Of a stretch of DNA of 55,342 nucleotides, positions 1 to 55,342 are shown piece by piece. Each line of letters starts with the position of its first letter. Positions within the stretch are counted from its first letter, which is position 1. The stretch is from IMG/VR virus record IMGVR_UViG_3300009149_000039, positions 1-55,342 of that record; one strand, written 5' to 3'. Source of the stretch: a virus. The position numbers and the translations under genes are program-made. The notes below the pieces were generated by a model. The model searched no databases, had not been told where the DNA came from, and was given only the letters and a program-made list of their open reading frames with translations.

Positions 1-3000
1 ATGTACCACTTGTGCCAACTCCAGATGTTCCTGATGTACCACTTGTGCCAATTCCAGATGTACCGCTACTTCCAGAAGTACCACTTGTACCCGAACTACC
101 TGAAGTACCACTTGTACCCGAACTACCTGAAGTACCGCTACTTCCAGAAGTACCACTTGTACCAGATGAACCTGAATTACCACTAGAACCGGAAGTACCG
201 CTACTTCCAGAACTTCCATCTTCACCAGATGTTCCACTACTACCTGAACTTCCGCTACTACCAGAAGAACCTGAAGACCCAGAAGAACCGCTTGTTCCAC
301 TTGAACCGGAACTGCCAGATGTGCCACTTGTACCACTGCTTCCCGAAGACCCAGAACTTCCGCTACTTTCTGATGTACCTGAACTACCAGAAGAACCTGA
401 ACTACCAGAAGTTCCACTTGTCCCTGATGAACCAGATGTACCGCTCGTACCACTTGAACCGCTACTTCCACTTGAACCAGAACTACCGCTTGTGCCTGAA
501 CTTCCATCACTTCCGCTTGTACCACTACTACCCGAACTTCCACTACTTCCTGAACTACCACTTGAACCACTAGACCCTGATGTTCCACTACTACCATCTA
601 GTCCTGATGTACCACTACTTCCTGAAGACCCAGATGTTCCGCTTGTACCACTACTTCCAGAAGACCCGGAACTTCCAGATGTTCCACTTGAACCATCTAT
701 ACCGCTCGTTCCACTGCTACCTGAAGATCCACTTGTTCCTGAACTTCCACTTGAACCACTACTACCTGACGACCCGCTTGTACCACTCGTTCCTGATGTT
801 CCGCTTGTACCACTACTACCATCTTCTCCACTCGTTCCTGAAGAACCACTATTACCTGAAGACCCGCTTGTACCCGATGTTCCGCTACTTCCATCTATTC
901 CTGATGTACCGCTACTTCCTGATGTTCCACTTGTACCAGAACTTCCAGATGTTCCACTTGTACCCGAACTACCGCTAGAACCTGATGTTCCAGAACTTCC
1001 GCTAGAACCTGAAGAACCACTTGTGCCCGAACTACCACTACTACCCGAGGTTCCACTTGTACCAGAATTACCGCTTGAACCTGATGAACCTGAGCTTCCG
1101 CTTGTTCCACTACTTCCATCTTCTCCACTTGTTCCTGAAGAACCAGATGTTCCACTGCTACCCGAGGTTCCACTACTACCATCAATTCCACTCGTTCCGC
1201 TACTACCTGAAGACCCACCGCTTCCTGAACTTCCACTTGTACCAGATGATCCGCTACTACCGCTTGTCCCTGATGTGCCACTTGACCCATCTTCACCAGA
1301 TGAGCCACTTGTACCAGAACTTCCGCTAGAACCTGAAGAACCGCTTGTTCCTGATGTACCAGATGATCCGCTACTTCCATCTTCACCACTCGTTCCTGAA
1401 GAACCCGATGTGCCACTACTACCCGAAGACCCAGAATTTCCACTACTACCTGATGTACCACTACTACCTGATGTACCACTGCTACCTGATGTACCACTGC
1501 TACCAGAAGAACCAGATGTTCCACTCGTACCAGAAGAACCGCTACTTCCCGAACTACCACTAGTACCACTTGAACCATTACTTCCAGAAGAACCAGATGT
1601 TCCGCTTGTTCCAGAACTTCCTGATTCACCACTTGTCCCAGAGCTTCCGCTTGAGCCTGAACTACCACTACTTCCGCTTGTACCACTACTTCCAGAAGAA
1701 CCACTAGAACCCGATGTACCAGAAGAACCACTAGAACCCGATGTACCAGAAGAACCTGATATACCAGATGTTCCACTACTACCAGAACTACCACTTGAGC
1801 CTGAGCTTCCAGATGAACCGCTTGTGCCAGATGTTCCCGAAGAACCGGAACTTCCACTCGTTCCACTACTTCCATCTATACCAGATGTCCCACTTGTTCC
1901 TGAAGAACCTGCGTCACCTTGTTCACCGCTTGTCCCAGAACTACCATCACTTCCTGAACTTCCAGAAGAACCGCTCGTTCCTGAAGTACCACTACTTCCA
2001 TCTTCACCTGATGTTCCGCTACTACCATCATCACCACTTGTACCAGATGTTCCGCTACTACCATCTATCCCACTAGTTCCAGATGACCCTTCAATACCTT
2101 GTTCTCCACTTGAACCACTACTACCACTTGTTCCGCTTGTTCCTGATGTTCCCGAACTTCCATCTTCACCACTCGTTCCAGAACTACCACTACTACCTGA
2201 ACTTCCTGATGTACCGCTTGTTCCAGATGACCCTTCAATACCTTGTTCTCCACTTGTTCCAGAACTACCATTACTACCAGATGTACCGCTTGTACCAGAA
2301 CTACCATCTTCACCGGATGTACCAGAAGATCCGCTAGTTCCAGAAGAACCGCTTGTTCCACTTGACCCAGATGTCCCACCGCTTCCAGAAGAACCGCTTG
2401 TTCCACTTGACCCAGATGTCCCACCGCTTCCAGAAGAACCACTTGTTCCACTACTACCGTCACTTCCACTACTACCTGAGCTACCAGATGTACCGCTCGT
2501 TCCGCTACTTCCATCACTACCTGATGTTCCGCTTGTGCCTGATGAACCGTCTTCACCATCTATACCACTTGAGCCAGAAGACCCGCTTGTTCCAGAACTT
2601 CCATCTACACCACTTGTTCCAGAACTTCCATCTACACCACTTGTTCCACTACTACCATCATCACCTGACGTACCAGATGTACCGCTACTACCACTTGTTC
2701 CAGAACTTCCATCTACACCACTTGTTCCAGAACTACCATCTTCACCAGATGTACCGCTTGTGCCAGAACTACCATCTTCACCAGATGTACCGCTTGTGCC
2801 AGAACTACCATCTTCACCGGATGTACCGCTTGTGCCAGAACTACCATCTTCACCGGATGTACCGCTACTTCCATCACTTCCTGATGAACCCGAACTTCCC
2901 GATGTCCCACTTGTTCCAGATGACCCTTCAATACCTTGTTCTCCACTTGTACCTGAACTTCCTGATGTACCGCTATCGCCACTTGTACCACTACTTCCTG

Positions 3001-4282
3001 ATGATCCAGATGTTCCTGAAGTTCCGCTTGAGCCATCTTCACCAGATGTTCCACTTAAACCACTTGAACCACTTGTACCTGAAGAACCAACATCACCTGT
3101 TGCACCGCTTGTACCAGAACTTCCTGATGTTCCATCTTCACCACTTGTTCCGCTTGAACCTGAACTTCCACTATCACCTGTTGCTCCACTTGTACCCGAA
3201 CTTCCTGATGTACCGCTATCGCCACTTGTACCACTACTTCCTGATGTTCCATCTTCACCAGATGTTCCAGATGAACCACTATCACCTATTCCACCACTTG
3301 TACCACTACTTCCTGATGTTCCATCTTCACCGCTTGTACCTGAAGAACCTGCTTCACCAGTTGCTCCTGATGTTCCTGAACTACCATCTTCTCCTGAAGT
3401 ACCTGAAGAACCAGCATCACCACTTGTTCCAGAACTTCCACTATCACCACTTGTTCCAGAACTTCCACTATCACCACTTGTTCCAGAACTTCCACTATCA
3501 CCACTTGTTCCAGAACTTCCACTATCACCAGATGTTCCACTTGTTCCTGATGTACCTGAAGAACCTGCATCGCCTGATGTTCCACTTGTTCCAGATGATC
3601 CATTATTACCGCTTGACCCACTACTTCCAGATGTACCAGATGAACCTGTATCACCAGATGTTCCACTTGTTCCTGATGTTCCAACACCAGAACTACCACT
3701 AGAACCTGATGTTCCTGAAGACCCAGTATCACCAGATGTTCCTGAAGACCCATCAATACCAGATGTTCCTGAAGAACCAGCATCACCTGTTGCACCACTT
3801 GTACCACTACTACCTGATGTACCATTTTCACCAGATGTCCCAGAACTACCACTATCACCTGAACTTCCAGATGTTCCTGAACTACCCGATGTACCTGTAT
3901 CACCTGTTGCTCCGCTTGTACCACTACTTCCAGATGAACCACTTGTTCCACTACTACCTACATCACCATCAATACCACTTGAACCTGAACTTCCACTTGT
4001 ACCAGATGAACCTAATGTTCCATCTTCGCCACTTGTACCAGATGAACCTGATGTTCCTGATGTACCAGAACTACCTCTTAGACCAGATGTACCGCTAGTT
4101 CCCGCAGACCCACTAATTCCAGATGTCCCAGATGTCCCAGAAGACCCATCACCAATAAGTGTTTGAAGTGTTTCTAAAGATACCTGATAAGTAATCCCAC
4201 TAATTACAATAGTGGTTACACCACTTATACTAGGATTTGTATTTAACGGAAGATCGGTTATATTTTTTCCACATTTAGACAT
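1..4282 (-). CDS. Giant collagen-like tail fibre protein (3' end outside window)
   Basis: The minus strand stays open from an ATG at 4282 to the window edge (1427 codons). About 45 ordinary residues (start MSKCGKNITDLPLNTN) are followed by some 1380 residues of Gly-X-Y triplets, mostly G-T-S, G-S-S, G-E-D and G-A-T, with very little proline. The visible C-terminal end has register breaks (G-I-G, G-V-G), so the collagen block may be ending near position 1. Gly-X-Y trimers are known from phage tail fibres and spikes; a fibre role is inferred. A start-to-stop ORF search misses it because its stop lies outside the window, and the long proline-rich frame on the plus strand is only its shadow. Three glycosyltransferases and a sulfotransferase are nearby, and the Ser/Thr content would suit O-linked decoration. 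Confidence 0.85.
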   Translation of the reverse strand, partial: MSKCGKNITDLPLNTNPSISGVTTIVISGITYQVSLETLQTLIGDGSSGTSGTSGISGSAGTSGTSGLRGSSGTSGTSGSSGTSGEDGTLGSSGTSGSSGSSGIDGDVGSSGTSGSSGSSGTSGATGDTGTSGSSGTSGSSGDSGSSGTSGENGTSGSSGTSGATGDAGSSGTSGIDGSSGTSGDTGSSGTSGSSGSSGVGTSGTSGTSGDTGSSGTSGSSGSSGNNGSSGTSGTSGDAGSSGTSGTSGTSGDSGSSGTSGDSGSSGTSGDSGSSGTSGDSGSSGTSGDAGSSGTSGEDGSSGTSGATGEAGSSGTSGEDGTSGSSGTSGGIGDSGSSGTSGEDGTSGSSGTSGDSGTSGSSGTSGATGDSGSSGSSGTSGEDGTSGSSGTSGATGDVGSSGTSGSSGLSGTSGEDGSSGTSGTSGSSGSSGTSGDSGTSGSSGTSGEQGIEGSSGTSGTSGSSGSSGSDGSSGTSGEDGSSGTSGTSGEDGSSGTSGTSGEDGSSGTSGTSGEDGSSGTSGVDGSSGTSGSSGTSGTSGDDGSSGTSGVDGSSGTSGVDGSSGTSGSSGSSGIDGEDGSSGTSGTSGSDGSSGTSGTSGSSGSSGSDGSSGTSGSSGSGGTSGSSGTSGSSGSGGTSGSSGTSGSSGTSGSSGTSGEDGSSGTSGTSGSNGSSGTSGEQGIEGSSGTSGTSGSSGSSGSSGTSGEDGSSGTSGTSGTSGSSGSSGEQGIEGSSGTSGIDGSSGTSGTSGDDGSSGTSGEDGSSGTSGTSGSSGSSGSDGSSGTSGEQGDAGSSGTSGTSGIDGSSGTSGSSGSSGTSGTSGSSGSSGSSGSSGSSGTSGISGSSGTSGSSGSSGTSGSSGSSGSSGTSGSSGSSGSSGSSGTSGESGSSGTSGTSGSSGSNGSSGTSGSSGSSGSSGTSGTSGSSGSSGTSGSSGTSGSSGTSGSSGNSGSSGSSGTSGSSGTSGEDGSSGSSGTSGTSGSSGSSGSSGTSGSSGEDGSSGTSGTSGSSGSSGTSGSSGSGGSSGSSGTSGIDGSSGTSGSSGTSGSSGTSGEDGSSGTSGSSGSSGSSGNSGTSGTSGSSGSSGTSGSSGSSGSSGTSGSSGSSGTSGTSGSSGTSGTSGSSGTSGIDGSSGTSGTSGSSGNSGSSGTSGEDGSSGTSGTSGTSGTSGSSGSSGSSGSSGTSGSSGSSGTSGIDGSSGTSGSSGSSGSSGTSGTSGSSGSSGTSGLDGSSGTSGSSGSSGSSGSSGSSGSSGTSGSDGSSGTSGSSGSSGSSGSSGTSGTSGSSGTSGTSGSSGSSGSSGTSESSGSSGSSGSSGTSGTSGSSGSSGTSGSSGSSGSSGSSGSSGSSGTSGEDGSSGSSGTSGSSGNSGSSGTSGTSGSSGTSGSSGTSGTSGSSGTSGTSGSSGTSGIGTSGTSGTSGVGTSGT
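2727..2870. repeat. 36-bp tandem repeat, 4 copies, in fibre gene
   Basis: The block beginning CCAGAACTACCATCTTCACC recurs at 2727, 2763, 2799 and 2835, a period of 36 bases or four Gly-X-Y triplets, with only single-base differences. It indicates recent unit duplication inside the coding repeat. Confidence 0.85.
3421..3528. repeat. 27-bp tandem repeat, 4 copies, in fibre gene
   Basis: The unit CACTTGTTCCAGAACTTCCA plus CTATCAC is repeated four times without interruption. Each unit encodes three Gly-X-Y triplets, so copy-number change keeps the reading frame and changes fibre length. Confidence 0.85.
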
Positions 4283-4318
4283 ATAAATAAATACTTTTAT
4301 ATGTAATTATCATACATT

Positions 4319-4816
4319 TTATTCGTAAGTTAGTTTAAATCCATCTTCAGTCATTATAATACAACCGTCCTCTGTTAGAATATATGTACAACAATAAGCG
4401 GTAACATCGTCAGGTTTAGAATTATACAACCCAGATCCTATAATATTCTCATCGATTGATAATGAAGAATCAATAACAAACTCAATTAAATTAAAATTAT
4501 CAATAATTAAATCAAATGGTGGTAGCTCTACCTCAAAATCAAAAAAACTATCTGATTTTAAAATAAAATCAATATATTGAATATCATCTAAAATAAAATC
4601 AGCATATTGAGTATTATCTAAGATAATTTTAATATTATCAAAATTATCGGACACGAAATCAACATACCCAAAACTATCTAATATAAAATCAAAAACATCA
4701 TTTTTTAATTCGATATCTAAATCATTTTCGGAAATTAAAATAAAATCAAAATTGTCAAAAAGTACAAAATCGACATTTCCTGAGTTATATAAAGTAATAA
4801 AATTAAAAGGATTCAT
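4319..4816 (-). CDS. Hypothetical protein with Asp/Phe-rich internal repeats
   Basis: 165 aa, not recognised. Residues 15-110 are built of loose 10-13 residue repeats of the type (D/S)-x-F-x-(Y/D)-(V/I)-D-F-(I/V)-L. The C-terminus has two short beta-like repeats (ILTEDGCIIMTEDG). It starts 7 bases downstream of a minus-strand TATTTATA element and lies between the fibre gene and a divergent virion-type operon, so a structural or fibre-associated role is possible. Confidence 0.6.
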   Translation of the reverse strand: MNPFNFITLYNSGNVDFVLFDNFDFILISENDLDIELKNDVFDFILDSFGYVDFVSDNFDNIKIILDNTQYADFILDDIQYIDFILKSDSFFDFEVELPPFDLIIDNFNLIEFVIDSSLSIDENIIGSGLYNSKPDDVTAYCCTYILTEDGCIIMTEDGFKLTYE

Positions 4817-4822
4817 ATTGTT

Positions 4823-4830
4823 TATAAATA
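4823..4830 (-). promoter_or_regulatory. TATTTATA element, minus strand
   Basis: TATTTATA read on the minus strand, 6 bases before the ATG at 4816. One of at least a dozen such octamers placed upstream of genes in this window and oriented with the gene; candidate late promoter. Confidence 0.4.
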
Positions 4831-4847
4831 TCTTCTCAATTCTTTGA

Positions 4848-4855
4848 TATTTATA
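4848..4855 (+). promoter_or_regulatory. TATTTATA element, plus strand
   Basis: TATTTATA 14 bases before the ATG at 4870. With the element at 4823-4830 it forms a divergent pair in the short gap between two genes. Confidence 0.4.
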
Positions 4856-4869
4856 TAAAAATCGAAATA

Positions 4870-5658
4870 ATGAATGAATCTTTAAAACGAATTATTGAAG
4901 AAACTTTAGATCACAACAAATTGTTGAAAGAAAAATCAGTAAGTCAATCCCAGCGAGGTCTTATTTTTTCTAAAAGGAAACAATATGGTTCTAAAAAAAA
5001 TACCCCTAAAAAATGGAAATGGATTTGGAATAGTGATTGGGAAAATAAAGGAAAATTACCAAAAAGAAAAAAACCCGAAAAAACAGACGAGGAAGAAGTT
5101 GATGAAGTTGTTGATGCAGATGGAAACATTCAAACAGGGGATAAATCTAATGACTTTAATGTTAAAGGTGTAACATCACCAAAAACAAGTGATGAATATG
5201 CTCGTGCTGTTGGTGGTCAAATGGGTGGTGCAGGACTTGATGGTGGTGGAAATGCTGCTAGGTTAATGAGATATTTCGGGGAAGAAGATATGAGTAAAGT
5301 ATTGGGGGCAGAAACAATAGAAAAAGATTTACCATACGATGATGCAAAAGAACATTTTGAAGATGAATTAGAGATACCAGAAGATGAAATCGAAGATAGA
5401 CTAAAGGAATTAGGATATGAATCAGATTACGCAGAGGGTGTTTTAAGATTAGTCGAAAACCCTAAAGAATATGTTCGAGATTATTTAGAAAGTATTTTAT
5501 CAAAAAAAACAAATATAAATGATATGGTTGAAAAAGATGATGAAGAAAAAACTATTAACCCAATCATAAAAAAACAAATAGATGTTTTAAAACAAACATT
5601 AAAAGATAATGGAATTTCAACAAAACAATTTTTGTCATATATAAAAAACAATGAATAA
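4870..5658 (+). CDS. Hypothetical acidic protein, first gene of plus-strand virion-type operon
   Basis: 262 aa, not recognised. A basic N-terminal third (residues 40-75, many Lys with WKWIWNSDW) is followed by an acidic EEEVDEVVDAD stretch, a Gly-rich segment (GGQMGGAGLDGGG, about 115-128) and a helical C-terminal half. The N-terminus MNESLKRIIEE resembles the short helical leaders on several other proteins here. The stop overlaps the start of the next gene by 8 bases, so the two are translationally coupled. Confidence 0.7.
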   Translation: MNESLKRIIEETLDHNKLLKEKSVSQSQRGLIFSKRKQYGSKKNTPKKWKWIWNSDWENKGKLPKRKKPEKTDEEEVDEVVDADGNIQTGDKSNDFNVKGVTSPKTSDEYARAVGGQMGGAGLDGGGNAARLMRYFGEEDMSKVLGAETIEKDLPYDDAKEHFEDELEIPEDEIEDRLKELGYESDYAEGVLRLVENPKEYVRDYLESILSKKTNINDMVEKDDEEKTINPIIKKQIDVLKQTLKDNGISTKQFLSYIKNNE

Positions 5659-6127
5659 AGATTTAAAAGGTGACTTATATAAAATTGAACCATTAATTTT
5701 ATCCACCATTAAAAATGCGTTAATGTTGTATCCACATAGTGATGGAACAGAAAGAGCAAGAGAATTATTACAAGGTACGGTAAATTATAATCAATTAAAA
5801 AAAATACTACACGATATGAAAAGTTTCAAAAATAATAATGAAACTGAAAAGTATCAATTGTGTGGTGGTTCATCTTTTGAATCATGGGGTACAACTGTGT
5901 TAAATAATCGTAGAAAAAATGTTAAAGACAATAAAAAATCAAGCAAAAACGCGGATAGTATTGGTGGAACACAGGGAAGATCAAACCCATTTTTAAAAAA
6001 ACATACAAAAAATAAAAAACCAATGGCACCACCAAAAACAAATATGACACCAAATTCAAAATCGAATTTTGCGTCAACACTTAAATTGGGTAAATTGTTT
6101 GAAGAAATAATGAAATCAAATATTTAA
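5651..6127 (+). CDS. Hypothetical protein, basic C-terminal half
   Basis: 158 aa, not recognised. An N-terminal helical domain (1-85) is followed by a Lys/Asn/Pro-rich disordered half that ends in a short amphipathic helix (KLGKLFEEIMKS). It overlaps the upstream gene by 8 bases and is followed 4 bases later by the six-repeat protein, so it belongs to the same operon. Confidence 0.65.
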   Translation: MNKDLKGDLYKIEPLILSTIKNALMLYPHSDGTERARELLQGTVNYNQLKKILHDMKSFKNNNETEKYQLCGGSSFESWGTTVLNNRRKNVKDNKKSSKNADSIGGTQGRSNPFLKKHTKNKKPMAPPKTNMTPNSKSNFASTLKLGKLFEEIMKSNI

Positions 6128-6131
6128 TATT

Positions 6132-7112
6132 ATGGACCCAGAAACATACGGTAAAAATACAGATTTAGAATTAATTGCGGAACAACAAAGAAAAGCACAT
6201 ATTGTTAAAAACACATATACAGATGATAACAGTTATGGGGTAACAAATGCAAATGCGATATCAGACGGTGATGAAAAAGGAAAAGGTGAAGGGAAAGACG
6301 GAGTAGTTGGTTCAAGTATCGATATACAAACAAGAATAGCAAACACAATAAAAAATTTATATAACGAAAATTTCGGGTATGGTGTTACCAACCCTAACGC
6401 CATATCAGATGGTGATGAAAAAGGTAAGGGAGAAGCAGGTGATAATGGTAGTGTAGGTTCAAAAACAGATATAAACGAAAGAATACAATTAGTTGCAAGA
6501 AATATTTATAATGAAAATTTCGGGTACGGAGTTACTAATCCAAATGCGATATCAGACGGTGATGAAAAAGGTAAGGGAGAAAATGATGGTAAGATAGGAT
6601 CGGTAACTGATATTAACGAAAGAACACAATTATTAGCAAGAAATACATATGATGAAAATTTCGAATATGATACAACAAACCCTAACGCGATATCAGACGG
6701 TGACGATAAAGGAAAAGGTGAAGGTGAAACAGGTAGTGTAGGGTCAAAAACAGACATAAATGAAAGAACACAATTAGTCGCAAGAAATATCTACGATGAT
6801 AATTTTGGGTATGATGTAACTAACCCTAACGCAATATCTGATGGTGACGAAAAAGGGAAAGGTGAAGGACCAAGTGGAACAATAGGTTCACAAACAGATA
6901 TTAATAGAAGAATAGATAGTGTAGCGAGGAATATATATAATGAATTTTTCGCATATGATGTTACTAATCCTAATGCAATATCAGATGGTGATGAAAAAGG
7001 AAAAGGTGAAGGTGAGGATGGTAGAATCGGGTCAAGAACCGATATTAACGAAAGAATTGTTTCAACAGCAAGAAATGATTATGGTGAACATAATAGATAC
7101 CCTGATTTTTAA
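6132..7112 (+). CDS. Six-repeat virion-type protein (ISDGDEKGKGE repeats)
   Basis: 326 aa made almost entirely of about 44-residue tandem repeats. Each has a helical part (TDINERTQLVARNIYNENF), a turn (GYGVTNPNAISDGDEKGKGE) and a short Gly/Asp variable segment. The ISDGD core occurs six times. The DGDEKGKGE block could be a metal-binding or flexible linker. The stop (7112) shares a base with the next ATG. No catalytic motif is seen; a structural role is inferred from repeat architecture and position. Confidence 0.65.
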   Translation: MDPETYGKNTDLELIAEQQRKAHIVKNTYTDDNSYGVTNANAISDGDEKGKGEGKDGVVGSSIDIQTRIANTIKNLYNENFGYGVTNPNAISDGDEKGKGEAGDNGSVGSKTDINERIQLVARNIYNENFGYGVTNPNAISDGDEKGKGENDGKIGSVTDINERTQLLARNTYDENFEYDTTNPNAISDGDDKGKGEGETGSVGSKTDINERTQLVARNIYDDNFGYDVTNPNAISDGDEKGKGEGPSGTIGSQTDINRRIDSVARNIYNEFFAYDVTNPNAISDGDEKGKGEGEDGRIGSRTDINERIVSTARNDYGEHNRYPDF

Positions 7113-7963
7113 TGACTGAGTTATATACCATATCAAATATTTTATTATTGGAACAGGACAGTAAAATGATGGATTTAAGAAAAGCCATTATTGAACGAAA
7201 ACCAATTTCAATACAATATTCAGGACCACCTGAAGAAGTTTTATCTGGGCCAAGGTATGATATTGAACCAATTGTTATGGGGACAAATGCAAAAAGCGGT
7301 AATCTCGTTATTTGGGCATATGTTTTTAGAGGTGTATCAAAAAAAGGAATACCTGGGTGGAAAATGTTTAGAGTTGATAGAATTCAAAGTATAGATGCTG
7401 ATAGTTTTAATAAAGATTCATTTAAATTAGAAGATTTACCGGGATATCAACAAGGAAAAGCACCAAATGCGATGAAATCCCTAAGTCGTGTTGATATATA
7501 TTCACCATATTGGTTTGAAGGATATAAAAAGAATCAAAAGAAACCATATCAACCAGCACCGCCAGCTCCTGAACCAAAAGAAGTTCCGACAACAGAACCG
7601 ACAACAGCACCGACAGAAGTACCGACAAGTCCTGATTTATTTTCACATAAACTTGATATAATAGCTTTTAATAAATTAAAAGCAAAAGTACAAGATGTTG
7701 ATGGTCAAAAAACGGTAACTAATCAAGAATATCAAGACACATTGAATAATTTATATAAAGACAAAGAAGGTGAATGGAAAAGATATCAATCGATGGTATC
7801 AGGTAATGTAAGACCTGGGGAGGGAACAAGAAATCGATTTAAAACATATGGAAAAAAAGAAATCGATGATTTATTATCACAGAACGGTATTACTGTTTCA
7901 AATGAAGTAAACAATATGGTTGCTGAGATACAAAAAAGATTTAAAGACTTGATTTTTTCATAA
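7112..7963 (+). CDS. WYL-like domain protein with Pro/Thr linker
   Basis: 283 aa. Residues 20-105 have the layout of a WYL-type ligand-binding domain: an N-terminal helix (LRKAIIERKPISIQYSG), an R-x-x-I-x-P strand (RYDIEPIVMG), then an aromatic strand and FRVDRI at about residues 80-90. Residues 145-175 are a Pro/Thr/Glu linker and the rest is helical. WYL domains usually regulate transcription in response to nucleotides, but this one has no visible DNA-binding domain and sits in a virion-type operon. The family call is an inference from pattern. Confidence 0.5.
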   Translation: MTELYTISNILLLEQDSKMMDLRKAIIERKPISIQYSGPPEEVLSGPRYDIEPIVMGTNAKSGNLVIWAYVFRGVSKKGIPGWKMFRVDRIQSIDADSFNKDSFKLEDLPGYQQGKAPNAMKSLSRVDIYSPYWFEGYKKNQKKPYQPAPPAPEPKEVPTTEPTTAPTEVPTSPDLFSHKLDIIAFNKLKAKVQDVDGQKTVTNQEYQDTLNNLYKDKEGEWKRYQSMVSGNVRPGEGTRNRFKTYGKKEIDDLLSQNGITVSNEVNNMVAEIQKRFKDLIFS

Positions 7964-7983
7964 ACAAAAAATATATTTAACAT

Positions 7984-8613
7984 ATGACAATGAAACTAAA
8001 CAACGGACCAATATCTCAAGACGATTTAATGTTACGTCTAGCAAATGCTAAGAAAGTAATGGAAAAAGTAGATGATGGTAATTACCATAAAGGGAATATT
8101 AACGAAGCCCCTATTGTTAATGATGATGAAGCATATGCAATAGCTGACCAATTAAGAACAGATGATGAAACAGTACCACTAAAGGATGTAGGGACTGTTA
8201 ATATTAGTAAAATGCAAGAAGAAAAAATTAATCAATCAAATTTACCTGAACATATAAAACAAGCGATGATAAATAACCCTACACAATTATCGTTAAATGA
8301 TTCATTAGATATGAATTTTGTTGAAAGAACAAAAAAAATAATGGAGCAACAAGGTGTAAGTACAAAAAAAACGAATAACACACAACCAAGAACGAATAAT
8401 CCACCACAATCATTAAATAGTAATGATATAGTATCCCAACTAACACCGATAATTGAAAATATTGTATTAAAAACGATGAACGACATTTTCGATAAAAAAT
8501 TGGATTTAATTTTAAATGCTCAAAAAACATCAACAATTAATGAAAATTTAGTATTAAAGGTTGGTGAATCTATTTTTAGTGGTAAAATTACAGGTGTAAA
8601 AAAAAGTAAGTAA
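7984..8613 (+). CDS. Hypothetical helical protein
   Basis: 209 aa, not recognised. A charged N-terminal half, an Asn/Thr/Pro-rich linker (about 115-140) and a C-terminal domain with a helix (PIIENIVLKTMNDIFDKK) and a beta pair (VLKVGESIFSGKITGVK). Last gene of the 4.9-8.6 kb plus-strand operon. Confidence 0.6.
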   Translation: MTMKLNNGPISQDDLMLRLANAKKVMEKVDDGNYHKGNINEAPIVNDDEAYAIADQLRTDDETVPLKDVGTVNISKMQEEKINQSNLPEHIKQAMINNPTQLSLNDSLDMNFVERTKKIMEQQGVSTKKTNNTQPRTNNPPQSLNSNDIVSQLTPIIENIVLKTMNDIFDKKLDLILNAQKTSTINENLVLKVGESIFSGKITGVKKSK

Positions 8614-8669
8614 TTTACAATTCCCTTTTCTATTTTTTTTAATTATATTTTTGTCATAAATACTATAAT

Positions 8670-9902
8670 ATGTCAAAAATTAGAATATTAGCAATACCTC
8701 CCGATGGTTTTGGGGTTGGTAAATTTAGAATCATAAATCCATACTCACATTTACAAGAAAGTTACCCTGACGATTTTCATATAGATATAAAACCGAGTGT
8801 TCCTGATAATGATAGTGAGTTCGATAACTATGATATTATTGTTATGCATAGTTTTATTCACAATACTGTTTCATTTGAAAGAAACAGACAAAGAATAGAT
8901 TGGTTAAAAAGAAAAGGTAAAATCGTTATTATCGATATTGATGATTATTGGACACCAGATATGCGACACCCAATGTATCTTCACATTATGTCTAGTGAAG
9001 TTAATAAGAAAAAACTATCATTACTAAATACCGCGTCATATATTTCAACAACCACACCGGTTTTTAGGGATAGTATAATTAAAAAAATAGGAACGGATAA
9101 TGTTGTTGTTTTCCCTAATGCAATTGATGAAACGGAAGCACAATACATACCAAAACCAACACCATCAGATAAAATACGATTTGGGTGGTTAGGTGGGTCA
9201 TCACACTTACACGATATCCAACTAATGGAAATCGGTATGAGTAAATTACACGATAATATGAAAGATAAGATTCAATTCGTTCTTTGTGGATTTGATATAA
9301 GAGGTGATATAAAAGAAATAAACAAAGAAACTGGCGAGGTAAAATCAAGACCAATAAAACCGATAGAAACAGTTTGGTACAAATATGAACAAATGGCAAC
9401 CAAAAATTATTCAGTTTTAGATAATGATTATATTAATTTTTTAAAACAATTTAAAGAGGTCGATTATCCTGATTTAGATAAACCATATAGAAGACGATGG
9501 ACCAAAGAAGTTTCAAGATACGCAGAAAATTATAATCATTTCGATATATCATTAGCACCACTAGTCGATAATGTTTTTAATAATAATAAATCCCAACTTA
9601 AAGTAATTGAAGCAGGATTCCATAAAAAAGCAATCATTGCAAGTGAATCTAACCCATACCTAATAGATTTAGTAAACGCTATTGAATTTGGTGGAAAATC
9701 AAATGATAAAGGTAATGCCCTATTAGTATCACAAAATAAAAATCATAAACAATGGTTTCAACATATGAAAAGATTGGTTGATAACCCAAATATGATTGAG
9801 GACTTAGGGAATAAATTATATGAAACAGTAAAAGATAAGTATTCGTTAAGTAAAGTTAATAATGATAGAGCGGAATTTTTAAAATCAATCGTAAATAAGT
9901 AA
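8670..9902 (+). CDS. GT4-type glycosyltransferase
   Basis: 410 aa. The N-terminal half has a Rossmann-type lobe (IRILAIPPDGFGVGKFRI, then IIVMHSF and KIVIIDIDD). The C-terminal lobe opens with the strand-loop RFGWLGGSSHLHD near 170 and has the acidic sugar-nucleotide binding region SQLKVIEAGFHKKAIIASE near 310. This is the two-lobe GT-B arrangement of family 4 glycosyltransferases. It could modify virion proteins, phage DNA or host surface sugars; the Ser/Thr-rich collagen-like fibre is an attractive but unproven substrate. Confidence 0.75.
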   Translation: MSKIRILAIPPDGFGVGKFRIINPYSHLQESYPDDFHIDIKPSVPDNDSEFDNYDIIVMHSFIHNTVSFERNRQRIDWLKRKGKIVIIDIDDYWTPDMRHPMYLHIMSSEVNKKKLSLLNTASYISTTTPVFRDSIIKKIGTDNVVVFPNAIDETEAQYIPKPTPSDKIRFGWLGGSSHLHDIQLMEIGMSKLHDNMKDKIQFVLCGFDIRGDIKEINKETGEVKSRPIKPIETVWYKYEQMATKNYSVLDNDYINFLKQFKEVDYPDLDKPYRRRWTKEVSRYAENYNHFDISLAPLVDNVFNNNKSQLKVIEAGFHKKAIIASESNPYLIDLVNAIEFGGKSNDKGNALLVSQNKNHKQWFQHMKRLVDNPNMIEDLGNKLYETVKDKYSLSKVNNDRAEFLKSIVNK

Positions 9903-9909
9903 CCACAAA

Positions 9910-9941
9910 TTTGGTATTCTTCTTTTTTTTTCGTATATTTG
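9910..9941 (+). promoter_or_regulatory. Bacteroidetes-type promoter
   Basis: TTTG at 9910-9913, a 20-base spacer, then TATATTTG at 9934-9941, the canonical Bacteroidetes sigma-A arrangement. It lies 31 bases before the start at 9973 and fits transcription by unmodified host polymerase early in infection. Confidence 0.75.
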
Positions 9942-9972
9942 CATAAAATAAATTAAACTTAAAATTATTATT

Positions 9973-10218
9973 ATGTATTATACAGTAACAATTGCCTTCG
10001 AAAATGAAGAAGAAACAAGAGGAGGTGAACTCCGAATCAAAACCCAAAAAGTAAAATATATCTTTGAGGCTCTATCTGTTGAAGAAGCGTCAATCCTAGC
10101 GAACAAATATATCGCAGAAGATTCTAGGACAGCTGAGGTTAGATCCATTGTAGACGCAAATATTGAATGTGTTATTGACAACGCAAATACACCAAAATAC
10201 TATAAAAATGTGGAATAA
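9973..10218 (+). CDS. Small protein, DUF4494-like
   Basis: 81 aa. An N-terminal beta-rich part (YYTVTIAFENEEE) and a segment KVKYIFEALSVEEASILANKY recall the small Bacteroidetes proteins called DUF4494; this is a weak resemblance by eye. First gene behind a strong host-type promoter, so probably early. It overlaps the next start by 11 bases. Confidence 0.55.
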   Translation: MYYTVTIAFENEEETRGGELRIKTQKVKYIFEALSVEEASILANKYIAEDSRTAEVRSIVDANIECVIDNANTPKYYKNVE

Positions 10219-10525
10219 GAAAAAAACACCAACGGTTATAGGTAAATCCGTTCAGCTAGTTAAAGAAGTATCAATTCGACAATCAAGAAATGAATATGGT
10301 ACTTCTGGTGTAACAGGTCCACCACAAGACGGTGAGTCACTATTCAAGATTAAACCAATCTACTATGTTGCAATTAAAAAGGATTATTCAGATGGTTCAA
10401 CATATACAGACTATCGTTATTGTTTTTTTAAAAATAAAAAAGAAGCTGAAACTATATTTGACTTCTTAGTTAAAAATAAGGGTAACAGTAGCATTAAAGA
10501 AATACAAAAAGAAACACAAATTTAA
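10208..10525 (+). CDS. Small hypothetical protein with GTSG-type insert
   Basis: 105 aa from the ATG at 10208; a longer frame from 10163 would lie inside the preceding gene. A single alpha/beta domain, with aromatic strands IYYVAIKKDY and YTDYRYCFFK. Residues 30-40 contain GTSGVTGPP, a collagen-like scrap similar to the fibre repeat. Function unknown. Confidence 0.6.
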   Translation: MWNKKKTPTVIGKSVQLVKEVSIRQSRNEYGTSGVTGPPQDGESLFKIKPIYYVAIKKDYSDGSTYTDYRYCFFKNKKEAETIFDFLVKNKGNSSIKEIQKETQI

Positions 10526-10530
10526 ATAAA

Positions 10531-11115
10531 TTGATTTCCGAAAAAAAGATTGATTCAAACAAAGAATATTTTTTAAAAATTAATAAAGAATATGAAGTCT
10601 TCACCGATGAATTATTAGAATTTCTTGGTGAAGATTTCTTTGTTGCTCCATTTTCACCATCATTAGATATGGCGGCGTGTTATCCGGGGGGGTTACTTGA
10701 TTTTCTAATGAAAATATGTAAATATGCCGTTAATGTTAGCGAAGTGTTCCCTGAAAATATTAGACCTGATAAAAAATCAATTGTTCGTACATCCTTTTTA
10801 TCACAAATAGGAAAAACATTCTTATTTGAATTCAACAAAGATAAATGGATGGCAGAAAAAAAAGGTAAAATATATCAATATCGTGATGATGAAATAGTTA
10901 TTATGGGGGTTTCAGAAAGGTCGGTATATTATGCACTAAGATACGGAGTAAAATTAAATGATGAAGAATATCAAACAATAATGAATTTAGATAAAGATTC
11001 ATCAGAAAAATTTATGAGGGGTTCTAAACCATTATATTACATAATAAAAGCAGGATTAGAAATAGCTTTACTAGAAGAAAAAAAGATAAGAGAAGATGAA
11101 AAAACAACAGGTTGA
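10531..11115 (+). CDS. HD-like protein lacking the HD residues
   Basis: 194 aa, with TTG as the only sensible start (10531). The segment CYPGGLLDFLMKICKYAVNV lines up with the (H)xYPGGLLEHTLRV helix of YhaM-type HD phosphohydrolases, but the metal-binding His and His-Asp positions are Cys and Asp-Phe. It may be a catalytically dead HD fold. It overlaps the dUTPase gene by 20 bases, so a link to nucleotide metabolism is plausible. Confidence 0.45.
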   Translation: MISEKKIDSNKEYFLKINKEYEVFTDELLEFLGEDFFVAPFSPSLDMAACYPGGLLDFLMKICKYAVNVSEVFPENIRPDKKSIVRTSFLSQIGKTFLFEFNKDKWMAEKKGKIYQYRDDEIVIMGVSERSVYYALRYGVKLNDEEYQTIMNLDKDSSEKFMRGSKPLYYIIKAGLEIALLEEKKIREDEKTTG

Positions 11116-11704
11116 AAATTATATAAAGAAATTAAAAGAATTAGATTCAAAAATTAACTTAGAAAACCCAGAGGGTGAAATGAGTGGTAATTTTATTAGT
11201 GAATTAGATTCTGTTTTAGGACAAATGACCACGGATCTTCAAGGTGAAATGGCCGCAAAAGTAAAAATAGTACCAGTTTTAAATGTTAATTTTAAAAAAC
11301 TTACCCCCCAAGCAGTTACTCCAACTTACGCAAAAGAAGGCGATGCTGGACTTGATTTAACCATCACATCGATTATATCTAACACTACTTTTCAAGTCAT
11401 ATATGGTACAGGTATTGCGATTGAAATACCTGAAGGACATGTTGGTTTAGTTTTTCCAAGAAGTTCAGTTCGTAATTATGATTTAATTTTAGCAAATTGT
11501 ATTGGTGTTATTGATAGTATATATAGAGGGGAAATAGAACTTACTTTTAATAAAAATACTGGTCTTGATTCTTATAAATACGATATCGGTGATCGTGGTG
11601 CTCAACTAATTATACTTCCTTATCCTAATATTAATTTAATTGAGAAAAAAGAATTAACAAAAACTGTAAGAAATACTGATGGTCATGGGTCCACAGGTAA
11701 TTAA
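11096..11704 (+). CDS. dut: dUTP diphosphatase
   Basis: 202 aa. All five trimeric dUTPase motifs are present in order: DAGLDL (83-88), PRSS (121-124), GVIDSIYRGEI (137-147), GDRGAQL (165-171) and the C-terminal GHGSTG (196-201; the usual aromatic residue is His here). It hydrolyses dUTP to dUMP, keeping uracil out of phage DNA and feeding dTMP synthesis with the dCMP deaminase at 22.3 kb. About 55 extra N-terminal residues precede the core, so the protein is longer than the usual 140-150 aa. Confidence 0.92.
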   Translation: MKKQQVENYIKKLKELDSKINLENPEGEMSGNFISELDSVLGQMTTDLQGEMAAKVKIVPVLNVNFKKLTPQAVTPTYAKEGDAGLDLTITSIISNTTFQVIYGTGIAIEIPEGHVGLVFPRSSVRNYDLILANCIGVIDSIYRGEIELTFNKNTGLDSYKYDIGDRGAQLIILPYPNINLIEKKELTKTVRNTDGHGSTGN

Positions 11705-11709
11705 CTTGA

Positions 11710-11717
11710 TATTTATA
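11710..11717 (+). promoter_or_regulatory. TATTTATA element before phoH
   Basis: TATTTATA in the 46-base gap between dut and phoH, 33 bases before the TTG start at 11751. A TATAAATA copy follows at about 11732. Confidence 0.35.
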
Positions 11718-11750
11718 GTAAGCCATAAACTATAAATAAAATATCAAATA

Positions 11751-12458
11751 TTGATAAGAACAAAACAAAAAAAAGAGGTAACACACACATCACCATCCAA
11801 AAAACGATTAAACGAAATCATTAAAAAACCCAAAACAAAATTTCTTACTAAATCCCAAAAAGAATATTATGATGTCTTAGAAGATAATCAAATAACATTA
11901 TGTTTTGGACCTGCTGGTGTTGGTAAATCATTTATCGCAATGAAAAAAGCGGTAGATTTATTAGTTGAAGAAGATAATAGGTTTGAAAAAATCATTATAG
12001 TTAGACCCGCAGTTGAAGCAGGAGAAAACTTAGGATCGTTGCCCGGTGACTTGGAGGAAAAACTTGACCCGTATATCTACCCGTCATATTATCTACTTAA
12101 TAAAATCATTGGGAAATCTAAAAGAGAAGCGTTAAAAGAAGAAGGGTTCATCGAAATAGCGGCACTTGCGTATATGAGAGGTTGGAATGTAGATAACACA
12201 ATTTTAATCTTTGAAGAAGCACAAAATGCGACACCATCTCAAATGAAACTTTTACTTACACGTATAGGGTTTAATTCAAAGTTTTTTATTTCAGGTGATT
12301 TAGAACAATCAGATAAGTTTAAAGATAAAACCAAATCAGGATTATTTGATGCTAAAGAAAAACTACAAAAAATAAAAGAAGTTGGTATCTATGAGTTTTA
12401 TAATAAAGACATTGTTAGAAACCCAATAATTTCAAAAATACTAGAAAAATACAATTAA
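11751..12458 (+). CDS. phoH: PhoH-like ATPase
   Basis: 235 aa. Walker A GPAGVGKS (53-60), the PhoH signature IIIVRPAVEAGENLGSLPGD (81-100), Walker B with ILIFEEAQN (151-159) and sensor ISGDLEQSD. PhoH proteins are frequent in T4-like phages and are thought to act as RNA-linked ATPases or helicases; the phage role is unsettled. The start is TTG at 11751, since no ATG precedes the ATPase core in frame. Confidence 0.9.
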   Translation: MIRTKQKKEVTHTSPSKKRLNEIIKKPKTKFLTKSQKEYYDVLEDNQITLCFGPAGVGKSFIAMKKAVDLLVEEDNRFEKIIIVRPAVEAGENLGSLPGDLEEKLDPYIYPSYYLLNKIIGKSKREALKEEGFIEIAALAYMRGWNVDNTILIFEEAQNATPSQMKLLLTRIGFNSKFFISGDLEQSDKFKDKTKSGLFDAKEKLQKIKEVGIYEFYNKDIVRNPIISKILEKYN

Positions 12459-12495
12459 AGTTTACTTATAATATTAAAAATATTATATTTTAACT

Positions 12496-13200
12496 ATGAA
12501 TGTAAACATTAGTATTAATGGAGTCTTACGAAAAACAATAGAACGACTTGAATATCATTATATTGACTATTTTCTTGAGTCTGAAACAGAAGAAGACCTT
12601 GAAGATGATCATTTTGAATATGGGATAATAAATCGTCCAGTAAGAAGCGATAACATCTTAAATCATTTTATTTTTCAGTCAACAGAAGAATACGAACATT
12701 TTCTTTTTATTGAATTTCCCTTAGAAATTTTCGGTCACGCAAATGGAAGTTATTCGTCTGTTTTTAACGACTTACACAAATTAATTTACGATAATAAAAA
12801 TATAACATTTACTATCATTGGTTTAGACGAAAATGGTCGAGCAAAACCAGCAAGTCTTTTTTTCCTATCAAAAAATAATTTTTTAGGGAATAATATAAAA
12901 TTTATAACATCAAAAGAAATTCAAAAAGAATGGGATAATTGTGATCTTTGGATAACAGACAACGATAAGATAATAGAATCCTGCCCAAAGAATAAAAAGG
13001 TTATTAAATTTAATACAAATTATAATGAGCATATACCATGTGAAATTGAAATAAATAAACTATCAGAAATAGAAACAAAATGCAAGAAATGCTTGAAGTC
13101 CTCGGGAAAAAATATGTTATCGATCTTGACGAGATTGTTGAATCCTGCAAAACAGGGGATACAGTCGAAGATGATAATGGACATGAAACTTATGAAATAA
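12496..13200 (+). CDS. Hypothetical protein, possible HAD-like domain
   Basis: 234 aa, not firmly recognised. A conserved-looking centre (FGHANGSYSSVFNDLHKL, then FTIIGLDENGR) is followed by CDLWITDNDKIIESCPKNKK and VIKFNTNYN, which recall a Rossmann or HAD-like strand order. The last 40 residues overlap the next ORF by 121 bases and look low in information, so the biological C-terminus may lie nearer residue 195. Confidence 0.5.
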   Translation: MNVNISINGVLRKTIERLEYHYIDYFLESETEEDLEDDHFEYGIINRPVRSDNILNHFIFQSTEEYEHFLFIEFPLEIFGHANGSYSSVFNDLHKLIYDNKNITFTIIGLDENGRAKPASLFFLSKNNFLGNNIKFITSKEIQKEWDNCDLWITDNDKIIESCPKNKKVIKFNTNYNEHIPCEIEINKLSEIETKCKKCLKSSGKNMLSILTRLLNPAKQGIQSKMIMDMKLMK

Positions 13201-13373
13201 ATATATTTAAATACGAATTGTTAAAAGTTTGTATTGAACGAGTGTTAAATGAATATGAACAACCTGATGAAAAATTAGGGGCATTAGCATCTGGTGATTT
13301 ATCCGTATCATTTAGAATAGCATTTAACACATTACTTAAACACGGAATAATAATTGACGAAGAAACATATTAA
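13080..13373 (+). CDS. Small hypothetical protein
   Basis: 97 aa in another frame, starting inside the preceding gene. A helical protein with a credible start (MQEMLEVLGKKYVIDLDEIVE) and C-terminus (FRIAFNTLLKHGIIIDEETY). The 121-base overlap is unusually long for this compact genome, but the sequence looks more protein-like than the competing frame. Followed 8 bases later by a glycosyltransferase gene. Confidence 0.6.
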   Translation: MQEMLEVLGKKYVIDLDEIVESCKTGDTVEDDNGHETYEINIFKYELLKVCIERVLNEYEQPDEKLGALASGDLSVSFRIAFNTLLKHGIIIDEETY

Positions 13374-13381
13374 AATTAAAA

Positions 13382-14491
13382 ATGGATAACATTGAAACAT
13401 TAAAAATCTTAAAAGAAAAGATTGAAAACAAAGAAAGCTCAATTTATTTTTTGACCTACGACACAAAAAATAATGCAAGGGCAGCCGTAAAAAACATTTA
13501 TGACATGGCATTAGCGTTACACGAAAATGGTTATAAATCTAAAATATTAGTAGAAGAAAAAAAGACTTACACAGGTGTCGAATCTTGGTTAGGTGAAGTA
13601 TATAAAGATATACCTGTTTTTTGTGTAAAAGAAGATAAAGTTGAAATATTCGCAAATGACATTGTGGTTATTCCTGAGTATTACTCAAATGTTTTACCAC
13701 AACTAACAAATGTTAAAGGAATTAAGGTGATGTTAATACAACAAAAAGAATATATCTATGAAACATTATCTATTGGAAGTAAATGGAGGGATTTCGGAAT
13801 CGAAAAAGCGATTACAACAACAGAACCAACAAAAAAGTATATTAAGGAATATTTTCCCGAAACACTTATTTATTTAAACCCACCATATATTAGTGATAAC
13901 TTCCACCCAACTAAAAACCCACAAAAACCGATAATTGCTATTAGTTGTCGTGATAGAAACCAACAAAGAAAAGTGATATCTGAATTTTATCTAAAATATC
14001 CACAATTAAGATGGATTACATTTAAAGATATGGTTCAAATGAGTTATGATGACTTCGCGGAATCGTTAAAAGAATGTATGGTATCATTATGGATTGATGA
14101 TGAATCTACTCTTGGTACTTTCCCATTAGAATCTATGAAATGTGAAATACCCGTAATAGGTAAAATACCAAATAATATGCCTGATTGGATGGGTAAGAAC
14201 GGTATGTGGACAGATGACACTAATAAATTAGTGGAAATGTTAGCTACATTTGTTTTTTCATGGTTAGAAGGGGTTGAGGTAGTTGATGAAGTAAAAGAAA
14301 AAATGAGAGAAACAGTATTACCTTATACAAAAGAATTGCATACACAAAACACATTAGCAATATTTAATTCACTTTTTAATGGTAGAATTGAAGCAATAAA
14401 AAATTTAATAGAACTTAATGAAGCGAAAAAAGCATCAGATGAGGTTGAAGATATTAAAATTGAAGAAAAACCAAAAACAAAAGAAAAATAA
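13382..14491 (+). CDS. Glycosyltransferase (GT-B type)
   Basis: 369 aa. Opens with a Rossmann-type strand (SIYFLTYDTKNNARAAVKN). The C-terminal lobe has CMVSLWIDDESTLGTFPLE, the acidic Glu region typical of GT-B enzymes, then SMKCEIPVIGKIPNNMPDW. A charged tail (EEKPKTKEK) ends the protein. The stop shares its last base with the start of the GT2 gene, so the two are co-translated and likely act on the same glycan. Confidence 0.7.
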   Translation: MDNIETLKILKEKIENKESSIYFLTYDTKNNARAAVKNIYDMALALHENGYKSKILVEEKKTYTGVESWLGEVYKDIPVFCVKEDKVEIFANDIVVIPEYYSNVLPQLTNVKGIKVMLIQQKEYIYETLSIGSKWRDFGIEKAITTTEPTKKYIKEYFPETLIYLNPPYISDNFHPTKNPQKPIIAISCRDRNQQRKVISEFYLKYPQLRWITFKDMVQMSYDDFAESLKECMVSLWIDDESTLGTFPLESMKCEIPVIGKIPNNMPDWMGKNGMWTDDTNKLVEMLATFVFSWLEGVEVVDEVKEKMRETVLPYTKELHTQNTLAIFNSLFNGRIEAIKNLIELNEAKKASDEVEDIKIEEKPKTKEK

Positions 14492-15276
14492 TGAAAAAAA
14501 TAACTATTTTATTACCAATTTATAAATTGGACGAAGATGAAACTAAAATGTTAGCAAATGCGTTAACATCGATAGAAGATTTTCACAATGACACTAAATT
14601 ATCAATTATTTGTCCTCCAGAAATTAAAACTCGTTTTGACGATTATGATTTTGGACAAAAACTTGAAGTGAAAATCTTAGAAAATACAGGTTCTACCGAT
14701 TTTGTTACACAAATCAACTTAGGTATCGATAATTGTGATACAGAATGGTTTTCAATAATGGAAATTGACGACACATACAAAAAAGTTTGGTTAAAATCTA
14801 TGAACGAGTATATTAACGAATTTAAAGACGTGGATGTCTTCTTACCTGTGGTGAGAGATATTAACGACCAAGGGGTATTCACTTCTTTTACAAATGAATC
14901 CGCCTGGGCGTACGGATTTACCGAAAAACAGGGATTTATTGACAACGAAGTGTTATTAGAATACCAAAACTACCAAACTAGCGGAGGATTGTATAAAACA
15001 GCTAAAGTTATTGAGGTTGGAAAACTAAAAGATAACATAGAATTAACATTTACTTATGAATTTCTATTACGATTAACCCATTTCGGGACTAAAATAATGA
15101 TTGTACCAAAAATTGGGTATGAACATGTTAATTTTAGGGAAAATTCACTATTTTGGTTATATAAAAACGGTGAAAAAACCAGTTTAACTGAAGATGATGT
15201 TAAATTTTGGTTAGAAACAGCAAAAACAGAACATTTTTTTAAAAATAAACGTGATATTACGTATGTAAAGGAATAA
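14491..15276 (+). CDS. Family 2 glycosyltransferase (GT-A type)
   Basis: 261 aa. N-terminal ITILLPIYKLDEDE is the classical GT2 first strand. STDFVTQINLGIDNCDTEWF leads to the metal-binding EIDD (about 90-93, DxD position). A later SGGLYKTAKVIEVGKL fits the acceptor loop. It would use a nucleotide-diphospho-sugar. Coupled to the GT-B gene by a 1-base overlap and directly followed by the sigma gene with no spacing. Confidence 0.75.
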   Translation: MKKITILLPIYKLDEDETKMLANALTSIEDFHNDTKLSIICPPEIKTRFDDYDFGQKLEVKILENTGSTDFVTQINLGIDNCDTEWFSIMEIDDTYKKVWLKSMNEYINEFKDVDVFLPVVRDINDQGVFTSFTNESAWAYGFTEKQGFIDNEVLLEYQNYQTSGGLYKTAKVIEVGKLKDNIELTFTYEFLLRLTHFGTKIMIVPKIGYEHVNFRENSLFWLYKNGEKTSLTEDDVKFWLETAKTEHFFKNKRDITYVKE

Positions 15277-15978
15277 ATGCCGAGAAAGAGAACCCAAAAA
15301 CTATATTTTGGGGAAGCTCAAGAACAAGCGGTAATACGATTCTTAGAATCCGAATCCGAAACAGAAAGAAACAAGATATTCGAAGAATATTTAAAAGAGC
15401 CCCTGATTATAATGGTAGAATCGATAATTCGCCGTTATAAACTTTACCGAAAAGGATTTACATTTGATGATCAACACGCAGATACGATGTCTTTTTTACT
15501 AACAAAGACATCAAAATTTGATCCGTCTAAGAACACTAAAGCATATTCATATTTTGGGACGATATGCAAAAATTATTTAATGGGCTCAATACAGAAAGAC
15601 CAAAAAGAAACAAACAGGTCTGTATCATACGAAGACATATCGTCCCAATTAGAAAATGACCCAGAATTAACATATTTTATGGACGACCCAGCAGTCGATT
15701 ATAAAATTGTAATTGCTAAAATTTCCATTAAATTGGAAGATTTTATGTTAACTAACGAGTTAAATGATAATGAAATAAAATTAGGGTATGCTTTATTAGA
15801 AATTTTTGATAATTTCGAAGACATATTCCAAATTGGACAAGGAAACAAGTTTAATAAAAATTTAATTTTATTATCATTAAGAGAAATGACATCATTAAGT
15901 ACCAAAGAAATTAGATCTGCAATGAAAAAATACCTTAAAATCTATACCGACACCCTTTTTGATACCTTAAATACATAA
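15277..15978 (+). CDS. 55: gp55-like late sigma factor
   Basis: 233 aa. The segment FDDQHADTMSFLLTKTSKFD with YSYFGTICKNYLMGSIQKDQ matches a sigma-70 region 2 core, the only sigma part kept in T4 gp55. There is no obvious region 4. gp55 redirects host RNA polymerase to T4 late promoters, which carry a TATAAATA -10 element. The recurrent TATTTATA octamers here are the natural candidate targets. The ATG follows directly on the upstream stop. Confidence 0.75.
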   Translation: MPRKRTQKLYFGEAQEQAVIRFLESESETERNKIFEEYLKEPLIIMVESIIRRYKLYRKGFTFDDQHADTMSFLLTKTSKFDPSKNTKAYSYFGTICKNYLMGSIQKDQKETNRSVSYEDISSQLENDPELTYFMDDPAVDYKIVIAKISIKLEDFMLTNELNDNEIKLGYALLEIFDNFEDIFQIGQGNKFNKNLILLSLREMTSLSTKEIRSAMKKYLKIYTDTLFDTLNT

Positions 15979-15983
15979 TTTAG

Positions 15984-15991
15984 TATTTATA
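15984..15991 (+). promoter_or_regulatory. TATTTATA element, 3 bases before an ATG
   Basis: TATTTATA then GTT then ATG at 15995. The portal, terminase and 38951 genes show nearly the same spacing. Confidence 0.4.
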
Positions 15992-15994
15992 GTT

Positions 15995-16375
15995 ATGGGA
16001 AAAAGAAAAAACATAATATCATTAGATGTCGACTCAGCATTAGCGGTAATGCAAGAAATATATAACGACATTGTTGAACAAAAGAACATAGCGTCTACCA
16101 TAACAAGAAAAATGTTATCATTTATGAAGGAATCAGAAGACATGAGTGTCATCGGTCCTGTTATTAAAGACCAACAAAAAATCTTAAACGATTGTACTGA
16201 AAAAAAAATATCACTTGTTAAATTACAAAGTGTGTTATTAAAACAATCTACCGGAGGTGGAAAAGAAGGTTTCCAAAAAATCACATTAACAGATGAGGAT
16301 AAGGAAATATTAGCGAAACTTGTAGGTGAAACAAATAAAACTACACCAGATAAAGGAACATATTCAGTAGAGTAA
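15995..16375 (+). CDS. Small helical protein next to late sigma factor
   Basis: 126 aa, mostly helical. DVDSALAVMQEIYNDIVEQK and MKESEDMSVIGPVIKDQQK suggest a coiled coil. In T4 a small late-transcription co-activator (gp33) works with gp55; size and position would suit an analogue, but no gp33 motif is recognisable. Its stop overlaps the start of the 628-aa virion gene by 1 base, so a baseplate or chaperone role is equally possible. Confidence 0.6.
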   Translation: MGKRKNIISLDVDSALAVMQEIYNDIVEQKNIASTITRKMLSFMKESEDMSVIGPVIKDQQKILNDCTEKKISLVKLQSVLLKQSTGGGKEGFQKITLTDEDKEILAKLVGETNKTTPDKGTYSVE

Positions 16376-18261
16376 TGGGAAAATCAAAAGCCAAACAAAC
16401 GCAAAGTAAGGTAAAATCAAAAATAGAGGCTATCAAAAAGATAAATGATAGTCCAACTCAAACTATTGGCGATACTTTTGATATTTTTAAAACAAAAACA
16501 TCATTAGAAAATGGTGCTATTGCGAGAAAGGTTGATGATTATAAAGATAAGATAAAAGCGAAAAAAACTGAAGTAACCAATGTCCTATCAAGTCTTTTAG
16601 ATACTGTTGAAGGGTTCTTAGGAACTGATGAAAATAGTAATGATAGCCCACTTGTGCAAAAAAAACTTGTACGATATGCTAAAGATTCGGCAAGTGATAC
16701 ACTAAAATCAGCAAAACAAATTCTGATGGATGCTGTACAAAATAAATTATTTGCGGGGGATAATGTTTGTGGGGTAAATAATGAAATGCCAGAAGATTTA
16801 ATAGAAATATCACCAAAAGAATTTGATTTCTTTGATATGTTAAAAATCGCTCCTGATACAACAATGGGTTCAATTATGTATGAAACAGATGTTGATACTG
16901 GATTTATTAAAATGAATAAAGAATTTTATAATACTTTTGATAATGGAACATATTCTTTTACTAAAAATGATGGTGATGAACTTTTTAATCTATCTTGGGA
17001 TGATACTCTTCAAAAATATTATATTACTGGGTTAACTCAAACAACTGGGGTAACCGTAGCGAATTTTATTAGGGAATATTATAGTACAATTGAACAAGTA
17101 GATATTGATACTACATTAAAACAAGCAATGTCTATGACAATACAAGGTGATGGAACAGAATCCGAAACTTACATTATACGAATGGATTGGTTAAATCGAC
17201 TATTAGATAAGGTATTTTCAATTTGCGGTCAAAAACAAACGGATGAAAATTTAAACCAAAATGATGTTAACTTAATTGGTGAAGAAGAAATAGACCTTGA
17301 TTGGTATTTTAATTTTGATGATGTAGAAGGTATAGATATAGATGATGAAGATGCTAGAAGAAGGGGTGTGTTAAAATTTGAAAGTTGTGATAATTTCGAA
17401 ACACCTATTGATAAATCACATATTGAAGATTTTGTTTATTTCATAAATAAAGAAGCTGTGACTAATAGTGAAGATATGGTATCGTCAACACTTAATTCAA
17501 TCGCAACAGAAGCCGCGGATGATTCTGATGATAAATTTTCAGTTAACGATTTGGAAATATCATTAAATTTTAAATATATCTTAAATACCGCTAAGGCATT
17601 AGTTGCTGGTGTCATATCCCCGAAATTAATGTTTCCGATAGTTGTATCATATAAATCACTAAAGGGATTGGAATTATCTGCGGATGAAATATTAAAACAA
17701 CTTAAAAATCTGTTTTTTGAAGTAATAAAAAATATATTTTGGAAATTCTTACAGGGTATATGGGACTTTATAAAACGAGATTTACTTAAATTCTTACAAG
17801 ATACAGCAATTACAATATTAACGAATAAATTAAAAAGATATAAATCAATACTATCAGCATTAATATCATTATTAGAACAAGTATTAAATACTGATTTACA
17901 GAGTTGTGAGGAAATTTTTGAAGCGATTTTATCGGTTATTGAGGGTGCGTTGTCATCAAAAACGAATTTACCGATACCTTCGGTATTACTATCGTTTTCT
18001 GACCAATTAGCTGGATATAGCACAGATAGAGCATATATGAATGTTGTAGAAAAATTATCCGCTGCTGGGGTTGATATGGAGCCAATATATGGTGTTGAAA
18101 ATAAAACACATTCACTTGTTAAGAGTGTTATTGATGGTAATTCGGAAGAAATTGACGATAATTCATATGTGAAAATTGCGTTAAAACAAACAATTATACC
18201 ATCAGGACCAGGTGGGGCAGTAATTACCCCATTAGTATCTGGCGTAGGAAAATTATTTTAA
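16375..18261 (+). CDS. Large virion-type protein, baseplate region
   Basis: 628 aa, not assigned to a family. Basic N-terminus, a charged middle with repeated Asp/Glu clusters (LIGEEEIDLDWYFNFDD), then a mainly helical C-terminal half (KNLFFEVIKNIFWKFLQGIW, about 440-470) ending in PSGPGGAVITPLVSGVG. Located directly before a gp5-like protein in a tightly packed plus-strand operon; probably baseplate or tail. Confidence 0.6.
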   Translation: MGKSKAKQTQSKVKSKIEAIKKINDSPTQTIGDTFDIFKTKTSLENGAIARKVDDYKDKIKAKKTEVTNVLSSLLDTVEGFLGTDENSNDSPLVQKKLVRYAKDSASDTLKSAKQILMDAVQNKLFAGDNVCGVNNEMPEDLIEISPKEFDFFDMLKIAPDTTMGSIMYETDVDTGFIKMNKEFYNTFDNGTYSFTKNDGDELFNLSWDDTLQKYYITGLTQTTGVTVANFIREYYSTIEQVDIDTTLKQAMSMTIQGDGTESETYIIRMDWLNRLLDKVFSICGQKQTDENLNQNDVNLIGEEEIDLDWYFNFDDVEGIDIDDEDARRRGVLKFESCDNFETPIDKSHIEDFVYFINKEAVTNSEDMVSSTLNSIATEAADDSDDKFSVNDLEISLNFKYILNTAKALVAGVISPKLMFPIVVSYKSLKGLELSADEILKQLKNLFFEVIKNIFWKFLQGIWDFIKRDLLKFLQDTAITILTNKLKRYKSILSALISLLEQVLNTDLQSCEEIFEAILSVIEGALSSKTNLPIPSVLLSFSDQLAGYSTDRAYMNVVEKLSAAGVDMEPIYGVENKTHSLVKSVIDGNSEEIDDNSYVKIALKQTIIPSGPGGAVITPLVSGVGKLF

Positions 18262-18262
18262 T

Positions 18263-18460
18263 ATGGACAAAGATAAAATTATAGAAATTGCAAAAGATGT
18301 GAAAAACAAATCAAATAAAGATTTACTTGAAGCACAAAAAACACTTTTAGATGAATTCAACCACACAAAAGACCTTGTTGTTAATTTAACAAGACATATA
18401 GAAGTGATAGAAGAATATTATAACATAATTAATAAAGAAATCGGAAATAGGGTAAAATAA
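18263..18460 (+). CDS. Small coiled-coil protein
   Basis: 65 aa: a single predicted helix with heptad-like spacing (LLEAQKTLLDEFNHTKDLVVN). Squeezed between two baseplate-type genes (1-base gap, 1-base overlap). Possibly an assembly chaperone; function unknown. Confidence 0.6.
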   Translation: MDKDKIIEIAKDVKNKSNKDLLEAQKTLLDEFNHTKDLVVNLTRHIEVIEEYYNIINKEIGNRVK

Positions 18461-19965
18461 TGAGAATAATTGATGTTGGTATATGTTTAAATAATAACGA
18501 CCCACAAGGTATCGGAAGAATTCGTTATAGACCATTTGGTGTGTTTAATAGTGCCTTAGAAAAATCGTTAGAATATCAGGATTGGGACGAGAATGACCAA
18601 TTTATAGCGACACCATTTTTACCATCACATATAAACATTATTCCACAATCAAGACAAGCGGTAAAGATAATTAAATACGATACCGATAAAGATACACAAA
18701 ATGTGGAATATATTGTCGGTCCATTTACCACACCACACGACTTTGGAAGTGAAACATTTACCACACAACATAAAAATACTACATATGGTGGTGTTATAAC
18801 TAAAAAATTACCCGCAGTTCGAGATAGCGTAACCGGTAATTATATCGATAAAAGGTCCAATGGTTCATTACCAAAATTAACAGATAATGGAATATCAGGA
18901 AATTATGGGGCGGATGTGATTTTTACCGAAAATGGGGTAATGATTAGGGGTGGTAAACTTATAAGTAAAGATAATCAAGTAATTAAAACAAGACAAAAGT
19001 TACAAGAAATACCATTACTTTCAGATAAAGTAGCAAAAATTAATTTAAAAAAATACCCTAAAAAACTAGAAGCGGTTATTGAAACAAGTGAAACCGAAGT
19101 AACTACTGTTGGTAAAATCAACTACATTATAGAATATGAATTAGATAGTTTATCAAACCCTACAATGGTAATATTCTATGTGTATAAAGTAATATCATCA
19201 TACGGACAAAAATTCGATACCGATACTTTTGATGAAACAACACCAATATATGAATCAGAAGTTAAACTAATAAATATCGATAACACAACAACAACACCTA
19301 CTATAACTATAACAGGAGCAACAATAAACGCTTTATATTCCGAAACAAGAGGATTTTTAACTACAATCCAAAAGGATACCTTATATAAAATTAACCCAAA
19401 ATATACAAAAGAAAATATACATCCACTATATTTTAGACCTACAAGTGAGTTTAGACTATTAAAACCCACAAATGATACTGAAAAAAATACTAAAGCAAAC
19501 TATTTTAACGAAGTTAAATTACATAAAGCAGGTCCACGTAAGGGGATATATTTTGAAATGAATAGTAAAGAACCACCTATAAAATTAAAACCAATAAGTG
19601 TGACGAAATTAAAGGTTGTAAATCAAAATGAAGAACAAACATTCGCAAGTACAACCGCAGATAAAATATATTTAATTTCTACCGACACAAATAAAGGAGA
19701 TAAGGCAAATATAGATTTCACGAAATTGGATAAATATGAATATACAAGAGAGGATTTTTTATCACTTATCGAACCACACACTTACGCACTTGTAAGGGGT
19801 GAGGCCCTAATAAAATTAATAAATTTAATGTATAAATTTTTAACAGAACATAAACATAATTTAAATGATATGCCCCTTCATAAACCTGAGGTAGTCGCAG
19901 AACTTGAAAATGTGATTAATACAATGGAAACATCATTAATTAATCAACAAATTCGAACTAACTAA
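18460..19965 (+). CDS. gp5-like baseplate hub/spike protein
   Basis: 501 aa. The N-terminus (RIIDVGICLNNNDPQGIGRI, then RYRPFG) has the look of the OB-fold that begins T4 gp5-type hub proteins (G-R-I-R strand). Residues about 440-480 carry PHTYALVRGEALIKLINLMY and a His/Pro-rich end, a pattern seen in phage baseplate proteins. No lysozyme domain is visible. Assignment is by layout and neighbourhood. Confidence 0.55.
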   Translation: MRIIDVGICLNNNDPQGIGRIRYRPFGVFNSALEKSLEYQDWDENDQFIATPFLPSHINIIPQSRQAVKIIKYDTDKDTQNVEYIVGPFTTPHDFGSETFTTQHKNTTYGGVITKKLPAVRDSVTGNYIDKRSNGSLPKLTDNGISGNYGADVIFTENGVMIRGGKLISKDNQVIKTRQKLQEIPLLSDKVAKINLKKYPKKLEAVIETSETEVTTVGKINYIIEYELDSLSNPTMVIFYVYKVISSYGQKFDTDTFDETTPIYESEVKLINIDNTTTTPTITITGATINALYSETRGFLTTIQKDTLYKINPKYTKENIHPLYFRPTSEFRLLKPTNDTEKNTKANYFNEVKLHKAGPRKGIYFEMNSKEPPIKLKPISVTKLKVVNQNEEQTFASTTADKIYLISTDTNKGDKANIDFTKLDKYEYTREDFLSLIEPHTYALVRGEALIKLINLMYKFLTEHKHNLNDMPLHKPEVVAELENVINTMETSLINQQIRTN

Positions 19966-19973
19966 TATTTATA
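19966..19973 (+). promoter_or_regulatory. TATTTATA element before 19985 gene
   Basis: TATTTATA 11 bases upstream of the ATG at 19985, overlapping a TATAAATA. Confidence 0.4.
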
Positions 19974-19984
19974 AATAAAAAGAA

Positions 19985-21379
19985 ATGTCATACTATCGAT
20001 CATACTTCAGTAAAAATAATACTATCCTATCAACTGGTGATGAGGGGTTATTAACTAACACCGCAAAAAACCCAAATACGGAAATATATTATGGGTCAGG
20101 TAAATCTAGATATATATTCCATGTAGACTTGGATGATCTTAAATCTAAAATAGATAACGGGGATTATGTTCTTGATGAAAACACGGAACATACATTACAT
20201 ATCACAAACACCATTTTTGGTGATGAAATATTTTTAGGTGCAAATAATGGAAAAGGTCGTGATAGAGCAACATCATTTGATTTAATATTATTTAAAATTG
20301 ATGAGTATTGGGATGAAGGTGTTGGATTTGACTATGAATACACATATGACGCAACACTAGGTAATAAAACATATGATGAAAGACCTTCGAACTGGGTTTA
20401 TAGAACAACATTAGATGAGTGGTCACAACCTGGCACATATGTTATAACACCCGACACAACACTTGCAACTATACATTTTGATAATGGCGATGAAAACATA
20501 AGCGTATCAACAACAGGGTTAACAGAATATATTAATTCTATTATTACGGGTGAAACAACAAACTATGGATTAGGATTAGCGTTTGAACCCGGATATATAG
20601 ATATTGATAGTGTTGTTGATCAGTCCGTAGCTTTTTTTACAAAGTATACACAAACATTTTATGAACCATTTCTTGAAACAACATTTGATGATATTATCGA
20701 AGATGATAGACAAACATTTTATGCCGAACAAACCAACACATTATATTTGTATGTAACAAAAGGAACTAATTTTTATGACTTAGATAATTTACCAACAGTT
20801 GACATTTTAGATAGTTCTAATACAGAAATTACTGGATTAACGGGATTAACAACAACAAAAGTTAGAAAAGGAATCTATAAAGTAGATTTTGGAATTAGTG
20901 GCGAAATTTGTTATAACGAAAGATTTTTCTACGATAAGTGGAAAGATTTAATGATTGATGGGGTTGTAATAGATGATGTTACTCAAAAATTTGTTCCCGC
21001 AGATTATACAAAAGGAATCACAATAGGAGATAACCCAACAGAATTAGATAGATATTCAATACAATTTTTTGGTGTTCGTATGAATGAGCAAATAAAAAGA
21101 GGTAGTGTTAGAAAAATTATTGTTAATTTTAGATCGATAAATGGACTTGGAGCAATTTTATTTGATGAGGTTTATTATCGAGTATATGTAAGAGAAGGAA
21201 AAACACAAGTTAATGTTTTTGATTGGACAAAATTAGACAAGACTAACGAAAATTCATTTCTATTAGACACAAATTATTTAATACCTCGAGAATACTATAT
21301 AGAAATAAAAGCTAAAACACATACTGAAGAAATATTCTATAAAGAATCGATGAAATTTGAAATCGTTTCAGAAAGGTAA
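19985..21379 (+). CDS. Virion-type protein with DNRLRE-like start
   Basis: 464 aa, beta-rich. The first 200 residues (NTILSTGDEGLLTNTAKNPN, IYYGSGKSRYIFHVDL, later LILFKIDEYWDEGVGFDYEY and a WSQPGTY loop) recall DNRLRE-type carbohydrate or cell-wall binding domains. The remainder looks like beta-sandwich repeats. Suited to a tail or baseplate attachment protein; resemblance judged by eye. Confidence 0.5.
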   Translation: MSYYRSYFSKNNTILSTGDEGLLTNTAKNPNTEIYYGSGKSRYIFHVDLDDLKSKIDNGDYVLDENTEHTLHITNTIFGDEIFLGANNGKGRDRATSFDLILFKIDEYWDEGVGFDYEYTYDATLGNKTYDERPSNWVYRTTLDEWSQPGTYVITPDTTLATIHFDNGDENISVSTTGLTEYINSIITGETTNYGLGLAFEPGYIDIDSVVDQSVAFFTKYTQTFYEPFLETTFDDIIEDDRQTFYAEQTNTLYLYVTKGTNFYDLDNLPTVDILDSSNTEITGLTGLTTTKVRKGIYKVDFGISGEICYNERFFYDKWKDLMIDGVVIDDVTQKFVPADYTKGITIGDNPTELDRYSIQFFGVRMNEQIKRGSVRKIIVNFRSINGLGAILFDEVYYRVYVREGKTQVNVFDWTKLDKTNENSFLLDTNYLIPREYYIEIKAKTHTEEIFYKESMKFEIVSER

Positions 21380-21381
21380 TT

Positions 21382-21777
21382 ATGAAAAAAATAATATTAT
21401 TTTTAACTGTTATATTTTCCTTATTTTCTTGTCAAAAAGAACCTACGGAATTTAGGGATTTATATATCACATATGAATTAACCGACACATTAGGTAATCA
21501 AGTCGAGATTGATAGTTCCGCTGCGAGTATGAGCTATAACGTACATATTAACAAACTTACAGACGAACATATAGTAAACCCGATAGACGATAGTTTTCAT
21601 CATTTAACAGAAAACCCCAAAGAAATTTATTTAGGGTCATATGGGTATGGTGATAAGGTAAAGGTTTATTACACATTAAATGACACAAATTTAATTCTTA
21701 ATTTATATGTTAAATGGGGAACTGAAGATATTTATGTATTAAAAAGTAATCATTTTTTTGAATTTTTACTAAACTAA
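21382..21777 (+). CDS. Lipoprotein
   Basis: 131 aa. Lys start, hydrophobic core (IILFLTVIFSLFS) and a lipobox ending in Cys17 (LFSC-Q), a clear signal peptidase II substrate. The mature part is small and beta-rich. Phage lipoproteins serve as outer spanins or superinfection-exclusion factors. It sits 2 bases after a virion gene and before two small membrane proteins, compatible with a lysis cassette. Confidence 0.75.
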   Translation: MKKIILFLTVIFSLFSCQKEPTEFRDLYITYELTDTLGNQVEIDSSAASMSYNVHINKLTDEHIVNPIDDSFHHLTENPKEIYLGSYGYGDKVKVYYTLNDTNLILNLYVKWGTEDIYVLKSNHFFEFLLN

Positions 21778-21793
21778 TACAAAAATATAAATT

Positions 21794-22072
21794 ATGGCAT
21801 TTGAAAAAATTAAATTTGGATGGAAAGATATTATTTATATAGTAACGATTGTTGCTGGAATTGCTCTTTGGTATATAGATAGAGAAATTACAAAGAATAA
21901 CCACGAAAACGAACTAAGAAATCTTATAACAAATACGAATAATTCGTTAAATAACATCAATGATGAATTAGGAGAACTTACAGAATTTCAAGATATTTCA
22001 ACTCAAATCCTTGATGAAGTGACATATCACATGAAAGATAAAAATATACATAGAAACATGGGACATGAATAA
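21794..22072 (+). CDS. Single-TM coiled-coil protein, inner-spanin-like
   Basis: 92 aa. A transmembrane helix at about 11-26 (DIIYIVTIVAGIALWYI) is followed by a periplasmic-length coiled coil (NTNNSLNNINDELGELTEFQ). This is the architecture of an inner spanin and would pair with the neighbouring lipoprotein. Overlaps the next gene by 8 bases. Confidence 0.55.
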   Translation: MAFEKIKFGWKDIIYIVTIVAGIALWYIDREITKNNHENELRNLITNTNNSLNNINDELGELTEFQDISTQILDEVTYHMKDKNIHRNMGHE

Positions 22073-22304
22073 AATAATTAGTAATTTAATAAAATGGATA
22101 GTATTCTTATGTATAATAATTGGGTTATATGTAATAAGTGGTAGTAGTGCACAACCAATAGATAAAAATATCAAAATTGTACAAAATGTTCAAGATACTA
22201 ATACTTTTAAAAAAGAAAGTCAAAGTAGACAATTAGAACAAAGAGCTAATAATGAAGAACTAAAAAAACAACTTAAATCTATTAAAAAAGACACCATTAA
22301 TTAA
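22065..22304 (+). CDS. Small membrane or secreted protein
   Basis: 79 aa. Hydrophobic segment 8-28 (LIKWIVFLCIIIGLYVISG) then SSA-Q, which could be a signal peptidase I site, and a charged helical tail. No lipobox. Likely part of the same envelope-acting group. Converges on the deaminase gene, overlapping by 4 bases. Confidence 0.55.
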   Translation: MNKIISNLIKWIVFLCIIIGLYVISGSSAQPIDKNIKIVQNVQDTNTFKKESQSRQLEQRANNEELKKQLKSIKKDTIN

Positions 22305-23068
22305 TAAAGAATTAAATCAACACCACATTCATCAAACAACATTTTAGTTCTTTTTGCGTGTTCATCCCACTTTTCTTTATTTTTTGTCATATCTTCGGAT
22401 TTACAATATACTCTTTTTATCCCTACATTCACAATTGCCCTTGCACAATCCATACACGGAGTACTGCAACTTAAATACATAGTCGAACCTTTTAATGGTA
22501 TACCATTCATCGCGGCTGAATAAATAGCGTTACGCTCAGCGTGCTCAAACCAAAAATATTTCTCAGGTCTTTCTTGTCGTTCATCTAAATCATCATTTAA
22601 CCCGCGAGGGAAAGAATTATAACCCGTAGATAACACTTGGTGGTCATCATTAACTATTATAGCACCTATTTGTGTAGATTTGTCCTTAGATTTTAACTTT
22701 ATCTGTTCGGTAAGATTTATAAAATAATTATCCCATTCCATGGGAATATCTTTTATATCTTTTACGAAATATTCATCAAAATAGTTATTACCAGTTCCAG
22801 GCGACCCGCTTGTTCCATGAATACCATGATTTTCACATTCATCATTAAATACCTCTTTAGTCTTAAAATGAATATCTTTTATTCGGTAATACACATTATA
22901 TAGTAATCCCGTTTCGTGTGATGAAGTGGTTAAAACAACATTATCTATTTCGTATTTTTTCCCCTTTTCTAATATTAAATAATACGCATCATCGGTTTCA
23001 TTGATAACATAATCTTTTTTACAAACTACCTTTTCACCTTTAGTATATTTTGTTTTATATCTTTTCAT
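22301..23068 (-). CDS. dCMP deaminase with N-terminal extension
   Basis: 255 aa from the ATG at 23068 (the longer frame from 23119 runs through the end of the upstream gene). The C-terminal 140 residues carry the zinc deaminase motifs HAE (176-178) and PCMDC (204-208), the dCMP/ComE type. It converts dCMP to dUMP. The first 115 residues are an unrelated beta-rich domain joined through a short collagen-like stretch (GTSGSPG, 85-91). T4 also encodes a dCMP deaminase; dUTPase is nearby. Confidence 0.88.
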   Translation of the reverse strand: MKRYKTKYTKGEKVVCKKDYVINETDDAYYLILEKGKKYEIDNVVLTTSSHETGLLYNVYYRIKDIHFKTKEVFNDECENHGIHGTSGSPGTGNNYFDEYFVKDIKDIPMEWDNYFINLTEQIKLKSKDKSTQIGAIIVNDDHQVLSTGYNSFPRGLNDDLDERQERPEKYFWFEHAERNAIYSAAMNGIPLKGSTMYLSCSTPCMDCARAIVNVGIKRVYCKSEDMTKNKEKWDEHAKRTKMLFDECGVDLILY

Positions 23069-23069
23069 A

Positions 23070-23357
23070 TTATCCTTCCTTAATTTTAGTTGTATTAAGA
23101 GCAAGATCAGAAAAAGCATCTAATGAACCAAATTCACTTTCCAAATGTTTAACTACAGCCTTCATTAATTCATAATCCTTAACTTCCATGTCATAATATT
23201 CGGTTGTTTTAATTAATAATGATACTGCTGATGTAAGTATATAGGTTTGTATAGTGATAGGGATAGGTTCTTGGTCTGTTGGGTGATATATTTCCACGTA
23301 TGTTCTACCACCTTTAAAAGTTGTTTTAATAAATGTATCTAATACTTTTTCTTCCAT
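23070..23357 (-). CDS. Small hypothetical protein
   Basis: 95 aa, alpha/beta: beta strands RTYVEIYHPTDQEPIPITIQ, then helices LTSAVSLLIKT and AVVKHLESEFG. No family recognised. Ends 1 base before the deaminase start; part of a four-gene minus-strand early-type operon. Confidence 0.65.
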   Translation of the reverse strand: MEEKVLDTFIKTTFKGGRTYVEIYHPTDQEPIPITIQTYILTSAVSLLIKTTEYYDMEVKDYELMKAVVKHLESEFGSLDAFSDLALNTTKIKEG

Positions 23358-23358
23358 T

Positions 23359-23574
23359 TTACTTTTTTAAATGTTCTAATTGTCCTGTCATTATTTTTTT
23401 TATATTATGAGGTATTGTTATGTCAATTTCACCATTATCCATTTCAATAAGATATGATGTAGAATTACCATTATTTAATTTGTCTAAAACTTTTCCCATA
23501 TGAAAATGTTCAATCCAAACACCTTCTTTCATTTCAGTATGTACATACTTAATTTTTTTTCCTATTAAACTCAT
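23359..23574 (-). CDS. Small SH3-like hypothetical protein
   Basis: 71 aa from the ATG at 23574, chosen because the upstream 16 codons overlap the preceding gene. All-beta: SLIGKKIKYVHTEMKEGVWI then MGKVLDKLNN and SYLIEMDNGEIDI, the pattern of a small barrel. Function unknown. Confidence 0.6.
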   Translation of the reverse strand: MSLIGKKIKYVHTEMKEGVWIEHFHMGKVLDKLNNGNSTSYLIEMDNGEIDITIPHNIKKIMTGQLEHLKK

Positions 23575-23575
23575 G

Positions 23576-23833
23576 TTATTTTCTCCTTTCTGGTAACCCA
23601 AATGCTTCACCACAAGCAACACCTAAAGCAATTACTTTTCTGATATATTCGCGAGGATCCTGTAATTTATAATGAGCATATTTAGCCGCAGTTAATTGAT
23701 TATCCATATAAAGCAGGAAATCCGCTACTGTTTTTTCATCATCATTTTGAGTTTCACCTTCATTTTCTTTTCTAATGGTGTTCTGATATTCTCTTTCACC
23801 ATCAATAATTTCATAAATTTTTTTTCGTTCCAT
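23576..23833 (-). CDS. Small hypothetical protein (IDGEREYQ type)
   Basis: 85 aa from the ATG at 23833. Motif IYEIIDGEREYQ at the N-terminus, then TVADFLLYMDNQLTAAKYAH and VIALGVACGEAFGLPERR, a layout seen in many small phage proteins of unknown function. Overlaps neither neighbour if started here. Confidence 0.65.
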   Translation of the reverse strand: MERKKIYEIIDGEREYQNTIRKENEGETQNDDEKTVADFLLYMDNQLTAAKYAHYKLQDPREYIRKVIALGVACGEAFGLPERRK

Positions 23834-23840
23834 AATATTA

Positions 23841-24014
23841 TTATTTATGTGTGTCAATTATTTTATATACATTTATTAATGAATGAGCAAATGTTACCCC
23901 ACTTAGTACACGAATATAAACCATACCTATATCACAATATACATTAATAACATCATAATATACAATAGGGTCTGTTTGGTTAATTAATTGTACTGATACG
24001 CTTTTTTCTCCCAT
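23841..24014 (-). CDS. Very small hypothetical protein
   Basis: 57 aa between ATG 24014 and TAA 23841-23843. Starts MGEKSVSVQLINQTDPIVYY and ends KIIDTHK; beta-rich with one Cys. It fills the gap before the next minus-strand gene, and a TATATTAG (one mismatch to the host -7 box) lies just upstream near 24040-24050. Confidence 0.5.
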   Translation of the reverse strand: MGEKSVSVQLINQTDPIVYYDVINVYCDIGMVYIRVLSGVTFAHSLINVYKIIDTHK

Positions 24015-24075
24015 AATTTTTTATTTTAAAATGTTTATTATGTCTAATATACGAAAAAAAAATGAAAGCACAAAA

Positions 24076-24100
24076 AAAAGGGGTGAAAATCACCCCTTTT
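24076..24100 (-). terminator. Terminator after major capsid gene
   Basis: Perfect hairpin AAAAGGGGTGA / TCACCCCTTTT with a run of T on the minus strand; it ends the head operon 23 bases beyond the capsid stop. Confidence 0.85.
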
Positions 24101-24122
24101 ATATAATACAAGATAAACAATC

Positions 24123-25844
24123 TTATCTTAATGTATCAAGATTGAAGATTTGAATACCTCTAATTGTGATAATTCCGAAGTACCGGTTGTTCACCATCTT
24201 TTTCGCGTAACGCGTCATGATACCTTTAATCGGTGTCATGTTGAATGGGTTGTACATAGTTGGTGTTAATTGTAATGGTACGTATGGTGCGTAGATATAA
24301 CCAGCATCCAATAGTGATTTACCTTTATGTCCAACTAAAACTTTCGTTGGTGGGAAATAAGGGTCACGATATACCTGATAACGACCAGATAATGTTCCAA
24401 CTCTTTCAATACCCATATTGTACTGATCTTGCTCAGGTGCCGCGTTTGAAACGTGGAAATATTCCAAGTCATCGAATACAGCTGAAACCTCAGAAGAAAC
24501 TACAATCCAGTTAGCTCCACCTCTTAAAGTTGTTTTATGAATTTGAGCTGATAACTGGTTAATTTTTGTAACCAATGTTTGGTTCCAGTCTTTTTGTGTG
24601 TAACCAGCAAAAGCTGAACCATTGTTACCATATCTCCATTCGTTATAATCCCATTTTGCACTCCAAGCTGCATCTTTACGAAGGTCACGAAGAATTTCAC
24701 GGTCTACCTCAGCAGCAATTTGCTCAGATAATAACGCTGTTAATTCGGCCTCAGCATCGATGTTATGGAACGCACTAACGTCTTGTGCTAATTCAGGTGA
24801 CCAGCTAGCTCTTAATTTTCTTTCAGTTACAGAAACAGTAACGGATTGAAGGTCGAATGATACTTCACCCATGTGATCTTCAAATTCGATGTCTTTGTAA
24901 ATTCTGAAAGTTAATGTAAAGTCAGTTGCTGGTGTTGTTGAAAAAGTTGCGTTAGCAAAACCTGATGTTGGTGTGTAAGAAGTAACATCTACATTAATAT
25001 AGATAGTACCTTCCTCGTCACAAATGTCAGGATATTTTCCACCAGGATATGCGGTTGATGTTTTACCACCATATTCGATAATACCTTTACCGAATTTTTG
25101 TGTTACGATATTAAAGTTTCTTGAACTACCACCATAATAAATTTCGGCTGATGCTAAGAATTCTTCAGTATCCATTACTGAACCATTAGGTCCAATAAGT
25201 TTTCCTTGACCATCTTTAGTGAAACCACTAAATGCAATGATAATACTTGCAGCTTCGCCAGTAGCGGTAGATGCGTTTGTGATTGTACCACTACTAAAAG
25301 TAACGATACTGTGACCACTTAAAGTAACGCCAGTGTATGATCCTTTTGAATAATCAAAAAGTCCTGTATCTGGTGAGTTACCATCATTGTCAGTTCCCAT
25401 TTCATAGAAACGGTCATATAAGTTTAGGCCGTCATAACCAACTTCTGCTTCATCCGTATTACCCGGAGTTTTGTATGGTTGATAATGAGTGTTGTCGACT
25501 GGATTTCTATCCTGTATTTTAGGAATGAAATAGAATAATTTACCAATTGGTAAATTCATAGCTTGAACCGATACGATATCGTTAGCTAAAAGTTTTGAGA
25601 ATACCCTACGAATTATAGGGAAAACCACGGTTTCAAATGAACCTGACGAGTCAGATACAGATGCTTCATTAATTAAATAAGAAGCTTGGTTTTCATATAA
25701 TTGAGCGATATTATCTTTCATATGACCATCAAGACCTTCTAAAAAGCCTAGGTCATTCCATTTTTGGATGGTATCCTCTTTAATAACACGTAAGTGCTTT
25801 AAGCCAATGTTTCCAACCATCCCTGATTCTAATAATGCTCCCAT
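24123..25844 (-). CDS. 23: Major capsid protein (gp23-like)
   Basis: 573 aa. N-terminal propeptide then ENQASYLINE and SFETVVFPIIRRVFSKLLAN with VSVQAMNLPIGKLFYF, the diagnostic start of T4 gp23. A prohead-protease consensus (I/L)-x-E lies at INE (58-60) before ASVS, close to the T4 cleavage after Glu65. The C-terminal ITIRGIQIFN fits the gp23 end. Last gene of the head operon, right after scaffold and protease, followed by a strong terminator. Confidence 0.93.
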   Translation of the reverse strand: MGALLESGMVGNIGLKHLRVIKEDTIQKWNDLGFLEGLDGHMKDNIAQLYENQASYLINEASVSDSSGSFETVVFPIIRRVFSKLLANDIVSVQAMNLPIGKLFYFIPKIQDRNPVDNTHYQPYKTPGNTDEAEVGYDGLNLYDRFYEMGTDNDGNSPDTGLFDYSKGSYTGVTLSGHSIVTFSSGTITNASTATGEAASIIIAFSGFTKDGQGKLIGPNGSVMDTEEFLASAEIYYGGSSRNFNIVTQKFGKGIIEYGGKTSTAYPGGKYPDICDEEGTIYINVDVTSYTPTSGFANATFSTTPATDFTLTFRIYKDIEFEDHMGEVSFDLQSVTVSVTERKLRASWSPELAQDVSAFHNIDAEAELTALLSEQIAAEVDREILRDLRKDAAWSAKWDYNEWRYGNNGSAFAGYTQKDWNQTLVTKINQLSAQIHKTTLRGGANWIVVSSEVSAVFDDLEYFHVSNAAPEQDQYNMGIERVGTLSGRYQVYRDPYFPPTKVLVGHKGKSLLDAGYIYAPYVPLQLTPTMYNPFNMTPIKGIMTRYAKKMVNNRYFGIITIRGIQIFNLDTLR

Positions 25845-25876
25845 TTTAAAATTTGTTTTGTTTTTAAGTTTTATTA

Positions 25877-27298
25877 TTATTTATTAAGTCCCATTAAAGT
25901 CTTCATTCTGCTGAATTGCTCATTCTCATAAACTTTAGATTCAGATAACATTTCTCCAGAAGAAGATGTTTTAGTAGGTGAAGCGATTTTATCAGCAACA
26001 GCTTCCGTAATCGGTTTTGTATTGCTTAATTCTTCTTTAATTTGTCCATAAAGACCTTTCGATTCTGTTATGGTAGAAATTGAGTCAAATCGTTTCAAAA
26101 TACTCATTTTCTCTTTTTTGGTTGTTGTATGTTCAGTAAACAATCTTGTAGCGTAAGCTAAGTTTGCGTTGAACACAGCAACCTCATTTAATTTGTCTTT
26201 GAATAGAACTAATGCTTTTCTATATTCGGCATTTTGCTTCTTCAATTTAGTGACCTCTTCATTCATAAACGAAGTTGAACCTGCTTTAAACTTTTTAGAA
26301 CCACTACTATGGTCATCTTTTGTTCCAAGTCCAGATCTTTTTTGTGCTTCGTTCTTATTACCTTGTCTAGTTGACTTATTCCTTGCGGCTTCCGTCTGTT
26401 CACCTTTTTTACCTGTTAAACCTTTATCTGTTCTGGTCATTTTTAAATTATCACCTTTATCAGTTTCAAAAGGTGTACTAGTTTTACCACCTTTTGGTTC
26501 ACTACTTTTACCCATTGGGTTACTTGTAGATAAACCTTTTTCTTTACGGTTTTTCTTTAAATTTTCACCTTCAGCATTTGTGAATGGATCATCTTCTGGT
26601 CCACCACCGCTTTGTTTGTTTTCCGGTTTTGTTAATGGTAATTTTGGGCTTTTAACAGCTTCACCTTCACCTTTTGTGAATGGATCATTCTTGTCTTCGT
26701 CTAATTCACCTTCGAATCCTTCATCGTCCTCATCTAATTCGATTTCGTAGATGTTTTCTTCAGAAATATCATCATCATCAAAATAATCTTCTTGTTCATT
26801 TAGTTTAATGATATATTCGCCTGGTTCTTCAACATTAAGTTCAATTTTGTCATCGTCTTTTTTAACAATAATACCATCTTCTGGACTCATTGCTTTAAAG
26901 ATTTTAGCGACTTCATCAGATGATGCACCTGTCATATCAAGTACTTCGTCATCGTCTTCAAGGTCATCACCAAGGTCATCACCATCTAAATCTGCTTCAT
27001 CACCAAGTTCATCGCCAAATTCACCATCTAATGATGGTTCTTCGTCTGAATCTTCTGTTGATGTTTCATCTTCATCTGGTAATTCGTCTGTTATCGAAGT
27101 TGTTTCGTCACCGTCTTCTGGTACACCATTTTCTTCTTCGTCAGGAATGAAGTCATCATCCTCTTGTTCTTTAAGCAAATCATTTAGCTCTTGTTTCATT
27201 GTGGAAGCAAGTATACCTTTTGCGTTTTGCTTTACTGCATCTTCAATATTTTCAATTTGAAGCAATGCTTGTTCTACTATTGATTTCTTTTGAGTCAT
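25877..27298 (-). CDS. 22: Prohead core scaffold (gp22-like)
   Basis: 473 aa, extremely acidic in residues 40-200 (long Asp/Glu runs), then three repeats around DPFTKGEGE, DPFTNAEGE and TPFETDKGD, a basic Lys-rich zone, and a coiled-coil C-terminal domain (VTKLKKQNAEYRKALVLFKD) ending SRMKTLMGLNK. Charge pattern, C-terminal helix and position between protease and capsid genes match T4 gp22, the scaffold degraded by gp21. About 200 residues longer than T4 gp22. Confidence 0.85.
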   Translation of the reverse strand: MTQKKSIVEQALLQIENIEDAVKQNAKGILASTMKQELNDLLKEQEDDDFIPDEEENGVPEDGDETTSITDELPDEDETSTEDSDEEPSLDGEFGDELGDEADLDGDDLGDDLEDDDEVLDMTGASSDEVAKIFKAMSPEDGIIVKKDDDKIELNVEEPGEYIIKLNEQEDYFDDDDISEENIYEIELDEDDEGFEGELDEDKNDPFTKGEGEAVKSPKLPLTKPENKQSGGGPEDDPFTNAEGENLKKNRKEKGLSTSNPMGKSSEPKGGKTSTPFETDKGDNLKMTRTDKGLTGKKGEQTEAARNKSTRQGNKNEAQKRSGLGTKDDHSSGSKKFKAGSTSFMNEEVTKLKKQNAEYRKALVLFKDKLNEVAVFNANLAYATRLFTEHTTTKKEKMSILKRFDSISTITESKGLYGQIKEELSNTKPITEAVADKIASPTKTSSSGEMLSESKVYENEQFSRMKTLMGLNK

Positions 27299-27316
27299 AA
27301 GTGTTATTGTTTTAAG

Positions 27317-27324
27317 TATAAATA
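27317..27324 (-). promoter_or_regulatory. TATTTATA element before scaffold gene
   Basis: TATTTATA on the minus strand, 18 bases before the start at 27298. Confidence 0.35.
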
Positions 27325-27377
27325 TTATGTTTTTATAAAAAGTCTTATTATTAGTATAAATAGTCCAATAAAAATGG

Positions 27378-28070
27378 TTATTTACCTAAAAATCCATTTA
27401 AACTATTCATTAATGATTTCATTCTATCGTTTTCAATTGGTTCTTGTTTCATTTCTTCTTCCTGATATTGGTCCCTATCAGCTAAATCGGCAAAAATGTA
27501 TGCTCCGGGTGTTGATGGGGATGATACAAGGTCAAAACAAACAATTTCAAAGTCATCTTGTACAATATTCTGTCCACTTACATTCTTTAATGACCCAACA
27601 CCACGAGAAGATATTCCCAAAGATGCACCATTCATTAATAAATTTGCCGCTTGGTCACCTTTACAACTAATAATACCCATTTTCTTCCATCCCGGTGATG
27701 TGAATATTTTAATTTTAGCCATTAAGATGTTATTTTCCCACCAAGTTTCAAGAATAGAATGTGAAACTCTATCTAAATCAATAAGTGAAGATGATGGGTG
27801 ATTTAATTCACTTAAAGCCCCACCTTTTTTAATAATTTCTTGATATTTTTCGTTTTCACGATATAGAATATCTTTTGGATATATCCTACCATTTTTATTT
27901 GGTACTCCATATTTTTGTAGCACAGCAAAAAGAACAAGGTCTTCTTTGAAGTCCAAATTTGCCATTGCTTCGGAAATAATTTTCTTATTGTTAGCATCAT
28001 CAGGGGAAATAAACCCATCATGTTCAATGAGAATTCCCTTACCAACTTCATTTGGTCCTAATACCTTCAT
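27378..28070 (-). CDS. 21: Prohead maturation serine protease (gp21-like)
   Basis: 230 aa. Motifs NKNGRIYP (58-65), ELNHP with the likely catalytic His91, SLGISSRGVGS (150-160) with the catalytic Ser, and DLVSSPSTPGA, matching T4 gp21 and the herpes-type assemblin fold. It cleaves scaffold and capsid at (L/I)-x-E sites. A TATTTATA element lies 12 bases upstream. Confidence 0.92.
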   Translation of the reverse strand: MKVLGPNEVGKGILIEHDGFISPDDANNKKIISEAMANLDFKEDLVLFAVLQKYGVPNKNGRIYPKDILYRENEKYQEIIKKGGALSELNHPSSSLIDLDRVSHSILETWWENNILMAKIKIFTSPGWKKMGIISCKGDQAANLLMNGASLGISSRGVGSLKNVSGQNIVQDDFEIVCFDLVSSPSTPGAYIFADLADRDQYQEEEMKQEPIENDRMKSLMNSLNGFLGK

Positions 28071-28082
28071 TTATAGTTTAAC

Positions 28083-28090
28083 TATAAATA
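28083..28090 (-). promoter_or_regulatory. TATTTATA element before prohead protease gene
   Basis: TATTTATA read on the minus strand 12 bases upstream of ATG 28070. Confidence 0.4.
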
Positions 28091-28105
28091 CATTGATATT
28101 AGTAA

Positions 28106-28528
28106 TTATTTTTTATTGCGATGAAAATTAAAAAGGTTTTTATTAATAAGGTTATTGTTAATAATGTTTTCACACAAGTCTTGGATATACGATTTCACAT
28201 CATTTGATTTTAAATCAAACTGTTCCTTAGCAAAGAGGGTGATTTCAAGATTCATAAAGGATTTTTTTTCTAATTTAACACCTTTTGTTCGTACATCTAA
28301 ATCTACTATACTTTCTTTTTTGAATTTATCAGCATTTAAGTTATAGATATAATTTCTTATTTCATTTCTTGTTTTTGATATAACGGAATCATAATTTTCA
28401 TCTGATTCTGGAATAATCCAAGAATTTAATGTAATATATATTGTTTTTAAATTTTTATGGTCTATTGTTCCATATCCTATCTTTACGTTTTGATGGTATC
28501 CCATCGGTATAAATTTTCCAGTTTTCAT
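28106..28528 (-). CDS. Hypothetical protein in head operon
   Basis: 140 aa, alpha/beta, not recognised. Features: TIYITLNSWIIPESDENY, helix SVISKTRNEIRNYIYNLNAD and strand KKSFMNLEITLFAKEQFDLK. Lies between the core-type gene and the protease gene, so a head-assembly role is likely. Confidence 0.6.
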   Translation of the reverse strand: MKTGKFIPMGYHQNVKIGYGTIDHKNLKTIYITLNSWIIPESDENYDSVISKTRNEIRNYIYNLNADKFKKESIVDLDVRTKGVKLEKKSFMNLEITLFAKEQFDLKSNDVKSYIQDLCENIINNNLINKNLFNFHRNKK

Positions 28529-28618
28529 TTAATTTACTCATATTTACAATCTTTTATTGGTTATATGTAAAATATAAGAAAAAAATTTGGAAATAACAAA
28601 AAAATTTTGTATGGGCAA

Positions 28619-28644
28619 AAAAAAATGGTCTTAAAGACCATTTT
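28619..28644 (-). terminator. Terminator overlapping end of core-type gene
   Basis: Hairpin AAAATGGTCTT / AAGACCATTTT followed by nine T on the minus strand. It covers the stop codon of the gene at 28631. Confidence 0.75.
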
Positions 28645-29371
28645 CTAATTGTTGTAGTTTATATAGGTTATATTTTGTTGGTTTCATCTTCTCCACCTCT
28701 TTTTTAGTTTCTTCTAACTTAGTAGACACATCACCAGTACTTTCAACTAATAAGTCTGAAATCTTGTCGATTACATTTTCTTTTAATTCTTCAATATTCG
28801 TTATTAAATCTTCATCTGATATTGAAATGAATTTTTTTAATTCAGTTTTTTGTTCTTCATTTAATTCATTATCATATAAGTTATTAAAGTTATTAGATAG
28901 AATAGAGTAGAATAAACCTTCATTTGACACTACTGGGATGTCTTTTAAGACTACTTCACCTTTTTTAGTGGTCAAGTGTTCAACTAGTGTATTTTTAGCG
29001 GATATCTTCCTATCAATATTACTAATCTTTTTCTTTTCTAATAGAACATCCAAGTCATCATATAAAGAATCACATTCAACATCAATACCTTCAACTAAAT
29101 TATTTAATTTTGTGAAAAAATCTTTTGATTTTAAAAGATTATTGTAGTTTTCTTGTAAAAATGGAATAACTGACTCAAGATATAATGTCGCACTTTCCTT
29201 ACTATCAAAATTTTTATTTTCGAATTCATCATAAAACAAATATAATTCACGAAAATCTTTATTTTCTTTTAATAGTGAAATCATTTGTTTAATTTCTTTT
29301 TTATTACCTCTTGAATAGGATTCAGTTAGTTTACTTAATACCTGATTTTTTAAATTACCTATTTTTTTCAT
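28631..29371 (-). CDS. Prohead core-type helical protein (gp67/68 position)
   Basis: 246 aa, highly charged and almost wholly helical, with a C-terminal coiled coil (TKLEETKKEVEKMKP). The N-terminus MKKIGNLKNQVLSKLTESYS contains an L-T-E prohead-protease consensus at residues 15-17. It occupies the place of the T4 core genes 67/68 between portal and protease, overlaps the portal gene by 4 bases, and is followed by a terminator. Function inferred from position. Confidence 0.6.
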   Translation of the reverse strand: MKKIGNLKNQVLSKLTESYSRGNKKEIKQMISLLKENKDFRELYLFYDEFENKNFDSKESATLYLESVIPFLQENYNNLLKSKDFFTKLNNLVEGIDVECDSLYDDLDVLLEKKKISNIDRKISAKNTLVEHLTTKKGEVVLKDIPVVSNEGLFYSILSNNFNNLYDNELNEEQKTELKKFISISDEDLITNIEELKENVIDKISDLLVESTGDVSTKLEETKKEVEKMKPTKYNLYKLQQLENGL

Positions 29372-31251
29372 AATTCATCTTCTTTTGTTAAATCGTTTAG
29401 TTTAGTTTCTATTTCATAAATATTTTGTTTTGCTTTATCGAAATCAAATAATTCATTAAAATTAGTAGTTTCTTCACCTAGCATCGACAAAATTTTATTC
29501 TTTTTTGTTTCTGTCTTGTATTCCTCACTTAAAGGTGCTTCACCACCAACAGGGGCTTCAGGTATTTCACCACCCATATCACCTCCAAAGTCACCACCCA
29601 CATCACCTCCAAAACCTCCGCCGCCACCAAAGTCAGCACCTAAGCCACCTTCAGTTCCTGGAGGAGCATTTTCAACCTTTTCTCGTTCATCTTCAGGAAT
29701 ACCATATTTTTTATCTACTTCATCAAATATACCTGTTCGTTTAATAATCATTGGTGATTGCATTAATTCCGCTCCAATTGCTCTTTCAAGTCTTTGTTGT
29801 TGTAGGTCAAGGATAACTTCATTATTACTCATACCAAGAATATTTTTCTTAGCGAATGTATGTGAAACAGGTAAGATATCAATTTGTGATTGGTCAGATG
29901 TAGCGTCTTTATATAATAATATCTTTTCTTTCCATTGTTCAATTTTTAATAAATCAGATTGAGCTGATGGATTTGTTAATGCTAATGAGAAATTATTTAA
30001 CTCATCTTCTAATCCTAATAAATAAAGGTGTATTAAAGCAATTTTATTTAACTCACGGATTAATGATTTTTGGATCCTGTTAATCGTTCTTGCAAAACGA
30101 ATGTCCATTAACGCTAAGTCTTTTCCATTACCAACAACTTCTTCAAATCCTAAAAATGCTTTAGGGATACGAAGTGCCGCCATAAGTTTCTTTTGGATAT
30201 ACTCAATATCTGCAATTTCACCTAAGTTTTGTGCTCCTGGCAATGTTTCAATAGGGCTTGATTGTGATGTATCACGTACAGGAATGAAATAATCTTGGTC
30301 AACCGCCATTTGATTATATCTCATATCAACATTACCGTTTCGTTGGTCAACTACTTGGTCACGTTTAAATTTATTAGCAACTCTTTGTACATAAGGTTCA
30401 ATATCCTTATCTTCCATATTACCAACAAATACTTTAAATACCCTTCTTTCAGGTGCTCTTGATATCCTATATATTAACATCGCATCTTCAGATAATAGAA
30501 GTTGTTTCCATATTCTTCTAATCTTATCTAACATTGATGTACCATAAGGTAATTTTCTATCATCACCTAAAAGTCTAAAGTGACCGATTTCCCATGATTG
30601 GAATTCCAAGTCTTTGTTTTTCCACGCGAATCTTAATTCCCTACTTGGTTTATCATCAGTATTAATAATATTTAAACTAATACTATTTGACGTAGCACCT
30701 TCAATTCTTTCTATTTCTATATTAGGTAATTGTTGACATCCAACAATACCTTTATCTGGATCAACTTTTAAATAAACAAAATCGTCACCATATTTACACA
30801 TTCCTCTACACCACATTTGTAAGTTAGTATCGATGTCTAAAACATTTTTAAATAAATCAACAAGAATTGCTTGGATTCTTTTAGATTCTGAATGTATTGT
30901 TAATATTTCACCCTTTTCTGACATTGTTGTTGATTCTTCAGAATAAATGTCTAATGCCGCGGATATTTCCGGGGTAAATTCCATACTCTCAAAATCATAG
31001 TATGCTGACAACCTATTTGGTTCATAATATACCGATTGGTTATATAATGATTGGTCAATTCTTTTCCACCTATCAGCAATGAATTGTGATTGCTGAGCTT
31101 TTAATAAAGCCTGTTCATATTCTTCTCTACTATCCGTTTTTAATAATTCATCTTTTGAAAAATTAAACGATGGTGGGTACTCCGCTGATTGCCCCATAAA
31201 ACCAAAGGTTCTGGTCAATCTTTGATATACTGTTAAGTTATTATCTGCCAT
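29368..31251 (-). CDS. 20: Portal protein (gp20-like)
   Basis: 627 aa. YNQSVYYEPNRLSAYYDFES, PEISAALDIYSEESTTMSEK and MWCRGMCKYGDDFVYLKVD follow the T4 gp20 pattern; later ALRIPKAFLGFEEVVGNGKD is the conserved crown/stem region. The protein forms the dodecameric DNA gate at the head vertex. Residues about 540-580 are an unusual Gly-rich tail (GGLGADFGGGGGFGGDVGG) before an acidic end. The ATG is 3 bases after a TATTTATA element. Confidence 0.92.
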   Translation of the reverse strand: MADNNLTVYQRLTRTFGFMGQSAEYPPSFNFSKDELLKTDSREEYEQALLKAQQSQFIADRWKRIDQSLYNQSVYYEPNRLSAYYDFESMEFTPEISAALDIYSEESTTMSEKGEILTIHSESKRIQAILVDLFKNVLDIDTNLQMWCRGMCKYGDDFVYLKVDPDKGIVGCQQLPNIEIERIEGATSNSISLNIINTDDKPSRELRFAWKNKDLEFQSWEIGHFRLLGDDRKLPYGTSMLDKIRRIWKQLLLSEDAMLIYRISRAPERRVFKVFVGNMEDKDIEPYVQRVANKFKRDQVVDQRNGNVDMRYNQMAVDQDYFIPVRDTSQSSPIETLPGAQNLGEIADIEYIQKKLMAALRIPKAFLGFEEVVGNGKDLALMDIRFARTINRIQKSLIRELNKIALIHLYLLGLEDELNNFSLALTNPSAQSDLLKIEQWKEKILLYKDATSDQSQIDILPVSHTFAKKNILGMSNNEVILDLQQQRLERAIGAELMQSPMIIKRTGIFDEVDKKYGIPEDEREKVENAPPGTEGGLGADFGGGGGFGGDVGGDFGGDMGGEIPEAPVGGEAPLSEEYKTETKKNKILSMLGEETTNFNELFDFDKAKQNIYEIETKLNDLTKEDEL

Positions 31252-31254
31252 ATC

Positions 31255-31262
31255 TATAAATA
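31255..31262 (-). promoter_or_regulatory. TATTTATA element before portal gene
   Basis: TATTTATA, then GAT, then the ATG at 31251, read on the minus strand. Confidence 0.4.
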
Positions 31263-31306
31263 CAAGTTAATTAGTTAATACAATTTAAATATTTTTATCA
31301 TAAAAA

Positions 31307-33103
31307 TCAATGGTTAAGATTTAAATCTTTAGGTTTACCAAATAACCACGCATATTCCCTATACGATTCCCTACCAACATTCGATGGATTTTGTTCGTGA
31401 AATATTTGCTCGTGTGGTTGTGATGACATAGCTCCAATAGCATCAAGAGCAGCACCATAACTATAAAATGTTTTTTCCGTTTCGTATGACCTTTCCGTTA
31501 ATGCCCAAGAATCTAACATTGCTTTATTTTTAGCATCGTTCCTTTTCAATTGTGCAAAGGAAATTTCACCAGCATACATTGCCATCGCGATAGCCATAAT
31601 AGAATCATCATGTTTACCTTTCATATGGTCAGGTCTACCATTAATATAAACAAAAGTACCTAATTCGTTTATAAGACGAGATGAACGAATAATAAATCCA
31701 TGTCTTATTTGTTCTTCTAACGCGGCAACTATTTGTGTTCTTTTATTGTTAAAACTAACCCCAGGAATTTTATCATTTAGTTTTTTGTCATATTTCCATA
31801 TATCTTTTACATTGATACCATCAATAAATAAATCATTATAACCTAATTCCTGTAATTTTCTCGATGTTGCAACGCCCATTCCACCCGTAATATCAACAAT
31901 AATAAAGGCTTTATAGTATATTCCCCATTTATATGCGACCGCCGCCAAATCATCAGGAGGCATTTTTCCTACATATTCTAAAACCTGTTCTTGGGTATCA
32001 AAATCTATAATATTAATTGAAGAAAAGTCTTCACTATCCCCTCTACTCACATCAACCCCCATAATGTAACGATGACCCTCAACCGGTTCCACCCATTGCC
32101 ACATTAATCCGCTCATATACTTCTCAATTGGTGGTTTTACCGTGGTTTTAGATATTTTATCAAGTGTTTTACTTGGAATTACATTATCACCTGAACCAAG
32201 GAAGTCACATTCAAGTTCTTGAGCAATTTTACGCTTATCATACTTGAATTTTTTAGCCATTTTCTCAAACCAACTAGAAAATGGTTTATAACCATCTTCA
32301 ATCATTTTTGGATAATCTTCTTTCTTTACATCCTTTACTGTTATTTCTTCGTCCTTATAATCGCCCCTATTTAACATATAATGAACGACATCATCAACTT
32401 TAATCCACACTAAATCTTTTGTATATCTTGGGTCGTGATACCAATACAACTCAGTTATTTTAAAATCATTAAAACCATCAACAGCCTGACTATAAATTGC
32501 GTGATATATTGGGTCAAAACCATTTGGAGTGGAAATTAGAATAATTTTACCACCTGTTGATAATGAAGCCATACTTGCAGCCCAAAAATCTTCTCCCGCT
32601 TCAATATATGCGGCCTCATCAAATATAAGAATTGTTGGTGTATAACCACGAAGAGCATCTTTTGATGTTGCAACCGATTTTACCTCACTTCCATTGTTTA
32701 ATTTATATCTACTTTCAGAATTTTTATCTGGTGAGAACCCAACATTAAGCCAATCTGGCCATTGGGTAAGAAATCCCCTAATTTTATTTGCCATTTCAAT
32801 TGCGGTATCCCTTTTATTAGCACAAATCAATACTTTTTCTGGTTCACTTTCATCTGCTAATTGTAATTTTTTAGATATCCACCCTGCGGTAACCGTAGTA
32901 ACCCCTGCTTGTCGATATTTCTTAGTGATATTCTCATTATAATTTTCATAGTCCTCAATAAGTCTTACCTGATCTTCGAATAAATCAAATGGAACATATT
33001 TTTTTTGAGTATTATCATATGTTTGAAGATATGTACGTAACGCGTACGGTGTATCTTTCATAATTCGAGCAAGCTCGACTAACTGTTCAATTTTCTGACT
33101 CAT
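31307..33103 (-). CDS. 17: Terminase large subunit (gp17-like)
   Basis: 598 aa. The ATPase part has KKYRQAGVTT (61-70) as Walker A: the lysine expected between Gly and Thr is Val, with Lys residues placed upstream as in some other phage terminases. Walker B is ILIFDEA (158-164) and the coupling motif STPNG is at 191-195. The RNase H-like nuclease begins RYIMGVDVSRGDS (Asp351), with later acidic residues in FIIVDITGG and DDSIMAIAMA. It packages DNA through the portal encoded downstream. Confidence 0.93.
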   Translation of the reverse strand: MSQKIEQLVELARIMKDTPYALRTYLQTYDNTQKKYVPFDLFEDQVRLIEDYENYNENITKKYRQAGVTTVTAGWISKKLQLADESEPEKVLICANKRDTAIEMANKIRGFLTQWPDWLNVGFSPDKNSESRYKLNNGSEVKSVATSKDALRGYTPTILIFDEAAYIEAGEDFWAASMASLSTGGKIILISTPNGFDPIYHAIYSQAVDGFNDFKITELYWYHDPRYTKDLVWIKVDDVVHYMLNRGDYKDEEITVKDVKKEDYPKMIEDGYKPFSSWFEKMAKKFKYDKRKIAQELECDFLGSGDNVIPSKTLDKISKTTVKPPIEKYMSGLMWQWVEPVEGHRYIMGVDVSRGDSEDFSSINIIDFDTQEQVLEYVGKMPPDDLAAVAYKWGIYYKAFIIVDITGGMGVATSRKLQELGYNDLFIDGINVKDIWKYDKKLNDKIPGVSFNNKRTQIVAALEEQIRHGFIIRSSRLINELGTFVYINGRPDHMKGKHDDSIMAIAMAMYAGEISFAQLKRNDAKNKAMLDSWALTERSYETEKTFYSYGAALDAIGAMSSQPHEQIFHEQNPSNVGRESYREYAWLFGKPKDLNLNH

Positions 33104-33106
33104 ACC

Positions 33107-33114
33107 TATAAATA
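33107..33114 (-). promoter_or_regulatory. TATTTATA element before terminase gene
   Basis: TATTTATA, then GGT, then the ATG at 33103 on the minus strand; it directly follows the terminator at 33115-33143. Confidence 0.4.
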
Positions 33115-33143
33115 CAAAAAAAAGCGGTTATTTCTAACCACTT
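33115..33143 (-). terminator. Terminator between 33172 gene and terminase gene
   Basis: Minus-strand hairpin AAGTGGTTA / TAACCGCTT with a GAAA loop, followed by an uninterrupted T run. The next TATTTATA follows at once, giving a compact terminator-promoter boundary. Confidence 0.75.
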
Positions 33144-33171
33144 CCCTTATTATTGCTTATTATGGTTGTTT

Positions 33172-34473
33172 TTAACTTAAATCTATTCCAAGATCATTTA
33201 AAAATAATGATAAATCTTCGTCATTTGAACCTGCCATTAATTGGTCAAGTAATGTTCTAAATTCTGAATCTTCATTACCAACATCTTCATTAGCTAATTT
33301 TCTTGAAACATCATAATACATTGAATCGATAAGTTTTTTACCATCTTCTGTTTTAGCCATTACCTCTTTCATTAAAACTAAAAAGTCTTTAGTTGGTAGA
33401 TTAACGATATTAGTATAAATGTAATATTGAATTATCTTTTTATCTTCATCCTGAACAATAGCGTCTGGGAATAAACTTGTGAATCTTCTCCATATCGCAG
33501 GACCTAATTTAATATCCCATTCTTCGTGTTGTGGTTGGTCTTCCAACTCCATCGCTGCCTTAGATTTTTCTGGGTCTTCAGGGTTCTTTTCTTTACCTAA
33601 ATATTCCATAACACCTTTAACACCTTCGTGAATTAAAAATGGAAATATCATCGCCCCTGCGTTTACTGTTGGTGGGTTTGTTGTTGTATCAATTCCAGTT
33701 TTACCCGCGGCACTACCAGAATCTTCATCGTCATTATCCCCACCCATTGCTGCTTCTATCGCAGATGGTGGCATTTGCCAATAACCTAACATCATTGTTG
33801 CAACAAAAATAGAATATTTTTCTACTATATTATCAACACCCGTAATTTGTCTAAGTTCATTTCCGACTGATTGAAATAAATATGATTGGTCTACTGAGTG
33901 TCCCTGTGTCATTGCATTAACTAATCGTCTTTTCGCTCTTTCTGGTGTTAAATTATTAACATCATCCATCAACTGTTCTTCTTTTTGTTGAAGTTGTTGT
34001 TTAGATTGTTTATTGTTCAGTTTTGCTGCTTGTTTTATTAATGTTAAGTTAAACTGTAACGCATTTTCGGGAAGTTTAAAATAATCACGAAGTACTCTTT
34101 CAGCTAATTCTTCAAGTTCTTGTTCGTGTGTATTTTCAGCTTGCATTACTTCTTGTAAAATAGTCATTGCTTGGTTTGATAATTGACCATATGCACCATC
34201 TACACCAACCCCGATATTTCTTTGACCAGTATATTCAGCTAATTTATCTAATGCGTGTTTATATTCTTCTGAACCTAATAATTCTTCATATGTAGTATGA
34301 CCTTCAGGTACGTCTGGGAAATCAACAGATTTAAATGGAGTTTCCTTTGCCCCTAAACTTAGTTCATTACTTGGGTCAGGTCTACTATCGTCATCAAACT
34401 TCATTTGCTCTTTTGGTTCTATTTTTTGTTGACCTAAAAGTAAATCGTCATCTTTTTCTTTATTTTTTTCCAT
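33172..34473 (-). CDS. Hypothetical virion or head-assembly protein
   Basis: 433 aa, not recognised. Acidic start, helical body (LEELAERVLRDYFKLPENAL, LNNKQSKQQLQQKEEQLMDD), a possible hydrophobic patch (YSIFVATMMLGYWQMPPSAI) and an acidic C-terminus. No enzyme motif. Immediately upstream of the terminase gene on the same strand. Confidence 0.65.
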   Translation of the reverse strand: MEKNKEKDDDLLLGQQKIEPKEQMKFDDDSRPDPSNELSLGAKETPFKSVDFPDVPEGHTTYEELLGSEEYKHALDKLAEYTGQRNIGVGVDGAYGQLSNQAMTILQEVMQAENTHEQELEELAERVLRDYFKLPENALQFNLTLIKQAAKLNNKQSKQQLQQKEEQLMDDVNNLTPERAKRRLVNAMTQGHSVDQSYLFQSVGNELRQITGVDNIVEKYSIFVATMMLGYWQMPPSAIEAAMGGDNDDEDSGSAAGKTGIDTTTNPPTVNAGAMIFPFLIHEGVKGVMEYLGKEKNPEDPEKSKAAMELEDQPQHEEWDIKLGPAIWRRFTSLFPDAIVQDEDKKIIQYYIYTNIVNLPTKDFLVLMKEVMAKTEDGKKLIDSMYYDVSRKLANEDVGNEDSEFRTLLDQLMAGSNDEDLSLFLNDLGIDLS

Positions 34474-34484
34474 TTTTTTAATTT

Positions 34485-36203
34485 TTAATATCCACTATTT
34501 CCTGCCGATCTTTCCATTTTATTATTATGAGAATCCCTCATATCAATATTCATTTCTTGCTCTCTTTCTTTTTGTGATTCATCTGCTGATAAAAATATTT
34601 TTTTAAACTTTAAGATATATTTTAACGCTTTTTCTTCATCATCAAACACTTGTTTATTATCTTCAACTCCATTTCCAATATCAACATGTATTCTACCTCT
34701 ATCGAACCAAACCATAAAATCTACATCACCCTTATTTCGAATAGAATATTCATCTTCTCCCTCTGGTTCTAATAATATATCATGTCCTTCTAGTTCATAT
34801 TCTAAATATGCTTTCGGACTATCATCAAAATGGTCAGGTTCTCTATCATCATATTCTGGTTCTGAAGGTTCTGAATAATCACGATATTGACTATGTGTCA
34901 TTAATGGTTCGCCATCTTTATTAAACGCTTGTTCTTGTATTTTTTTTAATATTTTAGATGTTGTATTTTCAACCACATTATTATTACCTACCGCTTGTAT
35001 AATAGCATCATATGTTAACCAATCTGGTAATTCATTTTTAAATTTTGGTGTTGGATCGGGTAATTTATTTGGTTCAGGTGGTTGCCAAGGATTTGGGTAT
35101 GGTGTCTTTTCAGGTGTTACTTCTCTATTAGGTCTTGTTTTAGGTTTTACTTTAGGTTCTTTAATCGCTGGTTCTTGTTCATATAGTTTGGTGTTATTAT
35201 TACGATAATCCCTATCAACAACCATATTTAGTTTTTCAACACTTTTTCTTCCTCTTGTTGTTATTTCACCGGGGTCACAAAAAGTATCACCTTCTTTACA
35301 AACATAAACTAATATATCATTATCTTCATAGTATTTTTTCTTATATTGGTTATACTTTTCATCCATCCAATTACCATCAACAGGTAAATTTGCATTATAT
35401 AAACGATTAAAAATAGTCTGAAGTTTTTTTGTCCAACGTAATTTTCCGGATTCCTTAGTTACTTCTTGTTCCGTTAATTTAAATTTCACCATTTCAAGTA
35501 TTTCATTTTTGGTTGTTGATTGGTGATATTTATTTTCTACTAATTTCTTAACCCATTCTTTTTGTTTACCCTTTGTATATGCTTCTAATAGTTTTGCAAC
35601 CTTACTTTCATTTCTATTTTTTCTTTTACCTTTTCCTTTTTTTCTTTTTTTTCTTTTTTTTTTTTCGTAGTGAGGTGTTTGACAATCTTTACCCGCATAA
35701 TCCACTTTTTTTGATAATAATCCGCGTCTTCCCATAGCAAATGTTCTTGATGCTTCTTTAGTTTCTACTTCTTCTTCTCCTATTTGTTCTTCTTCACTAT
35801 TAATTTCGTTAGATTTTATAGATTCTCTACCATTTTTAAATTCTTGTTCTTGTTCTGGTGTTAATTTTGTTCTTAGTTCCATAATACGGATATTAAGGTC
35901 ACGCTTTTCTTCATAAGATAAGGTATCCTTACCTTCATATAATTGTCTATATAAATCTAATGCTTCTTCAACAAGTGATTCTGACGAACCATCAACCGTT
36001 TCTTGTTCATATGTTTCGAATGTTTTCTTTTCTCTTCTAAGATTTTCGATATCTGCTGGATTAGAGTCTTTAGGTATGTTTATAATACCCTCACCCAATA
36101 TTCTTTTCGCTAGTACATTAAGTTGTTTATCTGGGAGGTTCATTAAGGTATTTTGGATAAACCCTTCACCAATCAATCTTTTTATAATTTCACTTCTTTT
36201 CAT
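34485..36203 (-). CDS. Hypothetical large virion-type protein with basic tract
   Basis: 572 aa, not recognised. The N-terminus MKRSEIIKRLIGEGF contains an I-G-E prohead-protease consensus at 11-13. Residues about 180-200 are a very basic tract (EKKKRKKRKKGKGKRKNRNE) that could bind DNA. A helical domain then has WMDEKYNQYKKKYYE and CKEGDTFCDPGEITTRGRKS, then a Pro-rich linker and an acidic C-terminus. Could be a DNA-associated internal head protein; inference only. Overlaps the next gene by 4 bases. Confidence 0.6.
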   Translation of the reverse strand: MKRSEIIKRLIGEGFIQNTLMNLPDKQLNVLAKRILGEGIINIPKDSNPADIENLRREKKTFETYEQETVDGSSESLVEEALDLYRQLYEGKDTLSYEEKRDLNIRIMELRTKLTPEQEQEFKNGRESIKSNEINSEEEQIGEEEVETKEASRTFAMGRRGLLSKKVDYAGKDCQTPHYEKKKRKKRKKGKGKRKNRNESKVAKLLEAYTKGKQKEWVKKLVENKYHQSTTKNEILEMVKFKLTEQEVTKESGKLRWTKKLQTIFNRLYNANLPVDGNWMDEKYNQYKKKYYEDNDILVYVCKEGDTFCDPGEITTRGRKSVEKLNMVVDRDYRNNNTKLYEQEPAIKEPKVKPKTRPNREVTPEKTPYPNPWQPPEPNKLPDPTPKFKNELPDWLTYDAIIQAVGNNNVVENTTSKILKKIQEQAFNKDGEPLMTHSQYRDYSEPSEPEYDDREPDHFDDSPKAYLEYELEGHDILLEPEGEDEYSIRNKGDVDFMVWFDRGRIHVDIGNGVEDNKQVFDDEEKALKYILKFKKIFLSADESQKEREQEMNIDMRDSHNNKMERSAGNSGY

Positions 36204-36652
36204 TTAATTTTGTATTTAAGTTCCTCCTTTATTAATCGGTATGCTCTTGTCGCTAATTTTTCGGTCACACTATCAACATCTTCACCAAAATGAAACGATA
36301 ATCTTTTATATGCCCACTCATCAGCTTCCTCATCAAACGGCTCCCATCCAAGAGCTATAATACCTTCAACAGCGTCAACTACACCAAAATAATCCGAACT
36401 TTGAACTAAATCTAATTTTAAATCGGAATTTTTAAGTAGTCCAACCATATCAATATCATCAATATTTGGGGGGGTTGATCTGTCTGATGATGGAACATGA
36501 AACCATTCTTCTCGTATAAAATCAACAATATATGGGTTTTCTACTTCTAATTTGTCAACAAGACTATTACTAAATATAAACTCATATTGATGTTGTTCTC
36601 TAAAATCTTTTCCTAACTCATTAATATATATCAGTTTCATCATCTTCTTCAA
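36200..36652 (-). CDS. Hypothetical protein in head operon
   Basis: 150 aa, acidic alpha/beta, not recognised. Contains DFIREEWFHVPSSDRSTPPN and LGWEPFDEEADEWAYKRLSF. Three Met codons (36652, 36643, 36640) are possible starts; MKLIYINEL at 36640 looks best. Overlaps the upstream gene by up to 32 bases and the downstream gene by 4. Confidence 0.6.
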   Translation of the reverse strand: MKKMMKLIYINELGKDFREQHQYEFIFSNSLVDKLEVENPYIVDFIREEWFHVPSSDRSTPPNIDDIDMVGLLKNSDLKLDLVQSSDYFGVVDAVEGIIALGWEPFDEEADEWAYKRLSFHFGEDVDSVTEKLATRAYRLIKEELKYKIK

Positions 36653-38009
36653 AATATTTACTTAATGTTTCTTTTACAGCGTCATTCACCATATTCGTTA
36701 ATTCATCAAGTTCTATTTCTTTTGTTTCAGTATCATCCACATCATCCATACCTGGCTCAACATCTGACATATCTTCTAAACCTTGGTCGTCAGGTATATT
36801 ATCTACATCTGCGTGGTCATCTGCACCAAAAACATTTTCACCTGTATATTCTTCCCCAACTTCACTATCTTCAAACATTTCTTCATCATCATAATATCCA
36901 TCATCTGGCTTATTACCAAAAGCATCGACATCATCACCATAAAGGTCTTCCGCTGTAAATGTTGTTTTGTCTGATAATTCTAAATCATCATCACCACTAT
37001 CACCATATACCACACCCTCACCATTACAGTTCATACATATTTCACCATTTTTTTGACCTCTACCACGACAATCAGTACAAGTTACTCCTTCATCCTCTTC
37101 ATCATCAAATTCAGTAATATCTTGATATGGTTTATCTTCATCGTCATTAAAATCAAAAGATGTACTAATCAAATCTTCCAATTTATCTACCCCATCTGTT
37201 TCTTCTACTTCACTCATTTCTTCATCACCAGAAGGTAAATTAGGGTCAGTATCATAATCGGTCATTGTTTCATCACCACCAAGGTCTTCTTCGTCTTCTA
37301 ATTGACTAACAATATCTTCTTTGTCAGAATCTTCTAATTTATCTAAATTAACCGCTGAAATTACGGAATTAATAACATATTTAATATCGTCACTTTCAAT
37401 CTGTTCGTCATATTCTCTTAGTTTTTCACCAAGTTTACCTGTTAACTTTTGAATTGATTTTAAATAATCAGACTCATCTTCTACACCACCATCTTCACTA
37501 TCTAACCCTAAATTGTCAGGTGGAAGGTCACCACCAACATCGTCTGGAATATCTCCTGGTTGTGGTATTCCCGATTCTGCCCCTGCATCTGGCATTGAAG
37601 CCATCGGTGCGGGTGCTTCGGCTGGTGTTTCAGGAGGAGCTGCGGGTGTAGGTTTTTTTACTTTTAACACATATTTTGTGTCTTCGTTTAGTAATGTTAA
37701 TTCTTCTTGACCCTCGATTAATTTTAATCTTTTAAGTGCTTCAGCGAAAGATGAAAATCTATTTTTGTTTTTCATAAACATTCCGCCAATGTAATCAAGA
37801 TTTTCTTTAGTTAATCCTTTTTTTACATAGTAGTCGTTATTTTCTTTAACTATACCATATACCCCAATTTTAGATTCAGATATATACTCCGAATTAACTG
37901 GGCTTGATACTTTAGGCTTATCTGCGTTATAATAAGTTAATTCAAGGATTCGGTTTAATTTTTCGTCACCTTGTAATTTTTCACTTCCTAGTGGTTTAGT
38001 TTCTGCCAT
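36621..38009 (-). CDS. Very acidic virion-type protein with DnaJ-like zinc motif
   Basis: 462 aa. Residues 1-115 are a folded domain. A Pro/Ala-rich linker (about 118-160) leads to a long Asp/Glu-rich region. Within it lie CTDCRGRG (311-318) and CMNCNGEG (325-332), two CxxCxGxG units exactly as in half of a DnaJ zinc-binding domain. The C-terminus is helical (LTNMVNDAVKETLSKYFEED). A chaperone-like zinc knuckle in an acidic, scaffold-like protein suggests head assembly. Confidence 0.6.
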   Translation of the reverse strand: MAETKPLGSEKLQGDEKLNRILELTYYNADKPKVSSPVNSEYISESKIGVYGIVKENNDYYVKKGLTKENLDYIGGMFMKNKNRFSSFAEALKRLKLIEGQEELTLLNEDTKYVLKVKKPTPAAPPETPAEAPAPMASMPDAGAESGIPQPGDIPDDVGGDLPPDNLGLDSEDGGVEDESDYLKSIQKLTGKLGEKLREYDEQIESDDIKYVINSVISAVNLDKLEDSDKEDIVSQLEDEEDLGGDETMTDYDTDPNLPSGDEEMSEVEETDGVDKLEDLISTSFDFNDDEDKPYQDITEFDDEEDEGVTCTDCRGRGQKNGEICMNCNGEGVVYGDSGDDDLELSDKTTFTAEDLYGDDVDAFGNKPDDGYYDDEEMFEDSEVGEEYTGENVFGADDHADVDNIPDDQGLEDMSDVEPGMDDVDDTETKEIELDELTNMVNDAVKETLSKYFEEDDETDIY

Positions 38010-38078
38010 TTTTTTTTATATTAAACAATGTTATTCTTAATCATAAATACAAAGAGAAGTTAAAAAATTTTCTGTTTC

Positions 38079-38888
38079 TTATTGAGTAACAGATAATTTT
38101 TTATCTATTATACTTCTTTTTAGTTGAATTAGTTTTCCGATGTACCCATTTCTTCTTAATAATTTGAACGTTAAGTTCTCATATGAAAATTCCCCACCAC
38201 TTTCTAATCCACTCTGCCTGAATTTCTTCAGCTTCACTCTGATGTCGTCTATTTCAGGTATAATGTCAATACCATCTTCATTTTTTTCAATTAAATCATC
38301 AATTGATGTTGCGAATTCTTCACCCTTAGTTAGTATTAATTTTTCATCAATACCCTTTTTACCATAAACAGGTTCAACAACCCACTTATTATTTAAAACG
38401 GAATACACACCAGAAGATAAATGTTGTTCTGTTTCATCTTGGATATATAACTCAACATCATAATTTTTGACCTTAATAGTGTGGGTACTATTCCAATTAT
38501 TCTTTTTCGATTTAAAAAATTCTTCTAATATCTTATTAAATTTTATTGGATTTGTATTATCACCAACAATTTCATCGAAATTCATTAGTATATGCAAATC
38601 AACATCAGAATACTCGGACCAATTATAATTTGCAAGTGAACCAGTTAAAATAACATCATAAATGAAAAAATCGACCCCAAGATAATCAATAAATGTACTC
38701 GATGCTTTTAATAATTTTTCTCTTACAGTATCAATCATTTTATATGATTTACCTACCGAATTAAAAACATCAGGTGATAACTCTTCCTTTAAATAAAAGG
38801 ATTTAATGATATCTTGGTCAACTTCTTTATACTCTATTAATTCGTCAACTAGTCCCTTTTTATCCATTAAATTTGATTTTTTATACAT
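38079..38888 (-). CDS. Nucleotidyltransferase-fold protein
   Basis: 269 aa. LTGSLANYNWSEYSDVDLHI (81-100) is the GS-x(10)-DxD signature of the polymerase-beta nucleotidyltransferase superfamily, with a third acidic residue in the strand YDVELYI about 45 residues on. Substrate unknown: could be tRNA, a protein or a small molecule. The ATG at 38888 overlaps a TATTTATA element; an alternative ATG lies at 38867 (MDKKG). Confidence 0.75.
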   Translation of the reverse strand: MYKKSNLMDKKGLVDELIEYKEVDQDIIKSFYLKEELSPDVFNSVGKSYKMIDTVREKLLKASSTFIDYLGVDFFIYDVILTGSLANYNWSEYSDVDLHILMNFDEIVGDNTNPIKFNKILEEFFKSKKNNWNSTHTIKVKNYDVELYIQDETEQHLSSGVYSVLNNKWVVEPVYGKKGIDEKLILTKGEEFATSIDDLIEKNEDGIDIIPEIDDIRVKLKKFRQSGLESGGEFSYENLTFKLLRRNGYIGKLIQLKRSIIDKKLSVTQ

Positions 38889-38950
38889 ATAAATATTTCC
38901 AATCAGTTAATTAAATACAATATACAATCTTTTTCTTAATATTTATCGTT

Positions 38951-39376
38951 ATGAAAATAATATTAACGGAGCATCAGATACGAAAATATCTTAACGAAAA
39001 TATTGCACAAACAGATATAACCATCACTAAAGAACAACTTGAAGAACTATTAATATCATTAAAAAATGATGGGTTTCACCCACTACCAAATAATAATGAT
39101 ATTTTTAATTATATGGGTGGTTTACCTAAAGGTGATTATTTTATTACTGATGCTAGTGGATCAACAACACAAGATGTTGAACACGATTTATTAACAGCAT
39201 TAGATTCAACGAAATCATTAACACAATATGATGATATCCAACAATTTTTATTATTTAAACAAAATGAAGATAGGACATTCACTGGAAAAGGTATTATGTT
39301 AACACAACCGAATGTCGAACCAAGTAGAAAAGGTGATATGGAGTTAAGTCCACGAGGAGCTCATGGTGGTAAATAA
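38951..39376 (+). CDS. Hypothetical protein with helical leader
   Basis: 141 aa, not recognised. The N-terminus MKIILTEHQIRKYLNE resembles the leaders of the proteins at 40848 and 41416 and ends in an L-N-E prohead-protease consensus. The middle includes FHPLPNNNDIFNYMGGLPKG; the C-terminus is Gly/Arg-rich (SPRGAHGGK). Preceded by TATTTATC 3 bases before the ATG. Confidence 0.6.
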   Translation: MKIILTEHQIRKYLNENIAQTDITITKEQLEELLISLKNDGFHPLPNNNDIFNYMGGLPKGDYFITDASGSTTQDVEHDLLTALDSTKSLTQYDDIQQFLLFKQNEDRTFTGKGIMLTQPNVEPSRKGDMELSPRGAHGGK

Positions 39377-39384
39377 ATTTATAT

Positions 39385-39996
39385 ATGGTAAATTTTGATT
39401 TTTTGATAACTGGATGTGGAAGGTCAGGAACGGGTTATATGAGTAAATTACTCATAAAAAATGGGTTTAACTGTGGACATGAACATCATTATGGATTTGG
39501 TCAAAAAGCAACTTTTTCTTCTGAAAGTAGTTGGTTAGCAACACCACATATAAATAATCATTTAAATTCTAACATTATTAGACTTATTAGAAACCCAATT
39601 AATGTAATAAAATCATGGGTTGATTTAGGTGTTTTTAGAAAAAAAAATGAATATGTACAATATATAATCAATTATATTCCAGATATCGACACTAAAAATA
39701 AAAGTGAAATCATAAATAGCACGATTTATTATATCTATTGGAATCGAATATTTGATGAATTAATTAAAGATAATTATTATGAAATTGTCCATTTCGATGC
39801 TTTAATACAAAAGGAAAATGTTGAATTATTTGGTAAAAATTTAAGTATATTAAACGAAATTGTTAATGAGAAAAAACACGGAAAGAAAGATACCCCAAAA
39901 ACTACAATTACTGATATATTGGAAAATGAAGGATATTATGATAAAGTTTTTGACACATATAATAATATCCTAACACATAAATTTAGAAAAATATAA
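39385..39996 (+). CDS. Sulfotransferase-like protein
   Basis: 203 aa. ITGCGRSGTGYM (8-19) is the 5'-phosphosulfate-binding loop and RLIRNPINVIKSW (66-78) the 3'-phosphate-binding motif of PAPS-dependent sulfotransferases. C-terminal helix as in the family. It would transfer sulfate from PAPS to a sugar or tyrosine. A surface-glycan or fibre substrate is plausible given the glycosyltransferases in this window. Confidence 0.8.
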   Translation: MVNFDFLITGCGRSGTGYMSKLLIKNGFNCGHEHHYGFGQKATFSSESSWLATPHINNHLNSNIIRLIRNPINVIKSWVDLGVFRKKNEYVQYIINYIPDIDTKNKSEIINSTIYYIYWNRIFDELIKDNYYEIVHFDALIQKENVELFGKNLSILNEIVNEKKHGKKDTPKTTITDILENEGYYDKVFDTYNNILTHKFRKI

Positions 39997-39997
39997 T

Positions 39998-40240
39998 TTA
40001 TACTTGTTTATATTTATATTTAGTTTTAATGTCAGTTGTAAAATATTTTCCTTGTGATGGTGCCGACCTAAATTTTGTAAATACTTTCCATGGTACATCA
40101 TAATATTCATACTTAGAACCATTATTAAATGTTAATGTTAATACTTCGGTTTCTGTATTATATGATGCAAATTGTGTGTTACTTGATTTTATAGTAACAT
40201 TAATAATTTTACCTTTAATTTCTTCTGATATAATTGACAT
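39998..40240 (-). CDS. KTSC domain protein
   Basis: 80 aa. SSNTQFASYNTETEVLTLTF, NGSKYEYYDVPWKVF and SQGKYFTTDIKTKYKY follow the KTSC domain pattern along almost the whole protein. KTSC proteins are small beta proteins often found beside nucleic-acid enzymes; function unsettled. Confidence 0.8.
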   Translation of the reverse strand: MSIISEEIKGKIINVTIKSSNTQFASYNTETEVLTLTFNNGSKYEYYDVPWKVFTKFRSAPSQGKYFTTDIKTKYKYKQV

Positions 40241-40246
40241 AATTTT

Positions 40247-40801
40247 TTAGTTTTTAATTACTACCAACCCATCATAGAATTGGTAATTATAATTTGATTT
40301 ATTAAAATAATTTTTAATTTCGTCTGGATATGCAAGGTCTTCGAGTACATAAACACCACCATCATTTAATTTAGGAAAAAAATTTTCGAATGTTTTTATT
40401 TGGTCCTCCCAATAATGACTACCATCATCTACAATGAAATCAAGTTTAATATCACTAAAATAATGATTAGTAATTGATTTATTTGTTGAATCAAATAAAA
40501 ATGTATTTATCCTATCTTCCTTAATCATACAGTCAATTTGGATATCAACACCATATATCATCCCATTTGGAAAATAATCTTTGAATGCTTTTAATGATGC
40601 TCCAGGCTCATATTTCGGATATTTATCTTTCCAAAATACCATATTTGAATTTGTGTGTTGTAATGTTCCTATCCCGATTTCTAATAAATTAATATTATCA
40701 TTTCTTCGCGGGCCAAAATATTCATCATAAACAGGACTATACCCATTTAAGTTCTTATCCGATAAATATTTTTTGAAATAATATCCAATTGTTTTTTCCA
40801 T
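40247..40801 (-). CDS. Class I SAM-dependent methyltransferase
   Basis: 184 aa. LLEIGIGTLQ (motif I, about 39-48), MIYGVDIQID (acidic end of strand 2), LDFIVDDGSHYWEDQ (motif IV region) and GGVYVLEDL match class I methyltransferases of the small-molecule or sugar type. Substrate unknown; sugar O-methylation in virion glycan synthesis is possible. Confidence 0.75.
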   Translation of the reverse strand: MEKTIGYYFKKYLSDKNLNGYSPVYDEYFGPRRNDNINLLEIGIGTLQHTNSNMVFWKDKYPKYEPGASLKAFKDYFPNGMIYGVDIQIDCMIKEDRINTFLFDSTNKSITNHYFSDIKLDFIVDDGSHYWEDQIKTFENFFPKLNDGGVYVLEDLAYPDEIKNYFNKSNYNYQFYDGLVVIKN

Positions 40802-40847
40802 ATGATAAAATATATATAATTTTTATGAAAAAACAAATAGGTGATTA

Positions 40848-41411
40848 TTATAATTCTTCTACCGCCATTGCAACATTCTCGGCTTGATTTCTTTCAATAG
40901 CATTAACCATAGATTTTGTTAGTGAATTATACACTTCTTCACCATATCTTTCTAAAATGTTATTATCTTCAGGTCCTCTTAAATCTTCGAATATTGAGCC
41001 CGCGATAAATCCAAGGACATTTGGTAAGTTTATTTTTCTCCAACATCTTTTTGATGCCATTTCCGAATCACCTGTTTCCCTTAACGCTTTATTATATACA
41101 TTAAGGTCAACCACAGGTATTTGACTATGAGTCTCGCTCATAGCTAATTGTTTTTCTGTTTTTTCTTTTTCAGATGGGATATAAGATTTTAAATATTTTC
41201 TAAAACACATTGCTCTAACAGTACCATCAACTTTAACAAACGCAACCCCAACTATCTTATTATTATTAATTGCTTCACGCAATGATTGTAACCTTGGACT
41301 ATTTTGAAATTCGTTATATGTTAATTCTTCTAGTAAATTATAACTTTCTTTAATAAACGGTTTAATTATTTCTTGTAATTGTGATTCTGTTATTTTAATT
41401 TTTTTTGACAT
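40848..41411 (-). CDS. Leader-bearing protein with DUF2693-like core
   Basis: 187 aa from the ATG at 41411; the longer frame to 41516 lies within the upstream gene. The first 22 residues (KKIKITESQLQEIIKPFIKE) are almost the same as those of the next protein. The core LREAINNNKIVGVAFVKVDG with TVRAMCFRK recalls DUF2693-type SH3-like barrels of Bacteroidetes phages. The leader ends in I-K-E, a prohead-protease consensus, so it could be a capsid-targeting peptide. Confidence 0.6.
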   Translation of the reverse strand: MSKKIKITESQLQEIIKPFIKESYNLLEELTYNEFQNSPRLQSLREAINNNKIVGVAFVKVDGTVRAMCFRKYLKSYIPSEKEKTEKQLAMSETHSQIPVVDLNVYNKALRETGDSEMASKRCWRKINLPNVLGFIAGSIFEDLRGPEDNNILERYGEEVYNSLTKSMVNAIERNQAENVAMAVEEL

Positions 41412-41415
41412 TGTT

Positions 41416-41997
41416 TTATTTTTTTTGTTTAGCAGCAAAATCAAAATATATTGTATTATATATCCTACTAATATATGATGGATATGTTGAATATAGTTTT
41501 GGATGACCTTTATCAATTAACCCTAGTTTTTTTTGAATGGGAGCAAAATTAAGTTTAAATTCTTCATCTTGATTTGTTAATTTTAACATATTATTCATAT
41601 GTTTTTGATCTTCAACCATACTTCTACCAAGTATTTGCGGATTATACATATCTGATATAAATAATTTTCGTTTATAATGGTGTGGAGAGTGATGTAAAAC
41701 AGCTAAATATATAACACCTTCGGTTAACATATTCATATAATTCCTAGCGAATAATCTAGCCAAAAACATAGCGTCTTTTCGATTTAAATATTTATTATAA
41801 TAATCTAAGTGTTTTGCACAATCATTAAGTTTATCTATATTTGGTAAGTCATTCATAGAAATATCTTTTCCTCTTATTTTACTAACTTCATATTTTGGAT
41901 TTTTTGATGGTAAAATATCCGTTCCAGATTGTTCTTTAATAATTGGTTTAATTATTTCTTGTAATTGAGCTTCCGTTATTTTAATTTTCTTAGCCAT
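41416..41997 (-). CDS. Leader-bearing hypothetical protein
   Basis: 193 aa from the ATG at 41997. The leader KKIKITEAQLQEIIKPIIKE differs from its neighbour's at only two of 20 positions although the rest of the two proteins is unrelated. The body is helical with His-rich HHSPHHYKRK. A TATTTATA element lies 14 bases upstream. Function unknown; candidate internal virion protein. Confidence 0.6.
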   Translation of the reverse strand: MAKKIKITEAQLQEIIKPIIKEQSGTDILPSKNPKYEVSKIRGKDISMNDLPNIDKLNDCAKHLDYYNKYLNRKDAMFLARLFARNYMNMLTEGVIYLAVLHHSPHHYKRKLFISDMYNPQILGRSMVEDQKHMNNMLKLTNQDEEFKLNFAPIQKKLGLIDKGHPKLYSTYPSYISRIYNTIYFDFAAKQKK

Positions 41998-42011
41998 GAT
42001 ACATATTTTTA

Positions 42012-42019
42012 TATAAATA
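42012..42019 (-). promoter_or_regulatory. TATTTATA element before 41997 gene
   Basis: TATTTATA on the minus strand, 14 bases before ATG 41997. Confidence 0.35.
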
Positions 42020-42030
42020 TAACATATATC

Positions 42031-42059
42031 CAAAAAAAAAAATCCCCTTTCGGGGATTT
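42031..42059 (-). terminator. Terminator after small heat-shock gene
   Basis: Minus-strand hairpin AAATCCCC-GAAA-GGGGATTT followed by a T run of about ten bases, just beyond the hsp20 stop. Confidence 0.85.
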
Positions 42060-42060
42060 G

Positions 42061-42429
42061 TTATTCTAATTCAATTAGTTTTTCATTCATTTTCTTTTTA
42101 TTTAATGGGACATCAATTTTAAGTAAACCATTTACTACCTTTCCTTTAATTTTATCAGAATTAATATTATCGGGTAACCTGTATGATTTCACAAAATTAG
42201 ACATAAAATATGAATTTTCATTTTTTTCTTCGTTTTCGTATGATATCGTTAGTATATCATCTTTAACTTTTATTTCTAAATCGTCACTTGTTAATCCTGG
42301 TACTGCCATTTGTAATGTGTACCCATCGTCATTTTTATCGATATTAGCATCTGGTAAGTTATCATAATGATACTTACTTAATACCCCTTCTAAGGGATTA
42401 AAAAATGGATCTTTAAATAATGTTAACAT
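42061..42429 (-). CDS. Small heat-shock protein (Hsp20 family)
   Basis: 122 aa. The alpha-crystallin domain covers most of the protein: DGYTLQMAVPGLTSDDLEIK, DILTISYENEE, then FVKSYRLPDNINSDKIKGKV and NGLLKIDVPL, the consensus G-x-L motif. It is an ATP-independent holdase. Hsp20 genes also occur in T4-like cyanophages. Transcribed divergently from a Clp-type ATPase, so the two may form a phage proteostasis unit. Confidence 0.9.
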   Translation of the reverse strand: MLTLFKDPFFNPLEGVLSKYHYDNLPDANIDKNDDGYTLQMAVPGLTSDDLEIKVKDDILTISYENEEKNENSYFMSNFVKSYRLPDNINSDKIKGKVVNGLLKIDVPLNKKKMNEKLIELE

Positions 42430-42540
42430 AAGCTTTATTTTTTTTTAAGGTTTATTTATTATAATAATAAGATTACAAAAATATTACCACACAAAAAATA
42501 TTGACATTTTGTCATATTTTTTTTTTTAATAAAAAAGATG

Positions 42541-42548
42541 TATATTTG
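42541..42548 (+). promoter_or_regulatory. Bacteroidetes -7 box before clp gene
   Basis: TATATTTG 24 bases before ATG 42572. No TTTG is seen at the standard distance (the nearest is 29 bases away), so only the -7 half is certain. Confidence 0.55.
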
Positions 42549-42571
42549 TACCATAAATAAAAATATAAAAT

Positions 42572-44578
42572 ATGAGCGGAGTAGAATTTTTTGATAGTCC
42601 AGAAAAACAAGGGCAGAAAGGTAAGAAGACAAATTCAAAAACACCTATATTAGACAACTTTTCACGAGATTTAACAAGATTAGCGAAAGAAGGGTTATTA
42701 GACCCCGTAATAGGTAGGGAAAAAGAAGTAACAAGAATATCACAAATATTATCACGAAAGAAAAAAAATAATGTGGTTATTGTTGGTGAGCCAGGAACAG
42801 GAAAAACAGCATTAGTCGAAAAATTAGCACAACAAATAGAGCAAGGAGATTGTCCAACACCATTATTAGATAAAAGGATTGTCGCACTTGATTTAACATC
42901 ATTAGTTGCAGGAACGAAATATCGTGGACAATTCGAAGAAAGAATTAAAGCAATTATAAATGAATTAACAGACACATCCGATGTGATAATTTTTATTGAT
43001 GAATTACATACAATGGTTGGAGCAGGAAACGCTACAGGCTCAATGGATGCTGCAAATATATTAAAGCCCGCATTAGCACGAGGTGAAATACAATGTATAG
43101 GTTCTACCACATTTGATGATTTTAAAAAACATATAGAAAAAGATGGTGCATTAGTAAGAAGATTCCAAAAGCTTATTTTAAAAGAACCAACAAAAGATGA
43201 AACAATTGAAATTTTAAATACCTTAAAATCAACATATGAAGATTATCATAAGGTGTATTATGAACCAAATGTAATAGAAACAATTGTTATGTTATCTGGT
43301 AGATATATTACGGATAGACAATTCCCTGATAAAGCAATTGATGTTTTAGATGAATTAGGTTCGGAGAAAAAAATATCAGGTAAAATCCCCGCTAATATAG
43401 AAGGTATTAAAGATAAAATAAATAAAATAAAACAAGATAAGACTAAAGTAGTTAAAAACCAAGATTACGAAAAAGCAGCAAAACTAAGGGACGAAGAACA
43501 AGATTTATTAAAAAAATTAGACAAAGAAAAAAAAGTATGGGAAAATAAGCAAAAGAATAACAAGATGCCTATATCAGTTGAAGATGTATATTCAATAGTA
43601 TCCGAATCAACAGGTGTCCCTATACATAAATTAGACACCAAGGAATCAAGTAATTTATTAAATTTAGAAGCTAGTTTATCAACAAAAATAATTGGTCAAG
43701 ATGAAGCCATATCAACGATATCTAAAGCCATTAGAAGAAACCGTGTTGGTATAAAAGATAGTAATAAACCTATTGGGTCATTTATGTTTTTAGGATCAAC
43801 CGGTGTCGGTAAAACTTATTTAGCGAAATGTCTTGCCGAAGAGTTGTTTGGTGACCCAGATAAAATTATCCGTATTGATATGAGTGAATATATGGAAAAA
43901 TTCGCAGTTTCAAGATTGGTAGGTGCACCCCCTGGATATGTTGGGTATGATGAAGGTGGTCAACTTACAGAATTAATTAAAAATAATCCATTCTCGGTCA
44001 TTCTTTTTGATGAAATAGAAAAGGCACATAAAGATATATTTAACATATTCTTACAAATTCTTGATGAAGGTAGGATAACGGATTCATTTGGTAGAACTGT
44101 TAACTTCACTAATACCTTGATTATTATGACATCCAACATCGGGTCTAAAAGAGTATCAGAATTTGGTGCTGGAATTGGTTATTCCGCAGGTAAAAACAAA
44201 GACAATAATAAAAAAGAAATTATCCAAAGGGAACTAAAAAAACATTTTACACCTGAATTTCTTAATAGGGTTGATGACACCATAATATTTAATGGATTAA
44301 CAGATGATGTATTTAAAAAAATTATAACCATCGAATTGTCAAAACTTAATAATAGAATAAAGGAAAAAAACTATAACCTAACTTTTGATACATCAGTATC
44401 AGATAGAATATTTGAACTTAATTCTGAAGAAGATTACGGAGCAAGACCAATAAAACGAATTATTCAGAATTTAGTTGAAGACTTTTTAAGTGAAGAAATA
44501 CTAAAAGGTAAATTAAAAGAAAATGTCCAACAAATAATGAGATATAAGAATAATAAACTAACAATAACCAAAAAATAG
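42572..44578 (+). CDS. ClpC/ClpA-type AAA+ ATPase without N-domain
   Basis: 668 aa with two AAA+ modules: Walker A GEPGTGKT (72-79) and GSTGVGKT (408-415), Walker B IIFIDE and VILFDE, pore loop GTKYRGQFEER, and a UVR-like coiled segment (DYEKAAKLRDEEQDLLKKL, about 299-317) as in ClpC. The usual N-terminal Clp repeat domain (about 150 residues) is missing. IGY at 535-537 sits where ClpP-binding loops carry (I/L/V)-G-(F/L), so docking to host ClpP is possible. Likely unfolds proteins for host protease or works with the neighbouring Hsp20. Confidence 0.88.
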   Translation: MSGVEFFDSPEKQGQKGKKTNSKTPILDNFSRDLTRLAKEGLLDPVIGREKEVTRISQILSRKKKNNVVIVGEPGTGKTALVEKLAQQIEQGDCPTPLLDKRIVALDLTSLVAGTKYRGQFEERIKAIINELTDTSDVIIFIDELHTMVGAGNATGSMDAANILKPALARGEIQCIGSTTFDDFKKHIEKDGALVRRFQKLILKEPTKDETIEILNTLKSTYEDYHKVYYEPNVIETIVMLSGRYITDRQFPDKAIDVLDELGSEKKISGKIPANIEGIKDKINKIKQDKTKVVKNQDYEKAAKLRDEEQDLLKKLDKEKKVWENKQKNNKMPISVEDVYSIVSESTGVPIHKLDTKESSNLLNLEASLSTKIIGQDEAISTISKAIRRNRVGIKDSNKPIGSFMFLGSTGVGKTYLAKCLAEELFGDPDKIIRIDMSEYMEKFAVSRLVGAPPGYVGYDEGGQLTELIKNNPFSVILFDEIEKAHKDIFNIFLQILDEGRITDSFGRTVNFTNTLIIMTSNIGSKRVSEFGAGIGYSAGKNKDNNKKEIIQRELKKHFTPEFLNRVDDTIIFNGLTDDVFKKIITIELSKLNNRIKEKNYNLTFDTSVSDRIFELNSEEDYGARPIKRIIQNLVEDFLSEEILKGKLKENVQQIMRYKNNKLTITKK

Positions 44579-44612
44579 TTTAGATATTAATATCTTTTCC
44601 CTAAATATTTTA

Positions 44613-44620
44613 TATTTATA
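44613..44620 (+). promoter_or_regulatory. TATTTATA element downstream of clp
   Basis: TATTTATA 58 bases before the terminator hairpin at 44679; possibly an orphan late start. Confidence 0.25.
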
Positions 44621-44678
44621 TACACTAACAAATTTTATTTTTTTCCTCTTTTATAGTAAAAATAAAATATAATATGGC

Positions 44679-44711
44679 TAAACCCGCAACATATGTTGTG
44701 GGTTTTTTTAT
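44679..44711 (+). terminator. Terminator after clp gene
   Basis: Hairpin AAACCCGCAACA / TGTTGTGGGTTT followed by a T run. Because this hairpin lies inside the first codons of the longest downstream frame, that frame must start later (44755). Confidence 0.85.
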
Positions 44712-44754
44712 CGCTTATTTTGAATTGTCAATTATTTTTAATATATTTACTAAT

Positions 44755-45099
44755 ATGGGAACACAATCAAAGATAATAACAGATGTAGATGATGTCAAAA
44801 CATTTCTAACAATAGACGCGAATAAATCATATTCTGATTTCCAAACTTTTTATCAAGAAAATAAAGATACTATATATAAAGGTATAATATCATTATATGA
44901 ACAATTTGGTAGAACTAAAAATCAAAATTTGAAAATAGTTGTTAAATCTATAATTGTTGATTACAAATGGGACGCAAATTTAATATTTGAAAAAAGTGAC
45001 ACAAAAGCTCTTATGACATTCATATTACCATATTATGAAAATAATGAAGAATTTGAAACATGTGCTCATATTATGAAAATATACAAAAAATTACAATAG
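44755..45099 (+). CDS. Hypothetical helical protein
   Basis: 114 aa from the ATG at 44755; upstream codons from 44674 belong to a terminator. Helical, with IYKGIISLYEQFGRTKNQNL and LIFEKSDTKALMTFILPYYE. No family recognised. Its 3' end overlaps the convergent membrane protein by 9 bases. Confidence 0.6.
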   Translation: MGTQSKIITDVDDVKTFLTIDANKSYSDFQTFYQENKDTIYKGIISLYEQFGRTKNQNLKIVVKSIIVDYKWDANLIFEKSDTKALMTFILPYYENNEEFETCAHIMKIYKKLQ

Positions 45100-45537
45100 T
45101 TCACTTGAACTATCCCCAATATTACTGTCAGTAGCACTTTCCTTAGCAGAATCACTTGAATTAAATTGATACCCTTCATACTCGGTTTCATAATACGATT
45201 CACCATAACCACCACCATAACCACCGCCACCATAACCACCACGATAACCACTACCCCTTGATGAGAATTTATCGACAGAATCAGCCCCCATACCAATGGC
45301 GGTTATAATCATTACCGCATCAACAAGAAAATCGGCTGGAATGAAATTAGGATAAAAACTATTTGCTAACATCGCACCACATAAAAATACTGAACCAACA
45401 AAAGCAATAACGGGTTTTATTGATGTTTCACCCCTTTCATCCTCAAATAAATTAATTATCCAGGTTTTAAATGTAACATTGTCGTTTTCCGTTCCACGCA
45501 CGACATATCTTTGTCTTTGTTTAACTGTGCTTTCCAT
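45091..45537 (-). CDS. Two-TM membrane protein, holin-like
   Basis: 148 aa. Two hydrophobic helices at about 41-61 (KPVIAFVGSVFLCGAMLANS) and 69-86 (DFLVDAVMIITAIGMGAD) separated by a short turn, a charged N-terminus and a Gly/Tyr-rich tail (GYRGGYGGGGYGGGYGESYY). Topology and size suit a phage holin, but membrane location is the only firm statement. TATTTATA lies 15 bases upstream. Confidence 0.55.
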   Translation of the reverse strand: MESTVKQRQRYVVRGTENDNVTFKTWIINLFEDERGETSIKPVIAFVGSVFLCGAMLANSFYPNFIPADFLVDAVMIITAIGMGADSVDKFSSRGSGYRGGYGGGGYGGGYGESYYETEYEGYQFNSSDSAKESATDSNIGDSSSELL

Positions 45538-45552
45538 AAAATCACTTTTTAT

Positions 45553-45560
45553 TATAAATA
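45553..45560 (-). promoter_or_regulatory. TATTTATA element before holin-like gene
   Basis: TATTTATA on the minus strand, 15 bases upstream of ATG 45537. Confidence 0.35.
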
Positions 45561-45712
45561 TTTCGTTGTTAATTTACATATTTTTAATGAAATAGTGTAT
45601 AGATATGGGGAAAATTTTATAGTAACTTTCCCGTAAACCCACTTTTTTATTGTTAGGGATTACACAAGAAACGGTTATTAATAAAAAAAAACAAACTTTT
45701 TTTCGTTTTTTC

Positions 45713-45743
45713 TTGGCAGTTATAATATTTATACGTATATTTG
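45713..45743 (+). promoter_or_regulatory. Bacteroidetes-type promoter at start of RNA island
   Basis: TTG at 45713-45715, 20-base spacer, TATATTTG at 45736-45743. It drives a short unit of about 190 bases that ends at the terminator at 45905-45938. Confidence 0.75.
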
Positions 45744-45777
45744 CAAAAGTTATTTAAAAAAGATAAAATAAAATTCA

Positions 45778-45879
45778 ATGAGACCAACAGTACATATAGA
45801 AATTTCGATGGCGTGTTCAAAGTGGACAGATGAGCGTGATTTTGCCCTGTGCCGAGGTTTTGAAAAAGAATTTATATGA
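45778..45879 (+). CDS. 33-aa ORF in short promoter-terminator unit
   Basis: ATG at 45778, TGA at 45877-45879. Starts MRPTVHIEISMACSKWTDER. It is the only ORF of a transcript bounded by a good promoter and terminator. Could be a leader peptide, a microprotein, or incidental to a small regulatory RNA. A sister unit lies at 51737-51947. Confidence 0.4.
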   Translation: MRPTVHIEISMACSKWTDERDFALCRGFEKEFI

Positions 45880-45904
45880 TAATATAAAAATTCGCATATT
45901 AGTC

Positions 45905-45938
45905 AAAACCTCGGAACAAAATTCCGGGGTTTTTTTTT
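45905..45938 (+). terminator. Terminator before tRNA-Ala
   Basis: Hairpin CCTCGGAA / TTCCGGGG followed by nine T. Confidence 0.85.
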
Positions 45939-45949
45939 GTTCTTTAAAA
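45938..45949 (+). promoter_or_regulatory. boxA-like antitermination site
   Basis: TGTTCTTTAAAA matches boxA (TGCTCTTTAACA) at 10 of 12 positions, immediately before tRNA-Ala. Confidence 0.45.
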
Positions 45950-45953
45950 TAAT

Positions 45954-46027
45954 GGGACCATAGCTGAGCCCGGTTTTAGCACTGCTTTTGCAAGGCAGGG
46001 ACGGGGGTTCGAATCCCCCTGGCTCCA
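45954..46027 (+). tRNA. tRNA-Ala(TGC)
   Basis: Cloverleaf: acceptor GGGACCA / TGGCTCC (one A-C mismatch), anticodon arm CTGCT-TTTGCAA-GGCAG, T-arm GGGGG-TTCGAAT-CCCCC. CCA is not encoded. Confidence 0.85.
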
Positions 46028-46078
46028 CAAAATAGGTAAATAGATAATATCTACCAAAGAATTATCAGATTACCGTGA

Positions 46079-46127
46079 GTTGTTAGGTACTTTTGTAAAG
46101 TTAACTTAACAAAAATGTCCAACAACT
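46079..46127 (+). other. Long hairpin upstream of tRNA-Ile-like gene
   Basis: AGTTGTT / AACAACT outer stem and TTTTGT / ACAAAA inner stem around AAGTTAACTT. One of several hairpins that precede tRNAs in this island. Confidence 0.55.
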
Positions 46128-46134
46128 TACAAAG

Positions 46135-46146
46135 CGATCTTTGACA
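46135..46146 (+). promoter_or_regulatory. boxA-like site
   Basis: CGATCTTTGACA, 9 of 12 matches to boxA, 12 bases before the next tRNA. Confidence 0.35.
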
Positions 46147-46158
46147 TCTTGGTCTTTT

Positions 46159-46236
46159 CGGTAAGTATCCCCCCTGCCTGATACGCAGGAGCGAGGTAAC
46201 TGGTTGAAAATGTGGGTTCGAATCCCACCTTACCGA
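46159..46236 (+). tRNA. Atypical tRNA-Ile(GAT)-like, no D-arm
   Basis: Perfect acceptor CGGTAAG / CTTACCG, anticodon arm CCTGC-CTGATAC-GCAGG (GAT, U33 present) and T-arm GTGGG-TTCGAAT-CCCAC. Only 7 bases separate acceptor and anticodon stem, too few for a D-arm, while 22 bases lie between anticodon and T-arm. 78 bases in all. Confidence 0.55.
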
Positions 46237-46241
46237 CATAT

Positions 46242-46260
46242 GGTGATGTAGCTCAGTAGA
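46242..46260 (+). pseudogene. 5' fragment of a tRNA
   Basis: GGTGATGTAGCTCAGTAGA looks like acceptor strand plus first half of a D-arm and then stops being tRNA-like; it compares with the tRNA starts at 49820 and 54493. The HNH gene follows, so insertion of that gene probably destroyed the rest. Confidence 0.5.
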
Positions 46261-46303
46261 CTGAAAAAAAATATTAGATTTCAGTTTTTATATGTTTTTT
46301 TAG

Positions 46304-46311
46304 TATTTATA
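46304..46311 (+). promoter_or_regulatory. TATTTATA element before HNH gene
   Basis: TATTTATA 15 bases before ATG 46327. Confidence 0.3.
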
Positions 46312-46326
46312 TATAAAATATATATT

Positions 46327-46752
46327 ATGAAAATATGTACAAAATGTAAGAATGAAAAAAACGAAAGTGAATTTTTTTTTAAGAATAAACAAAAAGGTAT
46401 TTTACATTCTAATTGTAAAGATTGTAAACGTGAAATAGATAGACGAAGTTATCACGAAAACAGAAATAATAGAAAAGATAAAATTAGAAAACGTTCTTAT
46501 GATGAAGTAAAAAGAGTTAGAGAATATTATATAGAATATAAGAAAAAACAAAAATGTAATAATTGTGGTGATGATAGATGGTATGTTTTAGATTTTCATC
46601 ATATTGAAAATAAGAAACACACAATAAGTTTTTTAGGAAAGAGGGGGAATATGAAAAAATTAAAAAAAGAACTTACTAAATGTGTACCTTTATGTGCGAA
46701 TTGTCATAGAGAATTACATTATTTAGAACATAACGGAGTGTTGGCAGATTAG
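46327..46752 (+). CDS. HNH homing endonuclease
   Basis: 141 aa. N-terminal CxxC pairs (CTKCKNEKNESEFF, CKDC) form a zinc finger; the HNH core is KCNNCGDDRWYVLDFHHIEN followed by CVPLCANCHRELHYLE. Inserted between a truncated tRNA 5' fragment and tRNA-Phe. Its stop codon lies 18 bases inside tRNA-Phe, so the last five codons double as the tRNA acceptor and early D region, suggesting target-site co-evolution. Confidence 0.85.
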   Translation: MKICTKCKNEKNESEFFFKNKQKGILHSNCKDCKREIDRRSYHENRNNRKDKIRKRSYDEVKRVREYYIEYKKKQKCNNCGDDRWYVLDFHHIENKKHTISFLGKRGNMKKLKKELTKCVPLCANCHRELHYLEHNGVLAD

Positions 46753-46807
46753 GTAATTGCGTTGGTCTGAAAAACCAAAGGAACTGGCTCGATACCAGTA
46801 CACTCCA
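46735..46807 (+). tRNA. tRNA-Phe(GAA)
   Basis: Acceptor GGAGTGT / ACACTCC, D-stem GCA/TGC, anticodon arm TTGGT-CTGAAAA-ACCAA, T-arm ACTGG-CTCGATA-CCAGT (T-loop begins C rather than T). Overlaps the end of the HNH gene. Confidence 0.85.
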
Positions 46808-46812
46808 CAAAT

Positions 46813-46885
46813 AATTCCGTAGCTCAGTTGGTAGAGCATTAGATTTTTAATCTAAGGGTCGTGGGATCGTGCCCCACCGGGATTA
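46813..46885 (+). tRNA. tRNA-Lys(TTT)
   Basis: Acceptor AATTCCG / CGGGATT, D-stem GCTC/GAGC, anticodon arm TTAGA-TTTTTAA-TCTAA, T-arm GTGGG-ATCGTGC-CCCAC with a divergent T-loop. Confidence 0.85.
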
Positions 46886-46891
46886 CCAAAT

Positions 46892-46973
46892 GCACCCGTG
46901 ACCGAGCGGAGCGAAAGCGTCAGGCACCACTCTTTTAAAGTGGGTTACATAGGTTCGAATCCTATCGGGTGCA
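46892..46973 (+). tRNA. tRNA-Lys(TTT) with D-loop mini-hairpin
   Basis: Acceptor GCACCCG / CGGGTGC and anticodon arm CCACT-CTTTTAA-AGTGG are perfect, T-arm ATAGG-TTCGAAT-CCTAT. The D-region is 28 bases and contains GCGAAAGC, a very stable GNRA-type mini-hairpin, apparently inserted into the D-loop. 82 bases. Confidence 0.75.
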
Positions 46974-46974
46974 C

Positions 46975-46998
46975 ATTATAATCGGAAGGTTATAATCA
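46975..46998 (+). repeat. 24-bp direct repeat, copy 1
   Basis: ATTATAATCGGAAGGTTATA plus ATCA, identical to 47181-47204. Each copy is followed within a few bases by a hairpin and then a tRNA-like gene. Confidence 0.85.
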
Positions 46999-47035
46999 TA
47001 TATAAAGAGTAAGATGCATATGAAATTTATATATG
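46997..47035 (+). other. Hairpin before 47038 tRNA
   Basis: CATATATAAA / TTTATATATG, perfect 10-bp inverted repeat ending 2 bases before the tRNA. Confidence 0.6.
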
Positions 47036-47037
47036 TT

Positions 47038-47110
47038 AGCGGTAAGGTGTTGTGGGCGAGCATCCCCCCGTGCGAGGGGGTGGCTGTAGGTTCAAATCCT
47101 GCTACCGCTG
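47038..47110 (+). tRNA. tRNA-Arg(GCG)?, atypical anticodon arm
   Basis: Acceptor AGCGGTA / TACCGCT and T-arm GTAGG-TTCAAAT-CCTGC are good; normal 73-base length. The anticodon region is CCCCCC-GTGCGA-GGGGG. A loop GTGCGAG keeps U33 and gives GCG, but then one stem pair is lost; the alternative 7-base loop lacks U33. Identity uncertain. Confidence 0.5.
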
Positions 47111-47180
47111 CAAAAATAGTTACTAGGTTAGCATATAATCGTATAATACCCGTTTATATGCTACTGGGGTAACATAAGAT

Positions 47181-47204
47181 ATTATAATCGGAAGGTTATA
47201 ATCA
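47181..47204 (+). repeat. 24-bp direct repeat, copy 2
   Basis: Identical to 46975-46998; also precedes a hairpin and a tRNA-like gene. Confidence 0.85.
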
Positions 47205-47240
47205 ACATCAAATAATAATTGTACAATAAAATTGATGTTG
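47203..47240 (+). other. Hairpin before 47241 tRNA-like gene
   Basis: CAACATCAA / TTGATGTTG, perfect 9-bp inverted repeat directly abutting the tRNA-like gene. Confidence 0.6.
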
Positions 47241-47313
47241 TACGATGTGGGGGAGGGGTTACCTCGCCGCCAGCGAAAGGGCGGAGGCACAAGTTCGAAT
47301 CTTGTCATCGTAA
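47241..47313 (+). tRNA. tRNA-like gene without normal anticodon loop
   Basis: Acceptor TACGATG / CATCGTA and T-arm ACAAG-TTCGAAT-CTTGT are perfect, D-stem GGGG/CCTC. The anticodon stem CCGCC/GGCGG closes an 8-base loop AGCGAAAG that has no U33, so no anticodon can be assigned safely. The loop resembles the mini-hairpin inserted in the tRNA-Lys at 46892. Confidence 0.5.
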
Positions 47314-47494
47314 CTATTCGAACACGAAGTGAAAACTGATATAAAAGTTTAATCTAAAGTGTACGGAAAATTTAATTATAACAATAGCAAAGGCGAAAAA
47401 AACCGTGAGCAGAGGAAGGGTCTGACAGGTAATTAAATTGGAACTACATAAGTAAATTAAATGAGTAATTGATGTTAGTAGTTAAGTTAGTAGA
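47314..47494. other. Non-coding gap with AATTTAATTA inverted repeat
   Basis: No ORF over 20 codons seen. AATTTAATTA near 47369 pairs with TAATTAAATT near 47430, enclosing a purine-rich stretch with GAGGAAGGGTCTGACAGG. Probably a structured spacer; identity unknown. Confidence 0.35.
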
Positions 47495-47602
47495 CATATC
47501 GTTTGCACTTGTAGTTCAATGGGTAGAACATGGGAACGCATTTGCTATTCTTAATCCCAAGATATGAGTTCGAATCTCATCTGGTGAATAACAAACGATA
47601 TG
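47495..47602 (+). other. 11-bp inverted repeat framing a tRNA-like gene
   Basis: CATATCGTTTG (47495-47505) and CAAACGATATG (47592-47602) are perfect complements on either side of the tRNA-like gene and would extend its acceptor region into a long precursor stem. Confidence 0.6.
47505..47588 (+). tRNA. tRNA-Lys(CTT)-like with 19-base anticodon loop
   Basis: D-arm GTTC-AATGGGTA-GAAC and T-arm ATGAG-TTCGAAT-CTCAT are canonical. Anticodon stem TGGGA/TCCCA closes a 19-base loop ending TTCTTAA, which would give CTT if ACGCATTTGCTA (with GCATTTGC) is an insertion. The acceptor has two mismatches (G-A, T-T). Function doubtful without extra processing. Confidence 0.45.
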
Positions 47603-47608
47603 AATTTT

Positions 47609-47682
47609 CGTCTTCGTAGTGTAACCAGGTTAGCACGCAACCCTGTCACGGTTGTAGAGGGGTTCGAATCCCACGGGGACGG
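47609..47682 (+). tRNA. tRNA-Asp(GTC)
   Basis: Acceptor CGTCTTC / GGGGACG, anticodon arm CAACC-CTGTCAC-GGTTG, discriminator G as expected for Asp. The T-stem is weak (only GGG/CCC pairs). Confidence 0.75.
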
Positions 47683-47711
47683 CTTTATTAAAAATAGAAT
47701 AATATAACATC

Positions 47712-47782
47712 CCTCCAGTAGTTCAATGGTAGAATATCTGATTGTGGTTCAGAAGATCAGGGTTCGAGTCCCGCTGGTTGAC
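47712..47782 (+). tRNA. tRNA-His(GTG)-like, degenerate acceptor
   Basis: Anticodon arm TCTGA-TTGTGGT-TCAGA perfect with GTG, D-arm GTTC/GAAT, T-loop TTCGAGT. Acceptor CCTCCAG / CTGGTTG has two mismatches and there is no G at -1. A better tRNA-His is at 49820. Confidence 0.5.
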
Positions 47783-47915
47783 AAATGTGATTAGTGAGTC
47801 GGGGTATGAAGACACGCCCAGCAGAAACGCAAGCAAACGAAAGCAACTGATTAGTGTTTATCAGTATTTTTAAATTATACCTTTAAAAAAGAATAAAAAT
47901 TTAAACTTTAATAAA
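47783..47915. other. Non-coding spacer
   Basis: Contains only a 14-codon frame and an A/GCAA-rich stretch. TGATTAGTG occurs at both ends (about 47788 and 47848). No tRNA seen. Confidence 0.3.
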
Positions 47916-48170
47916 ATGGAATACATTAAAAAAGAAGACATTAAAGTCGGTTGGTATATCGGTTTTTGTCGCAACGCAAATTTAGCATTTTGGGATGGAA
48001 AAGAATTTATGCATATTAGAAATAAGTTCTTTTATAGATGGGATACCATAGAGCATTTCGATGATGTAAAAGAAAAAAAATTAGATGGTTTTGTCCCATT
48101 AAAAAAATTGGAATATGAAGAACCAGACTATAAAGTAATTGAAAAAGTAAAACAAGAAATAGGTTATTAA
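47916..48170 (+). CDS. Small hypothetical protein in RNA island
   Basis: 84 aa, alpha/beta, not recognised: KVGWYIGFCRNANLAFWDGK, then FYRWDTIEHFDD and a Lys/Glu-rich C-terminal helix. Lies between two tRNA blocks; probably early. Confidence 0.6.
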   Translation: MEYIKKEDIKVGWYIGFCRNANLAFWDGKEFMHIRNKFFYRWDTIEHFDDVKEKKLDGFVPLKKLEYEEPDYKVIEKVKQEIGY

Positions 48171-48213
48171 GCTGACAAAAATTTAAAAAAGTAAACATAT
48201 AAGCTGACAAAAC

Positions 48214-48286
48214 GCTCCTGTCGTCTAATGGTTCAGGATAGAGGACCTTCAATCCCCAGATGCGAGTTCGATTCTCGTCAGGAGTA
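48214..48286 (+). tRNA. tRNA-Glu(TTC)
   Basis: Acceptor GCTCCTG / CAGGAGT, D-region TCGTCTAATGG typical of Glu, anticodon arm GAGGA-CCTTCAA-TCCCC with C instead of U at position 33 and one stem mismatch, T-arm GCGAG-TTCGATT-CTCGT. Confidence 0.7.
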
Positions 48287-48304
48287 CAAAGAATTTTTTA
48301 TTAT

Positions 48305-48374
48305 TGCGGGGAGCTCTGGGTAAGCCACGACTCTCATAAGGTCGGAAAGAATAGTTCGATTCTATTCCCCGCAA
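48305..48374 (+). tRNA. tRNA(CAT), elongator Met or Ile2
   Basis: Acceptor TGCGGGG / CCCCGCA, D-stem GCT/AGC, anticodon arm CGACT-CTCATAA-GGTCG, T-arm AATAG-TTCGATT-CTATT. 70 bases, compact D-region. Confidence 0.8.
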
Positions 48375-48383
48375 CATAATTTT

Positions 48384-48457
48384 GGGCCTGTAGCTCAGTT
48401 GGTCAGAGCAGCACACTCATAATGTGAAGGTCGTTGGTTCGAACCCATCCTGGCCCA
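48384..48457 (+). tRNA. tRNA(CAT), Met or Ile2
   Basis: Acceptor GGGCCTG / CTGGCCC (one T-T mismatch), D-stem GCTC/GAGC, anticodon loop CTCATAA, T-loop TTCGAAC. Discriminator A. Confidence 0.8.
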
Positions 48458-48467
48458 CAATTTTTAA

Positions 48468-48490
48468 AATCCCCCGAGGGGGGGTCGGGG
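48468..48490 (+). terminator. GC-rich hairpin after tRNA block
   Basis: CCCCC-GA-GGGGG stem directly after the tRNA block, without a strong T tract; possible terminator or processing stem. Confidence 0.35.
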
Positions 48491-48582
48491 AAATAAAATT
48501 AGGAAACAGTTGTTTTTATTAATGTTTTATGTTATATTATGTCGTAAAAGTAGTAAACATTGTCGACAAAAAAGAAAAAAAT

Positions 48583-49017
48583 ATGAAAAAATTATTATGG
48601 TTAGACGATTTTAGGGACCCATTTGATGAAAAATCAAATTGGTTAGCATATAACTCAATACGAATAGAAAAACCATTCGAAATAATATGGGTTAAAAATT
48701 ATGATGAATTTATAGATTGGATAATTAAAAATGGATTACCATACCAAATAAGTTTTGACCACGATTTGGCGGATGAACATTATAGTCCTGATATGTATAA
48801 AACACCAGATGTATATAATAAACATTATGATGATTTTAGAGAAAAAACAGGTATGGATTGTGCAAAATGGTTAATAAGTTATTGTATAAACAATAATGTA
48901 AGTGTTCCTAAATTTACTGTACATAGTGCGAATCCCGTTGGTGGTGAAAATATTCGAGCACTACTTAGTAACTTTATCCGGCATCATCCGGTAATAAATA
49001 ATAAAAATTCTTGTTGA
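48583..49017 (+). CDS. Cyclic-phosphate-processing receiver-like (cREC) protein
   Basis: 144 aa from the ATG at 48583. KKLLWLDDFRDP (Asp pair at 8-9), QISFDHDLADE (58-62) and FTVHSANPVGGENI (111-124) are the conserved blocks of the cREC version of the receiver fold. cREC proteins have been proposed to act on RNA or nucleotide cyclic phosphates in RNA repair. Its place inside a tRNA array, 127 bases from an RNase P RNA, makes a tRNA maintenance role attractive. The biochemical role is inferred. Confidence 0.7.
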   Translation: MKKLLWLDDFRDPFDEKSNWLAYNSIRIEKPFEIIWVKNYDEFIDWIIKNGLPYQISFDHDLADEHYSPDMYKTPDVYNKHYDDFREKTGMDCAKWLISYCINNNVSVPKFTVHSANPVGGENIRALLSNFIRHHPVINNKNSC

Positions 49018-49108
49018 TAATCAACCGATTATAAGTTTATCCGGTAATATCTGGCAAAAAGTGTCCATGCAAATGGTATTTTTTATCCATTTTAGGGTAG
49101 CTTGGACA

Positions 49109-49135
49109 TAATGTCCAAGCAAATGTCCAAGCTAA
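49109..49135 (+). other. Alternative hairpins before rnpB
   Basis: AGCTTGGACAT can pair with either of two nearby ATGTCCAAGC copies (GCTTGGACAT-A-ATGTCCAAGC and a wider version), giving two mutually exclusive hairpins just before the RNase P RNA. Confidence 0.6.
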
Positions 49136-49143
49136 CAAAATAT

Positions 49144-49385
49144 ATTGAAATTTCTATCGCTCCACGGAGAGGAAATTCGGGACATCATCGCTTAAGGTAG
49201 AAGATAATATCATTAAAAATGCACGATATCATTTATTATGATATTAAGCAAAAATTGTGATATTATCGTTTGTACTACCGAGGATGCAACACAAAACAGT
49301 TTAGAGGGTGAGCGACTCTATTATAACGAGGTAGTGGCAAGTAGATAAATGATAGAATAATACAGAATCCCGGTTATATTTCAAT
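49144..49385 (+). ncRNA. rnpB: RNase P RNA
   Basis: P1: ATTGAAAT (49144-49151) pairs with ATTTCAAT (49378-49385). P2: CTATC (49154-49158) pairs with GATAG (49351-49355). CR-I: GAGAGGAAATTCGGGAC compares with GAGGAAAGTCCGGGC; CR-V: ACAGAATCCCGGTTAT compares with ACAGAACCCGGCTTAT, and CGGGA/TCCCG forms P4. TAGATAAATGATAG before CR-V matches the bacterial TAGATGAATGA segment. At about 242 bases it is much shorter than host RNase P RNA (usually 350-400), so specificity-domain helices are reduced. It would cut 5' leaders from the surrounding pre-tRNAs, probably with host RnpA. Confidence 0.8.
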
Positions 49386-49393
49386 TTTAATAC

Positions 49394-49465
49394 AGGTGTA
49401 TAGTTCAACGGCTAGAATAATGGTCTCCAAAACCATAGATGGGGGTTCGAATCCCTCTACTCCTG
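49394..49465 (+). tRNA. tRNA-Trp(CCA)
   Basis: Acceptor AGGTGTA / TACTCCT (one T-T mismatch), discriminator G, D-stem GTTC/GAAT, anticodon arm ATGGT-CTCCAAA-ACCAT, T-arm GGGGG-TTCGAAT-CCCTC. Begins 8 bases after rnpB. Confidence 0.85.
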
Positions 49466-49477
49466 CAAAAAATAAAT

Positions 49478-49549
49478 GGCCTTATAGTTCAATGGATAGA
49501 ACACAACACTACGGATGTTAAGATGAGAGTTCGAGTCTTTCTAGGGTCA
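49478..49549 (+). tRNA. tRNA-Arg(ACG)
   Basis: Acceptor GGCCTTA / TAGGGTC, D-arm GTTC-AATGGATA-GAAC, anticodon loop CTACGGA, T-loop TTCGAGT. Confidence 0.8.
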
Positions 49550-49557
49550 CTATATAT

Positions 49558-49635
49558 TGGGATTTTGGGTAGGGACAGTATCATGAACTGTTTTGGGTAG
49601 CACCCCCCGTTGAAGTTCGATTCTTCTAATCCCAA
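49558..49635 (+). tRNA. Atypical tRNA(CAT)-like, no D-arm
   Basis: Acceptor TGGGATT / AATCCCA perfect, anticodon arm ACAGT-ATCATGA-ACTGT perfect (CAT), T-loop TTCGATT. Only 10 bases precede the anticodon stem; 19 bases follow it, including a GGG-TAGCA-CCC hairpin. TTTTGGGTAG is present twice (about 49563 and 49591). Same 78-base length as the D-armless gene at 46159. Confidence 0.5.
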
Positions 49636-49638
49636 CAG

Positions 49639-49660
49639 TTAATCGGAATAATTCCGATTA
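49639..49660 (+). other. Hairpin
   Basis: TAATCGGAAT / ATTCCGATTA, near-perfect palindrome between tRNA genes. Confidence 0.5.
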
Positions 49661-49710
49661 TGTGGTTCTTATATCGCAACTTAGTAGTAAAGGTGATATT
49701 AAGATCAAAG

Positions 49711-49738
49711 ATGGGGGAAAACTAATGAAACCCCCATA
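49711..49738 (+). other. Hairpin before tRNA-Cys
   Basis: ATGGGGG / CCCCCAT stem ending a few bases before tRNA-Cys. Confidence 0.5.
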
Positions 49739-49741
49739 CCA

Positions 49742-49813
49742 GGTCCTGTGTCCGATTGGCTAAGGTGGCGGACTGCAAATCCGTTTATATGAGTTCGAAT
49801 CTCATCGGGACCT
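49742..49813 (+). tRNA. tRNA-Cys(GCA)
   Basis: Acceptor GGTCCTG / CGGGACC with discriminator T typical of Cys, anticodon arm GCGGA-CTGCAAA-TCCGT, T-arm ATGAG-TTCGAAT-CTCAT. Confidence 0.85.
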
Positions 49814-49819
49814 CAATAT

Positions 49820-49893
49820 GGTGATTGTAGCTGAATTGGTAAAGCACCTGACTGTGAATCAGAAGATTGTCGGTTCGACCCCGATCTTTCACC
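49820..49893 (+). tRNA. tRNA-His(GTG)
   Basis: Extra 5' G opposite discriminator C, the His hallmark. Anticodon loop CTGTGAA, T-arm GTCGG-TTCGACC-CCGAT. The acceptor GTGATTG / CTTTCAC carries two T-T mismatches. Confidence 0.8.
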
Positions 49894-49901
49894 CAAATAA
49901 T

Positions 49902-49989
49902 ACACTCGCTCATTTGGCGTGACCTGCGGGCTCCAACCCCGTTCTTTTGAGTAGCAATATAGGTGAGGGTTCGAATCCCTACGAGTGTG
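49902..49989 (+). tRNA. Atypical tRNA(CCA)-like with long variable region
   Basis: Acceptor ACACTCG / CGAGTGT perfect, discriminator G, anticodon arm GCGGG-CTCCAAC-CCCGT, T-loop TTCGAAT. The variable region is 22 bases (contains TTTTGAGTAGCA, like the 49558 gene). The D-stem is weak. Confidence 0.5.
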
Positions 49990-50078
49990 CAACATAACAT
50001 AGGGTGTAAACTTGTGGAGAAGCAAGTCTTCGGAAAATACGTACCGTTGAAGCATTTGATTCTGATGCAGCCCTAAAT
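49990..50078. other. Spacer with tRNA-like remnants
   Basis: ACTTG / CAAGT hairpin with loop TGGAGAAG, then GCATT-TGATTCT-GATGC that looks like a damaged T-arm, and AGGGTG ... CAGCCCT. Possibly a decayed tRNA. Confidence 0.3.
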
Positions 50079-50150
50079 CCCGCCCTGGCTTAATGGTAGA
50101 GCGTCACTCTCATAAGGTGAAGTGTTCCAGTTCGAATCTGGAGGGCGGGA
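50079..50150 (+). tRNA. tRNA(CAT), Met or Ile2
   Basis: Acceptor CCCGCCC / GGGCGGG perfect, anticodon arm TCACT-CTCATAA-GGTGA, T-arm TCCAG-TTCGAAT-CTGGA. Confidence 0.85.
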
Positions 50151-50192
50151 CAAAAAAAATAAATAAAATGTCGAACATAATGATTTTTTGTT

Positions 50193-50200
50193 TATATTTG
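50193..50200 (+). promoter_or_regulatory. Bacteroidetes -7 box before 50226 gene
   Basis: TATATTTG 25 bases before ATG 50226; the -33 half is not clear. Confidence 0.5.
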
Positions 50201-50225
50201 CATTTGAATTTTAAAGTATATTATA

Positions 50226-51095
50226 ATGTTAAAAATTGATGAAGGTTTTGATGAAATAATTAAATGTAATTATGAATTATATTCTGTAAAATTATTTGAA
50301 TTAAAAGAATTAGCAAAATCTTGGTATAAAGATATTAATTTTAATGATTTTGATAATAGATTTATTGGTGATAACGATTCGAATAAACTAATTCAAATGA
50401 AAAAAACCGGTATTTTATGTAATTACTTTTTTGCGTATAAAGAAGATAATATTTATCATCTTCTTGATGGGTTTAATCGGTTATTTACTGATTATGGTCA
50501 TATTAATGTTGACACAACTGTTTATTTGAAAGTTTTAGTAGGGGAGTTAAAAGATAATCACTTAATGTCTATTATGTTTATGCTTAATACTTGGAAATTA
50601 CAAACACAAGGAGTTCATTCATTTAGAATTACGAATTTTTTAGATAGGGGGTTTAGATTATTTTTATATAGTAAATTTGATATAAAACTATATGATTACA
50701 CTAACATTGATTATTACGATAGAATAAGAAACGATAAAGATATAGATGTTTTAGAAAAATATTTTATACGTGAAAGAGAATATAGTGATATGTTTAAATA
50801 TGAATTAGATGATTTAGCTATTCTTTTTTACAATAAAAACATAATAAATGATTTTAAAGAAATAATAAAATCAAATGATTATTTAACTGAACCTTTTAAC
50901 AATTATAATAAATTTCTTTATGGATTTATAATGTGGATATCACATAAAAGAATAAAAGGAGATAATTCTGAATATAAATTTCAAACATATTTAAATAAAT
51001 TATATCAGGATAAAAAATTCTTTAAAAAATTACAAGGAATGTCAGGAACAGACAGCACTAGAAAAAATATTTATAAATTCTTTCGTAATTTATAA
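50226..51095 (+). CDS. Hypothetical protein, ParB/DGQHR-like motif
   Basis: 289 aa. IYHLLDGFNRLFTDYG (about 78-93) resembles the D-G-x-x-R motif of ParB-like and DGQHR nuclease-type folds; the remainder is helical, ending GMSGTDSTRKNIYKFF. Family placement is tentative. It stands alone in the RNA island behind a host-type promoter, so it may act early against host DNA or RNA. No catalytic role can be stated. Confidence 0.5.
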   Translation: MLKIDEGFDEIIKCNYELYSVKLFELKELAKSWYKDINFNDFDNRFIGDNDSNKLIQMKKTGILCNYFFAYKEDNIYHLLDGFNRLFTDYGHINVDTTVYLKVLVGELKDNHLMSIMFMLNTWKLQTQGVHSFRITNFLDRGFRLFLYSKFDIKLYDYTNIDYYDRIRNDKDIDVLEKYFIREREYSDMFKYELDDLAILFYNKNIINDFKEIIKSNDYLTEPFNNYNKFLYGFIMWISHKRIKGDNSEYKFQTYLNKLYQDKKFFKKLQGMSGTDSTRKNIYKFFRNL

Positions 51096-51103
51096 AAATT
51101 ATG

Positions 51104-51111
51104 TATATTTG
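51104..51111 (+). promoter_or_regulatory. Bacteroidetes -7 box before tRNA-Gly/fMet pair
   Basis: TATATTTG 21 bases before the tRNA-Gly-like gene. Confidence 0.55.
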
Positions 51112-51114
51112 CAA

Positions 51115-51126
51115 AGTTCTTTAAAA
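51115..51126 (+). promoter_or_regulatory. boxA-like site
   Basis: AGTTCTTTAAAA between the promoter and the first tRNA of this block. Confidence 0.4.
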
Positions 51127-51132
51127 TAAAAA

Positions 51133-51201
51133 GCGGGAATAGCTCAGAGAAAGAGCTGGAGGTCACCTCTGTAAGCGAAGGTTCAAGTCCTTCTTCCCGC
51201 T
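51133..51201 (+). tRNA. tRNA-Gly-like with 3-base anticodon loop
   Basis: Acceptor GCGGGAA / TTCCCGC with discriminator T, D-arm GCTC-AGAGAAA-GAGC and T-arm GAAGG-TTCAAGT-CCTTC are perfect and Gly-like. The anticodon region GGAGG-TCA-CCTCT folds into a stem with only three loop bases, so no normal anticodon exists. 69 bases. It could serve as an acylated but non-decoding tRNA, or be dead. Confidence 0.5.
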
Positions 51202-51206
51202 CACAT

Positions 51207-51297
51207 CGCGGGATGGAGCAGTCAGGTCAGCTCGCTAGGCTCATAACCTAGATTCGGTATCAATCCGCTTGCGAGGGTTCAAATCCCTCTCCCGCAA
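51207..51297 (+). tRNA. Initiator tRNA-fMet(CAT) with expanded variable loop
   Basis: CGCGGGA / TCCCGCA with the C1-A72 mismatch of initiators, D-stem GAGC/GCTC, anticodon arm CTAGG-CTCATAA-CCTAG, T-arm GAGGG-TTCAAAT-CCCTC. The variable region is 21 bases instead of 5 and can form CGG-TATCAAT-CCG. Confidence 0.75.
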
Positions 51298-51354
51298 CAA
51301 AATAAATTGGTATTATTTATATATATTTATATAAGTAATTGTAAAATTAAGGGG

Positions 51355-51362
51355 TATTTATA
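51355..51362 (+). promoter_or_regulatory. TATTTATA element before 51387 gene
   Basis: TATTTATA 24 bases before the ATG at 51387. Confidence 0.3.
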
Positions 51363-51386
51363 CCATTATTTATATTTACTTATATT

Positions 51387-51578
51387 ATGTGGGAGTATTA
51401 CAAAACACTTATTTTATATGAAGACCATAAAGATTTAACTGACCAGTTAAATAAATTGGGTAGTGACAATTGGGAGATTATATATTATAAGGAGCTTCCA
51501 AAACAACAATTTGCATTACGTTCCCAAGTTGAAATTTTATTAAAAAGACCGAATATCATTGATTTAAGTGATAATTGA
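51387..51578 (+). CDS. Small DUF4177-like protein
   Basis: 63 aa. MWEYYKTLILYED, then LTDQLNKLGSDNWEIIYYKE and a final VEILLKR follow the DUF4177 layout (W-E-Y start, L-N-x-L-G-x-x-G-W-E core, K-R end). Function unknown. Its last codons are part of a 22-bp direct repeat. Confidence 0.65.
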   Translation: MWEYYKTLILYEDHKDLTDQLNKLGSDNWEIIYYKELPKQQFALRSQVEILLKRPNIIDLSDN

Positions 51579-51601
51579 AAATATCATTGATTTAAGTGAT
51601 A
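51552..51601. repeat. 22-bp direct repeat, two copies
   Basis: AATATCATTGATTTAAGTGA plus TA occurs at 51552-51573 and 51580-51601; the first copy is coding for the end of the small protein. Confidence 0.8.
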
Positions 51602-51610
51602 TTATAATAT

Positions 51611-51696
51611 GGAAGGCACCCGGCCGGATGAGGAGCTTGTCTTGAAAACAGGTAGCGGTTTAAAACCCGTTTGGGGTTCGAGTCCCTAGCCTTCCG
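51611..51696 (+). tRNA. tRNA-Ser(TGA)
   Basis: Acceptor GGAAGGC / GCCTTCC, anticodon arm CTTGT-CTTGAAA-ACAGG, genuine type II variable arm (GCGGTTT/AAACCCG), T-arm TGGGG-TTCGAGT-CCCTA, discriminator G. Confidence 0.88.
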
Positions 51697-51736
51697 CAAG
51701 AAAAATGAAAATAAATGAAAAAAATATTAAAAAAAG

Positions 51737-51767
51737 TTTGGTAATTCAAAAAGTTTTTGTATATTTG
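51737..51767 (+). promoter_or_regulatory. Bacteroidetes-type promoter
   Basis: TTTG at 51737-51740, 19-base spacer, TATATTTG at 51760-51767. Confidence 0.75.
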
Positions 51768-51785
51768 CAATAATTATTAATAGAG

Positions 51786-51884
51786 ATGAAAAATTTATCG
51801 TACATACAGCCGAGTTCATATAGACCATATAATGGTACAGGAACAGTTACGCTTTTAAATGATGCGATAGGTTCGGATTCTTGA
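51786..51884 (+). CDS. 32-aa ORF in short promoter-terminator unit
   Basis: ATG 51786, TGA 51882-51884; starts MKNLSYIQPSSYRPYNGTGT. Together with promoter and terminator it forms a roughly 170-base transcript that mirrors the unit at 45713-45938. Either a microprotein or a small RNA. Confidence 0.4.
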   Translation: MKNLSYIQPSSYRPYNGTGTVTLLNDAIGSDS

Positions 51885-51913
51885 CAATAGAAATTATAGA
51901 AATTTTAATTAAA

Positions 51914-51947
51914 AGACCCGGACTTAAAAAAAAGTTCGGGTTTTTTT
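51914..51947 (+). terminator. Terminator of 51786 unit
   Basis: ACCCGGACTT / AAGTTCGGGT stem followed by TTTTTTT. Confidence 0.85.
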
Positions 51948-51969
51948 GTTTCTATTAGATAATAAAATA

Positions 51970-52016
51970 ATAAGGCAACAACCTTATAATGATACACTAT
52001 AAGGCAACAACCTTAT
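51970..52016. repeat. Two copies of a palindromic 18-mer
   Basis: ATAAGGCAACAACCTTAT at 51970-51987 and 51999-52016; each is a hairpin (ATAAGG/CCTTAT), and the spacing is 29 bases. Confidence 0.75.
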
Positions 52017-52022
52017 GATAAG

Positions 52023-52034
52023 GGTTCTTTGACA
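52023..52034 (+). promoter_or_regulatory. boxA-like site before intron-bearing tRNA-Leu
   Basis: GGTTCTTTGACA, close to the boxA found in Bacteroidetes rRNA leaders. Confidence 0.45.
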
Positions 52035-52138
52035 TACTGTGAAAAAAAAAATAATAACACAATAGGTGGAATAATTTATGCCAAAATTTTATTTCACCAT
52101 ACGGTCCTGTGGCGGACGTTGGAATACGCAACAGACTT

Positions 52139-53095
52139 TAATAAAATACCGTAAAATTCTAATAATCGAACCAGAGGGGGTGTTTTTATGTGTTTTAAGT
52201 TATATTTATACTATATGAAACATAAATATAATAAAGAACAAGTACAAATAGCAGTAAAAAATAGTTTTTCTATTGCCCAAGTTTGTAGAGAATTAAAAAT
52301 ACGACCATCTGGAGGGAATTATGACACCGTAAAAAAATTGTTCAAAAAATGGGATATTAATATTGATCATTTTACTGGACAAGGATGGAATGTTGGTTTA
52401 AAATTTAAACCTTATAAAAAATACGAACTAAAAGATGTATTAATAAAAAACTCTCCATATAGGTCGACATATTCACTTAAAAAACGATTAATAAAGGAGG
52501 GGGTTAAAAAAAGAATGTGTGAAAACTGTTTTAGAGAAACGTGGATTAATAACCCAATCAATTTAGAACTTCATCACATAAATGGTGATAACACCGATCA
52601 TAGACTAGTAAATTTATTACTACTATGTCCAAATTGTCACTCATATACCCCAAATTTTAGAAAAGGTAAGAGTGCTCTTTCTGAAAAGAAAGAAGTAGAA
52701 TACCGTAAATTCAAGGAAACCTTAACACATAATGGTGATGGCAATCTTGAGCCAAGCTTTTTAACAAAAGAAGGTGCAGAGACTAGACACGGTAAATCTA
52801 AATCTAAAGATGAACATATTTGTTTAAATTGTAAAAAAATATTTTATAATAGAAATAAAGAAAGAAAATATTGTTCAACCAAATGTTATAGAGAACATAT
52901 AAAAATTAATATTCCTAAAGTACCTGAGTTAATAAAAAAATTTAAAGAATTAAAAACATTTACAAAGGTTGGGGAATTTTACTCTGTAAGTGATAACGCC
53001 GTAAAAAAATGGTGTAAATCATATGGAATTTTAGACATGATTAAGGAATAGTCCAGACCACAAACAATAATAGTAATGAAAATTATAGTGGTACG
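52139..53095 (+). ncRNA. Group I intron in tRNA-Leu
   Basis: 957 bases. Core elements are recognisable: Q-like GCAATCTTGAGCCAAGC (52741-52757), R-like GGTGCAGAGACTAGACAC (52773-52790) and S-like GGAATAGTCC (53045-53054, pairing with GACTA of R). The intron ends in G (53095), as group I introns do. P1 could not be resolved by eye. Confidence 0.8.
52215..53051 (+). CDS. Intron-encoded HNH homing endonuclease
   Basis: 278 aa from ATG 52215 (ATG 52188 adds nine poor residues). N-terminal helix-turn-helix-like part (FSIAQVCRELKIRPSGGNYD), HNH nuclease core CENCFRETWINNPINLELHH to LLLCPNCHSYTP, then a stretch that is a translation of the intron core (NGDGNLEPSFLTKEGAETRH), and a C-terminal zinc and HTH part (CLNCKKIFYNRNKERKYC). 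So the reading frame crosses the ribozyme core and stops within the S element. It would promote intron homing into intronless tRNA-Leu genes. Confidence 0.85.
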   Translation: MKHKYNKEQVQIAVKNSFSIAQVCRELKIRPSGGNYDTVKKLFKKWDINIDHFTGQGWNVGLKFKPYKKYELKDVLIKNSPYRSTYSLKKRLIKEGVKKRMCENCFRETWINNPINLELHHINGDNTDHRLVNLLLLCPNCHSYTPNFRKGKSALSEKKEVEYRKFKETLTHNGDGNLEPSFLTKEGAETRHGKSKSKDEHICLNCKKIFYNRNKERKYCSTKCYREHIKINIPKVPELIKKFKELKTFTKVGEFYSVSDNAVKKWCKSYGILDMIKE

Positions 53096-53150
53096 AAACC
53101 CTGTTTTTCGCTGGTTCGATTCCAGTCAGGATCACATTATTATAAAAGAA

Positions 53151-53234
53151 AAGTTGCCTTTGTGGTTACCACTACAATCCGCAGTAGTACGGTATTTAGG
53201 GTCATGACGTACCCACACAAAGGGCGGACAACTT
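53151..53234 (+). ncRNA. Compact pseudoknotted RNA, unknown family
   Basis: 84 bases with mutually compatible helices: AAGTTG/CAACTT (53151-56, 53229-34), CCTTTGTG/CACAAAGG (53157-64, 53216-23), TACC/GGTA (53167-70, 53191-94), ACTAC/GTAGT (53171-75, 53184-88) and GGGT/ACCC (53199-202, 53211-14). The apical loop TCCGC (53178-82) pairs perfectly with GCGGA (53224-28). No tRNA or known ribozyme signature fits. It could be a ribozyme, riboswitch or protein-binding RNA. Confidence 0.6.
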
Positions 53235-53246
53235 AAAAAAATATTG

Positions 53247-53311
53247 AGTTAAACAATCTGAAACTTTATTAGGTGTATAATGGTGTATATAAAATGGATG
53301 ACTGTTTAACT
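53247..53311 (+). other. Hairpin before tRNA-Arg(TCT)
   Basis: AGTTAAACA / TGTTTAACT perfect 9-bp stem; the loop holds a near-duplicate GGTGTATAATGGTGTATA. Ends 5 bases before the tRNA. Confidence 0.55.
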
Positions 53312-53316
53312 TTTAT

Positions 53317-53389
53317 GGCCTCATAGCATAATGGATAGTGCGACAGGTTTCTACCCTGTTACGTGGGGGTTCGAGTCCCTCTGGGGTTA
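53317..53389 (+). tRNA. tRNA-Arg(TCT)
   Basis: Acceptor GGCCTCA / TGGGGTT (three G-T pairs), D-stem GCAT/GTGC, anticodon arm ACAGG-TTTCTAC-CCTGT, T-arm GGGGG-TTCGAGT-CCCTC. Confidence 0.82.
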
Positions 53390-53401
53390 CTATTTTAATA
53401 A

Positions 53402-53478
53402 CTGGGTGTTCCACAGATGGCTATATGGCCTCGCCTTGGACGCGAGTGTTTTCGGGGGTTCGAATCCCTCCACCCAGA
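53402..53478 (+). tRNA. tRNA-Pro(TGG)
   Basis: Acceptor CTGGGTG / CACCCAG, D-stem CCA/TGG with a long loop, anticodon arm CTCGC-CTTGGAC-GCGAG, T-arm GGGGG-TTCGAAT-CCCTC. 77 bases. Confidence 0.82.
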
Positions 53479-53490
53479 CAAAACAATAAT

Positions 53491-53563
53491 CGAGTAGTGG
53501 GAAAGTAGGTAATCCGCTACATTTGGGATGTAGAAAACGCAGGTTCGATCCCTGCCTACTCGA
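53491..53563 (+). tRNA. tRNA-Pro(TGG), second gene
   Basis: Acceptor CGAGTAG / CTACTCG, D-stem GGA/TCC, anticodon arm CTACA-TTTGGGA-TGTAG, T-arm GCAGG-TTCGATC-CCTGC. Confidence 0.85.
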
Positions 53564-53575
53564 CAAAATTAATAC

Positions 53576-53674
53576 GGAGGGATGCATTTTCGCGAAAAGT
53601 GTGTTGGAAAGCAATGTTAGCTGTACACTAACTGTCTTAATAGACTATTGTAGGTTCGACCCCTGCTCCCTCCA
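53576..53674 (+). tRNA. tRNA-Tyr(GTA) with D-loop hairpin insertion
   Basis: Acceptor GGAGGGA / TCCCTCC, anticodon arm GTTAG-CTGTACA-CTAAC, type II variable arm as normal for bacterial Tyr, T-arm GTAGG-TTCGACC-CCTGC. The D-loop holds TTTTCGCGAAAA, a self-complementary mini-hairpin, making the gene 99 bases. Confidence 0.82.
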
Positions 53675-53680
53675 CTAAAT

Positions 53681-53753
53681 GGTTCTCTGGCTGAATGGTT
53701 TAAGCACTTGACTGTTAATCAAGACTATGTGGGTTCGAATCCCACGGGGACCT
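53681..53753 (+). tRNA. tRNA-Asn(GTT)
   Basis: Acceptor GGTTCTC / GGGGACC, anticodon arm CTTGA-CTGTTAA-TCAAG, T-arm GTGGG-TTCGAAT-CCCAC. Confidence 0.85.
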
Positions 53754-53758
53754 CAAAT

Positions 53759-53829
53759 TGACTGGTAGCTTAATGTAAAGGGTTCGGCTGTTAACCGAGA
53801 AGATGTGAGTTCGAGTCTCACCCAGTCAG
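53759..53829 (+). tRNA. tRNA-Asn(GTT), second gene
   Basis: Acceptor TGACTGG / CCAGTCA perfect, anticodon arm TTCGG-CTGTTAA-CCGAG, T-arm GTGAG-TTCGAGT-CTCAC, discriminator G. Confidence 0.82.
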
Positions 53830-53848
53830 CAAAAAGTTATTAAAGATA

Positions 53849-53869
53849 CGCGGGTAGACTTGGTTCGAG
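53849..53869 (+). pseudogene. Orphan T-arm
   Basis: ACTTGG-TTCGAGT-CCAAG is a perfect tRNA T-arm, but no matching acceptor or anticodon arm lies upstream (another tRNA ends at 53829). Remnant of a tRNA, or half of a rearranged one. Confidence 0.4.
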
Positions 53870-53944
53870 TCCAAGCACAGAAGGTACGAGCCATGGTAAT
53901 TGTACTGAAGTGAAGTGTAAGGGTTGTGCACACCGGCGGTAATA

Positions 53945-54019
53945 GCCCGTATGGCGGACGTTGGCCTACGCGATGGTCTTAGAAACCATTTTTCGAGAGT
54001 TCGATTCTCTCTATGGGCA
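53945..54019 (+). tRNA. tRNA-Leu(TAG)
   Basis: Acceptor GCCCGTA / TATGGGC, Leu-like D-region TGGCGGACGTTGG, anticodon arm ATGGT-CTTAGAA-ACCAT, T-arm GAGAG-TTCGATT-CTCTC. The variable loop is only TTTTC although bacterial Leu tRNAs normally have a long arm. Confidence 0.82.
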
Positions 54020-54138
54020 CAAAGGTTAGTAGTTGGATTCTTAACCATTTGAAGGCGAAGTTTCCTTGGTGAAATTGAAAGGCCGTAGCCACCTGTGGTG
54101 GGTGGTGAACACCATGATAAAGTAGCCGAAAACAATCT
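54020..54138. other. Non-coding spacer with hairpins
   Basis: GGTTA/TAACC (from about 54025) and GGTG-AA-CACC (about 54104) stems. No ORF or tRNA recognised. Confidence 0.3.
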
Positions 54139-54206
54139 GGGATAGCTCAGGACAGGGGCCGGGTCTGTAAAACCCTCGCCGGGGAGTTCGAGTCTCTCCT
54201 ATCCCA
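54139..54206 (+). tRNA. Short tRNA, anticodon GTA (Tyr?)
   Basis: Acceptor GGGATAG / CTATCCC perfect, anticodon loop CTGTAAA on a GGGT/ACCC stem, T-arm GGGAG-TTCGAGT-CTCTC. Only 68 bases; the D-region is compressed and lacks the usual linker, and there is no long variable arm, so the Tyr identity is uncertain. Confidence 0.55.
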
Positions 54207-54232
54207 CAATTATTAACTTAAAATTAAAAAAA

Positions 54233-54406
54233 ATGAGACACAAATTTACACCACCTAATGAAAAGGTACAGGCATTTATTGATAATAATAAAATTATCAA
54301 AATGGAAACAAGTTTTCCGAAAGATCATAAAATCCCCAATATGAAAAGATGGAGATTCCAAACAGAAGACAAAGAATGGCATCAATTCGACCAAAGAATT
54401 GATTAA
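54233..54406 (+). CDS. Small hypothetical protein
   Basis: 57 aa, ATG 54233 to TAA 54406, in an A-rich start context. Starts MRHKFTPPNEKVQAFIDNNK and ends with Trp-rich KRWRFQTEDKEWHQFDQRID. Not recognised; basic and soluble. Confidence 0.55.
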   Translation: MRHKFTPPNEKVQAFIDNNKIIKMETSFPKDHKIPNMKRWRFQTEDKEWHQFDQRID

Positions 54407-54427
54407 TGTTGCATTAAAATTATTGCG

Positions 54428-54488
54428 TTATACCCTATCGGGTAGAATATGAATGAATACTCACTCATTTATACCTGATAGGGTATAA
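54428..54488 (+). other. Long hairpin before tRNA-Ile(TAT)
   Basis: TTATACCCTATC / GATAGGGTATAA is a perfect 12-bp stem, extended inside by GGTA/TACC and ATGA/TCAT. It ends 4 bases before the tRNA. Confidence 0.7.
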
Positions 54489-54492
54489 AAAT

Positions 54493-54566
54493 GGTGGTGT
54501 AGCTTAGTCAGGTAGAGCAGGATTCTTATATGATCAAGGTCGGTGGTTCGAATCCACCCATCACTA
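54493..54566 (+). tRNA. tRNA-Ile(TAT)
   Basis: Acceptor GGTGGTG / CATCACT, D-stem GCTT/GAGC, anticodon loop CTTATAT, T-arm GGTGG-TTCGAAT-CCACC. It reads AUA directly. Confidence 0.8.
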
Positions 54567-54590
54567 CGGCACTTTTCAAATTTTAGGTTA

Positions 54591-54598
54591 TATTTATA
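54591..54598 (+). promoter_or_regulatory. TATTTATA element before HNH gene
   Basis: TATTTATA 29 bases before ATG 54628. Confidence 0.3.
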
Positions 54599-54627
54599 TA
54601 TATAACAATACACTAAAATTCGAAAAA

Positions 54628-55137
54628 ATGAAAAAATGTAAACAATGTGAAAAGGAATTAAAAAATCAAAAAAATATATTTTGTTCTAGTAGTTGTGCTG
54701 CAAAATATAATAATCCACGATATCACAAAAAAAAAGATAGATTTTGTTTACAATGTGAAGAAAAATTATTAAAAGAAAAAAAATACCATAACAAATTTTG
54801 TGACTCTAAATGTTCTAATCTTTATAAGTTTGAAAATGTCACATTAAAAAGATTTAATGACGGCAATGTATCAAAAAATACAACATTAAGAAAAATATTA
54901 ATAAACTTATATGGTAATTATTGTTTTGAGTGTAAACAACCTAATAACTGGAATGAAAAGGAATTAATATTAGAGGTTGACCACATAGATGGAAATTCAG
55001 ATAATAATCTACCAAAAAACCTTAGATTATTATGTCCTAATTGTCATTCACAAATGCCAACATCAAAATGTAAACATAAAAAAAAGAACACTAAACGAAA
55101 TAATTATTTACGAAAATTTAAACAGTATGAAACTTAA
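54628..55137 (+). CDS. Free-standing HNH endonuclease
   Basis: 169 aa. Two N-terminal zinc knuckles (CKQCEKELKNQKNIFCSSSC and CLQCEEKLL to CDSKC) precede an HNH core: CFECKQPNNWNEKELILEVD, HIDGNSDNNLPKNLRLLCPN, CHSQ. It lies between tRNA-Ile and tRNA-Val with no intron core around it; a mobile nuclease likely to target tRNA or neighbouring loci. Confidence 0.85.
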   Translation: MKKCKQCEKELKNQKNIFCSSSCAAKYNNPRYHKKKDRFCLQCEEKLLKEKKYHNKFCDSKCSNLYKFENVTLKRFNDGNVSKNTTLRKILINLYGNYCFECKQPNNWNEKELILEVDHIDGNSDNNLPKNLRLLCPNCHSQMPTSKCKHKKKNTKRNNYLRKFKQYET

Positions 55138-55139
55138 AC

Positions 55140-55225
55140 ACCCCTATGGTGTAATTGGATAAACATCTCACTCTTACAAAGTGAAGACGAGAAGTATAAT
55201 CTTGGTTCGAGTCCAAGTGGGGGTA
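55140..55225 (+). tRNA. tRNA-Val(TAC) with expanded variable loop
   Basis: Acceptor ACCCCTA / TGGGGGT, anticodon arm TCACT-CTTACAA-AGTGA perfect, T-arm CTTGG-TTCGAGT-CCAAG. The variable region is 16 bases rather than 5. Starts 3 bases after the HNH stop. Confidence 0.75.
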
Positions 55226-55243
55226 CAACATTAAATTGGCTAC

Positions 55244-55315
55244 GATTATTATTACTTCTAGGTTAATTCGCCCCTTAAAAACGGGCGATAATGGTTCAAA
55301 TCCACTATGTAATCA
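55244..55315 (+). tRNA. Degenerate tRNA-like, 9-base anticodon loop
   Basis: Acceptor GATTATT / TGTAATC (6 of 7 pairs), D-stem TTA/TAA, anticodon stem CGCCC/GGGCG enclosing CTTAAAAAC (9 bases; TAA if read from U33), T-loop TTCAAAT. Probably a decayed or unusual Leu-type gene. Confidence 0.4.
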
Positions 55316-55342
55316 ATTCCCAATTTATTTTTGCGAAAGTCG

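Follow-up and report, generated by a model that had tools for sequence, protein, structure and literature searches.

A group I intron in a phage tRNA-Leu(UAA) gene with an HNH endonuclease reading frame threaded through its ribozyme core

The tRNA-Leu(UAA) gene of a phage, at positions 52103-53134 of the window, is split between bases 34 and 35 by a group I intron. By the window we mean the whole stretch of DNA that was analysed, a single virus record of 55,342 bases. The interruption is very probably a mobile intron of the bacterial anticodon-loop tRNA type that carries a threaded HNH enzyme and for which splicing and homing are predicted. Group I introns with homing endonucleases are known; what is new is a phage tRNA intron with its endonuclease threaded through the ribozyme. 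It is an unusual double use of sequence for a catalytic RNA core to coincide along its entire length with codons for a conserved protein. We describe here the anatomy of the intron (Table 1), its covariation, the coding constraint on its frame, its relatives at the same site and the alternating states of its endonuclease.

An earlier note on this DNA had placed a tRNA-Leu(UAA) split at 34/35, and its coordinates proved exact. With default settings ARAGORN recognises the two exons, once joined, as tRNA-Leu(TAA). Among the neighbouring joins tested, 34/35 combines a 7-nt loop, a U before the intron and a G at the intron end. A U52138.G52670 pair forms at the 5' splice site and the last intron base is G53095. 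The spliced form shows a single mismatch, A31.C39, and cloverleaf pairing is otherwise kept. Default tRNA and Rfam scans of the window missed the split gene, and ARAGORN with introns allowed did not find it either, likely because of the odd A31.C39 pair, though it finds the relatives. The D-arm sequence and the short variable region match the tRNA-Leu(TAG) of the phage (53945-54020), and the interrupted tRNA is therefore of phage type. Both phage leucine tRNAs (52103-53134 and 53945-54020) carry a variable region of 5-6 nt, and bacterial tRNA-Leu is usually long-armed.

Table 1. Coordinates of the interrupted tRNA-Leu(UAA) gene, its intron and the intron reading frame, in window positions
Feature	Position	Strand	Details
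5' exon of tRNA-Leu(UAA)	52103..52138	+	Ends ..CAGACTT34 (U34); ARAGORN, joined exons
Group I intron, 957 nt, G-terminated	52139..53095	+	RF00028 core match, helices and covariation, identical junctions in relatives
3' exon of tRNA-Leu(UAA)	53096..53134	+	Begins A35 (A36 A37..); CCA not encoded
P1 loop, 531 nt	52139-52669	+	Between 5' splice site and guide
Internal guide GAGU	52670..52673	+	Pairs exon ACUU 52135-52138 (U.G at splice site) = P1
P2 hairpin, 7 bp, GAAA loop	52676..52693	+	Two-sided changes at 6/6 scored pairs
Core P3-P4-P5-P6-P7(5')-P3'	52699..52794	+	RF00028 E 1.3e-8; P3 covariation
P3; P7 5' strand	P3 52701-52706/52789-52794; P7 5' strand 52781-52785	+	RF00028 match, P3 covariation
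P8	52795..53042	+	AATC 52795-52798/GATT 53039-53042 and TCTAAA 52803-52808/TTTAGA 53030-53035
P7 3' strand (S element, UAGUC)	53049..53053	+	First three bases are the ORF stop codon
3' terminal stem ACCAC/GTGGT with P9 hairpin (GAAA loop), then terminal G	53057..53095	+	
HNH homing endonuclease ORF	52215..53051	+	278 aa from homology-supported ATG; 287 aa from ATG 52188
P1-loop ORF part: N-terminal HTH and HNH motif (CxxC, LELHHxNG, NL, LCPNCH)	52215..52664	+	
Ribozyme core doubling as interdomain linker (..LTHNGDGNLEPSFLTKEGAETRHG..)	52665..52802	+	Alignments; reduced synonymous change, L265/L266
P8-loop ORF part: zinc ribbon and C-terminal HTH (VSDNAVKKWCKSYG)	52815..53048	+	Alignments; dN/dS 0.31, L265/L266
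11-bp hairpin with preferred start AUG 52215 in loop	52199..52233	+	91-nt stretch 52175-52265 folds at z = -2.7

The claim of a group I intron was borne out by several features of the RNA. All helices can be drawn in the window (P1, P2, P3, P4, P5a, P6, P7, P8 and P9), and the Q, R and S elements are all found, as is the terminal G, in agreement with the earlier reading of the sequence. The Rfam search that the earlier note had proposed gave a significant match to RF00028 in the core; the 40.5 bits reached by the window copy fall short of the gathering score of 50, and the likely cause is that the model is broken up by insertions in P1 and P8. These insertions place 531 nt between the splice site and the guide and about 220 nt between the P8 strands. 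Two relatives without the second (P8) insertion, an ORF-free intron from Bacteroidales (L208, 57.8 bits) and a phage intron (L074, 63.3 bits), match the model end to end and above gathering. Covariation over 36 Leu introns revealed two-sided changes in P2, P3, P8 and P9, and none of 500 shuffles was as good. The GAGT guide is conserved in 36 of the 36 relatives compared. P8, which encloses the C-terminal coding part, is likewise paired in 36/36 introns, with two-sided changes at three of four pairs; the two phage introns of the set have AATC/GATT instead of CACC/GGTG there and keep the pairing. P3' comes directly after the 5' strand of P7, P7.1 and P7.2 being absent, and this layout, together with the position of the core in the tree, makes subgroup IC3 a plausible assignment.

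The presence of a ribozyme between the exons bears on whether the gene is still of use. Of the leucine codons in 18 large window ORFs, 65% are UUA, and the tRNA scan of the window showed no other tRNA with a UAA anticodon, so that the spliced product would be useful. The A31.C39 mismatch and a weak P10 pairing could mean that the product is poor or that this copy is in early decay. Taken further, the mismatch would fit a pseudogene, broken by a free-standing HNH gene or left with an intron that has lost splicing, while the host tRNA-Leu is used; free-standing HNH genes of the same family do adjoin tRNA genes. We find this hardly credible, given a complete ribozyme with every helix paired between the tRNA halves, exon cloverleaf pairing that is intact save for one pair, and the codon usage of a phage with no other UAA-anticodon tRNA in the window.

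The ORF of the intron matches phrog_10822, a 245-aa family, end to end (E 3.4e-51, residues 11-279 of the 287-aa ORF), and Pfam HNH models gave weak matches only. Starting in the P1 loop, its frame crosses the guide, P2, P3-P7, P3' and P8 up to a UAG stop inside the P7 strand, and hence covers the entire ribozyme core, an overlap on which the earlier note was silent, as it was on the distant guide. The domain order is HTH, HNH, core-coded linker, zinc ribbon and HTH. In an AlphaFold model (mean pLDDT 60) the core-coded linker, residues 145-198, falls below 50. The part in the P1 loop is 49-55% identical to the intron ORFs of Bacteroidales and L074, with the HNH residues intact. The same layout, with ORFs of 276-285 aa, was found in tRNA-Leu(UAA) introns of 922-993 nt on other IMG/VR contigs (L265, L266, L271 and L276); L267 and L298 are near copies of L266, and the distinct phage introns sharing the layout thus number at least four besides the window. 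The hairpin that holds the preferred start codon may control translation; its signal was weak or absent in most relatives tested, and its significance was not consistent.

Comparison of L265 with L266 provides evidence of constraint on this frame. The dN/dS ratio was 0.12 in the P1 loop, 0.20 in the core and 0.31 in the P8 loop, and synonymous change was lowest in the core (0.15 versus 0.63 and 0.34, core counts being small), as expected if both RNA and protein constrain the sequence. Frames that end early are found among the relatives, some Bacteroidales ORFs (L152 and L222) ending in L6 and that of L074 in P8, which would suit an accidental read-through of the core with only the HNH part of the P1 loop functional as protein. 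This is very unlikely in our judgement, since at least four other distinct phage introns, as well as free-standing relatives, conserve the zinc-ribbon/HTH part in frame, and since this part is under purifying selection and completes the full-length match to phrog_10822. The frames of two Bacteroidales ORFs, L228 and L234, likewise cross the core and end at the same stop, the zinc-ribbon/HTH part being absent from them.

From the anatomy of the threaded intron and the known behaviour of group I introns, we propose how splicing, cleavage and homing would proceed. The precursor would fold with the guide GAGU bound to the exon ACUU, guanosine would attack after U34, and the freed 5' exon would then attack after G53095 to yield an intact tRNA-Leu(UAA). 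The HNH endonuclease of the intron would cut or nick tRNA-Leu genes that lack the intron, whether in a co-infecting phage or in the host, and the intron would then be copied in during repair. The core sequence would act as catalytic RNA while also encoding the linker that joins the HNH and zinc-ribbon/HTH parts. Such introns have very probably been exchanged between phages and Bacteroidales chromosomes.

Relatives at the same site were sought by scanning 84,980 species genomes of bacteria and archaea for the R element. Among the matches listed were introns in tRNA-Leu(UAA), Asn(GUU), Arg(CCU) and other tRNAs, and at least 26 were Bacteroidales tRNA-Leu(UAA) introns at the same 34/35 position. 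The carriers are uncultured Bacteroidales, and the core of the window intron is 86% identical to that of one of them (L167). Flanking genes, for example a ComF-like ORF (our own reading) beside L234, suggest that these are chromosomal loci. The Bacteroidales introns include ORF-free forms of 213 nt and HNH-bearing ones of about 725 nt, and decayed remnants also occur; this mix of full-ORF, decaying and ORF-free copies is what the life cycle of a homing intron would lead one to expect. Sampling of 199 genomes from one Bacteroidales family turned up 12 carriers, and sampling at order level found it in 1 of 295, so that it is sporadic in Bacteroidales. About 20 further IMG/VR phage contigs hold the same intron at the same site of tRNA-Leu(UAA). 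Consequently, the suggestion that a cyanobacterial site had newly been carried into the Bacteroidetes world does not hold, the same intron being already present in Bacteroidales chromosomes and in these phage contigs. Note that most relatives are metagenome assemblies and not isolates.

The taxonomic and genic range of such introns is wider. An intron of the same kind, with HNH remains, lies in a phage tRNA-Leu(UAG) gene (L331 2387-3262, CTT|AGG), and the intron has therefore moved to a second Leu isoacceptor. Group I introns on viral contigs were also found in tRNA-Thr(UGU), tRNA-Lys(UUU), tRNA-Asn(GUU), tRNA-Met and tmRNA genes. In Klebsiella phage Muenster an unannotated group I intron (L003 2400-2725; RF00028 104 bits) splits a tRNA-Met(CAU)-like gene near 36/37, and the deposited record annotates neither intron nor tRNA there. 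Phage tmRNA genes of L006, L008 and L009 have a group I intron near their 3' part (RF00023/RF00028 overlap), and a GOLLD RNA is encoded in L009 as well. In L074 there is a second group I intron (7024-7270, minus strand). The tRNA-Asn(GUU) introns of two Pacearchaeota (L131 and L136) have group I-like core sequence at 35/36, and in the crAss-like phages L001 and L002 the 3' part of a similar intron adjoins a GIY-YIG ORF in the replicative helicase region.

In the tree of intron cores the window joins the Bacteroidales Leu introns (95/91), L074 is next closest, and the cyanobacterial Leu introns form a separate branch (100/99); both groups fall inside one clade of 39 tRNA-intron rows (98/89). 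The nearest kin of the core are thus chromosomal tRNA-Leu(UAA) introns of Bacteroidales and not those of cyanobacteria, which answers the phylogenetic comparison that the earlier note had called for. The note was right that the split coincides with the classic cyanobacterial tRNA-Leu(UAA) site, both being at 34/35, and it had offered common origin or repeated homing to the same anticodon loop as explanations. Repeated homing is well supported for the phage and Bacteroidales part. Common origin with the cyanobacterial and plastid intron would imply one ancient insertion, inherited by or passed to Bacteroidales and phages, and is suggested by the same site, the same guide type (GAG), the same layout free of P7.1 and P7.2 and the shared clade of 39 rows; placing all Leu introns in a single clade costs at best 20 lnL relative to the free tree, and the AU test does not reject it (p = 0.127, on a short alignment). 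We consider a single insertion rather unlikely. In the free tree the cyanobacterial Leu introns join L007, L244 and L183 first, with modest support, and L007, which falls on the cyanobacterial side, is itself a phage tRNA-Thr(UGU) intron at 34/35. Moreover, the shared CUU loop means that a single guide suits the tRNAs for Leu, Lys and Thr alike, and the site is therefore reachable repeatedly.

A search of IMG/VR by the window ORF alone returned one locus, and the family was found only by an alignment query, which for the HNH half recovered 80 viral loci; about 20 of these are introns in tRNA-Leu(UAA) and one is the tRNA-Leu(UAG) intron of L331. Free-standing genes have a tRNA within 300 nt at 39 of 41 distinct loci, and the nearest tRNA is tRNA-Leu for 30 of those 39 (UAA in 13), an excess that is in part due to the clustering of Leu genes in the flanking arrays (60/132 tRNAs). 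Free-standing relatives share the domain order, and their linker is unrelated or shorter. In the protein tree the intron-borne and free-standing forms alternate, with 12 parsimony changes, at least four of which are forced by supported branches; since the tree is unrooted, these changes carry no direction. Within its smallest supported clade the window ORF is joined by L265, L266 and the free-standing L268, the last encoded 92 nt from an intact tRNA-Leu(UAA). A pattern search from the D arm of the window tRNA found no relative phage with an empty site. The window contains a second, free-standing HNH endonuclease gene with a phrog_10822 match between tRNA-Ile and tRNA-Val (54628-55137, plus strand).

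We tentatively view the tRNA-Leu HNH family, at somewhat short of even confidence, as a natural series in the assembly of a mobile intron. Its members would be the free-standing enzyme next to an unbroken tRNA-Leu, the ORF-free ribozyme at that same site, and the threaded form whose ribozyme core has turned into the enzyme's linker; one state would have passed into another repeatedly, as would phage copies into hosts or the reverse. In the tRNA-Leu set both endonuclease forms meet at a single target gene, among phages as well as their likely hosts, and the long-debated joining of endonuclease and ribozyme is therefore testable on it.

The phage origin of the window, as originally read, was corroborated by T4-like major head, portal and terminase genes, and a tRNA array extends from 45.9 to 55.3 kb. 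Intron kinship and two matches to Bacteroidetes-type promoters indicate that the host is probably a member of Bacteroidetes. The terminase was tried as a host indicator and set aside, the phage relatedness that it shows being distant (about 29%). Within the tRNA array, a candidate RNase P RNA (49141-49392, plus strand) scores 45.2 bits against RF00010, with E 5e-13 when searched alone and below gathering, and displays conserved GAGGAAA, UAGAUAAAUG and ACAGAAUCCCGGUUA blocks. At 46240-46752 a tRNA-like 5' half (GGTGATGTAGCTCAGTAGACTG) directly precedes an HNH-like ORF (46327-46752) and a 3' half was not seen; this is possibly a tRNA gene broken by an endonuclease gene.

How does this intron compare with those already described? 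In 2014, a review by Hausner and co-workers stated that all phage introns known till then were in protein genes, despite the many tRNA genes of phages (PMC3984707). Introns described later in crAss-like phages (PMC7886860) and in Bastillevirinae, where ribozyme elements overlap nuclease genes (PMC11878797), are again in protein genes, and a tRNA-Stop with a 2.5-kb interruption, reported for a phage in 2017, was by the paper's own account a possible artefact (PMC5746245). We found no description of group I introns in phage tRNA genes, or in tRNA-Leu genes of Bacteroidales, in the open-access literature searched, subscription papers lying outside its scope. Against the 2014 view (PMC3984707), group I introns recur in phage tRNA and tmRNA genes, yet default tRNA annotation misses them.

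The cyanobacterial and plastid tRNA-Leu(UAA) introns (IC3) are likewise inserted at 34/35 and have a short anticodon-loop P1 and a similar core. However, those compared measure about 220-310 nt, too short for the window's ORF, and form a separate branch, whereas the window intron has an HNH ORF through its core. The Bacteroidales tRNA-Leu(UAA) introns share the site, the nearest cores and the same P1-loop HNH, and L228 and L234 stop at the same place in P7; they differ in that host ORFs are without the P8 zinc-ribbon/HTH part and many copies are ORF-free. Phage introns with HNH or GIY-YIG enzymes (T4 td, SPO1, Twort, Bastille and crAss-like phages) also unite a ribozyme with a homing endonuclease, in protein genes and not, as here, in a tRNA. 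Many protein-gene phage introns are of the IA type with the extra helices P7.1 and P7.2, which are absent from the window intron. An overlap of ORF and core is already known from such protein-gene introns (PMC3984707, PMC11878797). Finally, the free-standing phrog_10822 enzymes (Agrobacterium phage Atu_ph07, L268 and L283) also follow the order HTH, HNH, linker, zinc ribbon and HTH, but their linker does not encode a ribozyme, and many of their genes lie beside an intact tRNA-Leu and not inside it.

What the first reader, a model, noticed from the sequence alone, without database searches (positions are those of the whole stretch)
53151..53234. Unidentified compact RNA with five helices and a perfect 5-bp pseudoknot
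Nested stems account for most of the 84 bases and the apical loop TCCGC pairs with GCGGA in the junction. The probability of all these pairings by chance in such a short AT-rich stretch is low. It lies between the intron-bearing tRNA-Leu and tRNA-Arg and is not a tRNA. Candidate new ribozyme, riboswitch, nuclease-resistant element or protein decoy.
Basis: seen in the sequence. Interest (0 to 1): 0.75.

Follow-up and report, generated by a model that had tools for sequence, protein, structure and literature searches.

The report
Orphan pseudoknotted RNA in phage tRNA array
A virus that infects bacteria carries, between two of its transfer-RNA genes, an 84-base RNA sequence that folds into a compact knotted shape far too tidy to be chance, but it has no detectable relatives, so its job (probably a small stable helper RNA) remains a guess.

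Summary
The structure is really there: 53151-53234 (+) has P1 (6 bp), P2 (8 bp), a three-way junction with hairpins H1 (4+5 bp) and H2 (4 bp), and a 5-bp pseudoknot between the H1 loop (TCCGC) and the P2/P1 linker (GCGGA), all Watson-Crick. Shuffles show that this exceeds chance. A Watson-Crick-only version of the architecture occurred in 0 of 300 shuffled windows. An equally good pseudoknot occurred in 3 of 10,000 shuffled 84-mers. If G-U pairs and loose lengths are allowed, the bare shape is common (about 0.5 per window strand). P1 is poorly supported by nested folding in flanking context.

Nothing matched: Rfam at E<=10, INPHARED phages and plasmids, four IMG/VR pattern scans, one GTDB-genome scan, and covariance searches of 50 related phage records and 10 related tRNA arrays or records. 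Covariation, the decisive test, is therefore impossible at present. HDV/theta topology is not met. Twister shares one pseudoknot but lacks the cleavage-site strand.

Related phages keep tRNA-Leu(UAA) and tRNA-Arg(UCU) adjacent with 4-63 nt between them; here 181 nt are inserted. Their inter-tRNA gaps are enriched for helix-closed elements. Best reading: a lineage-specific small structured RNA released during tRNA processing, comparable in setting to T4 rnaC/rnaD. Its function is inferred, not shown.

The parts
53151..53234 (+). element A: 84-nt pseudoknotted structured RNA
53151..53156 (+). P1 5' strand AAGTTG (pairs 53229-53234 CAACTT)
   Evidence: sequence; nested probability 0.04-0.63 depending on flanks
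53157..53164 (+). P2 5' strand CCTTTGTG (pairs 53216-53223 CACAAAGG), continuous with P1 on the 5' side
   Evidence: 0.75-0.88
53167..53194 (+). H1 hairpin: TACC-ACTAC [AATCCGCA] GTAGT-(AC bulge)-GGTA
   Evidence: 0.96-0.97
53178..53182 (+). pseudoknot 5' strand TCCGC in the H1 loop
53199..53214 (+). H2 hairpin: GGGT [CATGACGT] ACCC
   Evidence: 0.98-0.99
53224..53228 (+). pseudoknot 3' strand GCGGA, linker between the P2 and P1 3' strands
53096..53135 (+). 3' exon of the upstream tRNA-Leu(UAA), ending about 15 nt before element A
   Evidence: exon join called tRNA-Leu (taa) by ARAGORN
53246..53312 (+). element B: second helix-closed stretch (GAGTTAAACA/TGTTTAACTT, 10 bp) between A and tRNA-Arg
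53317..53390 (+). downstream tRNA-Arg(UCU)

Best explanation
Element A is a lineage-specific small structured noncoding RNA carried in the phage's polycistronic tRNA transcript. Shown: the fold is encoded at this place on the tRNA-sense strand beyond chance, between tRNA-Leu(UAA) and tRNA-Arg(UCU), in a gap that related phages keep at 4-63 nt. Inferred: tRNA 3'-end processing of Leu, cleavage in the AU-rich linkers (53136-53150, 53235-53245) and 5' processing of Arg release it. The 9-bp H1 folds back along the 8-bp P2 so that its loop locks onto the linker at the P1/P2 boundary, giving a compact RNA with few unpaired bases that resists nucleases and accumulates. Its most likely use is as a stable RNA ligand (binding or decoying a host protein or nuclease), as may be the case for T4 rnaC/rnaD, whose role is also unknown.
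For: All 28 ARAGORN tRNAs are on the + strand. The pseudoknot exists only on that strand: the minus strand's MFE has none. Chance is excluded for the strict form. No ORF lies there. The Leu-Arg gap is 4 nt in L114 and L115, 5 nt in L098 and 63 nt in L109, and the L109 gap itself holds a 10-bp helix-closed element. Of 34 inter-tRNA gaps of this clade without a T-loop motif, 8 have a closing helix at p<=0.05 where about 1.7 are expected. Two such elements are conserved between L117 and L118. The precedent of small stable RNAs in a phage tRNA cluster is annotated in T4: rnaC 139 nt and rnaD 119 nt.
Against: No homologue, hence no covariation. No transcription data. P1 is weakly predicted in context, and both pseudoknot strands are jointly free in only 6% of the nested ensemble in a 164-nt context. 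Release, stability and partner are all inferred.
Confidence: 0.45

Rival explanations
1. Structured spacer or processing signal: the long P1-P2 helix (and element B) only separates and insulates tRNA-Leu from tRNA-Arg or is an RNase III-type cut site; the RNA has no further role.
For: Helix-closed stretches are a general feature of gaps in these arrays and their sequences are mostly not shared between phages, as expected of spacers.
Against: The homologous Leu-Arg gap is 4-5 nt in three relatives, so no such spacer is needed. A 5-bp GC-rich pseudoknot is not needed for a spacer; no other gap element showed one with at least 4 GC pairs.
Confidence: 0.25
2. Self-cleaving ribozyme that helps to mature the flanking tRNAs, as theta ribozymes do.
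For: Compact pseudoknotted RNA directly 3' of a phage tRNA; theta ribozymes (PMC10879173) are a precedent for ribozymes at phage tRNA 3' ends. The H1-loop/linker pairing has the connectivity of twister pseudoknot T1 (PMC5408937).
Against: HDV topology is no better than shuffles. The start lies 15 nt from the tRNA 3' end, outside the +/-5 nt of theta ribozymes. There is no L1 5' strand and no U-A site for twister. There is no Rfam ribozyme hit at E<=10. Very few unpaired bases remain to build an active site.
Confidence: 0.07
3. Barrier to exonucleases (works like an xrRNA) protecting upstream tRNA-Leu or a processing intermediate.
For: Three-way junction plus a loop-to-downstream pseudoknot next to the basal helix, as in flaviviral xrRNAs (PMC5760640).
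Against: The pseudoknot loop is in the 5' hairpin, not the 3' one; the 5'-end/junction contact and the ring are not identified; xrRNAs oppose 5'-3' decay.
Confidence: 0.06
4. DNA-level element (remnant of a small insertion or recombination site) whose imperfect inverted repeat merely looks like an RNA fold.
For: It sits in a segment absent from the same Leu-Arg gap of relatives; P1/P2 form an inverted repeat.
Against: Single copy in the window and no copy in 160 related loci; an inverted repeat does not explain the loop-linker pseudoknot.
Confidence: 0.07
5. Fortuitous structure without function.
For: With G-U pairs and flexible sizes the shape occurs by chance about 0.5 times per window strand; nested z is only -2; no homologues.
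Against: Strict Watson-Crick version 0/300 shuffled windows; pseudoknot 3/10,000 and 0/10,000 together with the energy; position in a tRNA array rather than in coding DNA.
Confidence: 0.1

Closest known systems
T4 rnaC and rnaD (species 1 and 2 small stable RNAs of the T4 tRNA cluster)
   Same: Small non-tRNA RNA genes inside a phage tRNA cluster, next to tRNA-Arg; function unknown (general knowledge)
   Different: 139 and 119 nt; no match to the element A model in the T4 cluster; rnaC has a tRNA-like T arm; no comparable loop-linker pseudoknot. T4 RNAs are annotated as stable; element A is only predicted
Theta ribozymes (HDV-like, PMC10879173)
   Same: Pseudoknotted RNA just downstream of a phage tRNA
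   Different: HDV connectivity not found; 15 nt from the tRNA end instead of within 5 nt
Twister ribozyme (PMC5408937)
   Same: P1-L1-P2 order with the apical loop paired to the 3' strand of L1 (like T1) and an optional side hairpin
   Different: No 5' strand of L1, so no U-A cleavage site; no T2 identified; no Rfam match
Flaviviral xrRNA (PMC5760640)
   Same: Three-way junction, loop paired with sequence just downstream of the basal helix
   Different: The loop belongs to the 5' rather than the 3' hairpin; no ring contacts identified; eukaryotic-virus family

Membership tests
Any Rfam 15 family (includes tRNA, tmRNA and the small ribozyme and riboswitch models) | match to the family covariance model | tested here: not met
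   53120-53270, both strands, 4227 models, E<=10: no match
HDV-like / theta ribozyme | nested double pseudoknot P1 x P2 with P3 between | tested here: not met
   best descriptor score in 53131-53320 is 16, below most shuffles
HDV-like / theta ribozyme | cleavage site within +/-5 nt of the tRNA 3' end | tested here: not met
   tRNA-Leu ends ~53135, element starts 53151; criterion
Twister | apical loop L4 pairs with internal loop L1 (T1) | tested here: met
   TCCGC/GCGGA connectivity
Twister | L1 5' strand with the U-A cleavage site and conserved L1/L4 nucleotides | tested here: not met
   P1 and P2 are continuous on the 5' strand; no Rfam hit; features
Hammerhead | CUGANGA and GAA core | tested here: not met
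   no GAA in 53151-53234
T4 rnaC/rnaD-like tRNA-cluster RNAs | non-tRNA structured RNA encoded within a phage tRNA cluster, same strand | tested here: met
T4 rnaC/rnaD-like tRNA-cluster RNAs | accumulates as a discrete stable RNA | not testable with these tools
   needs RNA from infected cells
T4 rnaC/rnaD-like tRNA-cluster RNAs | homology to rnaC/rnaD | tested here: not met
   model R1, filters off, no match in L271 at E<=3
xrRNA | loop of the 3' hairpin pairs downstream; ring around the 5' end | tested here: not met
   the pseudoknot loop is in the 5' hairpin; the ring is not testable here
tRNA | cloverleaf with T loop | tested here: not met
   no ARAGORN or Rfam tRNA call

The most novel reading that the evidence does not exclude
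Element A is the first seen member of a new RNA class with its own activity (a new self-cleaving or protein-binding counter-defence RNA) carried in tRNA arrays of a large phage clade.
Probability: 0.1. Interest if true: 0.7.

Novelty: new member of a known kind. Interest (0 to 1): 0.38.

Why it matters
Phage tRNA clusters have long been known to hold small stable RNAs without a known role. A compact, well-defined example in a phage that also seems to carry its own RNase P RNA, together with evidence that helix-closed elements are enriched in the tRNA gaps of its relatives, gives a concrete and cheap target (in-vitro transcript, probing, cleavage assay) for asking what such RNAs do. Without homologues the functional claim stays weak.

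Tried and rejected
Known families: Rfam at E<=10, none.

Sequence homologues: blastn in INPHARED phages and PLSDB plasmids gave only chance-level pieces, the best at E 0.06 inside a Vibrio phage hypothetical-protein gene. Four IMG/VR patterns were scanned: the H1 hairpin (0 hits); loop plus linker (22 hits, 20 with no trace of the fold and 2 with only a loose partial one); loop with a free stem (6 hits, none convincing); P1/P2 arms (7 hits, none near a tRNA, none with the fold). One GTDB-genome pattern scan gave 78 hits, none convincing.

Structure homologues: a single-sequence covariance model found nothing better than E 0.78 in 50 related phage records and nothing convincing with filters off in nine related phage loci plus the T4 cluster (best E 0.07, outside the tRNA arrays). 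A pseudoknot descriptor in relatives' arrays gave only chance hits.

Neighbouring proteins as bait: the ORF at 50226-51095 found no relatives and the cREC protein found one distant, uninformative locus.

Minus strand as the functional one: its nested fold is slightly stronger (-27.2) but no pseudoknot forms in its MFE and every tRNA is on the plus strand.

Intrinsic terminator: no U run follows it on the plus strand.

An 8-nt complement between the intron end (TAGTGGTA, 53082-53089) and H1 (TACCACTA) was noticed but is within chance for that distance; not pursued.

Full report
What is there. The + strand at 53151-53234 reads AAGTTG-CCTTTGTG-GT-TACC-ACTAC-AATCCGCA-GTAGT-AC-GGTA-TTTA-GGGT-CATGACGT-ACCC-A-CACAAAGG-GCGGA-CAACTT. 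P1 (6 bp) and P2 (8 bp) are continuous on the 5' strand. On the 3' strand they are separated by GCGGA, which is the exact complement of TCCGC in the loop of hairpin H1. P2 ends in a three-way junction from which H1 (4+5 bp with a 3' AC bulge) and H2 (4 bp, 8-nt loop) emerge. All 32 pairs are Watson-Crick.

Is it more than chance? Nested folding alone is unimpressive: -24.7 kcal/mol, z -2.05, reached by 4.4% of shuffles. A descriptor that allows G-U pairs and flexible sizes finds an equally long match 0.5 times per shuffled window strand, so the topology by itself is not rare. With Watson-Crick pairs only, it was met at the observed length in 0 of 300 shuffled windows and 0 of 1,500 shuffled array regions. 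Without presupposing the topology, 3 of 10,000 shuffles of the 84-mer have a pseudoknot of at least 5 bp with at least 4 G-C pairs in their minimum-energy fold, and none combines this with the observed energy. The descriptor was written after seeing the sequence, so these numbers are somewhat optimistic, but chance is unlikely. The weakest parts are P1 and the pseudoknot in context. With flanks, the nested ensemble gives P1 0.04-0.63, P2 0.75-0.88 and H1/H2 0.96-0.99, and both pseudoknot strands are free together in 48% of the ensemble of the 84-mer but 6% in a 164-nt context.

Strand and surroundings. All 28 ARAGORN tRNAs lie on the + strand. The reverse complement has no such pseudoknot in its minimum-energy fold. 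No ORF of 60 aa or more covers the element. Upstream, joining 52104-52138 with 53096-53138 gives a tRNA-Leu with anticodon TAA. The interruption therefore falls between U34 and A35, the site used by the classical tRNA-Leu(UAA) group I intron (site from general knowledge), and it carries an ORF at 52188-53051. The tRNA ends near 53135, about 15 nt before element A. Downstream, 11 nt after A, comes a second helix-closed stretch B (53246-53312, 10-bp closing helix), then tRNA-Arg(UCU) at 53317.

Relatives. The window is a 55-kb virus record with phage head-and-packaging proteins and a ClpA-like gene. Major capsid and ClpA searches brought 160 loci of related phages, about a dozen of which have two or more tRNAs beside the ClpA-like gene. 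tRNA-Leu(UAA) is followed by tRNA-Arg(UCU) after 4 nt (L114, L115), 5 nt (L098) or 63 nt (L109). Here the gap is 181 nt. Element A is therefore a lineage-specific addition and not a conserved processing signal. The 63-nt gap of L109 holds its own 10-bp helix-closed element. Among 34 inter-tRNA gaps of the window and 12 relatives that contain no T-loop motif, 8 have a closing helix at p<=0.05 against about 1.7 expected. Two elements of this sort are conserved between L117 and L118, at 88% and 76% identity. None of the elements examined shows the loop-linker pseudoknot of A with at least 4 G-C pairs.

Search for homologues. Nothing credible came from Rfam, INPHARED or PLSDB, IMG/VR patterns, GTDB genomes, a covariance model run on 50 related phage records or the same model with filters off on nine related loci and the T4 cluster. 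Element A is an orphan in what could be searched; near-identical records may have been withheld by the tools.

How it most likely works. Shown: the encoded fold, the strand and the position. Inferred: it is co-transcribed with the tRNAs and freed by tRNA end processing and cleavage in the AU-rich linkers. H1 (9 bp) is long enough to lie back along P2 (8 bp) and place its loop at the P1/P2 boundary, so the pseudoknot is sterically plausible. Only about 20 bases remain unpaired, which suits a stable ligand or scaffold better than a catalyst or a metabolite sensor. The best precedent is T4, whose tRNA cluster carries rnaC (139 nt) and rnaD (119 nt), annotated as small stable RNAs. A decoy for a host nuclease is attractive because tRNA-cleaving defences act against phages that carry tRNAs (for example PMC10264068 and PMC11555353, found), but nothing here tests it.

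Comparison with known kinds. Theta ribozymes are the obvious analogue, being HDV-like ribozymes at phage tRNA 3' ends (PMC10879173). The HDV topology is not found and the distance to the tRNA is too large. Twister shares the T1-type connectivity but needs a U-A cleavage site in the 5' strand of L1, and element A has no 5' strand there. Flaviviral xrRNAs pair the loop of the other hairpin. No membership is claimed. 'Works like a stable phage tRNA-cluster RNA' is the most that the evidence allows.

Verdict. The interest is moderate, because the fold is real and odd but orphaned.

Noticed in passing
window 49141-49392 (+): Probable phage-encoded RNase P RNA just upstream of tRNA-Trp: RF00010, full model 1-367, 45.2 bits (gathering 100), E 4e-13, with the core motifs GAGGAAA and ACAGAA..CC.GUUA. 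Not found in the related arrays of L114, L123 and L125 at E<=0.5; L086, L117, L118 and L135 were scanned only at gathering threshold.
   Followed up: partly
window 52104-53135: tRNA-Leu(UAA) interrupted between U34 and A35 by ~957 nt with an HNH-like ORF (52188-53051; no Pfam match); joining 52138|53096 restores a tRNA-Leu call. Probably a group I intron at the classical tRNA-Leu(UAA) site, in a phage.
   Followed up: partly
window 53246-53312 (+): Second helix-closed element (GAGTTAAACA/TGTTTAACTT) directly upstream of tRNA-Arg.
   Followed up: partly
window 47241-47314 (+): ARAGORN reports a tRNA with a four-base anticodon ('cgaa', enlarged anticodon loop), a possible frameshift-suppressor-type tRNA.
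   Followed up: no
L117 16971-17045 with L118 15455-15529; L117 17240-17320 with L118 15680-15770: Two conserved helix-closed non-tRNA elements between tRNA genes of related phages (88% and 76% identity), usable for a covariation test of this class.
   Followed up: partly
L114 11672-11813: 142-nt gap between tRNA-Arg and tRNA-Pro closed by a 9-bp helix (AAGATAGTG/CACTATCTT) with several internal hairpins, MFE -42 kcal/mol; another candidate structured RNA.
   Followed up: partly
window 53577-53677 and 53850-53877: A probable tRNA-Ser(GCU) missed by ARAGORN, and an isolated T-arm-like hairpin (CTTGGTTCGAGTCCAAG) in the gap before tRNA-Leu(UAG).
   Followed up: no
window 48529-49017 (+): Protein with a cREC_REC domain (PF20274, cyclic-phosphate processing receiver) inside the tRNA array; only one distant viral relative (L164, 32% identity).
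   Followed up: no
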